Part shown: in pieces, positions 1 through 64,000 of the stretch
How the letters are laid out: each line of letters opens with the position of its first letter
Position numbering within the stretch: position 1 is the first letter of the stretch
Source of the DNA: Haloarcula salina
GTDB lineage: Archaea; Halobacteriota; Halobacteria; Halobacteriales; Haloarculaceae
NCBI RefSeq assembly: GCF_010119195.1
Contig: NZ_WRXL01000001.1
Coordinates: 868,001 to 932,000, forward strand
Reading direction: 5' to 3'
DNA length: 64,000 bases
Notes under the pieces: model-generated
What the model saw: the letters and a program-made list of their open reading frames with translations, nothing else
What the model was told of the DNA's origin: nothing
Databases searched by the model: none
Program-made: the position numbers and the translations under genes

Positions 1-1
1 G

Positions 2-262
2 GAGACCGTCCGGTGCTGGCTCGTCGAGCGGTCCAGCTACGGCGACGAACGCATGGTAACGCTCGTCTACGCGACCCCGACGGGCGACCGACAGCTCACG
101 AAGCAGTTATCGCCGAACCTGCTCAGGCGAAAGCGCGTCACAGCGGCCGTCAACGTGGAGCCCGAGCGCCTCGAACCGGTGGCCGACGACGAGACGCGGG
201 AGCGCTACGCCGCCGAGGCCGAGCGGATGGCCGAGCGCCACGACCCCGACGCGGAGGTCTGA
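2..262 (+). CDS. C-terminal part of a haloarchaeal hypothetical protein (truncated by window start)
   Basis: The reading frame is open from base 2 and ends at the TGA at 260-262, giving 86 residues of an acidic protein that starts outside the window. The visible part begins ETVRCWLVERSYGDERMV and ends in a charged helix rich in E, R and A. An internal ATG at 53 exists, but the residues before it look equally protein-like, so I treat the gene as entering from the left. I do not recognise the family. It is separated from the following ABC transporter by about 145 bases that contain that gene's promoter. Confidence 0.6.
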   Translation, partial: ETVRCWLVERSSYGDERMVTLVYATPTGDRQLTKQLSPNLLRRKRVTAAVNVEPERLEPVADDETRERYAAEAERMAERHDPDAEV

Positions 263-373
263 GACGGACTGCCGCCCCCACACCCGAGACCGTCGAGCGA
301 GCGGCCGCGAACCGCCGACGAACCGCCGGACGTGACGGGCGTGATGTTTTTTCCCTGACACGCGGAACACGAA

Positions 374-383
374 AGACTATACA
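374..383 (+). promoter_or_regulatory. TATA element of the ABC exporter operon
   Basis: GACTATACAC lies about 27 bases before the ATG at 407, the spacing expected for a haloarchaeal leaderless transcript. Seen by eye only. Confidence 0.5.
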
Positions 384-406
384 CGCGGCCGGCACAAACG
401 CGCCGT

Positions 407-1345
407 ATGGCAGCGATAGAACTGGACGGCGTCACCAAGCAGTTCGGGAACCTCACCGCGCTGCAAGGGGTCGATCTCACCGTCGAAGAGGGTGAGATAT
501 TCGGCTTTCTCGGCCCCAACGGGGCCGGAAAGTCGACGACCATCAACATCCTCCTCGACTTCGTCCGGGCGACGGACGGGTCGGCGACCGTCCTCGGCCA
601 CGACATCCACGACAAGTCCAAGGCGATCCGCGCCCGGACCGGCGTCCTCCCCGAAGGCTACGACGTGTACGACCGCCTCACCGGGCGACAGCACCTCCAG
701 TTCGTCGTCGAGTCGAAAGGCGCCGACGACGACCCCGACGCGCTCGCCGAGCGGGTCGGCATCGCCGACGCGATCGACCGCAAGGCCGGCGGCTACTCGA
801 AGGGGATGCAACAGCGACTGGTCCTCGCGATGGCACTGGTCGGCGAGCCCGACCTGCTCATCCTCGACGAACCGACCACGGGTCTCGACCCGAACGGGGC
901 GCGCCTGATGCGCGAACTCATCCGCGAGGAGAACGAGCGCGGCGCGACGGTGTTCTTCTCCAGTCACATCCTCGGCCAGGTCGAGGCCGTCTGTGACACG
1001 GTCGGAATCCTCCAGGACGGCCGCCTCATCGCGAAAGACAGCGTCGAGGGCCTCCGCGAGGCCGCGGCCGGCGACACCGTCCTCCGAGTGACCCTAGCGG
1101 ACGCCGACGGCGTCGCGGACGCCAGCGCGGCCGTCGAAGGCATCGACGAGGTCTCCGCCGTGACCGCAGACGGCGCGACGCTGACCGTCACCTGCGACGG
1201 CGACGCGAAGATGGCCGTCCTCAACGCCGTCGAGGAGAGCGGCAACGAGGTCGCCAACTTCGAGACCGAGGAGGCGTCCTTAGACGAGGTGTTCGCCGCC
1301 TACACCGGCGAGCAAGAGCAGACCCAGCCGGAGGTCGACGCATGA
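407..1345 (+). CDS. ABC-2 type transporter, ATP-binding protein
   Basis: This is the cytoplasmic ATPase of an ABC-2 type exporter. The 312-residue protein carries Walker A GPNGAGKS (residues 36-43), the ABC signature YSKGMQQ (about 129-135) and Walker B LLILDEP (about 150-156), with a C-terminal domain of about 90 residues typical of the DrrA/NatA/NosF group. The stop codon overlaps the start of the permease (ATGA, 4 bases), so the two are translationally coupled and form one exporter. The substrate cannot be read from the sequence; copper/nitrous oxide (NosFY-like), Na+ and drug exporters share this layout. The ATG at 407 is supported by the TATA element 27 bases upstream. Confidence 0.93.
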   Translation: MAAIELDGVTKQFGNLTALQGVDLTVEEGEIFGFLGPNGAGKSTTINILLDFVRATDGSATVLGHDIHDKSKAIRARTGVLPEGYDVYDRLTGRQHLQFVVESKGADDDPDALAERVGIADAIDRKAGGYSKGMQQRLVLAMALVGEPDLLILDEPTTGLDPNGARLMRELIREENERGATVFFSSHILGQVEAVCDTVGILQDGRLIAKDSVEGLREAAAGDTVLRVTLADADGVADASAAVEGIDEVSAVTADGATLTVTCDGDAKMAVLNAVEESGNEVANFETEEASLDEVFAAYTGEQEQTQPEVDA

Positions 1346-2346
1346 GCGCCGGCGAGAACCCCGTGACGCGCCTGCTCGGCGACGTCGACACGAGCATCAA
1401 GAACTCCGAGTTCGCCGACTGGTACCCGGTCAGCAAGAAGGAGTTCCGCGACACCGTCCGCTCGCCGTGGATCTGGCTGCTGTCGTTCATCTTCATCGTC
1501 CTGTTCGCCCTGCCGGCGATGCTGGGGCTGTACTTCAACATCGGCCAGCAGTTCGCCGACGCCGGCGCGTCGCTGACCTCGGACGCCTACGTGCAGTTCG
1601 CGCTCCCCATCGCCGCGCCGCTGTTGCCCGCCGTCGCCATCGTCATCGGCTACGCCGCCATCGCCCGCGAGAGCGAGCGCGGCTCGCTGAAGATACTGCT
1701 GTCGCTCCCCTACACCCGCGGCGAGATCCTCGCGGGGAAGTTCGTCGGTCGGAGCGCCATCACGCTCATCCCGGTGACGGTCGGCCTGCTGACCGCTCTG
1801 CTCGTGTTGGTCCCCTCCCAGATCGAGGTCGCGTGGGAGACGTACCTGCTGTTCGCGCTGGCGACGATGGCCTACGGCGTCGTGTTCACCGCCTTCGCCA
1901 TCGGCCTCTCGGCGGCGCTGAAGACGGCCCGGCGGACGATGGCCGCGTCGCTCGGCATCTACGTCTACCTGCAGGTGTTCTGGTCGAACCTCGGGCCGGG
2001 CCTCGGTCGGCTCCTGTCCGACCACGCGAACATCTCGCAGGTGACGCGGCTCCACGTCGAACTGTTCGTCTCCCTGCTGAGCCCCATCACGGCCTACCAG
2101 ACGCTCGTCCAGGAACTGCTCCAGGACTCGGCGATCCGCTCGCGAATCCTGCTCACGTCCAGCCCGCAGGCCGCCTGCGAGGAGATGCTCGGCGGCACGA
2201 TCGAAATGACCCAGACCGGCCCGCAGTGCGCTGAGGCCGCGCTGCCGCCGCAGTACGGCACGGTCGCCGTCGTCGGCTACCTCCTGCTGTGGCTCGTCGT
2301 CCCGCTGGTCGCGGGGTACTTCACCTTCGAAGGCAAGGACCTGTAG
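1342..2346 (+). CDS. ABC-2 type transporter, permease protein
   Basis: This 334-residue integral membrane protein has about six hydrophobic segments: near residues 45-70, 90-115, 140-165, 170-195 and 200-220, and one at the extreme C terminus. A soluble stretch with two cysteines lies before the last segment (about residues 270-310). The arrangement matches the NosY/ABC-2 permease group. It overlaps the ATPase gene by 4 bases and must pair with it. The next gene is on the opposite strand, so the operon is two genes long. The large extracytoplasmic loop just before the last helix is longer than I would expect, but I would not read function from it. Confidence 0.9.
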   Translation: MSAGENPVTRLLGDVDTSIKNSEFADWYPVSKKEFRDTVRSPWIWLLSFIFIVLFALPAMLGLYFNIGQQFADAGASLTSDAYVQFALPIAAPLLPAVAIVIGYAAIARESERGSLKILLSLPYTRGEILAGKFVGRSAITLIPVTVGLLTALLVLVPSQIEVAWETYLLFALATMAYGVVFTAFAIGLSAALKTARRTMAASLGIYVYLQVFWSNLGPGLGRLLSDHANISQVTRLHVELFVSLLSPITAYQTLVQELLQDSAIRSRILLTSSPQAACEEMLGGTIEMTQTGPQCAEAALPPQYGTVAVVGYLLLWLVVPLVAGYFTFEGKDL

Positions 2347-2366
2347 CGGCCGTCGCCGCGGACACG

Positions 2367-4565
2367 TCACTCGGGACCGTCGACACCGGTGACTTCGAAC
2401 CGAGCGCCCCCGTCTTCTCCGTCGGTGACGCGGATCTCCCAGCCGTGGGCCTCCGCGATCTGTCTGGCGATCCGCAGCCCGAAGCCGGTCCCGTCCTCGG
2501 CGGTCGAGTAGCCCGCCTCGAACACCTGCTCACGCTCGTCGGCGGGGATACCTGGGCCATCGTCGGCCACGTAGAACCCCGTTCCGTCGTCGAGGAGTCC
2601 GACCGAGACGGTTACCCCCGGTCCGCCGTGTTCGATCGCGTTCCCGAAGAGGTTCTCGAACAGGCCCGATAGCCGGTCGCCGTCGGCCTCGATCGTCCAC
2701 TGCCGGTCCCCGTCGGCCGCATACCGTAGCTCGGCGCCTTCGGTTCCGTCCGCAGCGATCCGCCAGGCGTCGTCGGCCGTCTCCCGGAGATCGACGGGTT
2801 CCGTCGCTCCGAGGTCGACTCCCTCGCGCGCCAGTCTGAGGACGTCGTCGACGATGTCGTGCATCCGACGGAGCGCGTTGTCGATCGAGTCGAGATGCTC
2901 ACTGTCACACGCCTCGCGAGCCAGCATCAGTCGACTCCGAGCCACTTGCAGCGGATTTTGGAGGTCGTGAGAGACGACGCCGACGAACTCCTCTAGGCGC
3001 TCGTTCTGGCGTGCCAACTCCCGTTGCCGTGATTTCACCGCCGTGATATCTCGAAAGGTCCACAGTCGGCCGTACCACGTCCCGTCTTCGCCGACGACGG
3101 GCGCCGTATAGCGGTCGAACACGCGACCGTCGGCGAGTTCGATCTCGTCACGGGCGGTCATGTCGGGGTTTTCGTACAGGGCCTCGACCTTCGCGCGGAA
3201 CGCCTCCGGTTCGGCGACGTGCTCTATCGCCCACTCGAGGGCGACTTCCTCGTCGCCGCGTTCGACGATGTCGCGCGGGATGTCCCACATGTCGAGGAAC
3301 CGCTCGTTGTACGAGACGATCGTATTGTCTTCGTCGACGACGAATATCCCGTCGATGACCGCCTCCTGCTGTGCTTTGAGGATCGACCGCTGCCTGTCGA
3401 TTTTCCGTTCGTGCTCCCGCTGCTCGGTCACTTCGCGGGTGACGCCCACCACGCCCTCGACCATCCCGTCGATCACCAGTGGCGTGAGCCGGTACTCCAG
3501 CACCTCGTATCCGTGTCCGGGGAACTCGCCGCTCACCTCGCCGCGGAGGTCCTCGCGTTCACCGTCGATCAGCTCCTGGTACGGGTCTCCCTCGTACGTG
3601 CTCCGAATCTTCGGTATGAGGTTGCTCGGGTCCCCTTCCAGTTCGTCTCTCGACGTTCCGTAGAACGAGGCCAGGTACTGATTGACGAGTTCGAATCGAC
3701 CCTCAGAATCGTAGATGCAGGCCGATTCCGGCATCGTGTTTATCATTCGCTCGTACCGCCGCAGTTTCCGCTCTCGCTCCCTGAGATCGGTGACGTCGGT
3801 GATGAATCCCTCTAGCGCGTCCGGTTCATCGGCTTCCCCCGGGACTCGGTGTCCGTGTTCCCACATCCACTTCGTGGTGCCGTCTTCGGTGATGATCCGG
3901 TAGGTCACCTCGAACTCACCCCGGGTCGCGAGCGCGTCCTGGACCGTCTCCCAGATCCGGTCGCGGTCCTCGGGATGGAGCACGTCGTCGCCCCAGACCA
4001 CCGCCCCTGCCTCGAAGTCATCGGCCGTGTAGCCGGTCAGGGCCTCGACCTCGCCCTCGACGGTCTCGATCGGCCAGTCCGGCGCGATGAGAGAGCGATA
4101 GACCATCCCCGGAAGGCTACTGATGAGCGACTCCAGTCGGCGGGTTCGTTCGTCGAGTTCTCGCTGAGAGCGGCGTGCGTCGACGGCGTTGCGGATCCGG
4201 TTCGCGAGCAGTTTGTACTGGTCCGTGCCCGACCCCTTCTGGAGGTAATCGGTCACGCCCGCAGAGATCGCGTCGCTCGCGATTTCCTCGGAGCCCTTCC
4301 CGGTATAGAGGATGAACGGGAGGCCGTCGTGAGCCTCACGGACGGTCTCGAGGAACTCGATCCCGTTCTGTCCCGGCATGTCGTAGTCCGAGACGACGCA
4401 GTCGAAACGCTCCTCGGAGAGTCGTTCCAGCGCCACATCGACGCTCGTCGCGGTCTCGACGCACAACCGGTCGTCCTCGTGTTCGAGCACTGTCGCGGTC
4501 ACCTCCACGAGATCCGAGTTGTCGTCGACGTGGAGAACGCGGACCGACTCACCGCTCAGATACAT
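2367..4565 (-). CDS. Hybrid sensor: REC-PAS-PAS-PAS-histidine kinase
   Basis: This is a 732-residue soluble signalling protein with no membrane segments. An N-terminal receiver domain (residues 8-120) has the acidic pair D14/D15 and phosphoacceptor D60 in SDYDMPG. Three PAS domains follow at about 140-265, 275-385 and 395-515. Then come a HisKA domain with His533 in VVSHDLQNPL, and a HATPase domain with an N box (LFENLFGNAIEH), G1 (DDGPGIP) and G2 (GTGFGLRIA). REC first and kinase last is a common haloarchaeal order. The receiver may take phosphate from another kinase or modulate this one. No cognate response regulator gene is adjacent. The PAS ligands are unknown. Confidence 0.93.
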   Translation of the reverse strand: MYLSGESVRVLHVDDNSDLVEVTATVLEHEDDRLCVETATSVDVALERLSEERFDCVVSDYDMPGQNGIEFLETVREAHDGLPFILYTGKGSEEIASDAISAGVTDYLQKGSGTDQYKLLANRIRNAVDARRSQRELDERTRRLESLISSLPGMVYRSLIAPDWPIETVEGEVEALTGYTADDFEAGAVVWGDDVLHPEDRDRIWETVQDALATRGEFEVTYRIITEDGTTKWMWEHGHRVPGEADEPDALEGFITDVTDLRERERKLRRYERMINTMPESACIYDSEGRFELVNQYLASFYGTSRDELEGDPSNLIPKIRSTYEGDPYQELIDGEREDLRGEVSGEFPGHGYEVLEYRLTPLVIDGMVEGVVGVTREVTEQREHERKIDRQRSILKAQQEAVIDGIFVVDEDNTIVSYNERFLDMWDIPRDIVERGDEEVALEWAIEHVAEPEAFRAKVEALYENPDMTARDEIELADGRVFDRYTAPVVGEDGTWYGRLWTFRDITAVKSRQRELARQNERLEEFVGVVSHDLQNPLQVARSRLMLAREACDSEHLDSIDNALRRMHDIVDDVLRLAREGVDLGATEPVDLRETADDAWRIAADGTEGAELRYAADGDRQWTIEADGDRLSGLFENLFGNAIEHGGPGVTVSVGLLDDGTGFYVADDGPGIPADEREQVFEAGYSTAEDGTGFGLRIARQIAEAHGWEIRVTDGEDGGARFEVTGVDGPE

Positions 4566-4715
4566 TGTCTTTCAGGTACTATAGGAATAGGTCCACAAAT
4601 AGATGGGGCCGAGAACGCACGCGAGACGAGTGATGGAAGAGCCGGCCGCGTCGAGGCCGCTCCCCCAGGATATCGCGACGGTCGACGACCCGGTCGTGAC
4701 CGGCCGACCCGGCCT

Positions 4716-6908
<2,193 letters not shown>

Positions 6909-7217
6909 TTACCGGCCGATCGAGGCGGTCACCGTCTGAACGACGACCTCTCCGTCGCTCCGGACGGTGATCGAGTGACCGGCGTGTTCGAAGGAGACGC
7001 TTACCGGCGAGTCCGACTGGACGAGCGCGTCGAGCGCCTCGGGGTCGATCGCATCGTAGAGCGGGGCGAAATCGGTCTGTTCGCGGCCCGTGATCGCAGA
7101 GATGTACTCCGGCACGGCCATGCTCGGACGGGTCTCGCTCCAGTCGTACTGCTTTCGGGTGACGCTCATCTGCCCTGCCACATCGCGGTCCCCACTCCGT
7201 CGGTTACTCTTACTCAT
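6909..7217 (-). CDS. HalOD1 output-domain protein
   Basis: This small 102-residue protein shows a HalOD1-type domain over residues 30-100: VPEYISAITGRE, then DPLYDAID-like helix residues, and a beta-rich end with VSFEHAGHSITVRSDGEVVV. HalOD1 is a haloarchaeal output domain found alone or fused to regulators; its ligand is not known. It is transcribed on its own, with a T/A-rich stretch (about 7235-7255) upstream that could hold the promoter. Start choice is ATG 7217; MSVTRKQYDW, 17 residues in, is an alternative start. Confidence 0.8.
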   Translation of the reverse strand: MSKSNRRSGDRDVAGQMSVTRKQYDWSETRPSMAVPEYISAITGREQTDFAPLYDAIDPEALDALVQSDSPVSVSFEHAGHSITVRSDGEVVVQTVTASIGR

Positions 7218-7478
7218 ACTGAACTATCTACATCTTCGTTCCTGGGGAGTAATATACTCTGCCCAGCATTATCAAACTCTGAAAACGCCTCGGTTCGACG
7301 TGTTCGATGCGAGACGACAGTTCCGTCGTCGGATTTTCGACCGGTCGTCGACGCGCTCCCGTTCAAATAACGGGCCTTGATAACCATACTCAAACAGTCG
7401 GTTCCTCGGCTGACCCGGCCGCGCACGGCGAGACGACCAGACAGATCGGCGACCCGCCGGCTGCGCCGGTTCGAACGC

Positions 7479-8633
7479 TCAGAGGTCGGCGGCGTCTTCG
7501 ATGGCGTCGGTGAGTTCGCGGATGCTCTCGACGGTGTGTTCGCCCATGTGGCCGATGCGGAACGTCTGCTCGCCCAGCTGAGAGCCGTAGCCGTTGGAGA
7601 AGACCATGTCGTGCTCCTCACTCACGGCCTCGATGGTCGCGGCCACGTCGATGCCCTGCGTGTTCTCGATGCAGGAGACCGTCTGGGAGCGATAGCCTTC
7701 CTCGGCGAAGAGGTCGAAGTGCTCGCTGGCCCACTCGTGGACGTACTCGGTCATCTCACGGTGGCGCTCGTCACGTCCCTCGTGGCCCTCCTCGAGCATG
7801 TATTTCATCTGTTTGCGGTAGGCGAGCATGACCGGAATGGCCGGCGTGGAGTGGGTCTGGCCCTTCCGGTCGTAGTAGTCGAGACACCGCTGGAAGCCGC
7901 CGTACCACGACGAGGAATCAGTGTCCAGCTCCCGTTCGTAGGCGTCGTCGCTGACGACGCAGACGGCGAGGCCAGGCGGCATGGCGAAGGCCTTCTGCGT
8001 CGAGGCGAAGATCACGTCGATGTCGTGCTCGTCGATGTCGACGTAGTCCCCGCCCAGCGCGGAGACGGCGTCGACGACGAAGTAGGTGTCCGGGTACTCG
8101 GCGATCACGTCGCCAATCTCCTCGATGGGGTTGCGGACGCCGGTCGAGGACTCGTTCATGACGGTCGCGACCACGTCGTAGTGCTTGTCCGTCGATTCGA
8201 GGTGCTCGCGGATGTCCTCGGGCTTGATCGCCTGTCCCCACTCGTACTCCAGGCGGTCGACGTCCTTGCCGAGGCGCTCGGCGACGTTCGCGTGGCGCTC
8301 GCTGAAGCTCCCGCAGGTCGGGACGAGGATGTTCTCGTCGACGAGGTTGAGCGTCGAGGCCTCCCAGAACTCAGTGCCGGAGGCCGTGAGGATGATCACC
8401 TCGTTGTCGGTGCCGAGGAACTCCTTCGTGTCCTCGACGATGGTCGTGTAGAGGTCGGTCATCCGGTCCATTCGGTGGCCGAACATCGGCTGGGCCATCT
8501 CCTGGATGACGTCCTCGCGGACCTCTGTCGGGCCCGGGATGTACAGCGTCTTGTCGGGGTAGTCGTCGGTATACTCGCGTTTTTCGGTCACGGAAGCCAC
8601 CTTCGTAGGTGCCCCCTCGGAGCGAGCGGGCAT
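7479..8633 (-). CDS. Class V PLP aminotransferase (alanine-glyoxylate/serine-pyruvate type)
   Basis: This PLP enzyme of the serine-pyruvate/alanine-glyoxylate aminotransferase group has 384 residues from ATG 8633. The motif LYIPGPTEV marks the N terminus, VDAVSALGGD the PLP-phosphate region and Lys214 in ASTQKAF the Schiff base lysine. A GTG at 8591 (reading VTEKREYTDD) would give a protein starting much closer to the conserved region and is a serious alternative start. It probably takes part in glycine/serine or glyoxylate metabolism; the exact substrates cannot be read. No operon partners. Confidence 0.88.
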   Translation of the reverse strand: MPARSEGAPTKVASVTEKREYTDDYPDKTLYIPGPTEVREDVIQEMAQPMFGHRMDRMTDLYTTIVEDTKEFLGTDNEVIILTASGTEFWEASTLNLVDENILVPTCGSFSERHANVAERLGKDVDRLEYEWGQAIKPEDIREHLESTDKHYDVVATVMNESSTGVRNPIEEIGDVIAEYPDTYFVVDAVSALGGDYVDIDEHDIDVIFASTQKAFAMPPGLAVCVVSDDAYERELDTDSSSWYGGFQRCLDYYDRKGQTHSTPAIPVMLAYRKQMKYMLEEGHEGRDERHREMTEYVHEWASEHFDLFAEEGYRSQTVSCIENTQGIDVAATIEAVSEEHDMVFSNGYGSQLGEQTFRIGHMGEHTVESIRELTDAIEDAADL

Positions 8634-8772
8634 GGTAGTTTTGATACCGGGCGGGAGCCGCGACGCGAACGGGCCGAGCGGCGGCCACCGGTGGGCCCCG
8701 AGAGACCCGATAACTCACACGCTCGTTGCAGTCTACGGGAAGTATTTACCGAATGAAGTGCCACGTGTTACC

Positions 8773-8976
8773 ATGGACCGTCACGCCCCGCTTACCGACG
8801 ACCAGCTCGCCGCAGTAGCCGACAGGGCGGTCGAGCAGGTCGCGGATACCCTCGCCGAACTCGGACTGGACCTGGGAGACGGCCAGACACCGCCGTCTGA
8901 AGGGGACTATCGCCGGAGCGGGCGGGCAGCGTCGCGGGCTGACGCAGAGACGCACCGCGAGCGCGCCAGGGAGTGA
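8773..8976 (+). CDS. Small acidic hypothetical protein
   Basis: A 67-residue protein starting MDRHAPLTDDQLAAVADRAV, with a predicted amphipathic N-terminal helix and a charged, disordered end. A TATA-like GAAGTATTTACC lies about 25 bases before the ATG at 8773, which favours this start over one further up. The composition (D/E/A rich) is haloarchaeal. I do not recognise the family. Confidence 0.6.
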   Translation: MDRHAPLTDDQLAAVADRAVEQVADTLAELGLDLGDGQTPPSEGDYRRSGRAASRADAETHRERARE

Positions 8977-8998
8977 GAGCGACTGCGGACCGTTCGGG

Positions 8999-9514
8999 TC
9001 ACCGGCGAGCGATCGCCCGGTGAGCGAACAGGACCAGCGCGGCGTAGACGGTGGGGGCGATCAGGGAGACGACGGAGACGGTAAGGAATCCCGAGAGCAG
9101 GATCCGGACGAACACCAGCAGGAACGGCGTGACCGCGAGCGCCTTCGCGCCGCGGTCGAGGGCCGCGTCGACGGAGTCGGCGTCGGCCGCGACGTAGCCG
9201 ATGCCGACGACGGCGAGCAGGTACCACAGGGTCACGCCGTCGGGCGAGGCGAACGGGAGGGTAAAGAGCGCGACGACCCCGAGGGCGATGCCGACGAGCA
9301 GCGGCCCGCTGTCGTGCTCCTCGAACGAGACCAATATTCCCGAGAAGTCCCCGGACTCCATCGCCGTCTCGATGTCGGCGGCGGCGCTCGAACCGGGCGA
9401 GCGTCCGTGGGCGGCGTCGACGGGCGCGTCGAAGTCCCGGCCGCAGTGCATACACCACCTCGCGGTCGCGCTCACTTTCTCGGTGCAGTGGGGGCAGCGG
9501 GGATCCTCGCGCAT
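8999..9514 (-). CDS. Zinc-ribbon membrane protein
   Basis: A 171-residue protein with an N-terminal zinc ribbon, C7-x2-C10 and C21-x2-C24 (CPHC...CMHC), then an acidic linker, then about four closely spaced hydrophobic segments (residues 72-165). Cytoplasmic zinc ribbon plus helical bundle is a common haloarchaeal arrangement of unknown function. It is divergent from the gene at 9589, with about 75 bases between the starts. Confidence 0.75.
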   Translation of the reverse strand: MREDPRCPHCTEKVSATARWCMHCGRDFDAPVDAAHGRSPGSSAAADIETAMESGDFSGILVSFEEHDSGPLLVGIALGVVALFTLPFASPDGVTLWYLLAVVGIGYVAADADSVDAALDRGAKALAVTPFLLVFVRILLSGFLTVSVVSLIAPTVYAALVLFAHRAIARR

Positions 9515-9588
9515 AGGAGCATGTCCACGGGCTGGCAGTTAGCCGTTACGGGGAGAGGATTCAATGTCCTCGGCGCGTAACGGGGGGT

Positions 9589-10215
9589 ATGGATTGGGTC
9601 GAACGGGCCGAGCGCCTCCTGTACGACGGGGAGGCGATCGAGGAGTCCGTCCGCCTCGACGGTGGCGGCGTCGTGGTGACGAGCCACCGCGTCCTCGCGT
9701 TCACGCCGGACCGCGAGGGGGCGAACTTCCACCAGGTCGACCGGCCGAACGTCGACGGCGTCGCCGTGACGACGAAGGGCGACTGGCAGTTCCTGGAACT
9801 CGGCGTGAAGGCGCTCGTCGTCGGCGGCGTGCTGGTCGGGGCCGGGACGATGGTGAGCCTCGACGGCCTCGTCGGAAACGTCTCGCTCGACAGCGGCGGG
9901 GCCGCGAGCGCCGTCGGAATCGGCGGCATGATGGGGATGCTCCAGACGATGCTGACGCTCATGGCCCAACTGGACGACCTCATGCGATTGTTCGGCGCAC
10001 TTGGACTCGCCTTCGCGGCGGTCGTCCTCGGCGTCTACCTCTGGAGCCGCGACCGCCTGCTCGTCATCGGCGTCGCCGGCGACGACGATATCGAACTGGC
10101 CGCCCCGGACGAGGATGGACTCGTCGCCCGCGTCGAGGCCGCGATCGTGCCGGGGGCCGCCGCGGGCGAGGGCCGAGATCCCGGTCCGTCCCCGCCCGAC
10201 GATCCGCTGGCGTGA
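9589..10215 (+). CDS. Membrane protein with PH-like N-terminal domain
   Basis: 208 residues. Residues 5-55 (ERLLYDGEAIEESV then VVVTSHRVLAF) resemble a short bacterial PH-like (bPH/YokE-type) domain, which typically recurs in small archaeal membrane proteins. Two hydrophobic segments follow at about 72-95 and 138-160, with a Met/Leu-rich helix between them (about 115-130), then a C-terminal domain echoing the N-terminal part (LLVIGVAGDDDIELAAPDED). Function unknown. uvrC starts 33 bases downstream and may be cotranscribed. Confidence 0.65.
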   Translation: MDWVERAERLLYDGEAIEESVRLDGGGVVVTSHRVLAFTPDREGANFHQVDRPNVDGVAVTTKGDWQFLELGVKALVVGGVLVGAGTMVSLDGLVGNVSLDSGGAASAVGIGGMMGMLQTMLTLMAQLDDLMRLFGALGLAFAAVVLGVYLWSRDRLLVIGVAGDDDIELAAPDEDGLVARVEAAIVPGAAAGEGRDPGPSPPDDPLA

Positions 10216-10248
10216 CGTTCAACTCCGCCGAGCGCTAACCCTTGGGTG

Positions 10249-11994
10249 ATGGACGCCGCCGAGGTCCGCGACCGCGCCGGAGCGCTCCCGCGAGAGTCCG
10301 GCGTGTACCTGTTCGAACGCGCCGTCGACGACCAGCGACGCGTCCTCTACGTCGGGAAGGCCGTCGACTTACGAAGTAGGGTGCGCTCGTACGCCGACCC
10401 GCGGAGCGAGCGCATCGCGAAGATGGTCGACCGCGCCGACGGCGTCGACTTCGCCGTGACGGACACGGAGACGCAGGCGCTGCTGCTGGAAGCGAATCTC
10501 ATCAAGCGCCACCGGCCGCCCTACAACGTCCGGCTGAAAGACGACAAGTCCTACCCGCTGGTCCAGCTGACCGACCACGCCGTCCCACGCATCGAGGTGA
10601 CGCGCGACCCCGACGACGGCGCGACCGTCTACGGGCCGTTCACCGACAAGGGCCGCGTCGAGACGGTCGTCAAGGCGCTGCGAGAGACCTACGGCCTCCG
10701 AGGGTGTTCCGACCACAAGTACAGGAATCGCGACCGGCCCTGCCTCGACTACGAGATGGGCATCTGCACCGCGCCCTGCACCGGCGAGATCAGCGAGGCG
10801 GACTACGCCGAAGACGCCGAGTCGGTCAGGCGATACTTCGAGGGCGAGACCGGCGTGCTCGCGGACCCGCTCCGTCGCGAGATGGAGGCCGCCGCGCAGG
10901 CACAGGAGTTCGAGCGCGCGGCGAACCTCCGGGACAAGCTCGGCGCGGTCGAGGCCCTCCACGGCGAGGGCGACACGGCGGTCAGCGACTCGGCCACCCA
11001 CCAGAGCACGGACGTGCTCGGCGCTGCCGTCGAAGGCGAGACCGCTATCGTCGCCCGCTTGCACGCCGAGGGCGGCAAACTCGTCGAGCGCGACCGACAC
11101 ACGCTCGCGGCCCCGGACGGCGAGGGCACGGCCGGAGTCTATCGCGCGTTCATTCCGCAGTACTACGCCGAGCGCGAACTGCCGGACCGAATTCTCTGTG
11201 CAGAAGACCCCGCCGACCCGGACATCGAGTCGTGGCTCGAGCGCGAGGGCGTGACGCTGTCGGTCCCCGGCGCGGGCCGCGAGGCCACGCTGGTCGACCT
11301 CGCGCTGAAGAACGCCCGCCAGCGCGGCCGGAGCGACGACGAGGCCGGGCGATTGGCCGACGCGCTCGGCATCGACCGCCCGACCCGCATCGAAGGCTTC
11401 GACGTGAGCCACGCCCAGGGCCGGTCCGTCGTCGGGTCGAACGTCGCCTTCGTCGACGGGTCGCCCGAGAAGAGCGACTACCGCCGGAAGAAGCTCACCG
11501 AGCGAAACGACGACTACGCGAACATGCGCGAACTCGTCCGCTGGCGGGCGCTGCGCGCCGTCGAGGGCCGCGACGACCGCCCCGACCCGGACCTGTTGCT
11601 CATCGACGGCGGCGACGGACAGCTCGGGGCCGCCCGCGACGCGCTGGCCGAGACCGGCTGGGACGTGCCGGTCGCCGCGCTCGCCAAAGACGGGGAACTG
11701 GTGATAACCGCAGAGCGGGTGTACGACTGGGACGACGACGCGCCACAGCTCCACCTGCTCCAGCGGGTCCGCGACGAGGCCCATCGCTTTGCCGTCCAGT
11801 ACCACCAGACGCTCCGGGACGACGTGTCGACGGCGCTCGACGACGTACCCGGTGTCGGTCCCGCGACGCGAAAGCGACTCCTCCGCCGGTTCGGCAGCGT
11901 CGCGGGCGTTCGAGCGGCCTCCCGGGAGGAACTGACCGCACTGGACGGCATCGGTGAGCGGACCGCCGAGACGATCCAGACGCGCCTCGGCTGA
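10249..11994 (+). CDS. uvrC: Excinuclease ABC subunit C
   Basis: The dual nuclease of nucleotide excision repair. The 581-residue protein has a GIY-YIG domain (GVYLFE ... [12 protein letters not shown], residues 18-45), a zinc-type cysteine cluster around residues 155-180, a UVR motif (about 215-250), an RNase H-like endonuclease domain with [11 protein letters not shown] (about 383) and terminal HhH repeats ([15 protein letters not shown] and LDGIGERTA). I choose ATG 10249; an in-frame GTG sits directly before it. uvrB is in the same window at 58-60 kb on the other strand; uvrA is not seen. Confidence 0.97.
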
Positions 11995-12917
11995 TTTCGT
12001 ATCGCCGATGGTGGTTTATCGAACGAAACGAGCGAAACACAGAATCAGTGTCCTGAGCGCCCAGTAGTTTGAAAAACTCGGTTTCAACCGACTTTCGGGG
12101 CGAGCTCGTGAAATGAGATTTCGCACCCACGCGTGCACGAATGAAGTGAAAACGGAGAGCGAGGGCCCGCGCCCGAACCGGTCACTCGACCACCGCCTGA
12201 AAGGCTCCGGTTCCGTTCGGAGATCGGCGTATCCGGACATGAACCCCACTGCGGGACAACCCTGCCGGCGCACGACCGGCGAACATCACGGTCCCGTGTC
12301 TTCTCGCGGCGTGACACCGTCACCGATGAGAGAGGCGTCCGAGTGCAGCCCTATCGCACATCGCGTCTCGGAAGCGATGACCGGGTGGTTCGGTCGGATA
12401 CCGCTCCGTTCGGTTTCGGGTGAATGCGATGTCAGTGGATATCCGAGATTCGGAGACTCAGGTCGAACCGCCCCGTTAGTTTCTGACGGCCGCCACGTTG
12501 ATAGATAGCACACAACATTGCAGTTCGCAGTTCTCGTCCGATGGAGCCAGGCAGTTCCTCATCGAAAGGGAAGCACCGCTTTCGGACCAACCGTGCTCGA
12601 TCACCGCGAGACAGGACTGCCATCAGCGAACGGGCGATCGGGGGCGACATCGGGAAACGGTCGAGAGACTGAGTTCCGATTGTTTCGAAACAGCCAGGAG
12701 TAGCCGTTTCAGAGCGTTTACACCTCGATTGCGCGAGAGAGCGACCCGTGAGGAGGACAGAGCGATATATTTTATTTCGCTATATCAAATCTGGTCGAGT
12801 CGCTCCGAGCCAGAATTCGTCGACGCCCGCAGACTACGGTGGCTCAGTCCGGCGGCTATCGGGACGGCGACCGCGAGAAAATCTGGGACCGGCGTCCGAT
12901 TTCCGGCGAAACGGCCG
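11995..12917. other. Gene-poor segment, possible eroded DNA
   Basis: About 920 bases between uvrC and the iron-binding protein gene with no convincing coding frame. Short open frames exist in all directions, but their translations are basic, Ser/Arg/Cys-rich and unlike the acidic proteins around them. Base composition is locally less GC-rich, with short AT-rich patches. It contains one copy of a 27-base AT-rich motif (12765-12791). A minus-strand peptide near 12016-12130 (WVRNLISRARPESR) has a transposase-end look, but I cannot confirm it. It could be an eroded insertion element or a pseudogene. Confidence 0.5.
12765..12791 (+). repeat. AT-rich 27-base motif, copy 1
   Basis: Begins ATATAT and ends with the core TATTTCGCTATATCAAATC. 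It matches the copy at 20655-20681 (minus strand) at 24 of 27 positions. It lies in a gene-poor stretch of a GC-rich genome. It could be a promoter, a protein binding site or a remnant of a mobile element. Confidence 0.6.
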
Positions 12918-14132
12918 TTAGAGATCGCCGTTGATGATATCCGCGACCCGCTGACGGTCGAACAGCTGTTCGTCGGCTGGAATTTCGGGATAGGGGCCCT
13001 CCCCGTAGGTCGGCCACTGGCCGAACTGCTCCGGATAGAGCTGTTTGGCAGTCATTTCCAGTTGGAAGAGGTTCAGGATCGGACCCTGGTATCTGGCCCC
13101 CTGCGCGTACATCCGGTCGTTCTGCACGGCGGTAATCTCCGCGGCCGCGGGGTCGGATTTGAACGTCTCCCGTCGCTTCGGGAGGCTCGTCCCCGGTTCC
13201 ATTCCGCCGAGGAAGAGAATCACCTCGGGGTCGGCCTCCAGGAGGACCTCGAAGTCGACCGTCGAGTTCGTCTCGATCGCTCCCTCGAAGGCGTCACGGG
13301 GACCGAGCGGGCGGGTGTGCGCGTTCAGGAATCCCGGCTGGTCCATCGTGTAGGCCCAGATCTCGTCGAGGTCCGCGGAGGCGAGCATGACCGCCGTCGG
13401 CCGCTCCGACTCGGCCGGGAGGTCTGCCTCGATGGTCGACAGCAGGTCGTCGTGGATCGCGGCGAGCGCCTGGTACCGCTCGCGCTCCTGGAACGCCTCG
13501 GCCACGAGTTCGAACTGTTCCCACAGCGTGTAATACTCGTAGGACCCTGCCCAGGAGTCCGGCGGTTGCTGGTGGCGGTCGCTCAGGGAGTTCCCGAACC
13601 ACGGAGAGACGTTCTCTGCGATCTCGTCGATGTCCGACTGGCTCCAGGCGTCCTGTTTGACGATCCACGCCGGGTCGGCGAGGTGCACGTCGCTGTCGAG
13701 TTCGTAGAGCTGCTCTTTGCTCGGCTGCCAGGAGGAGTACAGCCCCGACCAGTCGAGCGAGACGCCGGGGAGTCGCTCGACGAACTGGTTCCACAGGCCG
13801 TCGTAGTAGTCCGGCGCGTGCATGGCGGTGACCGAGTCCCCGCGGCCGAGCGCGAACGCCATGTCGGCGTGGTGGGTGAGCCGCGTGAACACGGTCTCCG
13901 GCGGCGACTCGAAGGACACCTCGCCGACCGGCGACATCGACACCGAATACGATTGGTCCGTCTCCGCTGCGGTCTGAGTGGCCTCGGCGTCGGTCGGCGT
14001 GCCGGCCGTCTGCGTCGAGTCCGCGTCACCGGCGCCTTCCGAACCGCTACACCCGGCCAGTAGTCCGCCGCCGACGACGGCTCCGCCGTACGCGAGCCAC
14101 TCGCGCCGCGTCAGTGCTTCGTCCTGTGTCAT
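12918..14132 (-). CDS. Iron-siderophore type ABC transporter substrate-binding lipoprotein
   Basis: This extracytoplasmic binding protein has 404 residues. A twin-arginine signal (R9-R10, TRREWLAYGG) and lipobox LAGC with Cys28 place it anchored outside the membrane by the Tat route. A Thr-rich linker follows, then a periplasmic binding fold with VFTRLTHHADMAFALGRGD and a C-terminal helical domain, resembling FepB/FhuD-type (TroA class III) proteins. No permease or ATPase gene is adjacent, so it is an orphan that must use a transporter encoded elsewhere. A DtxR-type palindrome lies between its TATA element and start codon, indicating iron-dependent repression. Confidence 0.88.
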   Translation of the reverse strand: MTQDEALTRREWLAYGGAVVGGGLLAGCSGSEGAGDADSTQTAGTPTDAEATQTAAETDQSYSVSMSPVGEVSFESPPETVFTRLTHHADMAFALGRGDSVTAMHAPDYYDGLWNQFVERLPGVSLDWSGLYSSWQPSKEQLYELDSDVHLADPAWIVKQDAWSQSDIDEIAENVSPWFGNSLSDRHQQPPDSWAGSYEYYTLWEQFELVAEAFQERERYQALAAIHDDLLSTIEADLPAESERPTAVMLASADLDEIWAYTMDQPGFLNAHTRPLGPRDAFEGAIETNSTVDFEVLLEADPEVILFLGGMEPGTSLPKRRETFKSDPAAAEITAVQNDRMYAQGARYQGPILNLFQLEMTAKQLYPEQFGQWPTYGEGPYPEIPADEQLFDRQRVADIINGDL

Positions 14133-14136
14133 AATT

Positions 14137-14150
14137 TTAGGTTCGCCTAA
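14137..14150. promoter_or_regulatory. DtxR/Idr-type iron operator
   Basis: TTAGGTTCGCCTAA is a perfect 5-4-5 palindrome that matches the core of the DtxR/IdeR consensus and the sites reported for haloarchaeal DtxR-family iron regulators. It sits 5-18 bases upstream of the ATG at 14132. A TATA-like TTTAATGC (14152-14159 on the minus strand) is placed for a leaderless start, so a bound repressor would cover the transcription start. Confidence 0.8.
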
Positions 14151-14296
14151 TGCATTAAACCGGTTTCGGAGTTTCGGCGGGCCTAAATCGGTCGGCCGTC
14201 CGCCCGACGAACCGCGTCGACACGTGACCGTCGGCCGCGGACCGCTCGTCTGTCGTGAACCAAGGCGGTTTCACCGGTCGAACCGTATCGATTGCC

Positions 14297-15226
14297 ATGC
14301 ACGCAGGGCGTCGCCTGTTGCTCGCGATACTCGGCGTCTCGTCGCTCGCGGTGTACCTAGCTGCGGTGTTCGTGGGGTACCGGGTACTCGCAACCGTGTG
14401 GGCGCAGCGACCGTCGGCGGGGACGACGGCGCTCGTCGTGATTGGAACGGCGCTCGCGATGGGGGCGCTGAGCTACTGGGTCGGGACGAGTCAGATCAGG
14501 CGGTCGGTCGACGCGGTCGAACTCCCGCGGTCGCGAGCGCCCGGCGTCTACCGACGGTTCGACACGCTCACCGAGCGGATGGACGTGTCGACGCCGGCGC
14601 TGCTGGTGGCGCGCCTCCCGGTCCCGAACGCCTTCGCGGTCGGCGGGAGCGAGCGAGCGGTCATCGTCGACCGACGGCTGTTCGGGTACCTCTCGGGCGA
14701 CGAACTCGAAGCGCTGCTGGCCCACGAACTCGCCCACCTCGAAACCCACGACGCGTTCGTCCAGACGGTACTCTACAGCCTGCTGCAGAGCGTCGTCGGC
14801 CTGGTCGCCATCGCGGTACTCCCGCTCGTGGCGCTGGCGGGCGGGGTCGCTCGAGCGCTGGCTCTGGTTCGCGGGCGGCCGGAGGCCTGGGCCGGCTCCT
14901 GGTTCGCCGTCGCCCAGCGTCGGGCGCTGCAGTTCGTCGGCCTCCTCGGGTTCGCCATCGCCCTCGTGGCGCTTGCGTACTCTCGGCGGCGCGAGTGGGC
15001 CGCGGACGACCGCGCCGTCGAGGTGACCGGGAAGCCGCTGGCGCTGGCCCGCGCCCTCGGGAAAATCGAGCGGGCGTCGACGCCGGATCTCGGCCCGCTG
15101 ACACCGCTCTACGTCCACGGAACCGAAGACGACGATCTGTCGCATCTCCTGTCGACCCACCCGCCGATGGACGAACGCATCGAACGGTTGCGGTCTCGAG
15201 CCGCAACCGAGGCAAAAAGGGCCTAA
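14297..15226 (+). CDS. M48 family (HtpX-like) membrane zinc metalloprotease
   Basis: This 309-residue membrane protease has two N-terminal transmembrane segments (about 5-30 and 40-60), then a cytoplasmic catalytic domain with zinc motif H143-E-L-A-H147, two further hydrophobic segments (about 160-185 and 210-235) and the third ligand region with REWAADDRAVE. A C-terminal HPP motif (STHPPMDERIERL) is typical of HtpX/M48B. I choose ATG 14297 because it directly precedes the hydrophobic helix; an in-frame ATG at 14255 would add 14 unlikely residues. Role: quality control of membrane proteins, inferred from the family. Confidence 0.9.
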   Translation: MHAGRRLLLAILGVSSLAVYLAAVFVGYRVLATVWAQRPSAGTTALVVIGTALAMGALSYWVGTSQIRRSVDAVELPRSRAPGVYRRFDTLTERMDVSTPALLVARLPVPNAFAVGGSERAVIVDRRLFGYLSGDELEALLAHELAHLETHDAFVQTVLYSLLQSVVGLVAIAVLPLVALAGGVARALALVRGRPEAWAGSWFAVAQRRALQFVGLLGFAIALVALAYSRRREWAADDRAVEVTGKPLALARALGKIERASTPDLGPLTPLYVHGTEDDDLSHLLSTHPPMDERIERLRSRAATEAKRA

Positions 15227-15405
15227 GCGACCATTGAATAGAGGGGATACCGAGATTCAGACGGGTTTCGGACATAGATAACGACGGGTTGGGTGCAAGC
15301 AGACGGAATTACCCCGATATCTCGGAAGACAGACTACGTCCGCGCCCCGTTCGGAATCGAGGTCCGGGCCGAGGAGAGTAACCCCGTAGATAGAGGGTCA
15401 GATGC

Positions 15406-16761
15406 TCAGGGACGGGTCGCGTTCAGCCCCACCTGGAGACCGGCCGTGAAGTCATCGGCGACATCGAGGGCTGTTCCGTTGTCGCGGAGCGTGTTCGTGG
15501 CGACCACGCCGCTCTCGCCCGAGCGAACGCGTATTCCGGCCTCGGTCGCACCGCTGACGGCGTTACCGGTGATCGTGAAGCCGTGGGGACGCTGTTCCCG
15601 GCGCGGTTCGGTGGCGTCGCCGTCGGCCGGGACCGTCCGAGAGAGGATTCCGACGGGGCAGTCGGCGACCTGGTTCCCCGCGATCGTGATGTCGGACGAG
15701 CGCGCCGCCGGCGTCCCGGCGACCTCGTCGCGCAGGTGTGTCTCCTTGTACTCGATCTCGATGCCGGCCTCACCGCCGGGGTCGGGCGCGAACTCGTGCA
15801 GGTCCCGACAGACGTTGCCGACGATCGCGCCCCGCTGGGCCGGCGAGCAGGCGATGAGGCTGTGACCCCCGTCGAAGACCACGTTGCCGAAGACGACGAA
15901 GTGCGAGACGTTGTACGGCGCGATGTTGTTGAACTTCATCCCGGAGACGCGGTTCCCCGCGATGACGACGTCGCTCGACCGGCGGAGGTCCGAATCGCCG
16001 CCCGCCGGCGCGCTGCGGCTGGTGATGCCGTACCAGTTCGGATCGACGACCTCGTTGTCTCGGACGGTCACGTTCGTACACCGCGTGAACGAGATGCCCA
16101 TCTGGAACCCGTTGACCGTCCGCGTGTTCGCGACGAGGAGGCCGTCACAGCCGTCGGCCTGGACGGCCTGATTGTCCAGTTGCGTGCCCGCACCGTCGAA
16201 CTCGACGTCCGTGACGGCGACGTTGTCGCCACGGACCCGGAGCAGGTCGTGCCCCGTCGGCAGCGGGTTCTCCTGTGTATCGGTCGGTGCCGGGTCGTCC
16301 CGGCTGCCGGTCTCCGACGCGACGAAGCGGGTGCCCCGCTGGCCGGTCACCAGTGTGTCGTCGCCCACCGTGGCCGGACCGCCGAACTCGAAGGTGTGCG
16401 CGCTGGCGACGACGGTCCCGCCAGTCTCGCCGAGCTGATCGAAGGCGTGCTGGAACGCGACGTCCGCGGTGTCGTCGGTGGCCAGCGAGACGCCGCCCGT
16501 CGAGCCGTCGACGACGAGGTACGTGCCGGAGCTCCGCCCGGACCCGGTCCCCTGCCCGCGCTCGGCGGCCGGCGTCTCGTTCCGCGTCACGAAGTACACG
16601 TCGCCCGTGCCCGGAATCCCGCCGGCCGCCTGTGCGCGTCCGTCGCCGGACGCGAGCCCGAGACCGGCGGCCGCCCCGATGCTCCCGAGGAGCGACCGAC
16701 GAGTGGTCTGTAGCGATCCCGCGCCGCGCTGGGTGTCGCCTGCCGGAGTGCTGGATGGCAT
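15406..16761 (-). CDS. Tat-exported right-handed parallel beta-helix protein
   Basis: A 451-residue secreted protein. The N terminus has a Tat signal (TTRRSLLGSIGAAAGLGLAS, about residues 19-38) without a clear lipobox. From about residue 110 the chain shows short repeats of the form NxVxG/xxxITxxGNxV with regular Asn and Gly turns (for example VVIAGNRVSGM, ITIAGNQVADC, FTITGNAVSGA), the signature of a right-handed parallel beta-helix as in pectate lyase-like and periplasmic copper-binding (NosD) proteins. Enzymatic activity is not obvious; polysaccharide binding or cleavage, or a structural role, are possible. A TATA-like TATAATAC lies about 35 bases upstream. Confidence 0.85.
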   Translation of the reverse strand: MPSSTPAGDTQRGAGSLQTTRRSLLGSIGAAAGLGLASGDGRAQAAGGIPGTGDVYFVTRNETPAAERGQGTGSGRSSGTYLVVDGSTGGVSLATDDTADVAFQHAFDQLGETGGTVVASAHTFEFGGPATVGDDTLVTGQRGTRFVASETGSRDDPAPTDTQENPLPTGHDLLRVRGDNVAVTDVEFDGAGTQLDNQAVQADGCDGLLVANTRTVNGFQMGISFTRCTNVTVRDNEVVDPNWYGITSRSAPAGGDSDLRRSSDVVIAGNRVSGMKFNNIAPYNVSHFVVFGNVVFDGGHSLIACSPAQRGAIVGNVCRDLHEFAPDPGGEAGIEIEYKETHLRDEVAGTPAARSSDITIAGNQVADCPVGILSRTVPADGDATEPRREQRPHGFTITGNAVSGATEAGIRVRSGESGVVATNTLRDNGTALDVADDFTAGLQVGLNATRP

Positions 16762-16803
16762 TCGATTGAAGGTGTCGGCACACCGATACTGTCGTTTTAT
16801 AAT

Positions 16804-16968
16804 ACTGTTCTGACCGGAACGTACCGGTACGTACGGGAACTAGACACAGCCGACTACCGACGAACGCAATCGGTGGACGCGACTCGACGGGGACTGCGCG
16901 AGGAGAGACGTGAGCGAGGCGTCGCGGTGTTCGACGAAGTCGAGCGTGGCCTCGGATCGGGCGACTGA
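16804..16968 (+). pseudogene. Possible fragment of a small regulator-like gene
   Basis: The frame ending at TGA 16966-16968 translates to about 50 residues (RYVRELDTADYRRT ... VAVFDEVERGLGSGD) with haloarchaeal composition and a heptad-like pattern. There is no ATG; only a late GTG could start it. It may be a broken 3' end of a gene or chance, in the divergent space between the beta-helix gene and ppk. Confidence 0.25.
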
Positions 16969-16981
16969 CCCGACCAGCGGG

Positions 16982-19453
16982 CTATCGCTCCCCGTACAGG
17001 CGTCGAAGCAGGTCCGCAGTGCCGGCCTTCGTCTTCAGATAGCGGCGGTCGCCGTCGGGCGTCCGGACCGCGTACGCGTAGGTGTCGCTGTCCGGGACGT
17101 ACCACCGATCGCCGTAGGTCGACAGCGCCGTCGACCCGCCGTCGGTGACTTCCGGCGATTCTCCGTCCGCTCGCTCGTCCGAGACCGACGCGGCGTGCGG
17201 TACCGAGTCCTCCGGGCACTCACCGACGACGCACAGGTCGCTCTCCAGCGGGTAGTCGCCGGGCATCCCGACCGCGGAGTCCTCGTTGCGACCCGCCTTC
17301 AGCGTCTCGCGCATCAGGACCTCCTGTGCGTTGACGACGCGGTCGCCGTCGTCCGGATAGCGCTGGCGGTAGTCGCCGTCGGCACCCATCTCCCACAGCT
17401 TGCGGTTGTCCGCGAGGACGAGTTCGAGATTGAACCGGAGCTGGCGCTGGACGTCCGGGTCCGTGACCGGCGTGACCGCCTCGACGCGGTAGTCGAGGTT
17501 CCGCGTCATCCAGTCGGCGCTGCCGATGTAGTACTCGGGTTCGCCCCAGTCGTCGCCCTCGCCGGGGTCGGCCCGCGCGCCGTTCTCGAAGTAGAAGATG
17601 CGGGAGTGTTCGAGGAATCGGCCGACGAGGGAGTAGACGGAGACGTTCTCGCTGACTTCGTCGAGGCCGGGCCGGAGCCGGCAGATGTCCCGGACGACGA
17701 GGTCGATATCGACGCCGGCCATCGACGCGCGGTACAGTTCCTCGACGATGGCGGGGTCCTCGAGCCCGTTGACCTTGGCGACGATGCGGGCGGGCCGTCC
17801 GGCCCGGGCGTGCTGGGCCTCGCGGCGGATGTAGCGGGTGAACTCCCGGCGCATCGTGACCGGTGCGATGAGCAGTTCGCGGAACTCCTCGTCGAGCGAG
17901 GGGCCGGTGAAGAAGTTGAACACCTTCGTCAGGTCCCGACCGATGTCCCGGTCGGCTGTCAACAGACCGAGGTCGACGTACCCCTTGGCCGTCTCGGAGT
18001 GATAGTTCCCAGTCCCGATGTGCGAGTACAGTTCGACGCCGTCGTCCTCCTCCCGGACGACGAGCGCGGTCTTGGTGTGGGTCTTGAGGCCGACGGTCCC
18101 GTAGGCGACGTGGATGCCGTTCTCCTCCAGTTTTCGCACCCATTCGAGGTTGTTCTGCTCGTCGAAGCGGGCCTTCAGTTCGACCATCACCGCGACCTGC
18201 TTGCCGTTTTCGGCGGCGTCGATGAGCGACTGGATCACCTGCGAGTCGCTGGCGGTCCGGTAGATGGCCGCTTTCACCGCGAGCACGTTCGGGTCTTCGG
18301 CGGCTGCGGAGAGGAACCGCTGAACCGTGTCCGTGAAGTCGTGGTACGGGTGATGTAGCAGGATATCGTTCGCTCGAATTCGCTCGAAAATGCCGCGCTT
18401 AGCGGCCTCGTCGGGGTTACGGAGCGGACGCGGATTCCGGGTGTCGAGGCGGGGATGCGGCTGTGGGGTCCACTCGTCGAGCGAGAGGTCCGGCCGGTCG
18501 AGCTCGGTCAGTTCCGCGAAGTCGCGGTAGTCCAGCGGCCCGTCGAGGTCGTAGATCTCGCGCTCGTCGAGACCGAGTTGCTCTGTGAGCGTCGACCGGA
18601 TGCGCGGGTCGGCGTCGGCGGAGATCTCCATCCGGACGACCGTCGCGAACCGGCGCTGTTCGAGCACGTCCTCAACCATGTCGATGAGGTCCTCGGCGAC
18701 CTCCTCGTTGCGCCGTACCTCGGCGTTGCGCGTCAGTCGGAACAGCGCCGCGTCGACGATGTCGACGTTGGGTAACAGCAGATCCAGGTTCTCTCGAACG
18801 ACGTCTTCGATCCGGACGTAGCGGGTGTCGTCGCCGACCTGGATCAGCCGCGGCCGGTTCGGCGGGATCTTGATGCGGGTGAACGTCGGGTCGTCGGCGT
18901 CCGACTGGCGCGTGAGGACGGCCAGCGACAGCGATCGATTCGAGATGAACGGGAACGGATGGGCGGGGTCGAAGGACAGCGGCGTCAGCGTCGGCAGCAC
19001 CGAGTCCTCGAAGTACTCGCGCATCGACGCCCGCTCGGCGTCGCTGAGCGCGTCGTAGTCGAGAACGTGGATGCCCGCGTCGGCGAGGGCCGGACGAATC
19101 GCGGTCCGGTAACACCGGGCCTGTGTCTGGAGCATCGGCCGGAGCGTCTCGTGGACTTCGCCCCACTGCTCTCGCGGAGTCCGACCGTCTGGGGCAGTCT
19201 CCGTCACGCCGGCCTCCATCTGCTGTTTGAGGCCGCCGACGCGTTTCATCACGAACTCGTCCAGGTTTCGGGTGACGATCGACAGGAACCGGACCCGTTC
19301 GAGCAGCGGATTGCGTTCGTCGAGCGCCTCGTGGAGCACACGCCGCTGGAAGGCGAGTTCGCTCAGTTCGCGGTTGAGATACAGCGACGAGTCGGTCAGG
19401 TCGACGTCGTCGGGCCGGTAGGCCTCGATGTCCGGGGATTCAGAGCGCTGCAT
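16982..19453 (-). CDS. ppk1: Polyphosphate kinase 1
   Basis: PPK1 transfers the gamma phosphate of ATP to polyphosphate through a phosphohistidine. The 823-residue protein begins with the PPK N domain (LYLNRELSELAFQRRVL, about 24-40), followed by the middle domain with SFDPAHPFPFISNRSLSLA and two PLD-like C domains. The catalytic histidine is His478 in SHIGTGNYH, and LLTADRDIG follows it. The family is usually about 690 residues; here an extra region of about 110 residues follows after residue 700, ending DGDRRYLKTKAGTADLLRRLYG, which looks like a small separate domain. The stop-to-start distance to the upstream metallophosphoesterase is 3 bases, so the two are an operon. Confidence 0.95.
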   Translation of the reverse strand: MQRSESPDIEAYRPDDVDLTDSSLYLNRELSELAFQRRVLHEALDERNPLLERVRFLSIVTRNLDEFVMKRVGGLKQQMEAGVTETAPDGRTPREQWGEVHETLRPMLQTQARCYRTAIRPALADAGIHVLDYDALSDAERASMREYFEDSVLPTLTPLSFDPAHPFPFISNRSLSLAVLTRQSDADDPTFTRIKIPPNRPRLIQVGDDTRYVRIEDVVRENLDLLLPNVDIVDAALFRLTRNAEVRRNEEVAEDLIDMVEDVLEQRRFATVVRMEISADADPRIRSTLTEQLGLDEREIYDLDGPLDYRDFAELTELDRPDLSLDEWTPQPHPRLDTRNPRPLRNPDEAAKRGIFERIRANDILLHHPYHDFTDTVQRFLSAAAEDPNVLAVKAAIYRTASDSQVIQSLIDAAENGKQVAVMVELKARFDEQNNLEWVRKLEENGIHVAYGTVGLKTHTKTALVVREEDDGVELYSHIGTGNYHSETAKGYVDLGLLTADRDIGRDLTKVFNFFTGPSLDEEFRELLIAPVTMRREFTRYIRREAQHARAGRPARIVAKVNGLEDPAIVEELYRASMAGVDIDLVVRDICRLRPGLDEVSENVSVYSLVGRFLEHSRIFYFENGARADPGEGDDWGEPEYYIGSADWMTRNLDYRVEAVTPVTDPDVQRQLRFNLELVLADNRKLWEMGADGDYRQRYPDDGDRVVNAQEVLMRETLKAGRNEDSAVGMPGDYPLESDLCVVGECPEDSVPHAASVSDERADGESPEVTDGGSTALSTYGDRWYVPDSDTYAYAVRTPDGDRRYLKTKAGTADLLRRLYGER

Positions 19454-19456
19454 GGA

Positions 19457-20167
19457 TTAGGAGGAGAGCGGCGCGTTCCGGTCCGGGTCGACGATGCTGT
19501 CTGCCGAGCGGTCCTCGTGGGTCGTCTCGGGCTCGACCGTGACGAACTCGCCCGTCGAGCACCGGTAGGCCGTCAGCTGACCGCCGTAGACGCAGCCGGT
19601 GTCGAGACCGACGGCCGCGGCCGTCTCGAACGGTTCGGAGAGTACCGTGTGACCGAAGAAGACGCGCGGCTGCACCGTCCGCGTCTCGAACCAGTACGGC
19701 CGGTCGTAACTCCCGTCGGGGACGAGCGAGCGCATGTTCAGCAGTTCCGTCAGCCCGTGGTCGACGAGGGGTTTACGGTGGTCGACGCCGCCGTGGACGA
19801 CCAGCGAGTCGTCCCAGGAGATCGCCACGGGCAGCGAAGCGATCCAAGAGAGGTCGTCGTCGGTCAGCGACGCGACGGACTTCCGGCCGTCGACGAGCTT
19901 CTGCTCGTTGTTTCCGCGGACCGTCAGGAAGTTCGACGTGTGGCGCACGCGGTCGACGACGCCCGCGCTGTCGGGCCCCTTCCGAACGAGGTCACCGACG
20001 AAGACCACGAGGTCGTCGTCGGACGGGTCGAGTCGGTCGAGGAGTCGGTCGAGCGTCGGCCGACAGCCGTGGACGTCGCCGACGACGTAGATGTCGTCCC
20101 ACCGACCGCTGTCGATCCGTCGATGCGAGGCGTCGAGTTCGGGATGGAGGCTCGGTGCTGAGGCCAT
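19457..20167 (-). CDS. Metallophosphoesterase (calcineurin-like; PrpE/ApaH type)
   Basis: A 236-residue cytoplasmic phosphoesterase with the binuclear metal motifs in order: GDVHG (30-34), GDLVRKGPDS (about 57), GNNE (about 85), VVHGGVDH (about 124) and GH (about 173), then LDTGCVYGG. The last motif is typical of the bacterial PrpE/ApaH diadenosine tetraphosphatase and phage phosphatase group. It precedes ppk1 by 3 bases and shares its promoter, suggesting a function in polyphosphate or nucleotide phosphate turnover. Upstream, 20203-20235 holds several overlapping TATA-like stretches. Confidence 0.88.
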   Translation of the reverse strand: MASAPSLHPELDASHRRIDSGRWDDIYVVGDVHGCRPTLDRLLDRLDPSDDDLVVFVGDLVRKGPDSAGVVDRVRHTSNFLTVRGNNEQKLVDGRKSVASLTDDDLSWIASLPVAISWDDSLVVHGGVDHRKPLVDHGLTELLNMRSLVPDGSYDRPYWFETRTVQPRVFFGHTVLSEPFETAAAVGLDTGCVYGGQLTAYRCSTGEFVTVEPETTHEDRSADSIVDPDRNAPLSS

Positions 20168-20202
20168 GAGTCAAAAGGGCTGGTAGCCGAACCGACGACG
20201 TT

Positions 20203-20236
20203 CCGTATATAGGGGTTTTATATGAGGAGTATATAG
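20203..20236 (-). promoter_or_regulatory. Promoter region of the metallophosphoesterase-ppk1 operon
   Basis: This block contains three TATA-like stretches in about 35 bases (GTATATAG, TTTATATG and GTATATAG). The nearest is about 36-45 bases from the ATG at 20167. Which one is used cannot be decided by eye. Confidence 0.4.
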
Positions 20237-20385
20237 CGCTACGTTCACGATACCGACGCGGTCGGACGGCCCTGATTCGTCCAGGGAGCAGCGGCGAGTC
20301 GCCAATCGCGGCACTCTATACCGGAATAGAGCACCACGTACCGGTCCTAGAAACGGCTTTCTATCGAGTGACAGTACTCGGGCAT

Positions 20386-20562
20386 ATGCAAGCCAGTGTC
20401 CCACGGCGTGCGACAGAAGATCACCCGAATCCGACACACAGTTGTCCGCTGTGTAACTGCACCGCCAGTAGCCGGGACGACATTTACTGTCACTTGCTGG
20501 TCTCACATCGGAAGAGTACGATCGCAGAGGCGCTGCTCGAAGACATCGAGTGCCGGCGGTAG
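20386..20562 (+). CDS. Small C2H2-type zinc-finger protein
   Basis: A 58-residue protein with one zinc-finger-like unit: C20-x2-C23 and H36-x4-H41 (SCPLCNCTA ... CHLLVSHRKS). It ends in a short helix. Such single-finger proteins with the VSHRKS ending are common in haloarchaea and presumably bind nucleic acid or protein partners. I choose ATG 20386 (MQASVPRR); an ATG at 20368 is in frame. Cys25 and Cys35 are additional cysteines in the finger. Confidence 0.7.
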   Translation: MQASVPRRATEDHPNPTHSCPLCNCTASSRDDIYCHLLVSHRKSTIAEALLEDIECRR

Positions 20563-20654
20563 CTCGGCGGCCGCTCGCGCTCGTCCCGGGCCCGTGTTTT
20601 TGCCCCGATGAGCGGATACCCTCGACTTCGATCGAATTGGATCACGAGTATCTC

Positions 20655-20681
20655 GATTCGATATAGCGAAATACGATATAT
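20655..20681 (-). repeat. AT-rich 27-base motif, copy 2
   Basis: On the minus strand it reads ATATAT, then CG, then TATTTCGCTATATCGAATC, identical to copy 1 at 24 of 27 positions. It lies just inside the gene-poor segment after the zinc-finger gene. Confidence 0.6.
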
Positions 20682-21523
20682 TGAGATGGGCCGTACATCA
20701 CGAAGCCGACAGCGAAACGGGCCCTGACGGCGTCTCAGTCCGAAATAGAGGTGTCGGTCGGACAGTCGCTTCCGGCGCGAGCAGCCACAGTGAGAGCGGA
20801 TCGCGAACCATCCGCCCGGATCACAATCGACAGTCAACGAACGGTGACGGACAGCCTCCGAAAGCGACCAAATGGGAACGACGAGATGGCGCAACGAAAG
20901 CTGCCTTCGTGCGCGACAGAAAGTCCCTCCTCGCGCGGGGCACTCCCTTGGCTGGGGACTGACGGAGAACAATCGATCGTCCTGAATCGTCGCAACGAGC
21001 GGCGAGGAACTCCGAACTGCCGGATCGAGCACAAACAGCGAGCCGCGCGTCACCGAGGGCCGCCCGAAGGCCGTGACTCAGTGCAGTGTGGCGTGTTGCG
21101 GGCGGCCGAGTGGACAATTGAGAGGGTACCGACTAACGCGCGAGCCGGCCGGTCCTGTGTTGCCGGCGTTTGGTACGGATTGTGGGTGTGAGCTGTCGGA
21201 TAATCTCCGCTCCCGCGGCTCGCTGTCGTTCGAGAGAGGCACCTCGGACGAGCGTGGGATTCTCAGTATGCCCCGCGCGAACTGGCCCGGAGCACCCGTG
21301 AACAACTGACGAACGACCACTGCGTTTCCGGCCCACCGTCGACTGGAGCGGGGCGTTCTGGTGCTACGAACTGAGTACTGCGACAGGAAACGCTATCTTG
21401 CGGCCAGGCGAGCCGTCGGCTTCGTCGGAAACGCCCGCTCTCGTACCCGATCTGGACGGGCTGTGCCGATTCGGACGGGTCTGCGCCGGATTAGGCGATT
21501 CGCCGCGAGGCCCGTGATAAATC

Positions 21524-21543
21524 ATATATCGCGATATCAAATT
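21524..21543 (+). repeat. AT-rich motif, diverged copy 3
   Basis: ATATATCGCGATATCAAATT contains the 12-base palindrome ATATCGCGATAT and shares the ATATCAAAT end with copy 1. Weaker match than the first two. Confidence 0.35.
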
Positions 21544-22301
21544 GGCTGTGGACCGGGAGTCGAGATCGGAGCGGCGATTCAGGGAGCGAGATCTCGATAA
21601 CACATATACACGTGTTACGACTGCGCTCTTGGGAAGCGGATTGTTAGTCAGTCCACAGCGGGCAAGGGCGACGCGGCCTCGTACCCGACGAAGCACGACC
21701 ACTCAAGACGCTCAGTTCGGGAGCATCGTGCCGCGAATCTGCTGGCACAGGTCTGCCGGTATGACGGATTTGTTGCCCGCGTTGGCGTGCCGAGTCCGTG
21801 ACTCAGTCCGGCAACTGTCAGGTGTTTCAACGGTATCACTGGTAGAATTGCGACCGCACATTCACCGACGAGACCGGCACGGTCTTCGAGTAGTCTGCGA
21901 TACCGTCGGGTTCTCGCGGTCTGCACCTATATCCGGTTCAAGACCGGTCTTCGGCAACTGAACGTGGAAATCGAGGTTCACTACAAGGCGGTGAACCGGT
22001 GCACCAGACGAGGATTCAGCGATCGGTCCGGATACCCGAACGAAGTGGCGCGCCTGGATAGATCGTCCCATTCTATTGAACGAGAGTTTCCGTTGTGACA
22101 CGGAACAACGGAGTCAAGGTTCGAAGAGAATCCGTGGTAGCACCGCTGACTCTCGAATGAATCGTCCGTCCGATCCAGTAAGGACGGAGACTGTCTAAGG
22201 AACGTCCGTTCACCAAATACGAACAGGTGTTCGCTGGAGAGTGCAGCGACCGCGCTGTTGTCGGGGTAGCCAGCGTGAGCCAATCGACGGGGCGAACGGA
22301 G

Positions 22302-23066
22302 TCAGGAGTAGGTGACGTTGAGTTCGATGACGTTGGCGACTTCGAGCACTTTCTGGGGGAGTTCCTCGGTAAAGCGCTCGTTCCGGAACCGGTTCGTCGG
22401 CCCGGAGACGCTGATCGCGCCGAGGACGTTCCCGTCGTTGTCGAGGACCGGCGCGGCGACGCACCGGAGGCCGTCGAGTCGTTCCTCATCGTCGAACGCG
22501 ACGCCGTCCTCCCTGACCGAGTCGAGGCTCTCGCGGAGTTCATCCCGCGTGGTCACCGCGTTGTCGGTCTCGTCGCCGAGCCCGTGTCGGTCGACGATCG
22601 TGTCGACGCGTTCCTCCGGGAGATGGGCGAGGATCGCCTTGCCCAGCGCGGTCGAGTGGAGGGGGACGCGCGTGCCGACGTGGGCCTTGACCTGGACGGC
22701 CTGCTCGCCGCGGGCGCGGTAGAGGTACGACCCGCGGCCGTGCTCCTCGACGAGGACGTTCGCCAGTTCGCCCGTCTCCTCCGCGAGGCGGTCGGCCTCG
22801 GGTTTTGCGATGCGAAACAGTTTCTGGCGGTGCCGGGAGTACGCACCGAGTTCGAGGAATCGGAGTCCGACCCTGTACCGACCGTCGTCGTTGACGATGT
22901 ACTCCTCCTGTTCGAGCGTGCTGAGGTAGTTGTGGATGGTGCTCTTCGGGAGGTCGAGGTGTCGCGAGAGCTCGGTGACGCCGGCGCCGCCGAGGTCCTT
23001 GAGACCGTTGAGTATCTGAAACGTCGTCTCGACCGATTTGACCGGGTTTTGTGCCGTTCGTGCCAT
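22302..23066 (-). CDS. IclR-family transcriptional regulator, likely of the pentose locus
   Basis: A 254-residue regulator with an N-terminal winged helix-turn-helix (residues 6-65; SVETTFQILNGL, then STIHNYLSTLEQEEY) and a C-terminal IclR effector domain (about 75-250; HVGTRVPLHSTALGKAILAHL is the family hallmark). I start at ATG 23066 (MARTAQNPVKS), just before the HTH; an upstream in-frame ATG at 23144 would add an unlikely Ser/Arg tail. It is divergent from the aldehyde dehydrogenase and near xylose dehydrogenase. In Haloferax volcanii an IclR protein (XacR) activates the xylose/arabinose genes, so this is a likely counterpart. Confidence 0.88.
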   Translation of the reverse strand: MARTAQNPVKSVETTFQILNGLKDLGGAGVTELSRHLDLPKSTIHNYLSTLEQEEYIVNDDGRYRVGLRFLELGAYSRHRQKLFRIAKPEADRLAEETGELANVLVEEHGRGSYLYRARGEQAVQVKAHVGTRVPLHSTALGKAILAHLPEERVDTIVDRHGLGDETDNAVTTRDELRESLDSVREDGVAFDDEERLDGLRCVAAPVLDNDGNVLGAISVSGPTNRFRNERFTEELPQKVLEVANVIELNVTYS

Positions 23067-23412
23067 AGTTTTGGTTTCGAGTCTGGACTGTGAGGACTCG
23101 GTCACGCGCCCGGAGCCGTTGGTGCGACGTCCGGCGGCCTCCAACGGATCCGTCGTCGCAGACCCACCACCGGGCCGCGTGGTGAGGGTGTTTCGTACCG
23201 AGTCGGGCGCGTCGGCCGTGAACCGTCGCCGAACGACCGAGGGTACTCGTATTCGTTAGATAACACTCACCGCACCGCTCCATTTAAAGCCATCGCTCGG
23301 CCGAGACGCGGTCCACAGGACGGGCCGGGCCCCGATCTCACTGGCGGTCCGCAGGGGCGTGGAAACGTCATGGGGAAACGCGTAAGTATCGTGGACGCAA
23401 TCCATCGAACGT
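23067..23412. promoter_or_regulatory. Divergent control region between iclR and aldehyde dehydrogenase
   Basis: About 346 bases without a gene. It holds a TATA-like CATTTAAAG (23280-23288), usable on either strand, a weak TATA (AAGTATC, 23384-23390) about 25 bases before the dehydrogenase ATG, and an imperfect inverted repeat with AACGA/TCGTT arms near 23232-23256. The operator for the IclR protein is probably here, but I cannot define it. Confidence 0.4.
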
Positions 23413-24861
23413 ATGACGCAGACGTACGAGAACTACATCGGTGGCGAGTGGACCGGTAGCGAATCCGGCGAGACAACGGAGGTCACGAACCCGGTCGACG
23501 GCGAGGTCGTCAGCACCGTTCCGGTCTCCTCGACGGCGGAGACGGACGCGGCTGTCGCGGCCGCGGTCGAGGCGACCGACGAGTGGGCCGGCATGCCGGG
23601 CCCGGAGCGCGGGGCGATCCTGCGCGAGACCGGTGAGATCCTCAAGAACCGGAAAGCGGAACTGGCGGAGACGCTCACCAGCGAAGAGGGCAAGCCGCTC
23701 GGCGAGGCCCAGGGCGAGGTACAGCGGGCCATCGACATCTTCTATTACTACGCCGAGAAGGCGCGCGACTTCGGCGGCACGGTCAAACAGCCCAGCGGCG
23801 GCCGCGCCGGGCTGTCGACCAAGAAGGAACCGCTCGGCGTCGCGGCGCTGATCACGCCGTGGAACTACCCCATCGCGATTCCGGCCTGGAAGATCGCGCC
23901 GGCGCTCGCGGTCGGCAACACCGTCGTCGTCAAGCCCGCGATGCAGGCCCCGACGGTCGGCGCCAAGATCATCGAAGCGCTCGACGAGGCCGGCATCCCG
24001 GACGGCGCCATCAATCTGGTCTGTGGCCCCGGCAGCGAGGTCGGCGAACGCCTGACCACCCACGACGACGTGGACGCGGTGTCGTTCACCGGCAGCGCGT
24101 CGATCGGCGAGCACGTCTACGAGCAGTCGACGGCGAACGGCAAGCGCGCGCAGGCCGAGATGGGCGGAAAGAACCCCACGCTCGTCACGTCGAGCGCGGA
24201 CGTCGACAAAGCGGTCGACATCGTCGGCGCCGGCGCCTTCGGCGGCACGGGCCAGGCCTGTACGGCGACCTCCCGCGCCATCGTCCACGAGGACGTCTAC
24301 GACGAGTTCGTCGACGGCATCGTCGACTACGCCGAGTCCCTGACGGTCGGTGACGGCCTCGAGGGCGCGGACATGGGCCCCCACGTCAGCCAGGGCGAAC
24401 TCGAGGGCAGTCTCGAGTACGTCGACATCGCCAAGTCCGAGGGCGCGACCCACGAGACCGGCGGCGAGGAGCTGACCGGCGACGACTACGACGCCGGGAA
24501 CTTCATCTCGCCGGCCGTCTTCTCCGACGTGGAGCCGGACATGCGCATCGCACAGGAGGAGGTCTTCGGTCCGGTACTCGCCGTCATCCCCGTCTCGGAC
24601 TTCGAGGAGGGCGTCGAAGTCGCTAACGGCGTGGACTACGGCCTCTCGGCCAGCATCGTGACCGAAAAGGTCGACGAAGAGAACGCGTTCATCGAGCGCT
24701 CCGAGTCCGGCGTCGTGAAGGTCAACGAGAAGACCACCGGCCTCGAACTGCACGTCCCGTTCGGCGGCCTCAAGCGCTCCTCGACGAACACCTACCGAGA
24801 GCAGGGCGACGCCGGCCTCGAGTTCTTCAGCTACATCAAGACGGTCTACCGCAACAGCTAA
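23413..24861 (+). CDS. xacF: Aldehyde dehydrogenase, probable 2-oxoglutarate semialdehyde dehydrogenase
   Basis: This NAD(P)-dependent aldehyde dehydrogenase has 482 residues. The oxyanion Asn is in TPWNYP, the general base is Glu249 in AEMGGKNP and the catalytic Cys283 is in GTGQACTATSR. The C terminus carries the usual LHVPFGGLKRSS and ends in EFFSYIKTVYRNS. Next to the IclR regulator and sugar dehydrogenase, it best fits the last step of the oxidative (Weimberg-type) pentose pathway, converting 2-oxoglutarate semialdehyde to 2-oxoglutarate. The family alone would also allow succinate semialdehyde or other aldehydes. Confidence 0.88.
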   Translation: MTQTYENYIGGEWTGSESGETTEVTNPVDGEVVSTVPVSSTAETDAAVAAAVEATDEWAGMPGPERGAILRETGEILKNRKAELAETLTSEEGKPLGEAQGEVQRAIDIFYYYAEKARDFGGTVKQPSGGRAGLSTKKEPLGVAALITPWNYPIAIPAWKIAPALAVGNTVVVKPAMQAPTVGAKIIEALDEAGIPDGAINLVCGPGSEVGERLTTHDDVDAVSFTGSASIGEHVYEQSTANGKRAQAEMGGKNPTLVTSSADVDKAVDIVGAGAFGGTGQACTATSRAIVHEDVYDEFVDGIVDYAESLTVGDGLEGADMGPHVSQGELEGSLEYVDIAKSEGATHETGGEELTGDDYDAGNFISPAVFSDVEPDMRIAQEEVFGPVLAVIPVSDFEEGVEVANGVDYGLSASIVTEKVDEENAFIERSESGVVKVNEKTTGLELHVPFGGLKRSSTNTYREQGDAGLEFFSYIKTVYRNS

Positions 24862-24952
24862 CCGGCCCGCGACATCCGGGTTCTCGGTCTCTCGGTCGCC
24901 CCGTAGCATCTACGGGAACACAATCTTTTTATACCAATCTTCTGTATGCCTA

Positions 24953-24979
24953 CTTGCTCTTGTCCACCACAAGAGCGAG
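24953..24979 (+). ncRNA. Hairpin at possible transcription start; candidate small RNA or terminator
   Basis: An 11-bp stem (CTTGCTCTTGT pairing with ACAAGAGCGAG, one G-T pair) around loop CCACC. It begins about 22-28 bases after the TATA-like TTTTTATACC (24926-24935), which is where transcription from such an element would start. The same T-run could terminate the upstream dehydrogenase transcript. Only the structure is certain. Confidence 0.35.
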
Positions 24980-25337
24980 CCTGCAAAGTCATCAGTCATG
25001 GTCGTAGCCCAATCGACCAGGGATGGTGGAACGGCCCCAGCACCGACGGCCATCGTCTGTCCCGTACAGACGTTCCACTATCGTTGCAGTCTGTAGGCAC
25101 CCGGACCGCAACGAACTCCCGTCGTTGGACACTCTCGCGTCGAAGCGATTCCCGTAACATCGGACCGCACAACCGCCGCATGGCTCGTGGCAGAGACGCG
25201 TTCCGGTTGGGTTCGGCCATGCATACTTTCTCTCTCCGGAGTCCGTCACCCGCCGAGGAGACGTATCGCCGGCCGACGGCACCGAACGGCACCGCACACT
25301 GCCACGGCTGAACTCGCACCCCGGATTAGCTAGCGCT

Positions 25338-25356
25338 CGTTCACTGATAGTGAACG
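25338..25356. promoter_or_regulatory. Perfect palindrome, candidate operator
   Basis: CGTTCACT and AGTGAACG flank GAT. It lies about 290 bases upstream of the xylose dehydrogenase start. The form is typical of a dimeric regulator site; the IclR protein is the obvious candidate, but no second copy is seen upstream of the aldehyde dehydrogenase. Confidence 0.45.
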
Positions 25357-25642
25357 GGAAGCGTAACGGTTGTACTGTCGTTATTCCGCGGCCGGTCCCG
25401 TGAGACCGTCGGTCCCCAGACGGCCCGAAATCCGGCCGAGTCGCCGCGCTGACCGGTTACATCCCGCGAGACCAGAGTTCGGTCGAGTCCGCCCGCCGAG
25501 CCGCACACTATTCCATGATATCGAACACGAGTGCATCTGCAAGGGATCGGTTGGTCTGATCGCTGAATTCACATTCGCGAATTCGGAACGCAGTCGATGT
25601 GGCAACACAACGCATAATAGCGACGCGGGCGCAGCAACCGGC

Positions 25643-26725
25643 ATGAACGTCGACGCGCTCACGACGGACTTCGATCACCGCGACTGGCAGGAGTTGACGG
25701 AAACCGACGACCCGGTCCGGTTCGCGATGGTCGGAGTGGGCTGGTGGACCACGGAGCAGGCCATGCCCGCCGTCGCCGCCGGCGACCTCTGTGAGACGAC
25801 CGTGCTCGTCAGCGGCGACCGGGAGAAGGCCGCGGACGTGGCCGCCTCCTCGGAGACAGTGGAGCACGCGCTCACCTACGAGGAGTTCCACGACGGGGCC
25901 GCGAGCGACGCGTACGACGCCGTCTACGTCGTCACGCCGAACGCCCGCCACCTGCCGTTCGTCGAGACGGCCGCGGAACTGGACAAGGCGATCCTCTGTG
26001 AGAAGCCGATGGAGTCGACGGTCGAGCGCGCCGAGCGGATGATCGAGGTCTGTGACGAGCACGACGCGACGCTGATGATCGCCTACCGGATGCACACCGA
26101 GCCGGCCGTCAGGCGAGCGAAAGACCTCATCGACGAGGGCTACGTCGGCGAACCGCTGTTCGTCCACGGCAACATGACCGAACCGATCCTCGACCTCGTG
26201 CCCGACCCCGACCAGTGGCGGCTGGACTGGGAGCTCTCGGGCGGCTGTGCCGTTATGGACATCGGGCTGTACCCGCTGAACACGAGCCGCTTCCTGCTGG
26301 AGGCGGACCCGGTTCGCGTCCGCGGCACCGTCGCCTCGGTCCAGGAGGAGTTCGACGACGTGCCCGACGAGCACGGGGCGTTCCAGCTCGACTTCCCCGG
26401 GCACGCCTACGCCGTCTGCACCGCCAGCCAGAACGCCCACCTCGACAGCCACATCTCGGTGCTCGGAACCGAGGGGAAGGTCCGCGTCGAGCCGGCGTTC
26501 TATCCGTGGGACGACCGCGCCCTCCAGCTCTCGCGAGGCGGGACGACGGTCGACATCGACTTCGAGCAGATCGACCAGATGGAAGAGGAGTTCGAGTACT
26601 TCAGCCACTGCCTACTCACCGGCGCGGAGCCCTACGCCGACGGCGAGCACGGCCTGGTCGACATCAGGACGATCAAGGCCGTCTACGAGGCCTCCGAGAC
26701 GGAGTCGACGGTCGAGCTCGACTGA
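25643..26725 (+). CDS. xdh: D-xylose 1-dehydrogenase (Gfo/Idh/MocA family)
   Basis: A 360-residue NADP-dependent sugar dehydrogenase that oxidises D-xylose to xylonolactone. The N-terminal Rossmann fold is marked by VRFAMVGVGWWTTEQAMP (about 27-44) and the conserved EKPMES supplies the Lys of the family. The C-terminal part is a GFO_IDH_MocA_C domain. The start and the GWWTTEQAMPAV stretch are very like the characterised Haloarcula xylose dehydrogenase as I remember it. ATG 25643 is supported by CATAATAG about 27 bases upstream (leaderless). The MBL-fold gene follows after 42 bases. Confidence 0.9.
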   Translation: MNVDALTTDFDHRDWQELTETDDPVRFAMVGVGWWTTEQAMPAVAAGDLCETTVLVSGDREKAADVAASSETVEHALTYEEFHDGAASDAYDAVYVVTPNARHLPFVETAAELDKAILCEKPMESTVERAERMIEVCDEHDATLMIAYRMHTEPAVRRAKDLIDEGYVGEPLFVHGNMTEPILDLVPDPDQWRLDWELSGGCAVMDIGLYPLNTSRFLLEADPVRVRGTVASVQEEFDDVPDEHGAFQLDFPGHAYAVCTASQNAHLDSHISVLGTEGKVRVEPAFYPWDDRALQLSRGGTTVDIDFEQIDQMEEEFEYFSHCLLTGAEPYADGEHGLVDIRTIKAVYEASETESTVELD

Positions 26726-26767
26726 CGGCACGAAGGTTTTTGTCGGGCGCGGACCCACTGGCGAGCC

Positions 26768-27634
26768 ATGGTCCACTCGACCTGGGGCGACTGGTTCGTC
26801 CGCGACGAGATCGAAGCGACGGATCCCGGCGACGGCGTCGTGGTCTGGTACCTCGGCTGTAACGGCTTCGTCCTCCGGTCGGCGACGACGACGCTGTACG
26901 TCGACCCCTACTTCGGCGAGGGTGACCCGCCGACGCTCGTCCGCATGATTCCGGTCCCGATGGACCCGGCGGACGCGACGCTGTGTGACGCCGTGCTGGT
27001 CACCCACGAGCACATCGACCACATGCACCCGCCGTCGTTCGAGCCGCTGGTCGCGGACCGCGGCGCGGACGTGTACGCGCCGTCCGCGTCCTACGCGGAG
27101 CCGGACTACGACGGCGAGATCCCCGTCGACGGCGACCAGCGCAACGAGGTCGCTGCCGGCGACACGTTCGAGGTCGGCGACTTCACCGTCCACGTCGCGG
27201 GCGCGAACGACCCCGACGCCATCGAGCCGGTGAGCTACGTCGTCGAGCACGAGTCCGGGACGTTCTTCCACGCGGGCGACAGCCGCCCGGCAGAGGCGTT
27301 CGCCGACGTGGGCGAGCGCCACGACGTCGACGTGGGCGCGCTGGCGTTCGGAACGGTCGGCTCCATCTACGAGGCGGAGCCGGACCGCGGCGTCCGTACG
27401 AAGTGGTACATGGACGAGAACGAGGTGATCGAGGCGGCGAACCAGTTGCAACTGACCCGGCTGCTGCCCTCGCACCACGACATGTGGCAGGGCGAGGGCG
27501 GCGACCCGAAGGTCCTGCACGACCACGCGGTGTCACACGAGTACCCCCGGATCGTCGAACCGCCGTACGTCGGCTGTTCGGTCCGGCTGGGCGAGCCCGG
27601 TATCCGGCGTCTCGACGCGCTCGACGGCGACTGA
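26768..27634 (+). CDS. MBL-fold hydrolase, putative sugar lactonase
   Basis: A 288-residue metallo-beta-lactamase fold protein of the UlaG-like (COG2220) kind. The metal motif is T-H80-E-H82-I-D84-H85; further ligands are in FFHAGDS (Asp) and LPSHHD (His). UlaG hydrolyses a sugar lactone. Sitting between xylose dehydrogenase, which makes a lactone, and the enolase-family dehydratase, which uses the acid, a xylono/arabinolactonase role is a good inference. The adjacent genes are spaced 42 and about 80 bases, so one transcript is possible. Confidence 0.8.
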   Translation: MVHSTWGDWFVRDEIEATDPGDGVVVWYLGCNGFVLRSATTTLYVDPYFGEGDPPTLVRMIPVPMDPADATLCDAVLVTHEHIDHMHPPSFEPLVADRGADVYAPSASYAEPDYDGEIPVDGDQRNEVAAGDTFEVGDFTVHVAGANDPDAIEPVSYVVEHESGTFFHAGDSRPAEAFADVGERHDVDVGALAFGTVGSIYEAEPDRGVRTKWYMDENEVIEAANQLQLTRLLPSHHDMWQGEGGDPKVLHDHAVSHEYPRIVEPPYVGCSVRLGEPGIRRLDALDGD

Positions 27635-27715
27635 GAGGATCACCGCCCTTCGTTGTCGCGTCGACAAGCTGTGTGTCGGGGTACATTTATTACGCCGACC
27701 CCGGTACGTTCGCCA

Positions 27716-28891
27716 ATGTCGCCAACGATCACGAAGATCGAAAGCCGAGAGTTCGAGTACCCCCTCGAGGACGTGGGGACCGACGAGCACGGCTTCAATC
27801 TCGTCTACGAGCCGGGCGAGACCACGACGCGGAAGCTGTTCGGCGTGCAGGTCCACACCGACGAGGGCATCACGGGGGAGTACGTCGGCGGGAACTCCCC
27901 GGCGGCCGCCCAGTACAACATCGTCGCCCAGTACCTCGTCGGCAAGGACCCGCTGAAACGCGAGAAACACTGGTCGGAGTGCAAGCGCGCGCTCAGGAAG
28001 TACGACCGGATGGGCATCGGCCCCATCGACATCGCGCTGTGGGACTTCGCGGGCAAGTACTACGACGCGCCCATCCACGAACTGCTCGGCACCTACCGCG
28101 AGCGCATCCCCGCGTACGCCTCGACCTACCACGGCGACGACGCCGGCGGCCTGGACTCCCCCGAGGCCTTCGCCGATTTCGCCGAGGAGTGTCGCGACGA
28201 GGGCTTCGGCGGCTTCAAGATCCACGGCTGGGGCGGCGGTGACGCGGCCCGGGACCTCACCCGCGAGGTCGACGCCGTCCACGCCGTCGGCGACGCCGTC
28301 GGCGACGAGATGGACCTCATGCACGACCCGGCCTGCGAACTGGAGACGTTCGCCGACGCCCTGAAGCTCGGCCGCGCGCTCGACGAGGAGGGCTTCTTCT
28401 GGTACGAGGACCCGTTCCGCGACGGCGGCATCTCGCAGCACGCCCACAAGAAGCTGGCACAGAAGCTCGATACCCCGATCCTCCAGACCGAGCACATCCG
28501 CGGGCTGGAGATCAAGTCCGATTTCGCCGCCAGCGAGGCCACCGACTTCCTGCGGGCCGACCCCGAGTACGACGCGGGCATCACCGGCGCGATCAAGGTG
28601 GCCCGCATGGCCGAGGCGTTCGGCCTCGACGTGGAGTTTCACGCTCCCGGACCCGCCCAACGCCACTGCATCGCCGCCTGCCGCAACTCCAACTACTACG
28701 AGATGGCGCTGGTCCACCCGGACTGCCAGAACACCCAGCCGCCGGTGTACGAGGGCGGCTACTCCGACCTGATGGACGCCGTCGATTCCGACGGGACGGT
28801 GTCCGTGCCCGACGGTCCCGGCCTCGGCGTCGAGTACGACTGGGACTTCATCGCGGACAACACGACGGGGAGCGTCCACACGTACGAGTAG
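27716..28891 (+). CDS. xacD: Enolase-superfamily sugar-acid (xylonate) dehydratase
   Basis: A 391-residue mandelate racemase/enolase-type dehydratase, removing water from a sugar acid to give a 2-keto-3-deoxy acid. The capping domain is N-terminal; in the barrel the metal and base residues are seen in GFKIHGWGGGD, LMHDPACE, YEDPF, TEHIRG and EFHAPGPAQRH. The start is the ATG at 27716 (MSPTITKIES); the 21 residues available upstream in frame do not look protein-like. A TATA-like ACATTTATTACG lies 30-40 bases upstream. In Haloferax this step (XacD) is catalysed by a protein of this family. L-arabinonate could also be used. Confidence 0.85.
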   Translation: MSPTITKIESREFEYPLEDVGTDEHGFNLVYEPGETTTRKLFGVQVHTDEGITGEYVGGNSPAAAQYNIVAQYLVGKDPLKREKHWSECKRALRKYDRMGIGPIDIALWDFAGKYYDAPIHELLGTYRERIPAYASTYHGDDAGGLDSPEAFADFAEECRDEGFGGFKIHGWGGGDAARDLTREVDAVHAVGDAVGDEMDLMHDPACELETFADALKLGRALDEEGFFWYEDPFRDGGISQHAHKKLAQKLDTPILQTEHIRGLEIKSDFAASEATDFLRADPEYDAGITGAIKVARMAEAFGLDVEFHAPGPAQRHCIAACRNSNYYEMALVHPDCQNTQPPVYEGGYSDLMDAVDSDGTVSVPDGPGLGVEYDWDFIADNTTGSVHTYE

Positions 28892-28948
28892 CGCGTCGGG
28901 CGGCCGGATCGGTATAGTTCTTCTCTCGCTACCGCGGTAAATCGACGC

Positions 28949-29875
28949 CTACTCAGCCGCGTAAGCTCGCACGCCCGTTTCGAGGATGTCGCGGTAGCGG
29001 GCCACGTCGATGTCGACGGCCACCCGTCCGTTCGGGTCGTTGTCGGTCACGCCGTGCTCGTCGCAGATGACCGCGCCGTGGGAGGGCCCGCCGCTCGTGT
29101 CGACGGCGATGTAGTACTCCTCGAAGGTGAGGACGGCGTCGTCGACGATGTCGGCGACGACCGCGGCGTCGTGGATGGCCGGGGCCTCGGCCGTGGGGTA
29201 GGTCCCGGAGTCGGGGCGGTAGTCGAGCCACTCGGCGACGGTGGCGCGGACGCCGCCGGCCTCGCGGCAGGACGCGACGAACTCCGGAGCCACGGTCGCG
29301 CGGTTGGTCACGTCGAGGCCCACCATCTTCGGGCCGGCGTCCTGCAGGACGCGGCTGGCCGCCGCGGGGTCGTTGTGGAAGTTCGCCTCGGCCATCGGCG
29401 TCACGTTCCCTGTCGTCATCGCCGCCCCGCCCATGAGGTAGATCTCGTCGACCAGGTCGGGAAGCGTCGGCTCTTTCGCGAGCGCCAGCGCGAGGTTCGG
29501 CAGCGGCCCGACGGCCGCGATGGTCAGCGCGTCGCCGTGCTCGCGGGCCGCCTCGATGATCGCGTCGGCCCCGTGGCTGTCGCGCGTCTCGCGGTCCGTC
29601 TCGGGCAGTTCGCCCTTGATACCGTTCTCCCCGTGGATCCACTCCGCGGTGTCGAGGTCGTCGACGAGCGGCCGGGCGCAGCCGCGCGCGACGGGCACGT
29701 CGTAGCCGCCCAGTTCCAGGATCCCGTGGGCGTTCCGCGTTGTGTTGTCGACGGTCGTGTTGCCACAGACCGTCGAGATGCCGACCACGTCGACGGCGTC
29801 GTGGCCGAGCGCCATCGCCAGCATCACGGCGTCGTCGCACCCGGGGTCCACGTCGAAGAAGACTTTGCGTGACAT
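28949..29875 (-). CDS. Inosine/uridine-preferring nucleoside hydrolase
   Basis: A 308-residue nucleoside hydrolase that cleaves ribonucleosides to base and ribose. The hallmark Asp cluster DVDPGCDDA (8-16) binds Ca2+. CGNTTVDNTTRNA, EIYLMGGA, EANFHNDPAAA and a late HDAAVVADIV follow. Length is normal. It is convergent with the dehydratase gene (58 bases apart), so it is not in the same operon, although its product ribose would suit a pentose-metabolism locus. Confidence 0.93.
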   Translation of the reverse strand: MSRKVFFDVDPGCDDAVMLAMALGHDAVDVVGISTVCGNTTVDNTTRNAHGILELGGYDVPVARGCARPLVDDLDTAEWIHGENGIKGELPETDRETRDSHGADAIIEAAREHGDALTIAAVGPLPNLALALAKEPTLPDLVDEIYLMGGAAMTTGNVTPMAEANFHNDPAAASRVLQDAGPKMVGLDVTNRATVAPEFVASCREAGGVRATVAEWLDYRPDSGTYPTAEAPAIHDAAVVADIVDDAVLTFEEYYIAVDTSGGPSHGAVICDEHGVTDNDPNGRVAVDIDVARYRDILETGVRAYAAE

Positions 29876-30251
29876 ACCGTTCGCGTTGCGGCCAGCGTCT
29901 AATAAAGACTGGTGCGCTCACGCGACGAGGTGCCGAGCCCGGCGAACGGACCGATACGCGGCCACAGACACGCCAGATGGAAGCGGTCCGAGCCGTGACA
30001 CATGGCTGTGCCGGATGTGCGTGGCGGCACATGGAATGTGCCGGGGGGAACGCTCTTGAAGGAGACGCAAGGCGACACCGGTACCGGCCGGCCACCGAGC
30101 GGGACCAGTCCACGACGCGTGGGCATCACGGCGGCGCTCGGTCACCGACCCGACGACGCGCGGAAACGTCGTTCCGCCACTATGTATTGTTTCGGGTACT
30201 TGTAGGCATTTGTTTGTCCGACGTAACTTTTAAATACGCTGTATTTATACC
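29876..30251. other. Intergenic region upstream of the PHP/PGF-CTERM gene
   Basis: 376 bases with no credible gene. The right end carries the promoter of the next gene (TTTAAATA, 30229-30236). Around 29997-30045 there is a cluster of related words (ACACATGG, GTGCCGG, GTGCGTG, GCACATGG, GTGCCGG), a weak internal repeat of unknown meaning. Confidence 0.4.
30229..30236 (+). promoter_or_regulatory. TATA element of the PHP/PGF-CTERM operon
   Basis: TTTAAATA lies 16-23 bases before GTG 30252 and 25-32 before GTG 30261. The second spacing suits a leaderless start better, so the protein may begin three codons later than annotated. Confidence 0.55.
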
Positions 30252-33200
30252 GTGCACAAAGTGACATCCAGTAACAACGTCCGTTCGCTAGCGCTTAGCA
30301 TCGTTCTCGTTCTCTCCGTCGTGAGCGGTCCTGTGGCCGCTTCGGCGACGACGTCGGCACAGCCGACGAACGCGAGCGCCGCGGCGACGGCACAGACCGC
30401 ACAGAATTCGAGCGCACCGGCCGTGAACTGTCAGCTGAACCAGAGCTGCCCGAGGCCTGATAGTTCGGTCGACCTCAACGCCAGCGGAGCCGGCGTCGAC
30501 GTGCTCATCGACGGGAGCCATCAGGGTTCGACGTTCACGAAGTTCGCGAACCGGCTCAGCGAGCGGGGGTACGACGTGGACACGAAGCGCTCCACCACGG
30601 GCGGGCTGACCTCGTGGAACGACTCGGCCGCGAGCGGGCTGTCGGACTACGACGTGGTTATCATCCCGGTCCCGCAGACCGCTTACAGCGAGGCCGAGCA
30701 GCGGGCGCTGGACGAGTACGTCCGCAACGGCGGCAGCCTGTTCGTCGTGGCCGACTGGACCTCGCCGCTGCAGGGCAACGCGGGGAAGCTCAACGACATC
30801 ACCGACCCGTACGGGCTCCACTTCAACGGCGAGAGCGACAAGTGGCTGCGCAACATCCAGGACCCGACTAACAAGACCGTCGAGGACTACGAGTGGCGAG
30901 TAGTCCTGCACAACACCGGGAATCATCCCGTCACCGACGGCGTCGAGACGGTGGAGTACGACGGCGTCAGCATCAACGTGACCGACACGGACAACGGGAC
31001 CCAGGCCCCGCTGCTGTACGGCGACGAGGACACCTACGAGTACACGTACTCGACGACCGAGGAGCGCTTCCCCGGCGGGGAGCGCATCGTCGGCGCGGCC
31101 GCGACGTGGGACATCGGCCAGAACGGCCGCGTCGTCGCCTTCGGCAGCCAGAAGTCGCTGACGACCTACCTCACCGACGAGTGGCAGGCCGAACACCAGC
31201 AGACCGACACCCGGCCGTTCCTGTTCCGGACGGTGAAGTGGCTGGCCGCCTCGGGCCACGTCGAGCGCCCCGAGAGGCCGGTCGCGGTCACCGGCGAGCG
31301 GCTCAAGGGCGGCGAGACGCCCGCCAACGAGACCATCGTCCTGAAGAACAGCGAGGTCGCTGTCGCCATCGGGACCGAGAGCAACGGGCCCTTCGGCACG
31401 CTCCCCGGCGGCATCTACGACGCCAACGCCTACGGGCTGACGACCGACCAGATCGGCGTCGCCGAGTTCGCGTTCAACAACTTCGGCACGTGGCCCGTCT
31501 ACGAGTCCTTCGAGCGCCAGAACGCCACCGGACCGAACGGCGCGGCGGTCGTCACCGCGACCGGCCACGCCAGTAGCAATCCGAACGTCTCGCTCACGAC
31601 GACGTACACGCTGCCGGCCAACTCCAGTCACGTCTGGATCAACACGACGATGGAGAACGGCGGCGACCGGCGCCTCCCGGTCAACGACTCAGAGCGCCTC
31701 CAGAGCGGGGCGGCACTGAGTTCCGAGGGCCAGTCCACCTGGCTCCCCGGTTCGGGGACTATCGAGGAGACGCGCGCGCCGCCGGTGAGCGCCGACACGC
31801 TCACCCAGCCGTGGGCCGCGCTGACCGGCGACCGAGTCAGCTACGGCGTCTGGGGCGGGAACGGCTCGTTCACCTCGTACACGGCCTCCTCGACGTGGGT
31901 CGATCCGTGGCTCGAACACCGCCTCGACCCCGGCGAGTCCCAGTCCGCAGAGTTCGCCTTCTTCGTCGGCGCGGACGGGTCCAGTAGCGCGACCAGCGAG
32001 TACTACAACCGTCAGACCGACGCCGACGTGGGCTCGGTGACCGGCACGGTCGAGAGCGCGGACAACGAGTCCGTCTCGCGGGCCACGGTCACCGCCTCGA
32101 CGGACGACGGCGCGTTCACGTACACCGTCGGGACCGACGAGGGGTCGTACGACCTCGACCTGCCGGCCGGCGAGTACACCCTCCGGGCGGAGGCACCGGG
32201 CTTCGCGCCCTCCGAGTCCAAGACCGTGACCGTCACCGAGGGCGAGACGGCGGCCGTCTCCTTCGACACGCTCGAAGGCCCCGCGCCGGTCAACGTCACC
32301 ACGTCGCTGAACGACAGCGGGCAGGTCAGCCCGGCCGACGCCCGGATCACGGTCCTCGACGAGGGCACGGCGGTCAAGACCGTCTACACGCAGACGACGC
32401 CCGTCGGAACGGCGTCCTTCGAACTGCCGCCCGGTAACTACACCCTCGTCCTGAACCACGGGACCGAGTACAACACCGAACCGGTCCGCAAGAACGTCTC
32501 CGTGACGCCGGGCGAGGCAGTCACGGTCAACGCCACGTTCACGGAAGAACTCGACCCCAGCGAAAACGACTGGGTCAGCGTCGACCCGCACGCCCACAGC
32601 AGCGTGAGCTTCGACGGCAAGACGCCGATCGACAACTTCCTCGCCATCCAGAAGTCCTCGGGCGTCGACGCGGTGTTCATCTCGGACCACAACGCCATCG
32701 GCGGCTGGGGCTCGATGCAGTCCCAGGCCGAGGCGCGCGACGAGCTGTTCATCCGCAGCGAGGAGATCACCACCGGTGACCTCGGACACTTCAACCCCTA
32801 CCCGATGCACGGCGAGGAGATGGTCGACTCCGAGGGGACGCTCGTGGAGTTCATCGAGGAGTCCCGCGCCCAGCACAACGCGACCGTCTTCCAGATCAAC
32901 CATCCCGGAGACCGCTTCGTCGACCTCTCTGAAGCGCCCGGACAGGAGGACGAGTACCTCCCGATGGTCGACGCCATCGAGGCGTATAACGGCGAGTACG
33001 GGGCCGGTGACGCCGCCAGCGTCCGCGGGCTGTTCAATCTCTGGAATCAGGGCTACGACATCGCCGCGACCGGGGTCAGCGACGACCACTGCTCGCAGTG
33101 CTTCCCGGTCAAGTACGGCAGCGCCCGCACGCGGGCCTACGTCGAAGGCAACGTCACCGCCGACAAGTGGGCGCAGTCCGTGAAGGACGGCCACACCTAC

Positions 33201-33746
33201 GCGACGTACGGACCGGCCGTCCAGTTCACCGTCGCTGACCGGATGCCCGGCGAGACCGTCACCACGACGGCCGGGTCGAACGTCACCGCCGAGGCCACGG
33301 TCCGTAACCTCGACGAACTCGCGTACGCCCACGTCATCAGGAACGGCACGACCGTCGCCAACGTCACGCTCGACGGGACGAACGACACGATGCGTACCGA
33401 GGTCCCGGTCGACGGGAACGCCTGGGTCGCGTTCCGTGTCGTCGACGTTGACGGCGACCGCGCGCTGACCAGTCCCGTCTGGATCGCGACCGGCCAGCGG
33501 GGCGAGTCCGACACCGAGAGCGACGGCGAGTCGGGCGGCGCGGCGTCCGACGACACCGAGACGGCCACCGACGCGAGCGGGACCGCGACCGACGCCGAGC
33601 CGGCGACCGAATCCGGCGGCGGGGCGACCCAGACCGACGCCGCGGGAACCGAGACCGCCGCGGCCGCTGGCCCCGGCTTCACCGCCGTCGCGGCGCTGAT
33701 CGCGCTCGTCGGCGCGGCCCTGCTAACGGCCCGGCGGGGCGAGTGA
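30252..33746 (+). CDS. Secreted multidomain PHP-family metallohydrolase with PGF-CTERM anchor
   Basis: A 1164-residue exported protein. A Sec-type signal peptide (about residues 10-32) is followed by a Ser/Thr/Ala stretch and then a DUF4350/GATase-like domain (about 78-175; VDVLIDGSHQG, DYDVVIIPVPQ, GGSLFVVADWTS). A large beta-rich middle precedes a carboxypeptidase-regulatory-like beta domain (about 595-680). The PHP (CehA/McbA-like) metal domain spans about 775-1000, with DPHAHSS (about 779), ISDHN, EEITTGDLGH, INHPGD and VSDDHC. It ends in a Thr/Ser/Glu-rich spacer and PGF-CTERM signal (GPGF, then a helix and RRGE) for archaeosortase processing and lipid anchoring. No ATG; GTG start at 30252 or 30261. 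The substrate is unknown; the family includes carbamate and phosphoester hydrolases. It is followed after 3 bases by a His-rich lipoprotein. Confidence 0.82.
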   Translation: MHKVTSSNNVRSLALSIVLVLSVVSGPVAASATTSAQPTNASAAATAQTAQNSSAPAVNCQLNQSCPRPDSSVDLNASGAGVDVLIDGSHQGSTFTKFANRLSERGYDVDTKRSTTGGLTSWNDSAASGLSDYDVVIIPVPQTAYSEAEQRALDEYVRNGGSLFVVADWTSPLQGNAGKLNDITDPYGLHFNGESDKWLRNIQDPTNKTVEDYEWRVVLHNTGNHPVTDGVETVEYDGVSINVTDTDNGTQAPLLYGDEDTYEYTYSTTEERFPGGERIVGAAATWDIGQNGRVVAFGSQKSLTTYLTDEWQAEHQQTDTRPFLFRTVKWLAASGHVERPERPVAVTGERLKGGETPANETIVLKNSEVAVAIGTESNGPFGTLPGGIYDANAYGLTTDQIGVAEFAFNNFGTWPVYESFERQNATGPNGAAVVTATGHASSNPNVSLTTTYTLPANSSHVWINTTMENGGDRRLPVNDSERLQSGAALSSEGQSTWLPGSGTIEETRAPPVSADTLTQPWAALTGDRVSYGVWGGNGSFTSYTASSTWVDPWLEHRLDPGESQSAEFAFFVGADGSSSATSEYYNRQTDADVGSVTGTVESADNESVSRATVTASTDDGAFTYTVGTDEGSYDLDLPAGEYTLRAEAPGFAPSESKTVTVTEGETAAVSFDTLEGPAPVNVTTSLNDSGQVSPADARITVLDEGTAVKTVYTQTTPVGTASFELPPGNYTLVLNHGTEYNTEPVRKNVSVTPGEAVTVNATFTEELDPSENDWVSVDPHAHSSVSFDGKTPIDNFLAIQKSSGVDAVFISDHNAIGGWGSMQSQAEARDELFIRSEEITTGDLGHFNPYPMHGEEMVDSEGTLVEFIEESRAQHNATVFQINHPGDRFVDLSEAPGQEDEYLPMVDAIEAYNGEYGAGDAASVRGLFNLWNQGYDIAATGVSDDHCSQCFPVKYGSARTRAYVEGNVTADKWAQSVKDGHTYATYGPAVQFTVADRMPGETVTTTAGSNVTAEATVRNLDELAYAHVIRNGTTVANVTLDGTNDTMRTEVPVDGNAWVAFRVVDVDGDRALTSPVWIATGQRGESDTESDGESGGAASDDTETATDASGTATDAEPATESGGGATQTDAAGTETAAAAGPGFTAVAALIALVGAALLTARRGE

Positions 33747-33749
33747 ACC

Positions 33750-34520
33750 ATGCGGGACGTCAGCCAGCGGTCGACGCGGCGGGGGTTCCTCGGGACCCTC
33801 GCGCTGGCGGCGGCATCGAGCGCCGGCTGTAGCGGGTTCGGCGCGTCCTCGGGCCAGTCCGACCCCACCGGTGCATCCGGATCGAGCCCCGAGACGGCCG
33901 CCCCGACGCGGACGCCGACCGAGGCGGACCACGAGCACGGCCACGACCACAGTACCGAGGACAGCGATCACGACGAGGCCCACACCCACGAGGACCACGC
34001 GGACGCGGCCGGTCCGCTCGGGTCGTTCGAGTCGTCGCTTCGCGAGCGCTTCGTCGACGTCGAGTCGCTCAGCGTCGAGGACGGCCGCGTCAGGCTGACG
34101 TACGTCACGCAGAGCACCCGGAGCCACGAGATCGCCGCGGGCATCGAGACGGTCGTCGTCTCGTTCGTGCAGGCCTACGCCGACGACTGGCGGGTCGACG
34201 GCCTCGACGCGAAGCTGATCGAGCCCTCGGGGACGGTGATGGGCTACTGGCGGACCGAAACCCGGTGGGCCAGGCCCGTCGTCTCGGGCCACGAGACCCG
34301 CACCGCGCTCCTCGAACGCACGCTCGACACCTACCACGGCCGTCTGACGCGCGACCACAGCCACGGCGACGGTGGCAGCGAGAATAGCGAAGGCGCTCAC
34401 GACCACAGCGACGGAGATGGCGAGCACAGTCACGACGAAACCGATGCCGGACACAGTCACGGAGACGGCAGTGGCGACCACGCGCACGAGCCGACGGGGA
34501 CGGGCCACACCGACGGGTGA
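33750..34520 (+). CDS. Tat lipoprotein with two His/Asp-rich segments
   Basis: A 256-residue lipoprotein. STRRGFLGTLALAAASSAGC gives a Tat signal and a lipobox with Cys at about residue 28. The first His-rich stretch lies at about residues 60-85 (DHEHGHDHS, then HTHEDH). A compact domain of about 110 residues follows (FESSLRERFVDVESLSVEDGRVRLTY ... VVVSFVQAYADDWRVDGLDAKL), and a longer His/Gly/Asp-rich tail (about 200-256). It starts 3 bases after the PHP gene, so it is probably cotranscribed. The His-rich segments strongly suggest zinc, nickel or cobalt binding outside the membrane. The central domain is a haloarchaeal family of unknown function. Confidence 0.8.
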   Translation: MRDVSQRSTRRGFLGTLALAAASSAGCSGFGASSGQSDPTGASGSSPETAAPTRTPTEADHEHGHDHSTEDSDHDEAHTHEDHADAAGPLGSFESSLRERFVDVESLSVEDGRVRLTYVTQSTRSHEIAAGIETVVVSFVQAYADDWRVDGLDAKLIEPSGTVMGYWRTETRWARPVVSGHETRTALLERTLDTYHGRLTRDHSHGDGGSENSEGAHDHSDGDGEHSHDETDAGHSHGDGSGDHAHEPTGTGHTDG

Positions 34521-34597
34521 TCGGAGGCCCGGGCGACCGCCGTCGCTCGACGGTGGCGAACGAATCAGCAGGAAATTTCGGTTCCGTCGCGACCGAC

Positions 34598-34792
34598 TCA
34601 GATGCCGAACAGCGAATGGAGGCTGACGCCGACGTCGAAGTGCTCGACGAGGCGGTAGCCGACGAGGATGCCGGCGATGCCCATGACGCCCGCGAGGTTC
34701 GGCGGGGCCGGAATCGGAACGTCGAGGAGGCCGAAGGCGACGCCGGTGAAGACGCCGGTCATCGTCGCGAGGACGACGAGCGAGAGATTCAT
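34598..34792 (-). CDS. XapX domain membrane protein
   Basis: A 64-residue protein with two hydrophobic helices. Motifs IPAPPNLAGVMGIAGILVGY match the XapX domain (a small family often next to xanthine or transport genes; function unknown). I choose ATG 34792 (MNLSLVVLATM); the ATG at 34933 would add an unlikely Arg-rich tail. It is convergent with the lipoprotein gene. Confidence 0.85.
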   Translation of the reverse strand: MNLSLVVLATMTGVFTGVAFGLLDVPIPAPPNLAGVMGIAGILVGYRLVEHFDVGVSLHSLFGI

Positions 34793-35207
34793 CGGGCGCT
34801 CACCCCGTCCGTCAGCCGCGGTGCGGTCGCGTCGTCGCGGGTCGAACTGCGTGTCATTGGTGAGACAGGGAACGGCGTCGACGGATAAGTATGCTCGCTC
34901 TCGTCGCCGCAGTGCGTCGAACTCACATACCACTGCGGCTGGTCGAGTATCCCGGGTTCATAGAAGGCGATTCGATATCCAGATAATTGCCTTTGTAATA
35001 CATATCTGCATCGTAAGAGTTCATATCTCCGATATTGGCCAAGTAATGCAGAATTTGGAACTAGATTTGAGTATATAGGTATTTTCTCGATATTTTTCAC
35101 TATATAGACGTATAACGTCGATAGTCGTCAGCACTTCAGTGAGACGGCACCGTCCTGTCGGTTCCGCGGACTGGCCATTTATAAGAGTTGCACGATAAAT
35201 GATGACG
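34793..35207. other. AT-rich intergenic region
   Basis: 415 bases without a gene. From about 34970 to 35130 it is markedly AT-rich compared with the rest of the window, with TATATAG, TATTTTCTCGATATTTTTC and repeated GATAT words. It separates the divergently transcribed XapX gene and quinone oxidoreductase gene. The promoter of the latter is at 35177-35187. Confidence 0.45.
35177..35187 (+). promoter_or_regulatory. TATA element of the MDR oxidoreductase gene
   Basis: ATTTATAAGAG is centred 27 bases before the third of three nearby ATGs (35199, 35202 and 35208), which selects 35208 as a leaderless start. Confidence 0.6.
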
Positions 35208-36248
35208 ATGCAAGCCGTTCAGTTCGACCACCACGGCGACCGTGACGTGCTCGAGTATGGCGAGTTCCCGGACCCGGAGCCGGGACGCGACGAGGTAGTG
35301 ATCGACGTGAAGGCCGCCGCGTTGAACCACCTGGACATCTGGACGCGGCGGGGCCTCCCCGGCGTCGACCTCGACATGCCCCACATCCCCGGCAGCGACG
35401 GCGCGGGCGTCGTGAGCGAGGTGGGCGAGGACGTATCGCGATTCGAACCCGGCGACCGCGTCGCCGTTCTCGCTGGCAAGAGCGGCGGGGGCGACGAGTT
35501 CACGCGGAAGGGCGACCCGACGCTCGCACCGGACTTCCACATCATCGGCGAGCACGTCCGCGGCGTCCACAGCGAGTTCGCCGCCGTGCCGGCCGAGAAC
35601 CTCACGCCGGTCCCCGAGGGCGTCGACTGGGAGACGGCCGCCGCGGCCCCGCTCGTGTTCCAGACCGCCTGGCGGATGCTCCGCGACCGCGGCGATCTGA
35701 AGGCCGGCGAGTCGGTGCTCGTCCTCGGCGCGTCCGGCGGCGTCGGCCACGCCGCCGTCCAGGTCGCCGACCACGCGGGCGCTGAGGTGTTCGCGACGGC
35801 CAGCAGCCAGGAGAAGCTCGACTACGCCGCCGAACTGGGCGCGGACCACACAATCAACTACGCGGAGACGGACTTCGCGAGCGAGATCCGCGACCTGACC
35901 GACGGCCGCGGTGTCGACATGGTCGTCGACCACGTCGGCGCACAGACCTGGCAGGACTCGCTCAAGAGCCTCGTCAAGGGCGGCCGCGTGGTGACCTGCG
36001 GCGCGACGACGGGCGGCACCCCCGAGACGGACCTGAACCGCATCTTCTGGAACCAGCTTCAGGTGATCGGGTCGACGATGGCGACGCCGGGCCAGGCCGA
36101 CGAGGTGCTCGAACTGGTCTGGGAGGGGCACATGGAGCCGCGCGTCCGCGAGACGCTGCCGATGAGCGAGATCGCCCGCGCCCACGAGATCATCGAGAAC
36201 CGCGAGGGCTTCGGGAAAGTGGTCGTCGTCCCGGACAGCGAGCTGTAG
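35208..36248 (+). CDS. Zinc-type alcohol dehydrogenase/quinone oxidoreductase (MDR family)
   Basis: A 346-residue medium-chain dehydrogenase. The N-terminal GroES-like domain has IPGSDGAGVV; residues ALNHLDIWTRRG and HVRGVHSEFAAVP follow. The Rossmann domain carries LVLGASGGVGHAAVQVA and a substrate-domain end with AHEIIENREGFGKVVV. Several of the structural-zinc cysteines of classical alcohol dehydrogenases are missing, so it is closer to zinc-free quinone oxidoreductases/enoyl reductases. The start is chosen from the TATA spacing; ATG 35199 would add three residues. The substrate is not known. Confidence 0.88.
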   Translation: MQAVQFDHHGDRDVLEYGEFPDPEPGRDEVVIDVKAAALNHLDIWTRRGLPGVDLDMPHIPGSDGAGVVSEVGEDVSRFEPGDRVAVLAGKSGGGDEFTRKGDPTLAPDFHIIGEHVRGVHSEFAAVPAENLTPVPEGVDWETAAAAPLVFQTAWRMLRDRGDLKAGESVLVLGASGGVGHAAVQVADHAGAEVFATASSQEKLDYAAELGADHTINYAETDFASEIRDLTDGRGVDMVVDHVGAQTWQDSLKSLVKGGRVVTCGATTGGTPETDLNRIFWNQLQVIGSTMATPGQADEVLELVWEGHMEPRVRETLPMSEIARAHEIIENREGFGKVVVVPDSEL

Positions 36249-36271
36249 GTCGCTCGTCGCGGGTTCGACGG

Positions 36272-37483
36272 CTACTCCGTCCCGAACCGCTCGACCGCGA
36301 ACCGTTCGAAGGGCGCTGAGTACTGCATCAGCATCGTCCCCAGCACGCTCATGACGAGCACGTAGGCGACGGTGAAGGAGTAAATCGCGTTGGCGAGATC
36401 GACCGACAGCGACACGCCCGCGCCCGTCAGCGCGACGGCGGCGATGATGAGCGAGAACTCCCCGCGCGTGACCATGCCGAGACCGACGCGCATCGACCGC
36501 CGCGGGCCGAGGTCGTACGCGCGGCCGCCGAGATAGCCCGAGAGGATCTTGGTCGGCGTCGTGACGACGACGGCGGCGGCGACGAGGCCAGCGACGCCGG
36601 GGAACAGCGTCGGATCGGTCTCGACGCCGATCCAGAAGAAGAACACGGCCGCGAACGTGTCCCGGACCGGTTCCAGCAGGTTTTCGAGGTCGTGGGCGTG
36701 CGAGGTCGGGGCGAACGCCATGCCGACGAAGAAGGCCGCGACGGCCTCGCTGACGCCGATGGCGAGGGCCACGCCGGCGATCAGAACCGTGACGCCGACG
36801 GCCCGCAACACCTTGTACTCGTTAGAGTTGGTCTCGAGCGCCCGCTCGAACCACGGCGTGCCGTACTGCGCCAGCAGGAGGAGGCCGACGATGAACGCGA
36901 GCGCGACGCCGACGGAGGTCGCGGCGGCCCCCACGTCGGATCCGCCGGTGACGAGCGCCGCGGCGACGGTGAGATACACCGCGATGAACAGGTCCTCGAA
37001 GACGAGGGACCCGAGCATCGGTTCGGCCTCGTCGTTGGCGATCCAGCCGAGGTCGATGAGCGACTTGGTGATGATGGCCGACGAGGAGATGTAGACGATG
37101 CCGGCCACCAGCACGGCCGCGAGCGGGTCGCGAAACAGCGCGAACCCGAGCAGCAGGCCGGCCCCGAAGTTGATGCCAAGGTCGAGGAGTCCCGCTCTCC
37201 CGATGCGCTGGCGGCTCTCGACGAGGCGGTCGAGGTTGAACTCCAGCCCGAGGAAAAAGAGGAGGAAGACGATGCCCAGTTCCGCGCCGATGTCGACGAA
37301 TTCGGAGCCGCCGATGGTGGGGAACTCGACGCCGGCGACGGCGAGGTCGTCGGTCACGGACGGCGACAGCACCATCCCGACGACGATGTACAGCGGGATG
37401 ACGGACTTGTCGACCCTGACGGCGACGACGCCGGCGACGGCCACGGCGGCGAACAGCACGCCCACGCCCAGCAAGTCAGCCAC
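36272..37483 (-). CDS. khtU: KhtU-like K+/H+ antiporter (CPA2 family)
   Basis: A 403-residue membrane protein with about 12 transmembrane segments of the CPA2 type, including the conserved GIVFLLFFLGLEFN region (about 90) and later VTRGEFSLIIA (about 338). It lacks a fused TrkA-N domain. The gene upstream in the same direction encodes a KhtT-like regulatory subunit (35 bases apart), the same pairing as Bacillus KhtTU, where the antiporter exports K+. Role: potassium or pH homeostasis in a cell with molar internal K+. Confidence 0.85.
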   Translation of the reverse strand: MADLLGVGVLFAAVAVAGVVAVRVDKSVIPLYIVVGMVLSPSVTDDLAVAGVEFPTIGGSEFVDIGAELGIVFLLFFLGLEFNLDRLVESRQRIGRAGLLDLGINFGAGLLLGFALFRDPLAAVLVAGIVYISSSAIITKSLIDLGWIANDEAEPMLGSLVFEDLFIAVYLTVAAALVTGGSDVGAAATSVGVALAFIVGLLLLAQYGTPWFERALETNSNEYKVLRAVGVTVLIAGVALAIGVSEAVAAFFVGMAFAPTSHAHDLENLLEPVRDTFAAVFFFWIGVETDPTLFPGVAGLVAAAVVVTTPTKILSGYLGGRAYDLGPRRSMRVGLGMVTRGEFSLIIAAVALTGAGVSLSVDLANAIYSFTVAYVLVMSVLGTMLMQYSAPFERFAVERFGTE

Positions 37484-37517
37484 TCTGGGCCACCTCCCGC
37501 AGTCCGCTCACGTGCAT

Positions 37518-38006
37518 CTATTCGTCACCGGAGAGGAGGTGCTCGAAGGCGTCACAGCTCTCTCGATTGCCGACGACGACGAGGGTGTCGCCCGCCTCGA
37601 TGGTCCGCTCGGGCATCGGCCCCGGAATCACCTCACCGTCGCGCTGGATGGCGACGACGGTCACGCCCGTGCGCTGGCCCACGTCGGCGCTGGCGACCGT
37701 CTCACCGACGAGCGGGGAGTCCGGGTCGACGGCGAACCACTCCAGCAGCGTCCCCTCCGCCAGCATCGTCTCGACGTGGTCGGACTGGACCGGCTGGAAG
37801 TACGCGCCCTCCAGGATGGTCCCGACCAGACGGGCCATCCGATCGGAGAGTTCGACGAGCTTCTCGGAATCGGCGTCGTCGCTCGCTTTCAGGTACAGTT
37901 CGCGGGTCCCCGTGTTGTGCGTGACGATGACCAGTTGCTGGCCGCCGCCGATGTCCACCTCGTGTTTCTTCCCCACGCCGGGCAGGTCGCTCTCGGTCAC
38001 GTCCAT
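37518..38006 (-). CDS. khtT: KhtT-like TrkA-C regulatory subunit
   Basis: A 162-residue soluble protein. N-terminal residues ESDLPGVGKKHEVDIGGGQQLVIV resemble Bacillus KhtT, and the C-terminal half (about 80-162) is an RCK-C/TrkA-C fold ending DTLVVVGNRESCDAFE. It binds a regulatory ligand and gates the antiporter encoded by the next gene. I choose ATG 38006 (MDVTESDLPG); the in-frame ATG at 38123 would add an Arg-rich leader. It is divergent from cbiX with about 160 bases between. Confidence 0.85.
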   Translation of the reverse strand: MDVTESDLPGVGKKHEVDIGGGQQLVIVTHNTGTRELYLKASDDADSEKLVELSDRMARLVGTILEGAYFQPVQSDHVETMLAEGTLLEWFAVDPDSPLVGETVASADVGQRTGVTVVAIQRDGEVIPGPMPERTIEAGDTLVVVGNRESCDAFEHLLSGDE

Positions 38007-38127
38007 ACCCGCGAGATTGCGTCGGCGAGGCAATAAGACCCGGGTGCGAGAGCCGGTTCGAGGAAGGCGCAGGGAGTGACCCAAAGGTATTAGTGGACTC
38101 GACGTAACCCTAAGACAAGCCAACTTT

Positions 38128-38155
38128 CGCTAAGACAAAGTAATTTGTTTTAGCG
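38128..38155. promoter_or_regulatory. Palindromic operator at the cbiX promoter
   Basis: Arms CGCTAAGACAAA and TTTGTTTTAGCG (11 of 12 pairs) are separated by GTAA. A further half-site CTAAGACAAG lies at 38110-38119. The right arm overlaps the likely TATA (ATTTGTTTTAG) placed about 20-25 bases before the cbiX ATG at 38169, so bound protein would block transcription. Confidence 0.6.
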
Positions 38156-38168
38156 ACGGGAGCCACCA

Positions 38169-38942
38169 ATGCCACACGACACACTCCTGCTCATCGGTCG
38201 CGACGCGCCGCGTGCGACGCCGTTCGAGACACACGCTCGCCGCCTTCGCGACCGCGGGGTAGCCACGGACGTGCGAGTGCTGACCTACGACCGCGAGCCC
38301 CGCCGGGAGCTGCGCGAGGCCCTCGCCGCCGTCGACGCCGACCGCGTGTTCGCGCTCCCGCTGACCGTCGCCCACGACCACACGACGGTCACCGAGATTC
38401 CGGCCGCGCTGGCGGCCGTCGACGCCGAGACGCACTACTGCGAGCCCGTCGGGCGCAGTCCGCTCGTCACCGAGGCGCTCCGAGAGCGCGCGGTGTCGGT
38501 CGTCCCGGAGTCACACGACTCGTCGCTCGCGCTGGTCGCCTTCGGCTCCGGCGGCACGCCCTACCAGCGACAGGTGACGGAGTACCACGCCGAGCGCCTG
38601 CGCGAGCGGACCGACTTCGGCGAGGTCGAGCCCTGCTACCTGCTCCAGAACCCCGCCGTCGAGTGCGTGCGCTACAACCTCACCCGCGACCACGCCGCCG
38701 CCGTCCCGCTCTTTCTCGCGCCGAGCGAAGCGACCGCCGAGCAGATTCCCGCCAAGCTCGACCTCGACCGCGGCGGCCTCGCCTACGCCGACCCGCTCGG
38801 CGAGCACCCGCTCGTCACCGAGGCCATCGAGACCGCCGTCGAGACGACGCGGACGCTCGCCTGCGCGACCACGCCGCGGACCTTCGAGGCCACGCTGGCC
38901 GGGACGACGCGGCCGATGGCGACCGACGGCGAAGGCGACTAG
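38169..38942 (+). CDS. cbiX: CbiX-family chelatase, stand-alone
   Basis: A 257-residue protein with tandem chelatase-like halves. The first half starts DTLLLIGRDAPRATPFE and the second starts SLALVAFGSGGTPYQRQVTEYHAERL. CbiX inserts cobalt into sirohydrochlorin, the first committed step of the anaerobic corrin pathway; SirB/CfbA-type use of nickel or iron is possible. The classical paired histidines of active-site strands are less clear than in the second CbiX (50442-51665). The promoter carries a palindromic operator. A 388-base gap follows. Confidence 0.78.
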   Translation: MPHDTLLLIGRDAPRATPFETHARRLRDRGVATDVRVLTYDREPRRELREALAAVDADRVFALPLTVAHDHTTVTEIPAALAAVDAETHYCEPVGRSPLVTEALRERAVSVVPESHDSSLALVAFGSGGTPYQRQVTEYHAERLRERTDFGEVEPCYLLQNPAVECVRYNLTRDHAAAVPLFLAPSEATAEQIPAKLDLDRGGLAYADPLGEHPLVTEAIETAVETTRTLACATTPRTFEATLAGTTRPMATDGEGD

Positions 38943-39330
38943 GAACGGGTTGGTCGGTTCTCGCTAGGTCAGTGGGCCGTTTTGAAATAGTGGATAGCAC
39001 GGACAGCGCTTTTCGGACCGCCTCGAACGCCCTCGACCGCTCGCGGTCGCCGGCCGGCATATCCTCGCTCGCGTCGCTCGCTCGGATAGCGGCCGCCCGG
39101 GCGACTCCCCGCTGGCGCGAGTCGCTCACGGCTCGCGTCGCTCTCCGTTCGCGAACGAGGCGCGTCGCGCCTCGTCGGTCTCGCCCGTTCAGTCCGCCAG
39201 GAGCCACCAGTTCCGTTCGACAGCCTTCCCTTCCCCGGGTCGGCCGACGGAGCGGCCTCCCGGCCACGGTAGATCGAGTGGCCTTCGAAGCGACGGGTGA
39301 ACAGCGGAAAAACGCCGCTCTCCGGCGCCG
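38943..39330. other. Intergenic region with a perfect GC hairpin
   Basis: 388 bases between the converging cbiX and cbiE genes. Highly GC-rich, with CGCTCGCGTCGCTCG-like words and a perfect 8-bp hairpin (CGAGGCGC, loop GTC, GCGCCTCG) at 39156-39174. No gene was found. It may serve as a shared terminator or be an eroded sequence. Confidence 0.4.
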
Positions 39331-40092
39331 TCAGTCCCGGCGGACGACCAGCACCGAGAGGTCCGAGAACCGCGTGTCCTCGCGGCCGTCGCCGCCGGCG
39401 TCGGCGGCGAGGTCGCCGAGCGTCGTCGCGGTGCGCGCCTCGTCGTCGTGGGTGAGCCGCTCGTACACGAGCGCCGGCAAGTCGGGGTCGCCGCCGGCGT
39501 CGAGCAGATCGGCGGCGACGTCCTCCGGCATCAGGTCGAACGGCCGGGGGAGGACGAGCAGGTGACGGTCGTCCACGTCGCGGCGGAGGCGGGCGCGGTC
39601 GTCGGCGAGGTCGCCGCTCTTGTGCAGCGTGACGAACGTCGCGTCCTCCATCGGCGTCCGGGCGCGACTGGCCGCGACCTGGAGCGACGAGATACCCGGC
39701 ACGACGCGAACGGGGCGGTCGACGGTCCGCTGGACCTTCCCGACGAACTGGTAGCCCGAGTGGTTCGGGTCGCCCATCAGCACGGCCGTCCCGCGCTCGC
39801 CGGCGGCCACGCGCTCGGCGAAAGCGTCGAGCGTGTCCAGTTCGTCCCGGTAGCCGCAGGTCAGCAAGTCGGCGTCGGTGCGCTCGGCGACGAAGTCGAC
39901 GACCGTCTCGAAGCCGACGACCACGTCGGCCTCGCAGATGGCCCGCTCGCCGCGCGGCGTGAGGAAGTCGAGATTCCCCGGTCCGATGCCGACGGCGCGG
40001 ATCGGCCGGTCGGCGTCGGGGTCCTCGGGCGCGCTCGCCGCGAGAGCCGCGGGGTCCGGCCCGCTATCGAGGTCGTAGTCGTCGTCACTCAT
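39331..40092 (-). CDS. cbiE: Cobalt-precorrin-7 C5-methyltransferase CbiE
   Basis: A 253-residue SAM-dependent methyltransferase of the tetrapyrrole (TP) methylase family with an acidic N-terminal extension of about 30 residues. The fold begins IRAVGIGPGNLDFLTPRGERAI; LMGDPNHSGYQ and VVPGISSLQVAASR mark the SAM site. CbiE methylates C5 of cobalt-precorrin-7, while CbiT (57710-58348, separate here) handles C15 and decarboxylation. It overlaps cbiC by 8 bases and is the last gene of the cobN-cbiC-cbiE unit. Confidence 0.9.
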   Translation of the reverse strand: MSDDDYDLDSGPDPAALAASAPEDPDADRPIRAVGIGPGNLDFLTPRGERAICEADVVVGFETVVDFVAERTDADLLTCGYRDELDTLDAFAERVAAGERGTAVLMGDPNHSGYQFVGKVQRTVDRPVRVVPGISSLQVAASRARTPMEDATFVTLHKSGDLADDRARLRRDVDDRHLLVLPRPFDLMPEDVAADLLDAGGDPDLPALVYERLTHDDEARTATTLGDLAADAGGDGREDTRFSDLSVLVVRRD

Positions 40093-40813
40093 CCAGGGAG
40101 ACCGCCCCCTCGCGCACGTCTGACGCGACGTGCACCAGTTCGTTCGTCAGCCCGGCGGCCAGCCCGCTCCCGCCCCGGCGGCCGACGTTCGTGATGGTCG
40201 GAACGCCGTGCTCGGCCGCCACCTCGCGGAGCCGTTTCCGGCTTTCGGCGGCCTTGACGAAGCCGACGGGCGTCGCGACGACGACGGCCGGCCGGGTCCC
40301 GTCCTCGATACAGTCCGCCAGCGCGAGCGCCGCGGTCGGCGCGTTGCCTACGACGGCGATAGCGCCGTCGTAGACGCCCTCCCTGTCGAGTTCGAGCACC
40401 GACGCGGCCGTCCGGGTCATCCCGGTCTCGGCGGCCAGCTCCGCGCCGTTGCCGATGGCCTTCCGCACCGGGCAGTCGTGCCCGCGGCCGGTGATACCCG
40501 CTTTCACCATCGTGATGTCGGTGACGATTGGCTGTTCGTCCAGCACGGCGCGCGCACCCGCGCGGACCGGTTCGTCGTCGTCCGCGCCGGTGAAGCGAAC
40601 GAGATGCTGGAACTCGGGGTCTCCGGACGCGTGGACCGACTTCTGGCGGATGCGGTCGGCGAGCGTCTCGTCGGGGACGAGTCTGCGAACGCGGTCCATC
40701 GAGGTCTCGGCGATGTCCATCGCGTTCTCCGTCGTCGCGCCGAGGTCGGCGTACTCTTCGAAGTCGCCCTCGCTGTTCGCGTCGTCTGTCGCGTCGTCCG
40801 TGTTAGTCGTCAT
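40085..40813 (-). CDS. cbiC: Cobalt-precorrin-8 methylmutase CbiC
   Basis: A 242-residue methylmutase that moves a methyl from C11 to C12 to form cobyrinic acid/hydrogenobyrinic acid. The N-terminal acidic stretch is followed by IAETSMDRVRRLVPDE, then MVKAGITGRGHDCPVRKAIGNG, with a family-conserved His (GHDCPV), and VGFVKAAESRKRL near the C terminus. It overlaps cobN by 11 bases and cbiE by 8, so the three are translationally linked. Confidence 0.93.
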   Translation of the reverse strand: MTTNTDDATDDANSEGDFEEYADLGATTENAMDIAETSMDRVRRLVPDETLADRIRQKSVHASGDPEFQHLVRFTGADDDEPVRAGARAVLDEQPIVTDITMVKAGITGRGHDCPVRKAIGNGAELAAETGMTRTAASVLELDREGVYDGAIAVVGNAPTAALALADCIEDGTRPAVVVATPVGFVKAAESRKRLREVAAEHGVPTITNVGRRGGSGLAAGLTNELVHVASDVREGAVSLDE

Positions 40814-43800
40814 CTGAAGTCACCTCCGTCCGTTCCGCACTGGTGTTGCGCGCTTCGAGGTCGCCATCCACTTCGAGGTTCAGGTCCCGCAGTCGGTCGC
40901 GCGTCTCGTCGTCGGCATCCCAGAGGCCGCGGTCGATGGCCTCCAGCAGCGTGTCGGTGATGGAGTCCAGCGCCCAGGGGTTCACGTCGCGGAGCCAGTC
41001 CTGGCGGTCCGCGTCGAAGGCGTACCGCTCGGCCACGTCGTCCCAGAGCGCGTCGCTGACGACGCCGGTGGTGGCGTCCCAGCCCAGCACCACGTCGACC
41101 GTGGTCGAGAGGTCGCCCGCGCCCTTGTAGCCGTGTTCCTCCATCGAGTCGAGCCACGATGGGTTGAGGACGCGGGCGCGCATCGCCTTGCGCACCTTCT
41201 CCTCGTTGGTGTACACGTCGACGTTGTCCGGGTCCGAGGAGTCGCCGACGTAGGAGTTCGGTTCCTCGCCGGCGATCTCGGTCACGGCGGAGATGAATCC
41301 GCCGTGGAAGGCGTACCAGTCGGAGGAGTCGAACTCGTCCTGCTCGGCGGTGTCCTCGATCTTGACCGTCGCGTCGACGGAAGCGAGGCGGCGCTCGAAG
41401 GACTCGTGGGCCTCGCTGACGCGGCCACGGGACCCCATCGCGTAGCCGCCCCACTGAACGTACACGTCGGCGAGGTCCGAGCGGTCGTCCCAGTTGCCCT
41501 CGTCGACGGCCTTGTTGGTGCCTGCGCCGTAGCCGCCGGGCCGCGTCGTGAAGACGCGGTGTTTCGCCGCGCTCTCGGCGTCGTCCTCGTCCATGCCGTC
41601 GGCCACGAGGTCGTCGGTCTCCGCCTCGACGTGTTTCTTCACGTAGTTCATCTCGTGGGGTTCGTCGAGGTCGACGACCGCGTCGACCGCGTCGTGGACC
41701 ACGCCCGCCGCCGCGGGGAAGGCGTCCCGGAACAGGCCCGAGACGCGCGTCGTCACGTCGATGCGCGGGCGGCCGAGTTCCTCCAGCGGAATCGGTTCCA
41801 CGTCCTCGACGCGGCCGGCGTCGGACCAGACAGGTTCGACGCCCATCAGCGCGAGCACCTGCGCGATGGTCTCGCCGCGGGTGCGGACCGTCGGCGTCCC
41901 CCAGACGACGACGCCGATCTCCTCGGGGTACTCGCCCTCGTCGCTCTCGTGGCGCTCCACCACGCCGGCGGCGACCTCGCGGCCCACGTCCCAGGCCGTC
42001 TTGGCCGGCACCTTCCGCGGGTCGAGCGTGTAGAAGTTCCGGGCCGTGGGGAGCAGGTCGACGCCGCCGCGGGTCGGCGCGCCGGAACCGCCGGGCGGGA
42101 CGTACTCGCCCGCCAGCGCGTCGGCGGTGCGGGGAATCTCGTCGGCCGCGCCGGCCACCCGCGGGGCGGCCTCCTCGCAGATGTACGCGAGCGCCTCGCG
42201 CAGGTCGTCGTGCGCGCCGGACCGAGCGCGGGCGTCCCCGATGGGGTCGATGTCGACGACGAGGAGGTTCATGTTCACCTCCGAGTCGCCGTCGTCGAGT
42301 TCGCTCACGGGCACGTCGAAGTCGTGCTCGGCCAGCGTCCGGACGAGAGCTTTGCTCGTCTCGTGGACGCGGTCGGCGGCCTCGGCGTAGGTCATCCCCA
42401 TGGCCTCGTCGTACTCGCCGGGGGCGTTGCGCAGTTTGTCGTAGTCGACGCCCAGCACGCCCGCGACGCTCTCGCGAAGGGACGGTGCGCCGGGGTTTTC
42501 GAGGCGCGTGAGCGCGACGAGGTAGTCGACCAGTCGGTCGTCGGCCGGCGGTTCGCCCATCGTGTGCAGGCCCTTGCGGATCTGGGTCGTCTTCACGTCG
42601 GTGAGGTACTCGTGGACGCGCTCGACGAGTCCGTCGATGGCCACGTCGTCACCGTCCACGTCTCCCTCCGCGAGCGTCGACCCCGCCTCGTCGGGCCCCC
42701 GCACGTCCGCTTTCTCGGAGATGTCGCCGGCGATGCCGAGTTCAACGGCGAGGTCCAGTTCGTCCACCGTCTGTCGAATCTGCTCGGCCAGGTGCTCGCC
42801 GTCGTCGGTGCGGGCGTCCTCCATGCCCGCCTCGCGGTAGCGGTCGGCCAGTTCCTCCAGGTCGGCGAGGTCGTCGTAGGTCCCGGCGTTGGCCATCACC
42901 GGGGTCAGATAGTCGACGATGGCGGCGTAGGACCGGCGCTTGGCCTGGGTCCCCTCGCCGGGGTTGTTGACGATGTAGGGGTAGACGTTCGGGATATCGT
43001 CGATCAGCTGGTCGGGCGCGCTCTCGCCGTCCAGTCCGACCGTCTTGCCGGGGAGCCACTCCAGACTGCCGTGGGTCCCCAGGTGGACGACGGCGTCGGC
43101 CTCGTAGGCGTTCCGGAGCCAGCGGTAGAAGGCGACGTAGTCGTGGGGCGGCTGGAGGGCCGAGTCGTGGTACACCTTCGAGGGGTCCATGCCGAACCCG
43201 CGCGGCGGCTGGACCGTGACGAGGACGTTGCCGAACTCCGCGCCCGGAATCGCGAACGGGCGCTCGGGCGGGTCGCCCCACTCCTCGACAACGTTCGCGC
43301 GGAAGTCCGGGTCCAGCGCCTCGAACCACTCGCCGTACTGGGCCGGCGAGACGGTGTCGACGCTCAGTTCGCGCACGTCCTCGGGCGCGACCCAGCGGTC
43401 GTCGAGCGTCAACTGGGCGGTGAGCCGTTCGACGAGCGACTGACCGCTCTCGGGCATCGTATTGCCCAAGTCGTAGCCGCGCCCGTCCAGTTCCTCCAGC
43501 AGATTCACCGCGCTCTCGGGCGAGTCCAGCCCGAAGGCGGTCCCGATGCCGTCGTCGCTCGGCGGGTAGTTGTGGAGGACGACGGCCACGTTCTTCTCGT
43601 CGTTTGGCGTGTGGCGCAGTTCGGCCCAGTTGACCGCGAGGCGCGCGACGTGGTCGACGCGGTCGTCGATGGGGAAGTGCTGTTTCGGGGCGCTGCCGAT
43701 GCCGGCGGCGTCGTCTGTGCGCTCCTTGCCCGAGATGGGGTGGGTGATGACGTTGCCGTCGAACTCCGGCAGCGCGACCGAGAGCGCGAGTTCGAAGCCC

Positions 43801-44690
43801 ATCACGCCCGTGTCGCTGGCGTCGTACCGGGAGCGCGAGCGCATCGTCGTCACGGTCTGGATGACGGGGACGCCCAGTTTGTCGAGGAACACGTCTTCGG
43901 CGCCGTCGCCCTCGTCGTCAGCGCTGCGTCCGCGTTCGTCCATCGACAGCGAGAACATGAACGACGAGCAGACGGCGTCGACGAGTGGATTGCCGTCCTC
44001 ATCCAGCAGCCACTCCTCGGTGACCTGCTCGGCGTTCCACTGGCCCTCGGCGTCGGTCGCCGGCTCGCAGAATATCGGGAGCGCGTTCGCGCCCTGGGCC
44101 TCGATGGCCCGGACCTGCGCGTCGACGTAACGGGTGTTCTCGTGGGTCCAGTGGGACTCGTAGAACCACACGGCGACGGTCGGCTTCGACGGATCGAACG
44201 TCGCCCGCAGGTCCGCGACGCTCGCGCCCGGGTGGTCCGGGTGGTAGACGCCCTCCGTCGGGAGCGCCACCGGGTCGTCGTAGGCGGGGTCGGCGTCGCC
44301 GTACTGCGCGACGAGGTAGCGGGCGCAGTTGGCGACGTTGCTCGCGCCGCCCTTCTCTAAGTACTCGTAGACCGTCTCGCGGTGCTCGTCGGGGACCGAC
44401 GTGTCCTCGAAGGCGAAGGCGTCGCCGGTGGCTTTCACGACCAGCGGGACGCCGGCCTCGCGCAGGCGCTCGACGGCCAGGTCGTAGCCCGGCATGCTGT
44501 CCTCGGCCCCGTGGAGCCAGAGGACGACGGCGTCGGCGTCGGTCAGTTCGTCGACGAACGCCTCGACCGCCGGTTCGTCGTCGAGGTCGCTCTCAGAGCG
44601 CACGACGAGGTCCGCGTCCACCTCGCCCGCGGCCCGCTGAACGGCCCCGAGTTCGTTCTCTGTCGCGGTGTAGAGTCCAAGCTGTGGCAT
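40803..44690 (-). CDS. cobN: Cobaltochelatase subunit CobN
   Basis: A 1295-residue large chelatase subunit homologous to ChlH of magnesium chelatase. The N-terminal domain (about 1-180) is followed by the catalytic CobN/ChlH core, with VVLHNYPPSDDGIGTAFGLD, LVTVQPPRGFG and GTHGSLEWLPGKTVGL (the metal/porphyrin region), and a C-terminal part ending SITDTLLEAIDRGLWD. It inserts cobalt together with an AAA+ partner, which must be the divergently encoded ChlID-like protein at 44726. CobN belongs to late cobalt insertion in aerobic organisms, yet here it coexists with CbiX. The start at 44690 is only 35 bases from the divergent start. Confidence 0.95.
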   Translation of the reverse strand: MPQLGLYTATENELGAVQRAAGEVDADLVVRSESDLDDEPAVEAFVDELTDADAVVLWLHGAEDSMPGYDLAVERLREAGVPLVVKATGDAFAFEDTSVPDEHRETVYEYLEKGGASNVANCARYLVAQYGDADPAYDDPVALPTEGVYHPDHPGASVADLRATFDPSKPTVAVWFYESHWTHENTRYVDAQVRAIEAQGANALPIFCEPATDAEGQWNAEQVTEEWLLDEDGNPLVDAVCSSFMFSLSMDERGRSADDEGDGAEDVFLDKLGVPVIQTVTTMRSRSRYDASDTGVMGFELALSVALPEFDGNVITHPISGKERTDDAAGIGSAPKQHFPIDDRVDHVARLAVNWAELRHTPNDEKNVAVVLHNYPPSDDGIGTAFGLDSPESAVNLLEELDGRGYDLGNTMPESGQSLVERLTAQLTLDDRWVAPEDVRELSVDTVSPAQYGEWFEALDPDFRANVVEEWGDPPERPFAIPGAEFGNVLVTVQPPRGFGMDPSKVYHDSALQPPHDYVAFYRWLRNAYEADAVVHLGTHGSLEWLPGKTVGLDGESAPDQLIDDIPNVYPYIVNNPGEGTQAKRRSYAAIVDYLTPVMANAGTYDDLADLEELADRYREAGMEDARTDDGEHLAEQIRQTVDELDLAVELGIAGDISEKADVRGPDEAGSTLAEGDVDGDDVAIDGLVERVHEYLTDVKTTQIRKGLHTMGEPPADDRLVDYLVALTRLENPGAPSLRESVAGVLGVDYDKLRNAPGEYDEAMGMTYAEAADRVHETSKALVRTLAEHDFDVPVSELDDGDSEVNMNLLVVDIDPIGDARARSGAHDDLREALAYICEEAAPRVAGAADEIPRTADALAGEYVPPGGSGAPTRGGVDLLPTARNFYTLDPRKVPAKTAWDVGREVAAGVVERHESDEGEYPEEIGVVVWGTPTVRTRGETIAQVLALMGVEPVWSDAGRVEDVEPIPLEELGRPRIDVTTRVSGLFRDAFPAAAGVVHDAVDAVVDLDEPHEMNYVKKHVEAETDDLVADGMDEDDAESAAKHRVFTTRPGGYGAGTNKAVDEGNWDDRSDLADVYVQWGGYAMGSRGRVSEAHESFERRLASVDATVKIEDTAEQDEFDSSDWYAFHGGFISAVTEIAGEEPNSYVGDSSDPDNVDVYTNEEKVRKAMRARVLNPSWLDSMEEHGYKGAGDLSTTVDVVLGWDATTGVVSDALWDDVAERYAFDADRQDWLRDVNPWALDSITDTLLEAIDRGLWDADDETRDRLRDLNLEVDGDLEARNTSAERTEVTSDDD

Positions 44691-44725
44691 AACGTTATTA
44701 AATCTCCGTTTTCACTAGTACAAGT
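44691..44725. promoter_or_regulatory. 35-base shared divergent promoter of cobN and chlID
   Basis: The complete space between two divergent start codons. On the plus strand TTATTAAATC (44695-44704) lies about 26 bases before the chlID ATG and acts as its TATA; the cobN promoter must overlap it. The sequence CTAGTACAAG (44715-44724) resembles the half-site CTAAGACAAG seen upstream of cbiX. Confidence 0.5.
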
Positions 44726-46873
44726 ATGGTTGTATTCGGCGCGGGCAAAAAAGCTTCGCAGGGGCCGGCGTTCGCGGCCGTCGTCGGCCAGCGCGACCTG
44801 AAGGACGGCCTGCTGGCGGTCGCGACGGACGACGACCTCGACGGCCTGCTGGTCCGCGGCGAGAAGGGCACGGCGAAGTCGACGGCGGTGCGCGCCCTCG
44901 CCGATCTGCTTCCCGAGCAGCGTGCGGTCGCGGACTGCCCCTACGGCTGTCCGCCCGACCGCCCCGAGGCCCAGTGCGAGGACTGCCGGGCGCGGGCGGA
45001 TCCGCCCGTCGAGACGCGGTCGGTCCCGCTGGTGACACTCCCGCTCGGGGCGACGCGGGACCGCGTCGTCGGCACGCTCTCCGTCGCCGACGCGCTGGAC
45101 GGCGACCACGAGTTCGACCCCGGCCTGCTGGCCCGCGCGAACCGCGGCATCCTCTACGTCGACGAGGTGAACCTCCTCGACGACCACCTCGTGGACGTGC
45201 TGTTAGACGCCGCCGCGAGCGGTCAGAATCGCGTCGAGCGCGACGGCGTCACCGTCACGCACCCCGCCGAGTTCACGCTCGTCGGGACGATGAACCCAGA
45301 GGAGGGCGACCTGCGGCCCCAACTCCGGGATCGCTTTGCCCTCCAGACCGAAGTCAGCGCGTGCGAGGCGCTCGACGACCGGGTCGCCATCATCGACCGG
45401 GCGCTCGGTGCGGACGCCGAGACTGAAACGACGGCCGAGGCGGACGACCGCGGCCCCGGCGAGCGACTGCGGACCGCCCGCGACCTGCTCCCCGAGGTCG
45501 ACCTCGCCCGCGAGTTCCGCGAGCAGATCGCCGAACTGTGTCGCGACGCCGGCCTCGACGGCCACCGTGGCGACATCGCCACCGCGCGGGCGGCCCGGAC
45601 GTTCGCCGCGCTCGACGGTCGGGCGACGGTGCTCGAATCCGACGTGGAACGCGCCGCCGCGTTCGCGCTCCCGCACCGACTCACCAGTCGCCCCTTCGAG
45701 GACGCGCCGGACGTAGACGACGTGCTGGACGACCACTTCGAGGACGAGGAGGGCGAGTCCGAGGAAGAGTCCGCCACCGACGAGGGGAGCGACGCGGACG
45801 GCGACGAGGAAGGAGAGGCCGGTGACGAGTCGGCAGACGACGGAGCCGATTCCGAAGGCGACGGCGATGGGGGGAAACAGGAACAGCCCCCGGACAGCAG
45901 CGGGGAATCTGACGATGAGAGGGACGAGTCGGAGGAGCGCGGTGAGCAACCGACGCCGGCATCCGCCGACAGCGACGGCGAGCGCCAGGAGGCCGACGCC
46001 GGCGACGAGAGCACCGCCGGCGGCGACGGGGACGCCGACGAGTCGGGCGAACCCGACCAGCCCGAGGATGCCGAGGACGCGACGCCGCTCCTGCCGGGAC
46101 AGTCCCGCGCTGCGGTCGGCGACAGCGGCGCGCCCGACGTGGACGCGCCGACGGTCGACACGGACGGCGGCGAGACGAGCGGGCGCGCGGGAGCGACGGG
46201 GACCAGCCGCGGCGCGACGGTCCGCACCGAGCGCGCCGGAGAGGACGACGAGGTCGACGCAGCGGCGTCGGTCAGGGCGGCGGCCGGGCGCGGGAGCGAC
46301 CGCGTCGAGTCGCGCGACCTCCGCAAGTCGGTCCGGGCGGGCGACGCGGAGACGCTGGTCGTGTTCGCCGTCGACGCGAGCGCGTCGATGCGGCCGGCGA
46401 TGCGCGCGGCGAAGGGCACGGTGCTCGAACTCCTGAAGGACGCCTATCAGGCCCGCGACGGGGTGGCGTTCGTCACGTTCGCCGGCGACGGAGCGGACGT
46501 GGTCCTGCCGCCCACCGACAGCGTCTCGCTGGCCGCCCGCCACCTCAAGGACCTGCCGACCGGCGACCGGACGCCGCTCCCCGACGGCCTCGTCGCCGCC
46601 CGCGAGGTGCTCGACCGCGCCGACCCGGACGCCGGCGTCGTCGTCCTGGTGACCGACGGCCGGGCCAACGCCGCCGAGGGGAGCCCCGTCGAGGCGACGC
46701 GGACCGCGGCCCGCGCGCTCGGCGAGGCGGCCGACCGGACCGTCGTCGTCGATGCGGGCGACGGGAGCCGCGCCGGCCTGCTCGACCTCGTGGCCGGCGA
46801 GACGGACGCGCGAATCGTGTCGCTCGACGCGCTGAGCGCCGAGCGCGTCGACGCCGTGGCGGGCGATCGATAG
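44726..46873 (+). CDS. chlID: ChlID-like AAA+/VWA subunit of cobaltochelatase
   Basis: A 715-residue ATP-driven partner of CobN, combining the I and D subunits of magnesium/cobalt chelatase. The N-terminal AAA+ domain has Walker A GEKGTAKST (about 46-54), Walker B ILYVDEVNLLDD and a zinc-like cluster CPYGCPPDRPEAQCEDC (about 71-87). A long very acidic, Gly/Ser-rich linker (about 335-505) joins it to a von Willebrand A domain with MIDAS motif VDASASM (about 549) and LVTDGRAN. Haloarchaea usually encode this single fused protein in place of CobS and CobT. cbtB follows after 57 bases. Confidence 0.93.
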   Translation: MVVFGAGKKASQGPAFAAVVGQRDLKDGLLAVATDDDLDGLLVRGEKGTAKSTAVRALADLLPEQRAVADCPYGCPPDRPEAQCEDCRARADPPVETRSVPLVTLPLGATRDRVVGTLSVADALDGDHEFDPGLLARANRGILYVDEVNLLDDHLVDVLLDAAASGQNRVERDGVTVTHPAEFTLVGTMNPEEGDLRPQLRDRFALQTEVSACEALDDRVAIIDRALGADAETETTAEADDRGPGERLRTARDLLPEVDLAREFREQIAELCRDAGLDGHRGDIATARAARTFAALDGRATVLESDVERAAAFALPHRLTSRPFEDAPDVDDVLDDHFEDEEGESEEESATDEGSDADGDEEGEAGDESADDGADSEGDGDGGKQEQPPDSSGESDDERDESEERGEQPTPASADSDGERQEADAGDESTAGGDGDADESGEPDQPEDAEDATPLLPGQSRAAVGDSGAPDVDAPTVDTDGGETSGRAGATGTSRGATVRTERAGEDDEVDAAASVRAAAGRGSDRVESRDLRKSVRAGDAETLVVFAVDASASMRPAMRAAKGTVLELLKDAYQARDGVAFVTFAGDGADVVLPPTDSVSLAARHLKDLPTGDRTPLPDGLVAAREVLDRADPDAGVVVLVTDGRANAAEGSPVEATRTAARALGEAADRTVVVDAGDGSRAGLLDLVAGETDARIVSLDALSAERVDAVAGDR

Positions 46874-46930
46874 CCCGACCGAGGCGGAAGTTTTACAATC
46901 TCACTTGTTCTTTAGACAATTGAGTCTTCA

Positions 46931-47137
46931 ATGCAGGACGACACTGACACTGCACGCGCTACGGACAGCGTGTACGACCGAATCGACCGCGCCAGAGCGT
47001 CCCTGACCGGACCACAGATCGCCATCGCCGTCGCGCTGGTGGCGGCGCTGGGCTTCACGCTCCTGTTCGTCCAGGACCCGATGCTCCACGACTCGCTGCA
47101 CAACTTCCGACACAGCGCCGGTATCACCTGCCACTGA
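46931..47137 (+). CDS. cbtB: Cobalt transporter subunit CbtB
   Basis: A 68-residue membrane protein with one transmembrane helix (about 31-52, IAIAVALVAALGFTLLFV), followed by a metal-binding tail MLHDSLHNFRHSAGITCH with His and Cys. CbtB is the small partner of CbtA in a cobalt uptake system often regulated by B12. Its stop codon overlaps the cbtA start by one base (47137). A promoter with TTTTACAAT (46891-46899) lies upstream; ending AGACAAT is close to the half-site of cbiX. Confidence 0.93.
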   Translation: MQDDTDTARATDSVYDRIDRARASLTGPQIAIAVALVAALGFTLLFVQDPMLHDSLHNFRHSAGITCH

Positions 47138-47850
47138 TGGCGACCGACTACCTCGAACGGGGCGCGGTCGCCGGCGTCGCCGGCGGGCTCGTCTACGGGC
47201 TGTTCGTCGCGACCGTCGGTAACGCGTTCACCGCCGGGCTGGAGACGTTCGAACACGGGCACGGTCACGGCGGCGGCCCGGTCGTCTCCGAACTGACGAC
47301 GACCGTCGCCAGCGTCGGCGGCGGCGTCCTCTGGGGCGTCCTCTTCGGCGTCGCCGCCTTCGGCATGGCGTACTTCTTCCTCGAACCGGCCCTGCCGGGA
47401 ACGGGGGCGACGAAGCGCCTCGCGCTCGCCGGAGCGGGCTTTCTCACCGCCTCGGGCGCGCCGTGGCTCGTCCTACCGCCCCAGCCGCCGGGCGTCGAGC
47501 AGGCACTGGGAACGGACACCCGGCTGGCGTGGTACGCCGGCATGATGGTCCTCGGGGCGCTGGTCGCGGCGCTCGCTGCCCTCGCCGCGCGGCGGACCGC
47601 GGATCGGCACGCGGCGGTCAGGCTGGCCGCGACCGCGGCTCCGCTCGCGCTGCTCGCGGTCCCGGTCGCACTCGCGCCCGCCAACCCCGTCCACGGCGAC
47701 GTGCCCGCGTCGCTGGTCGCCGCGTACCGCTGGACGGTCGTGTTCGGTCAGCTACTCCTGTGGGCGACCATCGCTGGCGTCCACGCGTGGCTCGGCGACG
47801 CCGAGACCCGAGTGAGCGAGGACCTCGACTACCCGGCGACGGCCGACTGA
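47137..47850 (+). CDS. cbtA: Cobalt transporter subunit CbtA
   Basis: A 237-residue membrane protein with about six transmembrane segments. The His-rich stretch HGHGHGG (about 47-53) between the first and second segments fits metal binding. The conserved LPPQPPGVEQALG region typical of CbtA is present at about residues 109-121. With CbtB it imports Co2+ for the corrin pathway encoded on both sides. It overlaps cbtB by one base and is followed by a convergent gene at 47863. Confidence 0.93.
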   Translation: MATDYLERGAVAGVAGGLVYGLFVATVGNAFTAGLETFEHGHGHGGGPVVSELTTTVASVGGGVLWGVLFGVAAFGMAYFFLEPALPGTGATKRLALAGAGFLTASGAPWLVLPPQPPGVEQALGTDTRLAWYAGMMVLGALVAALAALAARRTADRHAAVRLAATAAPLALLAVPVALAPANPVHGDVPASLVAAYRWTVVFGQLLLWATIAGVHAWLGDAETRVSEDLDYPATAD

Positions 47851-47862
47851 CTGCGCCGCAGC

Positions 47863-48633
47863 TCAGATTTTTCCGGCGACGGTGCCGAGGTTCAGCGCCA
47901 GCCCGACGATGGCGACGACCGCCGCGACAGCGAGGTTCGCCGTCGTCCCGCCGAGGCCGAACGACACCGTCCCGGCCGACGCCAGCGCGCCGAACCCGAT
48001 GCCGGCGACGACCAGTGCCACGCCTGCCAGCCCGACTAACATCGTGCCGGTCGGGCCGAACCGGCCGGTCGACCGACTCGCCTCGTACCGATCGAGCGCG
48101 TCGTGCATCGTCTCCGTGACGGACGCCTCTACGTCCTCCATCTGCCCGGAAAGGTAGGTGTTCAGCGTCTCCTCGTCGTCGTCGAGCTCCTCGGCGCGCT
48201 CTGACAGCCGCCTGTCGTACTCGGTCAGCTCGGCCTCGCGCTCGTCGAGGTCGGTCTCCCGGTCGTCGAGCACGGCCTCGCGTTCGTCAAGCCGATACTC
48301 CCGCTCGTCGAGGTCGGCCGCTCGCTCGTCCAGTTCCTCCGTGCGGATTTCCAGGTTCTCCTCGCGCCGGTCGAGTTCCGCGCCCCGCTGGTCGAGGCCC
48401 ATCTCGCGCTCGTTCAGCCGGCGCTGCATCGTCGCGAACTCCCGCTCGCGCTCGGTCGGGTGGTCCTCGGTCTGGGCGTCGACCTCCGAATCGTCGGACT
48501 CCGCGTCGGCGTCAGCGGCCAAGGCCGCTATCGGCGTTCCGTCCAGGTCCTCAGTCGTCTCGGACGACCCCGACTCGTCGTCCGTTTCAGCCGATTCGTC
48601 CGGGTCGTGGTCCGCGTCTGTGTCATTGGCCAT
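47863..48633 (-). CDS. Membrane protein with long reiterated coiled coil
   Basis: A 256-residue protein. An acidic N terminus (about 1-65) precedes a heptad-repeat rod at about 70-165 made of near-repeats of the unit LDEREAx (for example LDERAADLDEREYRLDERE), about a dozen copies. It is followed by an amphipathic region and two C-terminal transmembrane helices (about 195-220 and 232-255). No recognised family; it may act as a membrane-attached spacer or scaffold. It is convergent with cbtA and flanked by the propeller gene, but its strand matches the long cob operon. Repeat number may vary between strains. Confidence 0.7.
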   Translation of the reverse strand: MANDTDADHDPDESAETDDESGSSETTEDLDGTPIAALAADADAESDDSEVDAQTEDHPTEREREFATMQRRLNEREMGLDQRGAELDRREENLEIRTEELDERAADLDEREYRLDEREAVLDDRETDLDEREAELTEYDRRLSERAEELDDDEETLNTYLSGQMEDVEASVTETMHDALDRYEASRSTGRFGPTGTMLVGLAGVALVVAGIGFGALASAGTVSFGLGGTTANLAVAAVVAIVGLALNLGTVAGKI

Positions 48634-48781
48634 GTTCGACGGTCCCGTGTCGAGAGGATATGGCCGAGCGGACGGTTAGTTTGCCAGCGCCTACCACAGT
48701 AGCCGGAGCCAAACCGGCGGCTCGCGTCCGAGCGGTAGCCGGCAGAACAGATTCTACTGCACCGATGTCCGCGTCGGTGCG

Positions 48782-50050
48782 TCAGCGATGCGGGTCAGCC
48801 ACACCGCTCGTCGCCGCCAGCCGGTGCAAGCGATAGGCCCCGCGTTCGCGTCCGTCGTCGTGGTAGATCACCGGCTCCTCGACGGCGACCGCGCAGTCGC
48901 CGTCGACCGCCGCCGCCGTCACGACGCCGTCCGTCTCCAGCGTCCCGACCGCGCCGTCGGCGATGTCGAACAGACGGAGCGCGTGGGCGTCGGCGTCGCG
49001 GTCGCGGAAGTGCTGCGCCCCGGGGACGGCCAGCAGGTCGCCGGCCGCGCCGAGGCCGCTGGCGAATCCGCCGACTGGGGCCGACCAGCGTCGCTCGCCG
49101 TCGAGCGAGACGCCGACAGCGGTGTGTTCGTTCGGGTGGCGGGCGTCGGTCTGGCGGCCCTCCTCGGGGTAGGTGTTGCCGGTGACGAACACCGCGCCCC
49201 CGTCGGTCGCGCGGACGTGGTTCGGGTAGGCGTAGACGGTGTCGCCGGCCACGTCGGTCGGCGTCGCGAGCGGGACGCGCCAGCGTTCGCTCCCGCTCTC
49301 GTTCAGCCGGTAGCCGCAGTAATCGCCGTGGCTCGACAGGACCGCTCCCTCGTCGAGCAGCGCCACGTCGCCGACTCGCCGCTGGCCGTCGGTCCCGGGG
49401 TCCCACATCCAGCGGGGCGAGCCGTCGGCGGCGTCGAGGACGACCAACCCGTGCTGGTGGTCGCCGGGACAGCGGTTGTAGGCGACGGCGACGCGGTCGT
49501 TCCGGACCGACAGTGCGATCGGTGAGGCGTCGGTCGGGTAGGTCCACGCGACCGACCCGTCCGGGCGGAAGGCGTAGACCGCGCTCTCGAAGTGCCGAAC
49601 GTCGTCGCCGTCGGCGTCCGTTCGGCGCTCGTACCGGCGCGCCGCGGCGTACAGCCGGTCGCCGTCGGCGGCGAGGGCGGCGACGAACGGCAGGAGAAAG
49701 CGCGTCTTCTTCTGGGCCGCGCCGAGGTCGGTTCGGGTGTCGTAGCTCCAGCGGACGCCGCCGTCGGCGTCGTGACAGCGGACCTGCCCGCGGGCGCTCC
49801 GCTCGCCGACGGCGACGCCGCCGTCGAACGGGACGGCCGCGACGACGCTCGGGTCGCCCTCGGTCTCGTGACGCCACCGGCGGGTCGGCGGGCCGTCGCT
49901 CGCGATGTCGAAGGCCAGCACGTCCCCGTCGGCGGTCCCGACGACGGCCAGCCCGTCGGCCAGCGCGACCGCCGAACGGCGCCCCTGGTGGCGCGAGCGG
50001 GCCGGGGGAATATCGCCGAGCGACGCGGCCTGTGCGCGCCGGCTACTCAT
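48782..50050 (-). CDS. PQQ-type beta-propeller protein in the cob operon
   Basis: A 422-residue protein of PQQ/WD-like beta-propeller repeats, e.g. VVGTADGDVLAFDIASDG, VYAFRPDGSVAWTYPTD, VVLDAADGSPRWMWDPG and LFDIADGAVGTLETDG. There is no signal peptide, so it appears cytoplasmic. It overlaps DUF3209 by 8 bases and is the last gene of the long cbi operon. The function is unknown; a scaffold for corrin intermediates or a metal sensor are possibilities without direct evidence. Confidence 0.8.
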   Translation of the reverse strand: MSSRRAQAASLGDIPPARSRHQGRRSAVALADGLAVVGTADGDVLAFDIASDGPPTRRWRHETEGDPSVVAAVPFDGGVAVGERSARGQVRCHDADGGVRWSYDTRTDLGAAQKKTRFLLPFVAALAADGDRLYAAARRYERRTDADGDDVRHFESAVYAFRPDGSVAWTYPTDASPIALSVRNDRVAVAYNRCPGDHQHGLVVLDAADGSPRWMWDPGTDGQRRVGDVALLDEGAVLSSHGDYCGYRLNESGSERWRVPLATPTDVAGDTVYAYPNHVRATDGGAVFVTGNTYPEEGRQTDARHPNEHTAVGVSLDGERRWSAPVGGFASGLGAAGDLLAVPGAQHFRDRDADAHALRLFDIADGAVGTLETDGVVTAAAVDGDCAVAVEEPVIYHDDGRERGAYRLHRLAATSGVADPHR

Positions 50051-50414
50051 CGACTGGGAACGCCTCGTGGAGTACGTCGTGGGCCTCGCCGAGGCCGGCG
50101 AGCACGTCCTCGCCCTGCGCGGTGAGGCGGTGGACCGCGCGCTCGGCGTCGCGGACCGCGACGAGCCGGCCCCGGAGGTAGTCGTACTCGGGGTCGTCCT
50201 CGTCGGCGGCGGCGATCTCCTCTTCCAGATCGACGAGCGCGGCGTCGAGGTGGCGCTCGATGCCCGCGAGCGTCTCCGCGTTCGCGAGCGCCTCGATCGG
50301 GCCGTCGAGATGCCCCTCCAGCTCCTGTTCCGCGTGCTGGCGCGCGTGGTCGTCTTCGGTGCCGAGAACGGTCATGAGGCCGAGTCGGAGGGCCTCGATT
50401 TCGTAGCAGCTCAT
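50043..50414 (-). CDS. DUF3209 family protein
   Basis: A 123-residue acidic, helical protein starting MSCYEIEALRLGLMTVLG, matching the DUF3209 family found in cobalamin clusters of halophiles and some bacteria. A helical bundle with a Cys-Tyr-Glu start and a conserved DDPEYDYLRGR segment. Function unknown; because it travels with cbi genes it is a candidate for a missing corrin step or for cobalt handling. It starts 28 bases after the CbiX/2Fe-2S gene. Confidence 0.88.
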   Translation of the reverse strand: MSCYEIEALRLGLMTVLGTEDDHARQHAEQELEGHLDGPIEALANAETLAGIERHLDAALVDLEEEIAAADEDDPEYDYLRGRLVAVRDAERAVHRLTAQGEDVLAGLGEAHDVLHEAFPVDE

Positions 50415-50441
50415 GGATGTGGTGTGGGTTGTCAGTGGGAG

Positions 50442-51665
50442 TCACAGCGTCTGGTCGACGAGTTCGCTGACGATGCGGTCGCGGTCGAGGTGCGAGGAGA
50501 CGATCTCCTCTGCGTCGCGCTCCCCGACGCCGCCGTACCAGACCCCGTCGGGGTAGACGGCGACCATCGGCCCCTCGCCGCAGCGGCCGAGACACGACGA
50601 GCGCGTGATGCGGGCGTCGCACTGGTCGCTGTCGCGCGCGGCCTGGCGGAGGCGTTCGAGGACCGCGGGCGAGCCCTCGCCCGCGCAGGTCTGGTTCGTG
50701 CAGACCGCGACGTGCTTCTCGGGCGCGTCGTGGACGTGGGGGTCGTCGGCCACGTCCTCGCGGTCGGCGTGTTCGGCCTGATGGGTCAGCGCCCGGAGCA
50801 TCGCCCGCGCGCCGCCCTGGTCTTCCTCGTAGCCGTCGAGTTCGACCTTGTACTTGCAGGTGTCACAGGACATCTCGACGCTCCCCGTGCGGGCCTCCTG
50901 CCAGCGGTCGCCGAGCACGTCGAGCAGGCGTGGATCGGTCCCCAGCGGCTCGCCGGGGGCGGCGTCGACGTACGGGTACTCCTCGTCGAACTCGCGCGCG
51001 CCGTCCTTGATGCGGCCGGTCAGCACGCCGTCGCCGAGCATGTAGGGCACGACGACGACGGCGTCGGGTCGGCTCTTCGCCAGGTCGTGCAGCGTCTCGG
51101 AGAGCAGCGGCTCGGTGACGCCGATGAACGACGCCTCGACCCGCGAGAAGTCGCGGCCCTCGTAGAGCAGGCGGGCGAGCTTGTGTACGTCGGCGTTGGC
51201 GTCCGGGTCGCTGGAGCCCCGGGCACAGACCACGACGGCCACGTCGTCGCGTTCGCGGTCGACGCCCAGGTCGGCCTCCACGCTCGCCGCCCGGTCGTCG
51301 AGCAGGTCGAGGATCGCGGGGTGGACGCCCAGGTGCGCGCCGTTGTTGATGGTCAGTTCGGGGTGGGCCTCGCGGGCCTGCGTGACCGCCAGCGGCACGT
51401 CGTTCTTGACGTGGCTCGCGGCGAACAGCGAGAGGTGGACGACCGTGACCTGTGAGACTGTCGCGGCCAGCCCCGAGACGGCCTCGTCGATGGCCGGCTC
51501 GGCCAGTTCGAGGAACGCCGCGTCGACCGGGATGCCGAGCCGCCCTTCGAGGTCGGCGGCCAGCTCTCGGACCTGCTCGTTGGACCTCTCGCGCCGGGAG
51601 CCGTGGCCGACGAGCAGGACCGCCTCGTCGTCCAGCGCGTCGGCGGCGACGGTCGCTTCGCTCAT
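50442..51665 (-). CDS. cbiX: CbiX chelatase fused to a [2Fe-2S] ferredoxin domain
   Basis: A 407-residue fusion. Residues 15-270 are CbiX with two halves: AVLLVGHGSRRERSNEQVRE (His of the active site) and HLSLFAASHVKNDVPLAV (second His); then VAVVVCARGSSDPDANADV. An intermediate Cys pair is MSCDTCKYKVE (about 264-269). The C-terminal part (about 310-400) is a thioredoxin-like [2Fe-2S] ferredoxin with C-x4-C in VCTNQTCAGE and C-x3-C in SCLGRCGEGP. Chelatases of the CbiX type with Fe-S clusters are known. It overlaps the LAGLIDADG-like gene by 4 bases. Confidence 0.93.
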   Translation of the reverse strand: MSEATVAADALDDEAVLLVGHGSRRERSNEQVRELAADLEGRLGIPVDAAFLELAEPAIDEAVSGLAATVSQVTVVHLSLFAASHVKNDVPLAVTQAREAHPELTINNGAHLGVHPAILDLLDDRAASVEADLGVDRERDDVAVVVCARGSSDPDANADVHKLARLLYEGRDFSRVEASFIGVTEPLLSETLHDLAKSRPDAVVVVPYMLGDGVLTGRIKDGAREFDEEYPYVDAAPGEPLGTDPRLLDVLGDRWQEARTGSVEMSCDTCKYKVELDGYEEDQGGARAMLRALTHQAEHADREDVADDPHVHDAPEKHVAVCTNQTCAGEGSPAVLERLRQAARDSDQCDARITRSSCLGRCGEGPMVAVYPDGVWYGGVGERDAEEIVSSHLDRDRIVSELVDQTL

Positions 51666-52321
51666 CGGACTCGCTCGACGCTCTTTCGGAGCTTGCGCCG
51701 CCGGCTCGGCGCGAACAGCCCCGTCGCGTCGCTGCCCTCGTACAGCCAGTCGCCCAGCGCCGGAGCGGCCTCGTCGGCCACCCCGAACCAGTGGCCCGAC
51801 GACGCCTCGGCGAGGTCGTCGGACGGCGCGTCGACCGGGCAGCGGTCGAGCAGCGTCTGGATCGTCCGGAGCAGGCGCTCGTCTTCGTGGACGAACGAGA
51901 TGCCCACGGCGCCGGCGTCGGACTTGAAACAGACCGTGCCACAGCCCTCCAGCAGGCCCCGGAGGAGCTGGCGGTCGTAGTCGGCGAAGGCGTCGAAGCG
52001 GTAGCCGCCGGCCTCCCCGTCGAAGGGCAGGCCCAGCGCCGCGCTGGCGCGGTCGGCCAGCCCGCCGATGACCTGGACGGTGAACTCCTCCTCGCGGCGG
52101 GTGATCGAGGTGTCGTGGGCGTAGGCCCGCTCGACGATGCGGCGGTCGGCGCGCTCCGCGCCGGCGATGGACGCGAGGCGGCGGGCGGCGGTCTCGTCGC
52201 TCGTCCGCACGGTGACACAGCCGTCTTCGCAGTCGCCGTCGGCGGCGACCCGCCCCCAGAAGTACGCCGTCTCCGGGTGGGCTGCGAGCATGTCCGACGG
52301 CGCGCCGGTCTCGACGCTCAC
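51662..52321 (-). CDS. LAGLIDADG-like protein of the cobalamin operon
   Basis: A 219-residue protein found in haloarchaeal cobalamin operons. It shows two degenerate LAGLIDADG motifs: YFWGRVAADG (residues 20-29) and LLRGLLEGCG (119-128), each followed by a beta-rich stretch (CVTVRTSDE, then VCFKSDAGAVGISFV), as in single-chain homing endonucleases and WhiA. In the second motif the usual acidic residue before Gly is Cys127. No DNA-binding HTH extension is apparent. It overlaps its neighbours by 4 bases. A nuclease role is unlikely; regulation or a structural role in corrin synthesis are possibilities. Confidence 0.72.
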   Translation of the reverse strand: MSVETGAPSDMLAAHPETAYFWGRVAADGDCEDGCVTVRTSDETAARRLASIAGAERADRRIVERAYAHDTSITRREEEFTVQVIGGLADRASAALGLPFDGEAGGYRFDAFADYDRQLLRGLLEGCGTVCFKSDAGAVGISFVHEDERLLRTIQTLLDRCPVDAPSDDLAEASSGHWFGVADEAAPALGDWLYEGSDATGLFAPSRRRKLRKSVERVR

Positions 52322-52590
52322 GGCTGGACCTCCCCGGCGTCGGTCGCCGGCGACCCGTCGGCCGGCACGTCGTGCTCGACTGACTCGACGGTGATTGCGT
52401 CCAGCGGACAGGCGGCGGCGGCCTGCTCGGCGTCGTCCCGGCGGTCGTCCTCGAAGGTGGCCTCGATCGCCGTCCGGTCGTCCGTCTCGACGGCTGCCAG
52501 CCCCTCGCTATCCTCGACGAAGCGGTCGTCGCGGACGAGACAGGCGAACACGCCGTCGCAGGCCTCGCGGTCGATGGTGATTCGGTACAT
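52318..52590 (-). CDS. [3Fe-4S]-type ferredoxin
   Basis: A 90-residue ferredoxin. Cys11 and Cys17 (CDGVFACLV) and Cys61 before Pro (AAACPLDAITVE) are the only cysteines, which fits a single [3Fe-4S] cluster as in bacterial P450-type ferredoxins. It ends in an acidic tail. It sits between cbiH2 (2 bases upstream) and the LAGLIDADG-like gene (4-base overlap), so it probably supplies electrons to a corrin-ring redox step, such as the ring contraction by CbiH or the cobalt reduction. Confidence 0.85.
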   Translation of the reverse strand: MYRITIDREACDGVFACLVRDDRFVEDSEGLAAVETDDRTAIEATFEDDRRDDAEQAAAACPLDAITVESVEHDVPADGSPATDAGEVQP

Positions 52591-52592
52591 GG

Positions 52593-53687
52593 TCAGTAGT
52601 CGTACTTGGTCTCGTAGCCCCGCGGCGTCACCATCCGGTCGTCCCAGACGTACGTGTCCTCGTTGCCCACGAGCAGCGTGGTGGTCATGTCCACGAGGTC
52701 CGTCTCGCCGAGTTCGGGCAGGTCCGCCAGTTCGACGATTTCGACCTGTTCGTCCTCCCGGCCGGCCGCGTGGACCACGCCGACCGGCGTCTCCGGGTCG
52801 CGGTGCTCCAGTAAGATCTCGCAGCACTTCTCGTAGTTGTCCCGGCGCTTGCGGCTCCAGGGGTTGTAGATCGTGATGGTGAACCCCTCCTTGGCGGCGG
52901 CGTGGAGCCGCGACTCGATGGTCGGCATGTCCGTGAGGTGGTCCGACAGCGAGATGGAGACGGTGTCGTTGACCAGCGGCGCGCCGACGCGGGCCGCACA
53001 GGACTGGGCCGCCGGAACGCCCGGGACCACGTCGAAGTCGAGCATCGTCGCCGTCGCGCCCTTGGACTCGACGATCTCCAGGGCGAGGCCGGCAAGCGCG
53101 TAGACGTTCGGGTCGCCGCTGCCGATGATGGCCACGTCGTTGCCCGCCAGCGCGCGGTCGATGGCCTCCTCCGTCCGCGAGACCTCGCCGCACATCGGCG
53201 TGTCGTAGATGTCCTCGGCTCCCTCGGTGATCTCGTCGGGCAGCAGGTCGACGTAGGTCGTGTAGCCGACGATGTGCTCGGCGTCCAGCAGGGCAGCGCG
53301 GGCGCGAGCGGTCATCCCCTCGGGCTGGCCGGGACCGAGGCCGACCGCGATGAGTCGGCCGGGATCGGCGTCGAAGTCGTCGACGGTCGCGCCGACTTCC
53401 TCCTCGTCCGAGGAATCTGACGAGGCCGCGCCGCAGGAACTGCTGGTGGACGAAGACGACGAGGACGACGAAGCGCCACACTCCGAGGTGGTGTCGTCGG
53501 CCTCCGTCGACGGACTCGCCTCGCCGGCCGAGGCGCTCGATTCCGGCCCGCTCTCGGCTCCGCTCGCACCACATTTCGACCCGGTGTTTGCCTCCGTATC
53601 GGTCTCTCCGGCCGATGCCTGTGCCTCGCTCGCGCCGCACTTCGATTCCGTCTCTGTACTCCCGTCGGTGGTGTTGTCAGTGCTCAT
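52593..53687 (-). CDS. cbiH: Cobalt-precorrin-3 C17-methyltransferase CbiH/CobJ with Cys-rich N-terminal tail
   Basis: A 364-residue TP methylase. The catalytic part (from about residue 110) begins LIAVGLGPGQPEGMT and shows GSGDPNVYALAG, VVPGVPAAQSCAA, SLSDHLTDMPTIESRL and NPWSRKRRDNYEKC. It contracts the ring and methylates C17. Its first 105 residues are a Ser/Glu/Ala-rich low-complexity chain with four cysteines, each followed by Gly-Ala: Cys17, Cys39, Cys70 and Cys85 (KCGAS, KCGAS, ECGAS and SCGAA). Such tails are absent from ordinary CbiH. It lies directly after a second CbiH gene (2-base gap) and before the ferredoxin. Confidence 0.92.
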   Translation of the reverse strand: MSTDNTTDGSTETESKCGASEAQASAGETDTEANTGSKCGASGAESGPESSASAGEASPSTEADDTTSECGASSSSSSSSTSSSCGAASSDSSDEEEVGATVDDFDADPGRLIAVGLGPGQPEGMTARARAALLDAEHIVGYTTYVDLLPDEITEGAEDIYDTPMCGEVSRTEEAIDRALAGNDVAIIGSGDPNVYALAGLALEIVESKGATATMLDFDVVPGVPAAQSCAARVGAPLVNDTVSISLSDHLTDMPTIESRLHAAAKEGFTITIYNPWSRKRRDNYEKCCEILLEHRDPETPVGVVHAAGREDEQVEIVELADLPELGETDLVDMTTTLLVGNEDTYVWDDRMVTPRGYETKYDY

Positions 53688-53689
53688 TG

Positions 53690-54613
53690 TCAGAAATCGT
53701 CGACGTCACGCCCGCCGCGCGGGGTGACGAGGAACTCCCGGTAGTCGTTGCGCCAGACGCGCGTCTCGTGGGTGCCGACGACGATGGACGATCCCATGCC
53801 GCCGACCTCCTCGTCGTGGTCGGGCAGGTCGCCCAGCGTCGTGATGGTCTCCGTCTCGTCGTCCAGGTTCCGGCCGGCCGTCCCGCGGCCGGCGTCGTTG
53901 ACGATGGCGGCGGGCACGCCGTCGGCCCGCTCCTCGCGGAGGACGGCGACGGCCCGCTCGTAGTCGCGCCAGCAGTTGTAGAGGACGACGACGAAGCCCG
54001 AGATGGCCGCGGCGCGAAGCTTCTCCTCGATCTCGTCCCAGCCGCGCCACTTGTCCGACAGCGATATCGTACAGAAGTCGTTGGACAGCGGCGCGCCGAG
54101 GTTCGCCGCGCCCGACAGCGCCGCGGTCACGCCGGGGACGATCTCGATGGGCACGTCGTCGGCGTCGTCGGCGTCGGCCATCGTGAACAGCAGGTCGGAC
54201 TTCCCGTAGACGTTCGGATCGCCGCCGGAGACGTGGGCCACGTCCTCGCCGTCCCGGACCCGCGCGAACGCCTCGCGCGCGAGTTCGACCTGTTTGCCCA
54301 TCGACGAGCGGATCAAAGTCTGCGTGTGGCCGTCGGTTCGTTCGAGGACGGTTCCCTCCTCGTCGGCCACCTCGCTGTCGTCGGTTCGGCCCGACAGCGC
54401 GGCGGACTCGGGCGGGAGCGTCCCGTCCTTGCGCAGGAACTCCTGGTAGAGGTTCGAGGCGACGACGCAGTCGGCCGTCTGGATGACGTCCTTCGCGCGC
54501 TGAGTCATGTCGTGGGGGAGGCCCGGCCCGATGCCGACGACGTACAGCGTGCCGTAGTCGTCGGGGGTCGCGGTCGCCGGGGCCGACGCGGCCACGTCCT
54601 CGGTCCCGCTCAT
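53690..54613 (-). CDS. cbiH2: Second CbiH/CobJ-type methyltransferase
   Basis: A 307-residue TP methylase paralogue. It starts after an acidic/Ala leader of about 20 residues with YVVGIGPGLPHDMTQRAKDV; then VSGGDPNVYGKSDLL, VPGVTAALSGAANLG, SLSDKWRGWDEIEEKL and YNCWRDYERAVAVL. It shares the SLSD and NVYG motifs with CbiH at 52593-53687, but is diverged. Two CbiH-type genes side by side are usual in haloarchaea. Perhaps one contracts the ring and the other has a different methylation or an auxiliary role. It overlaps cbiG by 4 bases. Start ATG 54613. Confidence 0.9.
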   Translation of the reverse strand: MSGTEDVAASAPATATPDDYGTLYVVGIGPGLPHDMTQRAKDVIQTADCVVASNLYQEFLRKDGTLPPESAALSGRTDDSEVADEEGTVLERTDGHTQTLIRSSMGKQVELAREAFARVRDGEDVAHVSGGDPNVYGKSDLLFTMADADDADDVPIEIVPGVTAALSGAANLGAPLSNDFCTISLSDKWRGWDEIEEKLRAAAISGFVVVLYNCWRDYERAVAVLREERADGVPAAIVNDAGRGTAGRNLDDETETITTLGDLPDHDEEVGGMGSSIVVGTHETRVWRNDYREFLVTPRGGRDVDDF

Positions 54614-55581
54614 TTGCCGATCGCCACCGTCACGGCCTCGTCGTAGCGGGTCTTCTCGGCCAGCAGGTCGTGCTCGCGGCCGGCGGCGATGGCCGACGCC
54701 TCGGCGATGCCCGGCCAGCCGATGAGTTCCTTCGAGCGCGAGGGGGTCGGTCCCTCGAAGCGCTCCAGCGTCTCCTTCTCGAAGGCGATCACGCCCAGCC
54801 CCCACGCCTCGGCGGCGGCGAGCATCCCCTCCTCGTCGGCCTTCCGCGTGCCGGTGGCGACGAACTCCACGTCGGAGCGGTCGCGGCCGGCCGCGTCGAG
54901 CGCGCGCTCCCACGCGGCGTGGAACTGGTCCACGTCCGCGCCGGCGACGCTGCCACAGCCCAGCACGACGCCGTCGTCGCTGTTGCGCTTGAGGACGGTC
55001 ACGTCGTCGCCGACCACCACCGCCTTCGGGCCGTCGAGGCGCTCGACGGGGCCGAGTTCGTCGTCCAGCACGGCGAGGTTGGTGGCGACCGTCGAGTCGC
55101 CGTTGACGACGTGGGCGTCGAGGGCCTTCGCCCGCTTCTCGACGCCCTGCTTGTCGGCCGCCTCGCTGGCGGTCGTCATCGCCGGGACCGCGCCCATCGA
55201 CGCCAGGTCGTCGGCGACCTGGTTCGCGCCGTGGTGGCCGCCGGTGATGGGGATGGCCCACGTCAGTTCCTCGTCGACCACGCAGATGGCGGGGTCGTCC
55301 CACTTGTCGTCGAGCAGATGGGCGGTCTTGCGCATCGCGATGCCGCTGGCCATCAGGCCGACGAAGCAGTCGTACTCGCCCCAGTGCTCGTCGAACACCG
55401 CGCCGTGGTATTCGAGGACGTCGATGGACTCGTAGCGGTCGCCGATGCCGTCGACGATCTCCTCGGCGGTGTCCATCTTCCGCTCGAAGGCGACGATGGC
55501 GATGTCCTCTGCCACCTCGCCGTCGGAGTCGGGCGCTTTGCAACTGTTCGAACTCGAATCGCCGTCGCTGTCTGTGCTCAT
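54610..55581 (-). CDS. cbiG: Cobalt-precorrin-5A hydrolase CbiG
   Basis: A 323-residue enzyme that opens the delta-lactone of cobalt-precorrin-5A, releasing acetaldehyde. The N-terminal domain has HWGEYDCFVGLMASGIAMRK, VVDEELTWAIPITGGHHGANQVADD and the C-terminal domain has LGCGSVAGADVDQF and FVATGTRKADEEGMLAAAEA. The first 25 residues are a Ser/Asp-rich tail with Cys14 (SNSCKAPDSD), resembling the Cys tail of CbiH. The upstream neighbour cbiF is 426 bases away, unlike the tight spacing elsewhere in the operon. Confidence 0.93.
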   Translation of the reverse strand: MSTDSDGDSSSNSCKAPDSDGEVAEDIAIVAFERKMDTAEEIVDGIGDRYESIDVLEYHGAVFDEHWGEYDCFVGLMASGIAMRKTAHLLDDKWDDPAICVVDEELTWAIPITGGHHGANQVADDLASMGAVPAMTTASEAADKQGVEKRAKALDAHVVNGDSTVATNLAVLDDELGPVERLDGPKAVVVGDDVTVLKRNSDDGVVLGCGSVAGADVDQFHAAWERALDAAGRDRSDVEFVATGTRKADEEGMLAAAEAWGLGVIAFEKETLERFEGPTPSRSKELIGWPGIAEASAIAAGREHDLLAEKTRYDEAVTVAIGK

Positions 55582-55870
55582 GAATGTCCTCCGGCCGGTG
55601 TTCGGTCACACGCGGCTGCCGGCCAGTCAGCCGCTCGGCTACTGCCAGCCATTCCACTCCCAGCTGCTGTCGGCGCGCGCCGGCGCGCTCGGATGGCGCG
55701 CCAGAAATCGTGCGAGGGATGAGCGACCGACAGTCGAAGGGAGCGAATCGGATGGGGAGGCGTGTGGTCTGCTGTTTGGTGCGGTGCTGTGGGGTGGACT
55801 GAAAGGGGCCGGGCGCTCCGGGAAGACGACTGACGCAAGCACGCAAGCGAAGCGAGCGCGCGCAGCGAGG

Positions 55871-55899
55871 TCCTCGACCGGAGCGACCGGGGGCTTTCT
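55871..55899. repeat. 29-base direct repeat, unit 1
   Basis: Starts TCCTCGACCGGAGCGACCGG and ends GGGCTTTCT. The identical unit is at 55931-55959 with a 60-base period. Confidence 0.9.
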
Positions 55900-55930
55900 A
55901 CCTGTACTCGGCACCTCCCGCTACTCCTAG

Positions 55931-55959
55931 TCCTCGACCGGAGCGACCGGGGGCTTTCT
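55931..55959. repeat. 29-base direct repeat, unit 2
   Basis: Identical to 55871-55899. The spacer of 31 bases between them is unrelated. The 29 bases on the minus strand end GGTCGCTCCGGTCGAGGA, which has a short self-complementary part and could act in termination. Confidence 0.9.
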
Positions 55960-56007
55960 GGCGGTTCGCGGTCGCGTCCGCAGTGACCACGGCGCGTCCG
56001 GACCATC

Positions 56008-56922
56008 CTAGTCGTCGGCCTCCTGTGAGTCCGCGTCGCTCCCCCGGTTCGCCCAGTCGCCGTACAGGTACGAACGCTCGTAGTCGTCCCCGCCCACCGC
56101 GTCGCCGATGACGACCATGGCTGAGGCGCGATAGCCGGCGTCTTCGAGTTTCTCGCCGATGGTCGCAATCGTTCCTTCGATGACGTCCTCGTCGGGCCAG
56201 GACGCGTGGTACACGGCCGCCACGGGCGTGTCGGGGTCGTGCCCGTCGGCCAGCAGGCGGTCCATCGTCTCGCTCACGGCGTGGGTCCCCAGATAGATAC
56301 AGGTCGTCACGTCGCCCATGCCGACGAACTCGGAGATGTGGTCCTCCTCGGCGTCGAGCGTCTTGCCCTGCGGGCGGGTGAAGGCGACGTGGTTGGCGAC
56401 CTCGTTGAGGGTCAACTGCGTGCGCATCGTCGCGCTGGCGGCGAACGCCGAGGTGACGCCGGGGACGATGTAGGTGGGGACGCCCTCGTGTTCGAGCGCG
56501 TCCATCTGCTCCAGGGCGGCCCCGTAGATGGCCGGGTCGCCGCTGTGGAGGCGAACCACGGTGTCGCCGGCCTCGTAGGCGTCGCGCATCAGCGGGATCA
56601 GCTCCTCCAGGTCCTTGCCGATGGACGACACCGTCTCGGCGTCGGCGCAGTACTCGTCCAGCAGTTCGCTGTTGACCAGCGAACCGGCGTGGACCACGAG
56701 GTCGGCGTCGGCGAGCAGGTCGCGGCCGGCGACGGTCAGCAGGCGGGGGTTCCCGGGGCCGGCCCCGACGAAGGGGATGCCCGCCTGCTCGTCACCGGCG
56801 CTGTGCTCGTAGACGCGGTCGTCCCGGTTCCCGGCGACGGAGTCGATGGCGTCCTGCGGGTCCGTCTCGTCCGCGGGCGGGGCGTCGGGCGTCTCGCCGT
56901 TGGCAGCGTCGTCGCCGGTCAT
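56008..56922 (-). CDS. cbiF: Cobalt-precorrin-4 C11-methyltransferase CbiF
   Basis: A 304-residue TP methylase with an acidic N-terminal extension of about 48 residues. The core begins IPFVGAGPGNPRLLTVAGRD, then LHSGDPAIYGAALEQMDAL, VPGVTSAFAASATMR, AFTRPQGKTLDAEEDHISEF and YLGTHAVSETMD. It methylates C11 of cobalt-precorrin-4. It overlaps cbiL by 4 bases. ATG 56922 (MTGDDAANGE) is the start. Confidence 0.93.
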   Translation of the reverse strand: MTGDDAANGETPDAPPADETDPQDAIDSVAGNRDDRVYEHSAGDEQAGIPFVGAGPGNPRLLTVAGRDLLADADLVVHAGSLVNSELLDEYCADAETVSSIGKDLEELIPLMRDAYEAGDTVVRLHSGDPAIYGAALEQMDALEHEGVPTYIVPGVTSAFAASATMRTQLTLNEVANHVAFTRPQGKTLDAEEDHISEFVGMGDVTTCIYLGTHAVSETMDRLLADGHDPDTPVAAVYHASWPDEDVIEGTIATIGEKLEDAGYRASAMVVIGDAVGGDDYERSYLYGDWANRGSDADSQEADD

Positions 56923-57713
56923 CGTCGCACCTCGTCGCCGCAGAGGGCGGCCTCGGAGCGTTCCTGGCGTTCGAGGTCGCCGATGGACTGCGCACCGCCG
57001 TCGGTAACGACCCCGCTCTCGTCGGCCGCTTCGAGGAACGCGTCGGTGGCCTGCTCGACGCGGGCGTCGGGTCGCTCGGCGTAGGCCAGCGTGTAGTAGT
57101 CTCGCTCGTCGATGTCGGTCGGGTCGTCGGTGACGACCGTCTCGCCCTGCTCCATGAACAGCCGGCGGCCGTACACCACGTCGTAGCCGGCCTCGGTCAG
57201 GCCCTCGTGAGTGGCCGGCGCGTCGGTCACCTTGAACAGAATCATTCGGTCGGGACCGGTCGGCGACGCGCCCTGATCGGCCTCCCGCAGGGCGAGGCTG
57301 GAGCCGGCGGTGACCTCGACGCCCAGCGCGGTGGCGAACGCCGTCACCGCGCTGACGCCGGGGACGACTTCGAGGTCGACCGCGGGGTGAAACGCCGCGA
57401 GCGTCCGCCGGAGGTGACCGAACGTCGAGTAGACGTTCGGATCGCCCAGCGTGACGAAGGCGGCGTCGCCGTCGCGGGCGGTCGGCGCGATCTCCGCGGC
57501 GGCCTCCTTCCACGCCGCGCGCAGTTTCTCCTCGTCGCGCGTCATCGGGAAGTCGAGGTCGCCGATCCGCGATTCCGGGACGTGCTCGGTCGCGACCGAG
57601 CGGGAGAGTCGACCCGGCGAGTACACCACGTCGGCCGACTCCAGCGCGCGCTTGCCACGGACCGTCACGAGGTCGGGCTGACCGGGACCGAGGCCGACGC
57701 CGTAGAGCGTCAT
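56919..57713 (-). CDS. cbiL: Cobalt-factor II C20-methyltransferase CbiL
   Basis: A 264-residue TP methylase. LYGVGLGPGQPDLVTVRGKRAL begins the fold; FVTLGDPNVYSTFGHLRRTL and VVPGVSAVTAFATALG follow. It methylates C20 of cobalt-factor II, the first methylation after chelation. The C terminus ends LCGDEVRR with Cys258. It overlaps cbiT and cbiF by 4 bases each. Confidence 0.93.
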   Translation of the reverse strand: MTLYGVGLGPGQPDLVTVRGKRALESADVVYSPGRLSRSVATEHVPESRIGDLDFPMTRDEEKLRAAWKEAAAEIAPTARDGDAAFVTLGDPNVYSTFGHLRRTLAAFHPAVDLEVVPGVSAVTAFATALGVEVTAGSSLALREADQGASPTGPDRMILFKVTDAPATHEGLTEAGYDVVYGRRLFMEQGETVVTDDPTDIDERDYYTLAYAERPDARVEQATDAFLEAADESGVVTDGGAQSIGDLERQERSEAALCGDEVRR

Positions 57714-58348
57714 CGCTCGCCTCCGTCGACCGCGTTGCCGTCGGCCGTCTCTGCGGTACTCGGACTGCCGCCGCTCGTTCCGCCACAGCCGTCAGCGGCC
57801 ACGTCCGCGCTCGCGCTGCCGACGAGCATGTAGACGGGATTCTCGGAGTCGAAGCTGGTCGCGCCGGCGAGCTCGTAGCCGTGACTCACCTGGAACTGGA
57901 CGACCTCTTCCAAGATGTCTCGCTCGCGGAAGGCCTCGGTCGCCGCGCCGGCGACCTCCAACCGCGAGACGTTCATGACGATTCGGTCGACGCCGGTCTC
58001 GACGGCGTGGTCGAGGACGGCCTCGTAGTTGCGCGAGCCGCCGAGAAAGAGCGCGTCGGCGTCGTCGGGCAGGCCCTCGGGGGCCTCGGCCTCGCGCAGT
58101 TCGACGGCGGCGCTGGTGTCGTTCGCCGCGAGGTTCTCGCGGGTCACGTCGAGTCGACCGGCCTTGCGTTCGAGCGCAGTGACCCGCCCGGCCCGGCGCG
58201 CCGCCTCGATGGTGACGGCCCCGGTACAGGAGCCGACCTCGACGAAGTGGTCGGACTCGCTGAGGGCGAGTTTGCTTGCGAGGACGGCCCGGACCTCCGG
58301 CTTGGTCGGGCCGGCCTTCGCGTCGTGTGGGAGCGAGACGCGTGACAT
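57710..58348 (-). CDS. cbiT: Cobalt-precorrin-6B C15-methyltransferase/decarboxylase CbiT
   Basis: A 212-residue Rossmann SAM methyltransferase (VEVGSCTGAVTIEAAR is motif I), with FLGGSRNYEAVLDHA and IVMNVSRLE. CbiT methylates C15 and removes the acetate carboxyl at C12; its CbiE partner gene is at 39331-40092. After about residue 180 a Ser/Gly/Asp-rich tail holds Cys188 (DGCGGTSGG). I start at ATG 58348 (MSRVSLPHDAK); the in-frame ATG at 58459 would add a non-haloarchaeal leader. First gene of the operon; the promoter with a palindrome lies upstream. Confidence 0.93.
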   Translation of the reverse strand: MSRVSLPHDAKAGPTKPEVRAVLASKLALSESDHFVEVGSCTGAVTIEAARRAGRVTALERKAGRLDVTRENLAANDTSAAVELREAEAPEGLPDDADALFLGGSRNYEAVLDHAVETGVDRIVMNVSRLEVAGAATEAFRERDILEEVVQFQVSHGYELAGATSFDSENPVYMLVGSASADVAADGCGGTSGGSPSTAETADGNAVDGGER

Positions 58349-58380
58349 CACGCTATACAACTGCGGTAGCGCGTAAAACA

Positions 58381-58403
58381 ATTTTGGTTGTATTAACCAA
58401 AAT
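58381..58403. promoter_or_regulatory. Perfect palindrome at the head of the cbiT operon
   Basis: ATTTTGGTT and AACCAAAAT flank GTATT (9-5-9, all pairs match). It lies 33-55 bases upstream of the cbiT ATG, directly next to a TATA-like TTGTTTTA (minus strand, about 58371-58378) placed 23-30 bases before the ATG. A dimeric regulator here would control the entire corrin operon. Confidence 0.75.
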
Positions 58404-58492
58404 AGATGTGGTCGTCGGGCGCTTTGGAGACAAATCGAGTTGTGTTTTCGCTCGGACACGATCGAAACGCGTCCGTGACGGAGACGCCGTCC

Positions 58493-60550
58493 TCAGAAGT
58501 CGGGACCCGGCGCGGGGACGCCGCCGTCGTCCCCGCCGTCGAGGTCGAACTCCTCGCGCAGTTCGCGGATTCGGTCGCGGATGTCGGCGGCCAGTTCGAA
58601 CTCCAGGTTGTCCGCGGCCTCGTGCATCCGCGCCTCCAGTTGCTCGACCTGCCGGGCCGCCTCGTCGGCGTCGCCGGGCCCCTCGCCCGTGACGCCGCCG
58701 GTGTCGGTCTTGCTCCCGGGGAGGTTCGTCTCGCCGACTTCCTTCTCGATGGTCGTCGGCTCGTAGCCGTGCTCCTCGTTGTACTGCTGCTGGATGCGGC
58801 GGCGGCGCTGGGTCTCCTCGATGGCCGACTGCATGGCGTCGCTGCGGTCGTCGGCGTACAGCACCACCTCGCCGTTGACGTTTCTGGCCGCGCGGCCCAT
58901 CGTCTGGACGAGCGTGGTCTCCGAGCGCAGGAACCCCTCCTGATCGGCGTCGAGGATGGCGACGAGCGAGACCTCGGGGATGTCGAGTCCCTCTCGAAGG
59001 AGGTTGATGCCGACCAGCACGTCGATCTCGCCGAGGCGGAGCGAGCGGATGAGTTCGTGGCGCTCCAGCGTGTCGGTCTCGTCGTGCATGTAGGCCACGT
59101 CCACGCCGGCCTCCTCCAGGTACTCCGTGAGGTCCTCGGCCATCCGCTTGGTCAGCGTCGTGACGAGCACGCGCTCGTCGCGCTCGACGCGGTCGTCGAT
59201 GCGGTCCAGCAGGTCCTCGACCTGCCCCGTCGCCGACGCGACCTCGACCGCCGGGTCGACGAGGTGCGTCGGGCGGACGATCTGTTCGACCACCTGCTCG
59301 CTGTGGTCGCGCTCGTAGTCGGCGGGCGTCGCGGAGACGTACAGCGTCCGGTCGGTCTTCTCCTCGAACTCCTCGAAGGTCAGCGGGCGGTTGTCGAAGG
59401 CCGTCGGCAGGCGGAAGCCGTTCTCGACGAGACTCTCCTTGCGGCTCTTGTCGCCCTGGAACTGCCCGCGGATCTGCGGGAGCGTCTGGTGGGACTCGTC
59501 GACGACGGTGAGGAAGTCCTCCGGGAAGTAATCCAGCAGGGTGTACGGGGCCTCGCCAGTCTCGCGGTCCGAGAGATGGACCGAGTAGTTCTCTATCCCC
59601 GAGCAGTAGCCAGTCTCCTGCATCATCTCGATGTCGAAGGTGGTCCGCTCCTCGATGCGCTGGGCCGCGACGTGGTTGCCCTGGCGCTCGAAGTAGCGGA
59701 TGCGCTGTTCGAGTAGCTCCTCGATCTCGTCGATGGCGCGCTGGAGGCGCTCCTCGGGGATGGAGTAGTGTTCGGCCGGGTGGACGAGCGCCGCCGGCTC
59801 CTCGCTCTTGACCTCTCCCTCCAGCGGGTCGACCTTCAGCATCCGGTCGATCTCGTCGCCCCAGAACTCCACGCGGATGGCGTAGCGGCCGTACATCGGG
59901 TAGATTTCGAGCGTGTCCCCGCGCACGCGGAAGGTCCCCTGCGTGAAGTCCACGTCGTTGCGCTCGTAGTTCAGATCGACCAGCCGTTTGAGCACCTCGT
60001 CGCGGTCGATCCGCTGGCCGACTTCCAGCGAGAGGGACATGTCCACGTAGTTGCGCGGGTCGCCGAGGCCGTAGATGGCCGACACGGAGGCGACGACGAT
60101 CACGTCGTCGCGGGTGAGCAGCGAGCGCGTCGCCGAGTGGCGCAGGCGGTCGATCTCGTCGTTGATCGAGGCGTCCTTGTCGATGAACGTGTCCGTCTGC
60201 TCGACGTAGGCCTCGGGCTGGTAGTAGTCGTAGTAGGAGACGAAGTACTCGACGGCGTTGTCCGGGAACAGATTTCGGAACTCCTCGTAGAGCTGGGCCG
60301 CGAGCGTCTTGTTGTGGGCGATGACCAGCGTGGGCTTCTGGATCTCCTCGACCACCCACGAGACGGTGTTCGTCTTCCCGGAGCCGGTCACGCCGAGCAG
60401 GGTCTGTCGGTCCATGCCCTGACGGTACCCGTCGGCAAGCTGCTCGATGGCCTCGGGCTGGTCGCCGGCCGGCTCGAACGGGGCGTCGACGCGGAACGCG
60501 CGCTCGGCGTCGGGACGGTCGATGGAGAGGGGACCACCGGAGTCGCTCAT
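58493..60550 (-). CDS. uvrB: Excinuclease ABC subunit B
   Basis: A 685-residue damage-verification helicase of nucleotide excision repair. Walker A is in [14 protein letters not shown] (about 53-66), the beta-hairpin region has [21 protein letters not shown], and later motifs [10 protein letters not shown]-like ([13 protein letters not shown]) and [17 protein letters not shown] follow. A C-terminal UVR motif (about 638-673) docks UvrC. Length is as usual. Monocistronic; the partner uvrC lies about 47 kb away on the other strand. Confidence 0.97.
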
Positions 60551-60822
60551 TACCGGCTTCTAGGGCCGCACGGACTTGAGCCGCGTGGTTCGGCCGACGC
60601 GGTCGACCCACGACACCGGCCGTGGGCCGGCTAGCTACCACTCACGGTGCGAGCACGTGTCTGGAAACCGACGAGCTGAGGCCCGGACGGCAGCGGGCGG
60701 TGGTTCGGTCCGCGTCGAACCCACCGACCGACATCGCTCATCAGGGGTAGGTGAGACGTTCGCACCCCGTTGGGTCCTGAACGGACACGCACCTTTATCA
60801 TATCAAAAATCCGATACCGCAT

Positions 60823-61410
60823 ATGGGAGAGACTGATCCGAAAACGCCGAGCGAGAGCGTCGGGGTGCTCGCGGAGGGGAACTGGTCGGTCGGGAACTGG
60901 CTCGTCATCCTCGTGTTCGTGGTGCTGACCGTCGTCGGCGTCGCGATGACCGCCGGACTGTTCGGCGGCGACGTCCTGACGACCTCCATCGAATCGGAGA
61001 CGGACGGCATCGGCATCCCGCTGGCCGTCTTCCTGTACGCGACGCTGGGCGCACTGGGCTACGTGTTCACGCGCCTGATGACCGCGCTCGACGACTACGA
61101 CGAGTGGAGCGACATCGAGAACCTCGCCGAGATGGGGATGCGGATTCCCGCCGCCTGGCTGCTCGCCGCCGGCGTCTTCCAGTTCGGGAGCCTCGCGGTC
61201 GGGTCGGCGAACCTGGCCGAGTCCCAGCTGGTCACCGGCGTGCCCTTCCTCGTCGGCCTCTACGTCAACGTCGCCTACAGGTGGCTCGGCGGGCTGGCCG
61301 ACCGACTGCTCGGCCGACAGTCCGGGGCCAACGCGGTCGTGACGGAGGACACCGAGTCACAGCCCGGGCAGCCCAGGGCCGACGGCGGAACGGACGGAAG
61401 CGGCCGCTGA
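60823..61410 (+). CDS. Membrane protein of unknown function
   Basis: A 195-residue protein with about four transmembrane segments (about 26-48, 64-86, 108-130 and 138-155) and a charged, disordered C-terminal tail. Residues YVFTRLMTALDDYDEWSDIENLAEMG form a cytoplasmic loop. CTTTATCATATC (60791-60802) about 25-30 bases upstream supports the ATG at 60823 as a leaderless start. I do not recognise the family, though it looks widespread among haloarchaea. Confidence 0.7.
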   Translation: MGETDPKTPSESVGVLAEGNWSVGNWLVILVFVVLTVVGVAMTAGLFGGDVLTTSIESETDGIGIPLAVFLYATLGALGYVFTRLMTALDDYDEWSDIENLAEMGMRIPAAWLLAAGVFQFGSLAVGSANLAESQLVTGVPFLVGLYVNVAYRWLGGLADRLLGRQSGANAVVTEDTESQPGQPRADGGTDGSGR

Positions 61411-61427
61411 CGCCGCTGCGTCTACCG

Positions 61428-62042
61428 TTAACAGACCGGCTTCGGGTTCACGCCGAGGTCTTCGAGCGTCCCGACGTACTCGTCGTAGGCGGCCTGAATC
61501 ACGTCGACGGCGGCCCCCTCCGCGGCGTCCCAGTCGTCGTCGCCGTCACAGACGGCGGCGAGCAGGTCGGCCGCCTCTTCGCGTAGGTCTTCCACGTCGC
61601 TGCCGGCGCTACGGAACGTGCTCGCCGTCTGTGGGTCGGCCTGCCCGGTGAAGAACCCGGTGGCCTGCTCTTTGACCTTCTTGTCGACCAGCGCCCAGCC
61701 GACGAAACCGCCCAGTCGCTCGACCGTCCCTTCGAGGTCGTCGAGCACGTCGTGTACCGACAGCGTCCGGTCGGCCGCCTCGGCGTCGATGGCCTCGCGG
61801 CGCTCGGCCGCCCCGGCCGCGGCGTCGGCGAACAGCGCCGCCGCGCTCTCGTCGGCGTCGTCGCTCCAGGCGTCGAACGTCTCGTGTGCGGCCGCCTCGC
61901 GGGCGGCGACGGCCGCGAGCACCGCGTCGGGCTCCATCTCGCCGCGGGTGTCGGCGTACAGCGTCTTCGAGGAACCCAGTCGCGAGAGCTCCGTCTGCTG
62001 GTCGTCCCGAACGGCGTCGATGAGATCGGCTCCGGTGGTCAT
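61428..62042 (-). CDS. Haloarchaeal conserved protein, rubrerythrin-like
   Basis: A 204-residue acidic helical protein beginning MTTGADLIDAVRDDQQTELS, with LGSSKTLYADTRGEM, then helices rich in A/D/E. It resembles haloarchaeal proteins labelled rubrerythrin family, but I cannot identify the full set of Glu/His iron ligands; it may be a helical bundle that has lost the diiron site. The start lies about 55 bases after the end of the RNase P RNA on the same strand, so the two could share a transcript. Confidence 0.55.
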   Translation of the reverse strand: MTTGADLIDAVRDDQQTELSRLGSSKTLYADTRGEMEPDAVLAAVAAREAAAHETFDAWSDDADESAAALFADAAAGAAERREAIDAEAADRTLSVHDVLDDLEGTVERLGGFVGWALVDKKVKEQATGFFTGQADPQTASTFRSAGSDVEDLREEAADLLAAVCDGDDDWDAAEGAAVDVIQAAYDEYVGTLEDLGVNPKPVC

Positions 62043-62097
62043 AGCCCATTCTGTGACCGGCGCGGGCTTGTAACCATCGAACCCGTCGCTGGCGAGT

Positions 62098-62538
62098 CAC
62101 GGCGGCTGAGGGGAGTAAGCCCCCTTCTGTTCGGGCCGGCATTCGGCTCAGCGGCCGCGTCCAGCGCTCGCGCGCGGCGTCGGACTACCTGTCGACGCGG
62201 CCTTGCACCGGTGAGGTTTCGCCGTTCCATCGGTCCGTCGCCGGGAGCGTGGAGCACGATTGCGCTCCACGTCGACCGCGGGCAAGACGCCCGCAGTCGC
62301 GCGGATCGAGTCACGATCCGCGACTGCCCTCGGTGGGTTAGCTCTCCCTCGCTTCGGCCGCGATCGGGCGGCCTCGCTCGGGATTCGCGCACCTCATCGG
62401 TCCGGCGACGACGTGTCGTTTCTGTTCCAGAGCCGACGGTCTCCCGCCCCGGACTTGCGCCCGGTCACCCGTCCGACGGGTGGGGGGACTTTCCTCATGC
62501 CTCGCGGCACGGGAGCCGGCCTCCCTCTGCCGGTCAGA
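62098..62538 (-). ncRNA. rnpB: RNase P RNA (archaeal type A)
   Basis: The minus strand carries the universally conserved RNase P RNA elements: GAGGAAAGTCCCCCC near the 5' end (62481-62496), GGAACAGAAACGAC in the middle (about 62417-62430), and CGAACAGAAGGGGGCTTACT near the 3' end (62114-62133). A P3-like hairpin GGGAG/CTCCC (about 62510-62525) and several long GC stems lie between, including GTGGAGCGCAATCGTGCTCCAC (two arms about 62250-62271). It processes the 5' ends of tRNAs. Boundaries are estimated; a TATA-like GTAAGCCTTATC (62555-62566) would start transcription near 62535. Confidence 0.92.
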
Positions 62539-62775
62539 GATACGCGATTGCCGCCGATAAGGCTTACCAACCACCTTTTTCGTCGTCGGGTTTCCTCGGC
62601 CGCCGTCGGCGGCCTGTGGGAACCCTCCTCGAAAAACGTGGGCGAAAAATGCCGAGCGCGGCGACGCCGCGCTCGGGGAAACCGCGCCGTCGGCGCGGTA
62701 TGCTCGTCGCGGGCCTTCCCTCCCCCGACGCCAGCGACGAGCCGCTGGCGCGGCCATTCGGCGGCGGAGAAGGTA
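62539..62775. repeat. Cluster of four perfect GC hairpins upstream of RNase P RNA
   Basis: The stems are 62598-62614 (7 bp, loop GTC), 62652-62676 (11 bp, loop GAC), 62681-62699 (8 bp, loop GTC) and 62729-62750 (8 bp, 6-base loop). They lie between the end of the lipoprotein gene and the RNase P promoter, so they could terminate the first transcript. No gene was seen here. Confidence 0.6.
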
Positions 62776-63405
62776 TCATACCTCGGATAGTTCGACGGTG
62801 ATGGCGTCGACGTAGTGGGTCGAGTCGCCCTCCCAGATGACGCTCGTGCCGACGGCGAGGTACAGCGTGTCCGTCGAGAGGGCGGGCGTGGTCCACTCGA
62901 ACTGGTAGGCCCGCCAGCCGTCGGCGAGCCACAGCGGTTCGCGGAGGCCGCCGTAAGGCGTCTGCCCCAGCGCGGTCGTGTTGACCCCGGGACTCGGGAA
63001 GTCTTCCTCGGCCTGCGGCGGTTCGGGACCGAGGCGGACCACGGCGTCCCGGAGGGTGTTGAACGACTCCGACTCGCTCCAGAACTCGACGGTGACCGTC
63101 GCCGTGTAGCTACCGGGGGCGACCGAGATCGGGCGGACCGCCCAGCAGGTGCCGTCGTCGTAGTCGCCCTCGTTGAAGACGCTGAGGCTGCGCTCGCCGT
63201 CGTGGGCCTGTTCCGTCGAGACCTCGATGCGCCACTCGAAGTCCGGCAAGTCCACCTCAGGCCCGATGGCGGCGTCGCGCCCCCACTCTCCGAGCCCGTC
63301 TTCGAACCCCTCCTCGAAGGTCGGGCCGCGGGAGGTCCCGAGACAGCCGGCGACGCCGGAGGCGGTGACGACAGCGCCGGCGCGCAGCAGGTCACGTCGG
63401 TTCAT
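62776..63405 (-). CDS. Secreted lipoprotein with a beta-sandwich-like domain
   Basis: A 209-residue protein. MNRRDLLRAGAVVTASGVAGC is a Tat signal with lipobox and Cys at about residue 21. The mature part (FEDGLGEWGRDA, then SLSVFNEGDYDDGTCWAVRPI and LYLAVGTSVIWEGDSTHYVD) is beta-rich like carbohydrate-binding/galactose-binding-type domains, but I cannot assign a family. I choose ATG 63405; the ATG at 63450 would move the signal inside. Confidence 0.65.
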   Translation of the reverse strand: MNRRDLLRAGAVVTASGVAGCLGTSRGPTFEEGFEDGLGEWGRDAAIGPEVDLPDFEWRIEVSTEQAHDGERSLSVFNEGDYDDGTCWAVRPISVAPGSYTATVTVEFWSESESFNTLRDAVVRLGPEPPQAEEDFPSPGVNTTALGQTPYGGLREPLWLADGWRAYQFEWTTPALSTDTLYLAVGTSVIWEGDSTHYVDAITVELSEV

Positions 63406-63518
63406 GCCTACCGATCGGGCCGCTGACATCCTAAAACGCACGGCGGCCACGCGACCGGACGGTCCGCGTCAGTTTGAGCCTCCGCAAGACGTTTTATCCG
63501 GGACGCGGCACAGCCACT

Positions 63519-64000
63519 ATGGACTGGTCCCGCAGACGCCTCCTCGCGACGGCCGCGACGGGCCTCGGCGTCGCCCTCGCCGGCTGTGATACGACCGACG
63601 ACGCTCCGCCGCCGTCACCGGGGCTCGACCGCCGTCCCGTCGACGACTACGAGGTCGAACGGGTCAGAAACACCGACGCGGTCCCGCTGTTCACCCGTGG
63701 GTCGTTCCCGACGTCGACGGACGATGCCGACAGAGAGGGCCGACCAGCCGGGAGCTACGACCACGCGTACGTCGTCTCGGAGGCAGACGTAGACGAACTC
63801 GCGTTCGCCGACGTGCCCGAGGCGAAGCGCCTCCGGTCGTTCGCCGCCGCCACCGACTTCGAGGCGGGGTCGGTGTACCTCTTTACCACGCCGGTCGGCG
63901 CGTGCTACGACGTCCGGATCGAGTCGATCTCGCTCGACCCCGACGGCGACCCGGACGGCGACTTCTGTCGGGCGCTCCGGCCGGCCGACGTGGCCTGCGA
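63519..64000 (+). CDS. Tat lipoprotein, cut by the window end
   Basis: The first 160 residues of a protein continuing past the window. MDWSRRRLLATAATGLGVALAGC gives a twin-arginine signal and a lipobox with Cys at about residue 23. The mature part has FVTRGSFP-like (PLFTRGSFPT) and VYLFTTPVGACYDVRIESIS. It is divergent from the previous lipoprotein gene (113 bases apart). Function unknown. Confidence 0.6.
   Translation, partial: MDWSRRRLLATAATGLGVALAGCDTTDDAPPPSPGLDRRPVDDYEVERVRNTDAVPLFTRGSFPTSTDDADREGRPAGSYDHAYVVSEADVDELAFADVPEAKRLRSFAAATDFEAGSVYLFTTPVGACYDVRIESISLDPDGDPDGDFCRALRPADVAC

Follow-up and report, generated by a model that had tools for sequence, protein, structure and literature searches.

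A domesticated LAGLIDADG-fold protein encoded within the corrin-ring operon of haloarchaea

To our knowledge, domesticated LAGLIDADG proteins are few (WhiA and HO). WhiA (DUF199) consists of a nuclease-dead LAGLIDADG domain that has been kept by its host and a C-terminal helix–turn–helix (HTH), and in Mycoplasma gallisepticum its endonuclease domain binds an auxiliary GTTGT motif (PMC11701221). Archaeal relatives such as I-Tsp061I, I-DmoI and PI-PfuI are single-chain endonucleases with a fold of two halves. We found no literature that joins LAGLIDADG proteins, cobalamin and haloarchaea.

Cobalamin is made aerobically in Halobacterium through the cobalt-early 'anaerobic' pathway (PMC3403918), and a second, TrmB-dependent activator of the cob/cbi genes has been inferred in the same organism (PMC3794607). 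In Haloferax volcanii, the gene HVO_B0055 lies between a ferredoxin gene (HVO_B0056) and cbiX (HVO_B0054). PMC8305020 lists HVO_B0055 as an orphan gene of the cobalamin cluster with unassigned function, and the cluster's four orphans have been proposed to fill the CbiD and CbiJ gaps of haloarchaea.

The apparent orthologue of HVO_B0055 in Haloarcula salina, equated with it by operon position (gene order alone), encodes a real, order-specific, domesticated archaeal LAGLIDADG protein, and no record was found that states its fold. The protein resembles WhiA in being a host-kept, nuclease-dead LAGLIDADG domain, but it lacks the HTH, is confined to Halobacteriales, is encoded mid-operon among biosynthetic genes and has, at the second catalytic position, a cysteine and not simply a lost acid. 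With the archaeal endonucleases it has the two-half fold in common (Z 15-16), and the sequence likeness to haloarchaeal intein endonucleases (the rpoA2 intein) is still recognisable; in contrast to these enzymes, it is without the catalytic acids, lies outside any intron or intein and is kept vertically in an operon.

The gene and its operon

The window, the whole stretch of 64,000 nucleotides analysed, contains the operon on its minus strand (table 1). Upstream of the LAGLIDADG gene and on the same strand are cbiT, cbiL, cbiF, cbiG, cbiH1, cbiH2 and a ferredoxin-like gene; downstream are cbiX, whose product has a [2Fe-2S] tail, a DUF3209 gene and a PQQ-type propeller gene. The first-pass annotation had described a product of 219 residues with two LAGLIDADG-like motifs, a cysteine at position 127 and 4-base overlaps with both neighbours, all of which hold; it did not state the strand. 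The nearest named relatives belong to Haloarcula (90% identity), and homologues carry the PGAP label 'cobalamin biosynthesis protein'. Most neighbouring genes overlap by about 4 bases, and the 426 bases between cbiG and cbiF (55582-56007) contain no clear gene. In G015, G008, G011 and other Haloarcula genomes, the distance from the gene to cbiG is about 1.1 kb above that in the window, the additional length lying between cbiH1 and cbiG.

Table 1. Features of the operon and its promoter, in window coordinates.
Feature	Position	Strand	Remarks
PQQ-like beta-propeller gene	48782..50050	minus	counted in the module
DUF3209 gene	50043..50414	minus	fold of TTHB059 (2ehw)
cbiX	50442..51665	minus	4-base overlap with LAGLIDADG gene (51662-51665)
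Thioredoxin-like [2Fe-2S] domain	residues about 315-390		C-terminal in cbiX product
LAGLIDADG-fold gene	51662..52321	minus	GTG start, 219 aa
Cys131 codon	51929..51931	minus	invariant (69/69)
LAGLIDADG motif 2, LLRGLLEGCG	51938..51967	minus	residues 119-128; Cys127 at catalytic-acid position
LAGLIDADG motif 1, YFWGRVAADG	52235..52264	minus	residues 20-29; Asp28 not conserved
Ferredoxin-like gene (Fer4_15)	52318..52590	minus	4-base overlap with LAGLIDADG gene (52318-52321)
cbiH2	52593..53687	minus	tetrapyrrole methylase
cbiH1	53690..54613	minus	tetrapyrrole methylase
cbiG	54610..55581	minus
cbiF	56008..56922	minus	name from gene order and the available text of PMC8305020
cbiL	56919..57713	minus	name from gene order and the available text of PMC8305020
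cbiT	57710..58348	minus	first gene of operon; conserved ATG at 58348
GTTGT element	58357..58361	minus	near start codon
Core of order-wide cbiT promoter, CAACCAAAATTGTTTTA	58374..58390	minus	palindrome CAAN6TTG; present whether or not the gene is

Across the 63 loci read, the order cbiH1-cbiH2-ferredoxin-gene-cbiX-DUF3209 holds in 61-63: the gene is followed by cbiX in every locus and by DUF3209 in 61, and is preceded by the ferredoxin gene in 62, and most of the missing neighbours are due to contig ends, together with one true absence. An in-frame start codon that allows a 4-base overlap is present at 46 of the 62 junctions with the ferredoxin gene and at 47 of the 63 with cbiX; translational coupling of the gene with ferredoxin and cbiX is thus frequent. 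In these 63 loci the gene is free-standing and holds the same operon position, with no intron, intein or other mobile setting, which agrees with the earlier view of a long-standing resident and not a recent insertion. The divergent genome G034 retains the gene (33-38% identity) unlinked from the operon, and G358 (and locus L064) keeps it although both DUF3209 and the CbiX tail are missing. In G084 (L146) the cbi operon looks decayed, with no cbiT match, a weak cbiG and a LAGLIDADG gene that is stretched or broken.

Fold, ancestry and active site

An AlphaFold2 model built from an alignment of 46 homologues (mean pLDDT 89.8, pTM 0.88) consists of two halves of alpha-beta-beta-alpha-beta-beta-alpha topology, with a LAGLIDADG helix at the start of each (residues 16-28 and 109-127). 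The top structure matches in both Foldseek and VIA-align 2 are all LAGLIDADG proteins, namely I-Tsp061I (Z 16.2, rmsd 2.9, 178 residues), I-DmoI (Z 15.8), PI-PfuI (15.2) and WhiA (14.6), and the fold proposed at first pass is supported by these values. The 219 residues are accounted for by the LAGLIDADG halves and one C-terminal helix; no HTH is present, whether in the model or as a Pfam HTH family, and no methyltransferase or nucleotide-binding fold. The C-terminal helix is basic (the final 16 residues of the protein include 8 K/R and a single D/E), while residues 1-203 hold 18 K/R and 37 D/E, an acidity shared with the neighbouring proteins and usual for haloarchaea.

Sequence comparison bears on the same relationship. 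Pfam LAGLIDADG_3 matches the window protein at E=0.0025 and 18.5 bits, under the curated cut-off of 22.5, and matches 31 of the 46 homologues at E<=0.1 (best 3.4e-5); NCBIfam and PHROGs gave no match. A relaxed LAGLIDADG pattern matches at residues 21 and 120, a double match with a frequency of 5e-5 in 20,000 shuffles, although the pattern was written with the motifs known and its significance is overstated. Searches of PDB sequences, with the single protein or a profile as query, returned no meaningful match, so the relationship to PDB proteins is visible by fold only. Common ancestry with LAGLIDADG endonucleases is nevertheless supported, because the endonuclease part of the rpoA2 intein in haloarchaeon G034 aligns in sequence (30% identity, BLASTP 38 bits, E=2e-8 as a single comparison). 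This intein is carried by the gene for RNA polymerase subunit A'' (L121, 1486-4095).

Each LAGLIDADG helix of a homing endonuclease is closed by a metal-binding acidic residue, and these residues are not kept here. Among 69 non-redundant homologues (<90% identity), position 127, at the end of the second helix, is a cysteine in 67 and an alanine in the other two, whereas position 28, which closes the first, is occupied by Asp in 42 and by Ser, Ala, Asn or Gly in the remaining 27. The first pass had proposed checking homologues for a retained Asp28 alongside a non-acidic position 127; the second part stood without exception and the first did not. Cys131, His69, Arg121, Glu125, Arg207 and Lys210 are invariant, as are Gly140, Ser142 and Tyr194, and His145 is kept in 62 of the 69. 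Judged from strand order, Cys127 and His145 may be placed like the catalytic acid and the neighbouring active-site residue of I-CreI-type enzymes.

The protein is under purifying selection: comparison of Haloarcula orthologues gives a dN much lower than dS, with dN/dS of about 0.03-0.3. This low ratio and the many invariant residues indicate a working protein, and 'relic', the term used at first pass, is misleading. The constraint combined with the lost acids argues against a homing endonuclease, and the protein is almost certainly not a nuclease.

The cbiT promoter and regulation

That the protein has been domesticated is supported, and the two roles put forward at first pass, a regulator of the operon or a new component of corrin synthesis, were the right pair of alternatives. 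A DNA-binding regulator is the main rival reading, though the less likely one: the protein would resemble WhiA without its HTH and act near the cbiT start site or at another promoter, where its cysteines would make it responsive to cobalt, to redox state or to a corrinoid. The fold and the WhiA match point in this direction, as do the basic C-terminal helix with its invariant Arg207 and Lys210 and the strong conservation of the cbiT promoter. In an alignment of cbiT upstream regions from about 90 genomes, every region that could be anchored contains the palindrome CAAN6TTG running into ATTGTTTTA. Exact CAACCAAAATTGTTTTA occurs once in the genome of the window, and a weaker second copy of the element is often found 20 bases upstream; in the window the conserved promoter lies at 58374-58402 (minus strand).

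The same core element is, however, present in all seven CbiG genomes without the gene, and the promoters of G135, which lacks the gene, and its congener G249, which has it, are nearly identical. An element kept with or without the gene is therefore a core promoter or the element of another regulator, and its conservation regardless of the gene weakens the idea of an operon regulator. One promoter feature does track the gene: the GTTGT near the start codon is found in 20 of 45 non-redundant promoters with the gene and in none of seven without it. Yet more than half of the promoters of gene-bearing genomes are without GTTGT, and the seven gene-less promoters come mostly from one clade. The mid-operon position of the gene, coupled to those of enzymes, and the lack of an HTH in the model also count against regulation. 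A palindrome at 58381-58403, proposed at first pass as the binding target, was rejected, as it is not conserved beyond the window and one close relative, where the arms are shorter (7 bases). In Halorussus, a MarR-type gene lies immediately upstream of cbiT (L239, 643-1452, minus strand). The regulatory reading stays alive because of two published leads, the binding of GTTGT by WhiA (PMC11701221) and the TrmB-dependent activator (PMC3794607), but the evidence leans towards an accessory or component of the pathway.

Genomes without the gene and a proposed role

Co-occurrence with the corrin-ring pathway is near-complete. Among 392 Halobacteriales genomes, 193 encode the protein and 199 encode CbiG: both are present in 192, the protein alone in one, CbiG alone in seven and neither in 192 (raw counts, uncorrected for phylogeny). 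The sole genome with the protein and no CbiG is G134, where the match lies at a contig edge. Five weak matches (E 4e-6 to 4e-4; G287, G214, G244, G345 and G147) were presumed to be inteins or endonucleases of another kind and were left out of the count, none of them reaching E<=1 with the profile save for G345 (0.38); intein identity was read directly for rpoA2 of G034 only. A search of 393 genomes sampled from the phylum found no relative outside Halobacteriales, and none was found in the viral contigs searched.

The seven genomes with CbiG alone (G033, G035, G063, G135, G203, G281 and G327) bear on whether the protein is an enzyme for a published gap, either CbiD (C1-methylation/deacylation) or CbiJ (reduction). 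PMC8305020 counts it, along with three further orphans, among the obvious candidates, and CbiD and CbiJ are missing from all 51 genomes tested (these seven and 44 others), while control genomes do match. A sensitive profile search also found the protein absent from the seven, the lone match in G327 (E 0.5) being at chance level. The protein is thus not present wherever the pathway runs without CbiD and CbiJ, and genomes that have none of the three carry out the steps regardless, unless by way of a different substitute; the protein is therefore not a general replacement for either enzyme. Ferredoxin and DUF3209 are also gone from the operon in six of the seven, so that the gaps would be filled by the shared core (e.g. 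CbiH1) or elsewhere. Together with the lack of a methyltransferase or nucleotide-binding fold, this makes an enzyme for either gap unlikely. That the gene encodes a free-standing homing endonuclease which is still active, or was so until recently, is more improbable still; the fold and the likeness to the rpoA2 intein might speak for this reading, but it is refuted in the main by the loss of the motif 2 acid in 69 of 69 and of the motif 1 acid in 27 of 69 homologues, by a locus that is fixed in all loci read but G034 and lost along with corrin genes, and by the lack of any relative in the viral contigs searched.

Six of the seven genomes (all but G135) have a bare operon, T-L-F-G-H1-H2-X, without the ferredoxin gene, the LAGLIDADG gene, DUF3209 or the propeller, and with a CbiX that lacks the [2Fe-2S] tail. 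The loci L147, L148, L149, L150, L151 and L154 show this minimal form, also without CbiD and CbiJ. DUF3209 is missing genome-wide from the six at the family cut-off (G281 has one match below it), and is absent from 19 of 19 genomes without CbiG. The haem-copper oxidase (COX1) is absent from four of the six, the only such genomes among the 51, and is present in G281 and G327; the COX1-less genomes are probably those that the literature describes as strictly anaerobic. The six bare operons group together in the tree as a single clade (support 0.992), so that their association with an anaerobic lifestyle reflects about one evolutionary event. Because this tree mixes partial sequences, and some loci without cbiG gave paralogues, seen as one long branch (G225, G155, G217 and G249), only the clade of bare operons was used from it.

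The seventh genome, G135, has COX1 and the remainder of the gene set, and the LAGLIDADG gene is therefore dispensable even there. Two tandem cbiX genes, only one of which encodes the [2Fe-2S] tail, occupy the place of the missing gene (L153, 12434-15304).

The protein is thus dispensable for the basic pathway and probably helps to run it in oxygen-respiring members of the order. Our main reading, to which we assign a probability of about one-half, is that it is a nuclease-dead, domesticated protein which assists an 'aerobic' corrin module and is coupled there to ferredoxin and CbiX. A LAGLIDADG-type endonuclease would have entered the corrin-ring operon of haloarchaea ahead of the split into the main Halobacteriales families, would then have lost its catalytic acids, and would now serve as an accessory of the cobalt-early (cbi) pathway. 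The invariant set of Cys127, Cys131 and His69 may have replaced the old active site, as sequence and predicted secondary structure suggest, and the protein may be a physical partner of ferredoxin and CbiX, perhaps serving them as a scaffold or as a corrin- or metal-binding subunit. More speculatively, it may work off nucleic acid altogether, as a corrin-, cobalt- or redox-handling subunit that, with ferredoxin and the [2Fe-2S] cobalt chelatase, sustains an anaerobic-type B12 pathway in oxygen.

The genes absent from the bare operon form a set rich in redox parts (ferredoxin and the [2Fe-2S] tail). The full set comprises ferredoxin, the LAGLIDADG-fold protein, CbiX with its [2Fe-2S] tail, DUF3209 and the PQQ propeller, and may allow an oxygen-sensitive pathway to run in cells that respire oxygen. 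Leptospira is an obligate aerobe. Its cob operon also holds CbiX-[2Fe-2S] and DUF3209 together, the two adjoining as they do in the window, with a CbiX tail that is 46% identical to that of the window over 102 aa; an annotated CbiD is present and no LAGLIDADG protein was seen in that operon. DUF3209, whose only structure is TTHB059 of Thermus, with a fold in common with the window protein of that family, is hence a candidate marker of the cobalt-early pathway in aerobes, and the LAGLIDADG-fold protein, made together with ferredoxin and CbiX, would be the haloarchaeal addition to the set.

These results describe an archaeal, order-specific LAGLIDADG lineage tied to B12 synthesis, whose members lack an HTH and conserve a cysteine in a dead active site. 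The minimal operons are the smallest haloarchaeal set in which to seek the missing C1-methylation and reduction steps, and the gene set makes the aerobic use of the cobalt-early pathway by haloarchaea testable.

Follow-up and report, generated by a model that had tools for sequence, protein, structure and literature searches.

Conserved cysteine-bearing arms on haloarchaeal B12 enzymes around ring contraction

In a cobalt-early B12 operon of Haloarcula salina, contained in the 64,000-nucleotide stretch of DNA analysed here (the window), enzymes around ring contraction carry low-complexity terminal arms whose cysteines are kept in CbiH1 and CbiG across some 50 haloarchaeal genera belonging to eight families, and in CbiL in about half. 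The arms arose once, together with a cysteine in the CbiH1 core (Cys166), a three-cysteine ferredoxin, a LAGLIDADG-like protein, a DUF3209 protein and a [2Fe-2S] domain on the chelatase CbiX. We propose, at a probability of roughly 0.4, that these flexible thiol arms serve O2-respiring cells by reducing cobalt-corrin intermediates around ring contraction or by holding them. How such organisms run the oxygen-sensitive cobalt-early route is a standing question, and the haloarchaeal B12 pathway has named gaps together with four conserved unassigned genes in the cluster (PMC8305020). No published description of CbiH arms was found in the literature searched. The earlier note on this DNA regarded terminal cysteines on four proteins of the operon as non-random; for CbiH, CbiG and, partly, CbiL, their conservation goes far beyond what a single sequence could show. 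The outcome that the note named as refuting its proposal, cysteines kept in close relatives only, clearly does not apply. The note had overlooked both the wider co-inherited module and its link to oxygen respiration.

Results

Cysteine-bearing arms of the operon enzymes

CbiH1 is encoded at 52593–53687 of the window (minus strand), where 53361–53687 (minus) specify a disordered N-terminal arm of residues 1–109 and 52593–53360 (minus) the catalytic core, a cobalt-precorrin C17-methyltransferase of ring contraction. The core matches TP_methylase (3.1e-39, 135.6 bits against a cut-off of 27.8, from residue 111) and PDB 2zvb (3e-53), and the protein scores 303 bits with TIGR01466 (CbiH/CobJ, precorrin-3B C17-methyltransferase; cut-off 246); as this TP_methylase domain illustrates, the core domains of the enzymes start after the arm. 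The core reaches the C-terminus, Pfam giving TP_methylase only, and a C-terminal nitrite/sulfite-reductase-like extension is absent from CbiH1. Cys17, Cys39, Cys70 and Cys85 of the arm lie in [S/K/E]-C-G-A sites, each followed by Gly-Ala; these positions, like CbiG Cys14, CbiT Cys188 and CbiL Cys258, are those previously assigned. Structure prediction made without an alignment, in which the CbiH1 model was poor, gave the arm no secondary structure.

All 122 tailed haloarchaeal CbiH1 inspected, from about 50 genera, have the disordered N-terminal arm, with one to five cysteines (usually three or four), and the arm cysteines are conserved in 114/114 tailed loci analysed. Copy number and spacing of the sites vary between genomes, as for independent single-thiol sites, and in some genera the arm has one cysteine only. 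Among 98 arms analysed in detail, cysteine makes up 4.15% of residues; it is 0.735% in the ~736 genes called from 864 kb of the source genome. Glycine, 9.4% of arm residues overall, directly follows cysteine in 334 of 342 cases, and lysine directly precedes it in 180 of the 342, which could favour the thiolate. Neighbouring cysteines lie 10–48 residues apart (minimum 10, median 15), no CxC or CxxC was seen in these 98 arms, and histidine accounts for ~0% of residues. Within genera, the nonsynonymous-to-synonymous ratio is 0.03 (0.031) at arm cysteine codons and 0.042 at the following glycine, compared to 0.47 at serine and ~2 at acidic residues (Asp/Glu) of the same arm; cysteine and its glycine are nearly the sole constrained residues in an otherwise free chain.

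The proposal that the terminal cysteines are non-random was borne out: for four of six operon enzymes to have a Cys-bearing terminal tail, P is ~7e-5 with a crude gene caller, and nearly all other such tails in the 864 kb sampled are zinc-ribbon-like (CxxC) or Arg-rich, the Arg-rich ones probably being wrong-frame ORFs. A DNA pattern for [S/T]-[K/N]-C-G-[A/G] occurs ten times in the source genome, twice in a gene frame, both in CbiH1, and eight times in short or non-coding frames. We rejected the idea that the motif is a generic haloarchaeal peptide, since its in-gene matches in the source genome are solely in CbiH1.

The N-terminal arm of CbiG (55513–55581, minus), which reads SNSCKAPDSDGEV here and GGHCSTPDSDGEV in other genomes, precedes a cobalt-precorrin-5A hydrolase core identified by profile matches (54610–55512, minus), and its Cys14 is kept in 111 of 114 tailed loci. 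CbiL, of 264 residues, ends in a C-terminal arm (56922–57011, minus) with Cys258 in ALCGDEVRR; an arm cysteine occurs in 48/101 tailed loci versus 0/7 tail-less ones, and some CbiL tails read GCEGGDCGGHR. Only Cys188 in the C-terminal tail of CbiT (57713–57814, minus) failed to hold up among the four proteins put forward: present in 4/102 tailed loci, it was rejected as part of the feature, outside which this tail probably lies. The arms are located on CbiL, CbiH1 and CbiG, enzymes around ring contraction. CbiF, whose step separates those of CbiH and CbiG, has no conserved terminal arm cysteine.

A co-inherited module

Cys166 of the CbiH1 core (MCGE; 53190–53192, minus) is inherited with the arm, and tail-less haloarchaea and methanogens have glycine instead. 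Directly downstream, the gene for a Fer4_15 ferredoxin (52318–52590, minus; Pfam and alignment) overlaps or abuts cbiH1 across genomes and is likewise co-inherited with the arm. Its sequence has C-x2-[V/I]-x2-C plus one remote cysteine in 113/113 members (invariant Cys14, Cys20 and Cys64, alignment numbering), with Val/Ile in place of the middle cysteine ligand of CxxCxxC, so that the four-cysteine [4Fe-4S] signature (CxxCxxC plus a remote cysteine) is absent from all 113. An unnamed, divergent LAGLIDADG-like protein, whose alignment shows a conserved CxxxC, follows (51662–52321, minus); 13 out of 25 members have a LAGLIDADG_3 match (best 2.7e-5). Beyond it lies the cobaltochelatase CbiX (50442–51665, minus), with an MxCxxC motif and a C-terminal thioredoxin-like [2Fe-2S] domain (~50496–50723); tailed genomes have this domain in place of the His-rich tail borne by every tail-less haloarchaeal CbiX found (5). 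The DUF3209 protein (50043–50414, minus; PF11483, 2.9e-53, 180 bits against a cut-off of 25) has invariant Cys3, His27, His112 and His116 and a homologue in 2ehw/TTHB059; prediction without an alignment gave three helices, with no significant fold match.

The arm has a single origin on the CbiH1 tree, and we therefore take its co-inheritance with the other parts as one event; repeated independent losses, or co-losses, of the module are rejected by the same tree. The whole set is absent in seven tail-less haloarchaea. As a substitute for missing CbiD/CbiJ the module is disfavoured, both families being absent in the tailed and tail-less haloarchaea tested.

Link to oxygen respiration

Of 391 haloarchaea searched, just three have cbiH1 but no heme-copper oxidase; all three belong to the seven tail-less ones, and one is the strict anaerobe Halodesulfurarchaeum HSR6. 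Because these relatives living without oxygen have no arms, the arms probably help oxygen-sensitive B12 chemistry in an O2-rich cell; the oxidase–arm link is based on two independent lineages. The arm is not a strict requirement for respiring oxygen, since Halorhabdus and Halalkaliarchaeum are tail-less yet oxidase-bearing, the latter being facultative (PMC6176080). Aerobic B12 synthesis by the cobalt-early route is known from Halobacterium (PMC3403918). Two parts of the module, DUF3209 and the 2Fe-2S-type CbiX, are found again in the aerobes Thermus and Leptospira, and the Thermus CbiH, though from an aerobe, has no arm. The strictly conserved thiol arm, the core cysteine, the unusual ferredoxin and two or more unassigned genes are thereby joined in a single module whose connection with oxygen can be tested, in a group with usable genetics (Haloferax volcanii).

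Discussion

Proposed role and alternatives

We suggest that the arms belong to a set of features with which haloarchaea run the oxygen-sensitive cobalt-early route in cells that respire O2. One reactive thiol would be offered by each K/S-C-G-[A/G]-S bead, and several beads on CbiH1, with one on CbiG and sometimes on CbiL, would keep thiols locally concentrated around the ring-contraction enzyme and the enzymes next to it in the pathway. These thiols might reduce over-oxidised substrate from cobalt-factor III to the precorrin level, with electrons perhaps supplied by the adjoining ferredoxin; alternatively, a Co–S bond could hold the cobalt while the intermediate is used or handed on. If the arms hold cobalt-corrins, they would represent a new way of handling unstable metal intermediates. 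A more specific version, in which the repeated K-C-G-A/G-S beads capture unfinished cobalt-corrins by Co–S bonds and relay them among CbiL, CbiH and CbiG, seems to us rather unlikely; if true, it would mean that an 'anaerobic' pathway can run in air, and that an unstable metal intermediate is carried by a swinging arm of a novel type.

The main rival, doubtful yet deserving serious consideration, is that the thiols take over from the His-rich cobalt tail of CbiX by binding or buffering ions of cobalt (or iron). The cobalt binding suggested in the earlier note may involve the metal as an ion or an axial thiolate to a corrin. One metal-binding tail has apparently been exchanged for others between tail-less and tailed genomes, the invariant Cys/His set of DUF3209 and the GCEGGDCGGHR of some CbiL tails would suit such a role, and metal storage has been proposed for His-rich CbiX tails (PMC7689651). 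However, the dense CxC/CxxC or His clusters of a metallothionein-like or poly-His storage tail are absent from the 98 CbiH1 arms, whose spacing of at least 10 is unlike that of most storage tails, and the arms sit on methyltransferases acting after cobalt insertion, not on the chelatase.

Less compatible with the data are a fixed Fe-S cluster and a disulfide-linked complex. The cluster binding suggested for the tails in the earlier note is disfavoured by the variable number and wide spacing of the cysteines and the lack of CxxC; the constant number (3–4) and spacing of a fixed [4Fe-4S] ligand set were not found in the 98 arms. An arm cysteine might instead provide the fourth ligand that the cluster of the three-cysteine ferredoxin lacks, so that the ferredoxin would dock on CbiH1 and CbiG to transfer electrons; the open middle position in 113/113, the adjoining, co-inherited gene and the sufficiency of one-cysteine arms in some genera would allow this. 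We consider such a role unlikely: three-cysteine Fer4_15-type ferredoxins are generally thought to be [3Fe-4S] carriers that need no partner ligand, and a single ligand would not call for several cysteines per arm. Arms on closely spaced enzymes of the same operon and pathway could also cross-link a CbiL–CbiH–CbiG complex or serve as an oxygen-sensing switch, but with the CbiL cysteine missing in about half, one arm cysteine on CbiG and none conserved on the intervening CbiF, disulfide links appear quite improbable. A lineage habit of neutral acidic tails, with cysteines persisting by descent, would accord with the arm's single origin and with the acidic tails common in haloarchaeal proteins, but is hardly credible given cysteine retention in 122/122 tailed genomes, and neutrality is excluded for the CbiH arm cysteines because their ratio is 0.03 against ~2 in adjacent acidic residues.

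Comparison with known systems

Bacillus megaterium CbiH60 is, like haloarchaeal CbiH1, an aerobe's cobalt-early CbiH with an extra terminal part, in its case linked to redox chemistry. In work by Moore et al. in 2013, turnover of cobalt-factor III by CbiH60 reportedly depended on DTT and on an Fe-S centre, its long C-terminal nitrite/sulfite-reductase-like part reportedly carrying a [4Fe-4S] centre; haloarchaeal CbiH1, in contrast, has an N-terminal disordered thiol arm and a separate three-cysteine ferredoxin. CbiX-L (PMC7689651, PMC8390425) also bears a low-complexity metal- or redox-type tail on a B12 enzyme, a His-rich C-terminal extension with an MxCxxC that haloarchaeal CbiX shares, but places His runs on the chelatase, whereas the haloarchaeal Cys-Gly beads are on CbiH, CbiG and CbiL. 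A possible analogue for Co–S holding is human MMADHC (CblD), in which Cys261/262 hold cobalamin through Co–S and hand over thiolato-cobalamin (PMC13376404); these cysteines, too, are found on a flexible loop, and the protein is disordered in part, though MMADHC has no homology to the arms and handles trafficking of finished cobalamin, not biosynthesis. In the B12 clusters of the aerobes Thermus thermophilus and Leptospira, DUF3209 adjoins a CbiX with a 2Fe-2S-type Cys4 domain, but the stretches examined have no Cys arm on CbiH/CbiG and no adjoining three-cysteine ferredoxin or LAGLIDADG-like gene. Unlike the haloarchaea tested, both Leptospira and Thermus possess CbiD.

Cysteine arms on the enzymes of a B12 operon

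The B12 operon lies on the minus strand of the window in the order cbiT, cbiL, cbiF, cbiG, cbiH2, cbiH1, ferredoxin, unnamed protein, cbiX and DUF3209. All four terminal-cysteine proteins proposed as a non-random set in the earlier note, namely CbiH, CbiG, CbiT and CbiL, were found with their cysteines at exactly the residues named. In CbiH1, whose first ATG directly follows the cbiH2 stop, these are carried by a disordered N-terminal arm, with the core starting at residue 111. CbiH1 occurs in 105 of 194 sampled haloarchaeal genomes; comparing 100 operons beyond the window and then ~28 additional haloarchaeal CbiH1 loci, we found an arm with at least one Cys in 122 of the 129 genomes inspected (hereafter tailed) and no arm in seven (tail-less), extending the observation on CbiH across the haloarchaea.

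Among 98 arms of 38–147 residues, three genomes have one Cys, six have two, 35 have three, 48 have four and six have five, spaced 10–48 residues apart (median 15). Gly directly follows 334 of the 342 arm cysteines and Lys directly precedes 180, while His makes up ~0% of residues. In within-genus codon comparisons, the nonsynonymous/synonymous ratio was 0.031 at Cys and 0.042 at the following Gly, against 0.40 at the position after Gly; Ser (0.47) and Thr (0.77) were higher still, and Asp/Glu, like the other arm residues, reached ~2.0. The pairs compared are non-independent, but the contrast between residue classes is internal to the same arms. This contrast shows the arm to be translated. The arms are a real, strongly selected feature of haloarchaeal B12 synthesis, so far undescribed: we found no published description in the open-access literature searched, which is weak evidence of novelty.

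As a chance background, ~736 genes were called in 864 kb of the Haloarcula salina genome with a simple composition score. Cys accounts for 0.735% of residues, and such a tail on four of six operon enzymes has P ~7e-5 with this crude gene caller; the remaining Cys-bearing terminal tails were mostly zinc-ribbon-like, or Arg-rich and probably wrong-frame.

The CbiG cysteine, in a GGHCSTPDSDGEV-like arm, is kept in 111 of 114 tailed loci. For CbiL the proposal holds in part, a CGDE or GCEGGDCGGHR C-terminal end being present in 48 of 101 tailed genomes, absent from the rest, and seen in 0 of 7 tail-less genomes. CbiT drops out of the set, with a tail Cys in only 4 of 102. One of these, locus L100, has no cbiL between cbiT and cbiF (~2230–3024), and a CbiL-type Cys arm (ERAEACESGDCGGHQR) forms the C-terminus of its CbiT, an arrangement resembling a deletion that joined the arm to CbiT.

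The arm belongs to a co-inherited module

Within the 114 tailed loci analysed in detail, the MCGE core motif of CbiH1 was present in 114, the ferredoxin in 113, DUF3209 in 113 and a [2Fe-2S] domain on CbiX in 110. The seven tail-less loci have none of these, and one has the CbiG arm Cys (start uncertain); DUF3209 gave no match above the family cut-off in any tail-less genome. The motif's Cys166 is Gly in tail-less haloarchaea, methanogens and other Halobacteriota. Unlike the thioredoxin-like 2Fe-2S domain of tailed CbiX, the C-terminal part of tail-less CbiX is a long His-rich tail (5 of 5 found; L136, L137, L138, L149 and L182). A CbiH1 tree (quick search, several weak nodes) gives the arm a single origin, with every tail-less haloarchaeal sequence outside the tailed clade; the module was therefore co-inherited from one event. 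Because both types occur within families f1, f2 and f4, it was passed on either by vertical descent or through transfer.

The ferredoxin gene lies directly behind cbiH1, and its sequence predicts a cluster with one open ligand position. The unnamed protein (51662–52321, minus) looks like a divergent LAGLIDADG-fold protein, apparently a homing-endonuclease-like protein repurposed in a B12 operon; its second motif is GCGTVC in place of the catalytic acidic motif. DUF3209 (50043–50414, minus) has an invariant, metal-site-like set of Cys3 and His27/112/116, and its Thermus homologue 2ehw has a solved structure and no assigned function.

Oxygen and the possible role of the arms

Tail-less genomes include Halodesulfurarchaeum formicicum HSR6 (2,085,946 bp), a strict anaerobe (PMC5437934), AArc-Sl (3,313,120 bp), a facultative sulfur reducer (PMC6176080), and Halorhabdus amylolytica. 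Heme-copper oxidase is absent from 4 of 391 haloarchaeal genomes; three of the four carry CbiH1, in each case without the arm. Genomes lacking the oxidase include G129 (locus L138) and G093, the latter with no CbiH1 match. Drawn from two independent lineages, the link between arm and oxygen respiration is only suggestive, because the remaining tail-less genomes have heme-copper oxidases. The B12 clusters of the aerobes Thermus thermophilus and Leptospira interrogans (L274, L273) give independent support: DUF3209 there adjoins a CbiX whose Cys4 domain is of the 2Fe-2S type. In Thermus this domain was read from sequence, Pfam giving no match. Unlike in tailed haloarchaea, CbiH in both has no arm.

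The haloarchaeal route is cobalt-early and has gaps where CbiD and CbiJ would act; the Haloferax B12 cluster contains four unassigned genes (PMC8305020). The CbiD and CbiJ families were also missing from the haloarchaeal genomes tested here. We propose that the arms act as single-thiol beads on flexible chains, carried by enzymes around ring contraction, and that in an oxygen-rich cytoplasm they would reduce cobalt-corrin intermediates through their thiols or hold them by Co-S bonds. Co-S hand-over by MMADHC would be one analogue, and CbiH60 another. The leading alternative is that the arms bind cobalt, followed by docking of the ferredoxin; disulfide linking ranks last.

Other features of the operon

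Conserved CbiT Cys41 (within the SAM-binding loop), CbiF Cys92/208, CbiG Cys72 and CbiX Cys147 track operon lineage, not the arm, being nearly invariant in most haloarchaea and missing from the Halodesulfurarchaeum/Halorhabdus operon type. The ~430-bp cbiF–cbiG gap of the window holds an exact 30-bp direct repeat (gtcctcgaccggagcgaccgggggctttct) at 55870–55899 and 55930–55959. Locus L047 carries a short-chain dehydrogenase gene between cbiG and cbiH2 (5834–6626) that is absent from the window; in the few other congener operons with layout examined, a similarly sized gap separates cbiG from cbiH2.

Follow-up and report, generated by a model that had tools for sequence, protein, structure and literature searches.

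The window analysed here, the whole 64,000-nt stretch of Haloarcula salina DNA, contains a perfect 9-5-9 palindrome at 58381–58403, within the 144-bp gap between uvrB (58493–60550, minus strand) and cbiT (57713–58348, minus strand; TIGR02469 above cut-off). Further genes for cobalamin synthesis and cobalt uptake in the window include cbiX2, which encodes a CbiX-like chelatase (38169–38942, plus strand; its matches to models of sirohydrochlorin chelatase are weak and stay below cut-off), cobN (40803–44690, minus strand; TIGR02257 above cut-off), a gene for a ChlID-type cobaltochelatase subunit recognised by domain search (44726–46873, plus strand), and cbtA for a probable cobalt transporter subunit (47137–47850, plus strand; PF09490 above cut-off), with a cbtB-like ORF (46931–47137) just upstream of it. 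Among the named relatives of the window's CbiT, the nearest are Haloarcula records. The part of PMC8305020 that covers this cluster lists its cobalamin genes and four unassigned ones. The description of the genes headed by cbiT as an 11-gene operon, put forward in an earlier note made from the sequence alone, is doubtful: about 430 bp without a convincing gene separate cbiF from cbiG, so that the genes may form two transcription units. The gap (55582–56010) holds a 29-bp direct repeat, at 55871–55899 and 55931–55959. In other species of the genus, an extra operator box, of the type described below, lies some 4.3 kb downstream of the cbiT site, in a gap between cbiG and cbiH (L146 position 1501, G007:C3:240912); the window has no such gap between these two genes. 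A covariance-model search for cobalamin riboswitches, near cbiT and throughout the window, bore out the remark that none was visible, as no part of the window gave a cobalamin riboswitch match at the Rfam gathering score and the sole Rfam match was the archaeal RNase P RNA gene (62104–62531, minus strand). To our knowledge, there is little evidence of B12 riboswitches in haloarchaea.

The palindrome, ATTTTGGTT-GTATT-AACCAAAAT, is present exactly as first described, and its sequence is unusual. Allowing up to three mismatches, it occurs once in the window (and in none of 100 shuffles), and a scan for further copies across the 3.79-Mb genome likewise returned a single occurrence. Perfect 9-bp arms with loops of 3–8 nt are more frequent in the window than in shuffled sequence (20 versus a mean of 7.6 over 20 shuffles). 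The one at 58381–58403 is the only one of these 20 with at least six of nine A+T positions in its arms, making it the sole A+T-rich perfect 9-bp palindrome in this GC-rich window; one of the 20 shuffles also yielded such an arrangement. The symmetry is not shared by related promoters. The comparison took in 81 cbiT promoters (79 distinct ones), those of 80 named loci and that of the window: all nine pairs form only in the window, seven form in one other promoter, and between two and six form in the remaining 77. This rules out the palindrome as a functional unit. A lack of conservation upstream of cbiT, which the earlier note had named as grounds for abandoning its proposal, is thus what we found for the palindrome, but the sequence surrounding it is conserved. 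The dyad centre of the conserved box lies at 58384.5, not at 58392, so that the palindrome overlaps the conserved operator 7.5 bp out of register. On the cbiT strand, its right arm is part of the conserved box, and its left arm is largely lineage-specific sequence. Judged by this comparison, the palindrome itself is a local accident, the conserved operator seen out of register.

The conserved element has the consensus (C)TAnnACAA-N6-TTGTnnTA and is usually doubled, as CAA-N6-TTG-N3-TA-N3-CAA-N6-TTG with a 20-bp period. In the cbiT promoters, the consensus reads CAA-N6-TT(G/T)-N3-TA-N3-CAA-nCAAAA-TTGTTTTA, that is, two CAA-N6-TTG boxes placed 20 bp apart and symmetrical about TA. With the A of ACAA set to 0 and positions read on the cbiT strand, little or no variation is seen at 1–3 (CAA), 5 (C), 8–9 (AA), 10–12 (TTG), 13–17 (TTTTA), −4/−3 (TA) and −10/−9 (TT); CAA at −19 to −17 is strongly conserved. 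Five or all six pairs of the box dyad form in 76 of the 79 distinct promoters. The near box is fused to a TATA-like TTTTA about 30 nt 5′ of the ATG. In the window, this promoter-proximal box, TAATACAACCAAAATTGTTTTA, was located by the promoter comparison at 58374–58395 (minus strand), and its TTTTA (minus strand, 58378–58374) directly adjoins the conserved box, in line with the position next to a TATA-like element first assigned to the palindrome. The full double operator spans 58379–58410 (here and below, double operators and cores, like the palindrome, carry no strand) and has 12 of 14 specified bases, its distal box being degenerate in this species. The core search found a further exact ACAA-N6-TTGT in the uvrB–cbiT gap, at 58430–58443.

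The exact core ACAA-N6-TTGT occurs five times in the window (38135, 44720, 46895, 58378 and 58430), and all five instances fall at cobalamin promoters: those of the CbiX-like gene, cobN/chlID and cbtBA, and twice that of cbiT. A double operator precedes the CbiX-like gene (38116–38147, 13 of 14 specified bases), and the core search placed exact cores between cobN and chlID (44720–44733, with a TA flank at 44716) and, in the cbtBA promoter, before cbtB–cbtA (46895–46908). In the whole genome, perfect TAnnACAA-N6-TTGT is found in only three places, all of them cobalamin promoters (cbiT, cobN/chlID and the CbiX homologue). Single-box matches with one mismatch number 10 forward and 21 reverse in the genome against 16 and 9 in the control; these counts resemble background, and we do not regard the matches as real sites. 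By eye, no B12 genes were seen in their contexts outside the cobalamin cluster. The suggestion that a protein controls the cbiT promoter gains support from these results, given a conserved operator of the protein-binding type at cbiT, its recurrence at other cobalamin promoters and the lack of a riboswitch.

The distribution of the operator was followed across haloarchaea. In 67 genomes sampled from the family of the window's species, a scan with CTAnnACAA-N6-TTGT gave matches in 41; besides those at cbiT, cbiX2 and elsewhere in the cobalamin cluster, they include sites before class I nrdA, nrdR–nrdA units, nrdD and the adenosyltransferase gene cobA, and there are also matches without clear B12 or ribonucleotide reductase (RNR) context. 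Among 252 genomes of the class, the exact double box is present at 75 places in 69 genomes, compared with none for the reversed control. Contexts were read for 48 of the 75 sites, the other 27 carrying the cbiT-type proximal box, and 41 of the 48 front cobalamin, cobalt-uptake or RNR genes: cbiT (15), cbiX2 (15), class I nrdA (4), nrdR units (2) and, named by eye, uroporphyrinogen methyltransferase (SUMT; 2), cbiM (2) and nrdJ (1). The other seven front genes without a clear B12 or RNR role: a substrate-binding protein gene beside cbiE (2), a thioesterase gene (1), a site upstream of an HTH gene (1) and others (3). In several genomes, the double box belongs to an acyl-CoA thioesterase-like gene, which in some cases lies beside nrdR or uvrB (L162 position 1501, L353 position 3509, L384 position 1501). 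The exact double operator precedes a substrate-binding lipoprotein gene beside cbiE (L386 and L387, both position 1501), possibly an uptake gene for B12 or cobalt, and a gene for a CbiM-like cobalt transporter, identified by eye (L406 position 1500, L407 position 1543). At genes for B12 synthesis, cobalt uptake and B12-independent RNRs, the boxes lie on or beside the TATA/BRE region. Taken from sequence comparison, it is close to certain that haloarchaea conserve this element as the operator of a B12 regulon.

The RNR genes bear on the signal to which the regulon would respond. PF02867 matched a class II-like gene in each of the 67 family genomes (about 300–460 bits; inserts split some of these genes) and, in 18 of them, a class I gene as well (about 600–650 bits), short split matches (about 600 aa, eight genomes) and other partial matches having been left out of the classes. 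For one class I protein, TIGR02506 and PRK07207 both scored above cut-off, confirming its class. A double box with at least 12 of 14 specified bases stands directly before 12 of the 18 class I nrdA genes, and the other six belong to nrdR–nrdA units with the double box in front of nrdR, so that within the family all 18 class I units carry it. None of the 52 promoters of nrdJ, the gene for the B12-dependent class II enzyme, reaches 12 of 14 (12 plus 40 examined, all from the window's family); among shuffled regions, 1 of 3000 does. The genome of the window has one large RNR subunit gene by PF02867, which scores like class II, and no operator site was found before this sole PF02867 gene. There is one contrary case, in G179, where an exact double operator lies 128 bp upstream of nrdJ (L404 position 1506, G179:C2:27505); among the RNR genes, it alone departs from the B12 logic. 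If the sensor responded to dNTPs, nrdJ would be expected among its targets, and a B12 sensor should leave it out; the contrast between the RNR classes therefore favours a B12-related signal. With the exception of L404, the operator is found at B12 synthesis genes and at the B12-independent isozyme, and not at the B12-dependent one. As far as target genes can tell, the logic is likely that of B12 rather than of dNTPs.

The matches at nrdR and nrdA first led us to suspect that the boxes are NrdR boxes and that NrdR, sensing dATP/ATP, controls the RNR genes and through them the B12 supply. The several sites before nrdR, nrdA and nrdD and the paired arrangement of the boxes, which resembles the NrdR design, speak for this, but the reading is very improbable, and as the general reader NrdR is ruled out. 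An ATP-cone protein is lacking in the window's genome and in eight other operator-bearing genomes; the ATP-cone family (PF03477), which the same search found in 12 of 14 control genomes, is present in 4 of 17. The RNR genes of a genome, which NrdR would be expected to target, are divided, with nrdJ (0 of 52) outside the regulon that takes in nrdA (18 of 18). The spacing also differs, as the 12-bp boxes here are separated by 8 bp and not by the 15–16 bp that, according to the relevant part of PMC12051234, is usual for NrdR boxes, nor by the 25–26 bp that is the alternative. In genomes that possess it, NrdR may act in addition.

A second candidate is encoded inside the operon itself, namely a LAGLIDADG-like protein (51662–52321, minus strand) with a weak LAGLIDADG_3 match (E 0.0025, below cut-off), which would read the site as a domesticated DNA-binding protein. 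Of the 36 family genomes that have a strong cbiT match, 35 encode it, and outside these genomes only a weak match was found, in G082. Its second motif is LLEGCG, without the acidic residue that a nuclease would be expected to have. The protein is absent, however, where the operator sits at nrdA, nrdR or nrdD (for example, in G048, G086, G087, G040, G054, G058 and G078), and its absence from operator-bearing genomes without cbi genes rules it out as the general reader; we give this reading scarcely any weight, less than any other considered here. The protein is a candidate pathway helper. The third possibility, that the element is read by TrmB or by some other global regulator already known, is hardly more probable. 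The TrmB motif is TACT-N7-8-GAGTA. It is unlike the box and is absent from all 109 cbiT upstream regions (duplicates counted), even though TrmB affects cob/cbi genes in Halobacterium salinarum according to the part of PMC3794607 on these genes.

A better candidate emerges from the genes facing cbiT. The gene that faces away from cbiT in G060 codes for a winged-helix protein, and a gene for a protein of this kind, with a C-terminal DUF7839, is divergent from cbiT at 134–150 nt in 26 of the 80 named loci, including those of Halobacterium salinarum, Haladaptatus and Halorussus. Both domains score above their curated cut-offs: one such protein (L219) reaches 36.9 bits for MarR_2 and 134.5 for DUF7839, each against a cut-off of 27, and two further proteins also exceed the cut-offs. 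In the remaining 54 named loci, the gene is not within the fetched sequence of up to 4 kb before cbiT; the commonest neighbour there is a CbiA-like gene (by eye; a family of 15 members), and the sequence before cbiT showed no other regulator gene that recurs between loci. An alternative that accepts both the operator and the B12 regulon is that another transcription factor reads the box and that the HTH-DUF7839 protein is a neighbour with a different job. All 67 family genomes encode the protein (form A only in 40, form B only in 26 and both in one; Fisher-tested, with relatedness ignored), so its phylogenetic profile is uninformative and a universal gene gives no discrimination between the two readings; in genomes with form B, moreover, no operator lies near the gene. 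The genome of the window is such a case, with a diverged homologue, 47% identical, encoded about 0.73 Mb away (G000:C1:198269–199027) and no operator found upstream of it. Against the alternative stand the recurrence of the divergent HTH–cbiT pairing over many genera, the HTH gene of G067, which faces away from nrdA across an intervening operator, operators upstream of the HTH-DUF7839 gene itself in G065 (13 of 14 specified bases) and G112 (exact, L388), and the lack of another recurrent regulator in the 54 loci. We consider a different reader unlikely, although far less so than NrdR, the LAGLIDADG-like protein or TrmB.

Form B of the HTH-DUF7839 protein is 44–49% identical to the query, and the two forms are separate clades in a tree of 47 of the 51 intended rows; the four left out include the B-form protein of the window's genome, whose placement rests on identity. 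Alignment A1 omits two of the 26 HTH genes (L012 and L017). Around the recognition helix, the two forms have almost identical sequence (TxQAVSxY). An AlphaFold model supports the winged helix (pLDDT about 83–91 in that part) and is poor for the C-terminal part (mean 68.7, pTM 0.41). Foldseek matches are to the DNA-binding domains of IclR, MarR and CggR, and sequence and fold searches of the PDB likewise match the winged-helix part. DxHxxG is a motif associated with B12 binding. It is absent from the HTH-DUF7839 consensus, with no B12-binding mode in sight. All told, this protein is the likely reader of the operator.

The cbiT site would then be, probably, the operator of a haloarchaeal cobalamin regulon that the MarR-like winged-helix DUF7839 protein reads and represses when B12 is sufficient; its DNA binding, its ligand and the direction of control are what we infer from the arrangement of sites and genes. 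Two protein dimers would sit side by side on the double box. At cbiT and cbiX2 they would cover BRE/TATA; at nrdA, the stretch immediately preceding BRE. With B12 sufficient, the bound dimers would keep TBP and TFB off the promoter; with B12 short, the block would lift, B12 synthesis and cobalt uptake would rise, and species owning a class I RNR would switch it on in place of the B12-dependent class II enzyme. The same operator and regulon might instead serve an activator: bound immediately upstream of BRE, it would bring in TFB/TBP, and B12 would release it. At nrdA, BRE/TATA follows immediately on the double box with almost constant spacing, which would suit such an arrangement, and modelling in H. 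salinarum infers activators of cob/cbi, the second regulator among them being inferred as an activator and not a repressor (PMC3794607, in its treatment of these genes). The other promoters argue against activation: the near box at cbiT adjoins the TATA element, and that of cbiX2 lies 5–20 nt from the ATG and would cover a TATA box at −26. Since the operator does not keep a constant position with respect to TATA from one promoter to the next, occlusion is a better fit than activation, and we regard an activator as improbable, slightly more so than a different reader.

Bacterial cobalamin riboswitch regulons comprise genes for B12 synthesis and transport and, in Streptomyces, class Ia nrdAB. 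The haloarchaeal operator shares this target set and logic, B12 genes plus a B12-independent isozyme, but here the control element is a DNA operator at the core promoter, in contrast to the mRNA sensor of the bacterial systems. NrdR boxes (parts of PMC9110341 and PMC12051234 deal with the distribution of NrdR and with the spacing) resemble the haloarchaeal boxes in being paired, helix-phased palindromes near RNR promoters; they differ in sequence and spacing, and the haloarchaeal boxes have cobalamin targets, leave out nrdJ and occur in many genomes that lack NrdR. With MarR-family repressors, the candidate shares the winged-helix domain (MarR_2) and a short dyad over the core promoter, and it is unlike them in its C-terminal DUF7839 and 20-bp double box. 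The work on H. salinarum (PMC3794607) concerns the same operon, controlled by TrmB, and calls for a second transcription factor; it differs in inferring an activator and proposing other genes, and the operator does not appear in its parts on cob/cbi. Among titles and abstracts, we found no report of the operator or of DUF7839 as a regulator, and a comparative study of B12 regulation from 2003 (Rodionov, J Biol Chem) might mention an archaeal site.

As read from the genomes, the targets and the operator pattern are the logic of a protein-run, B12-responsive regulon. For the second cob/cbi regulator of Halobacterium, left open in the corresponding part of PMC3794607, an operator can now be named, together with a list of its targets and a candidate protein. 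Winged-helix DUF7839 proteins might even form a new class of cobalamin-sensing archaeal repressor, in which DUF7839 binds a corrinoid and a single protein, found throughout the haloarchaeal family, takes the place of the B12 riboswitch and turns off B12 synthesis, cobalt uptake and B12-independent RNRs through double 12-bp boxes; we advance this tentatively, as a possibility that falls somewhat short of an even chance. Corrinoid binding by DUF7839, if real, would make it a B12-sensing domain that differs from the ones familiar to us. The operator also links B12 supply to the choice of RNR: a strong cbiT match is found in 3 of the 18 genomes with class I nrdA versus 33 of the other 49 (Fisher p 0.0003, relatedness ignored), and species without B12 synthesis tend to hold the class I enzyme under the same operator.
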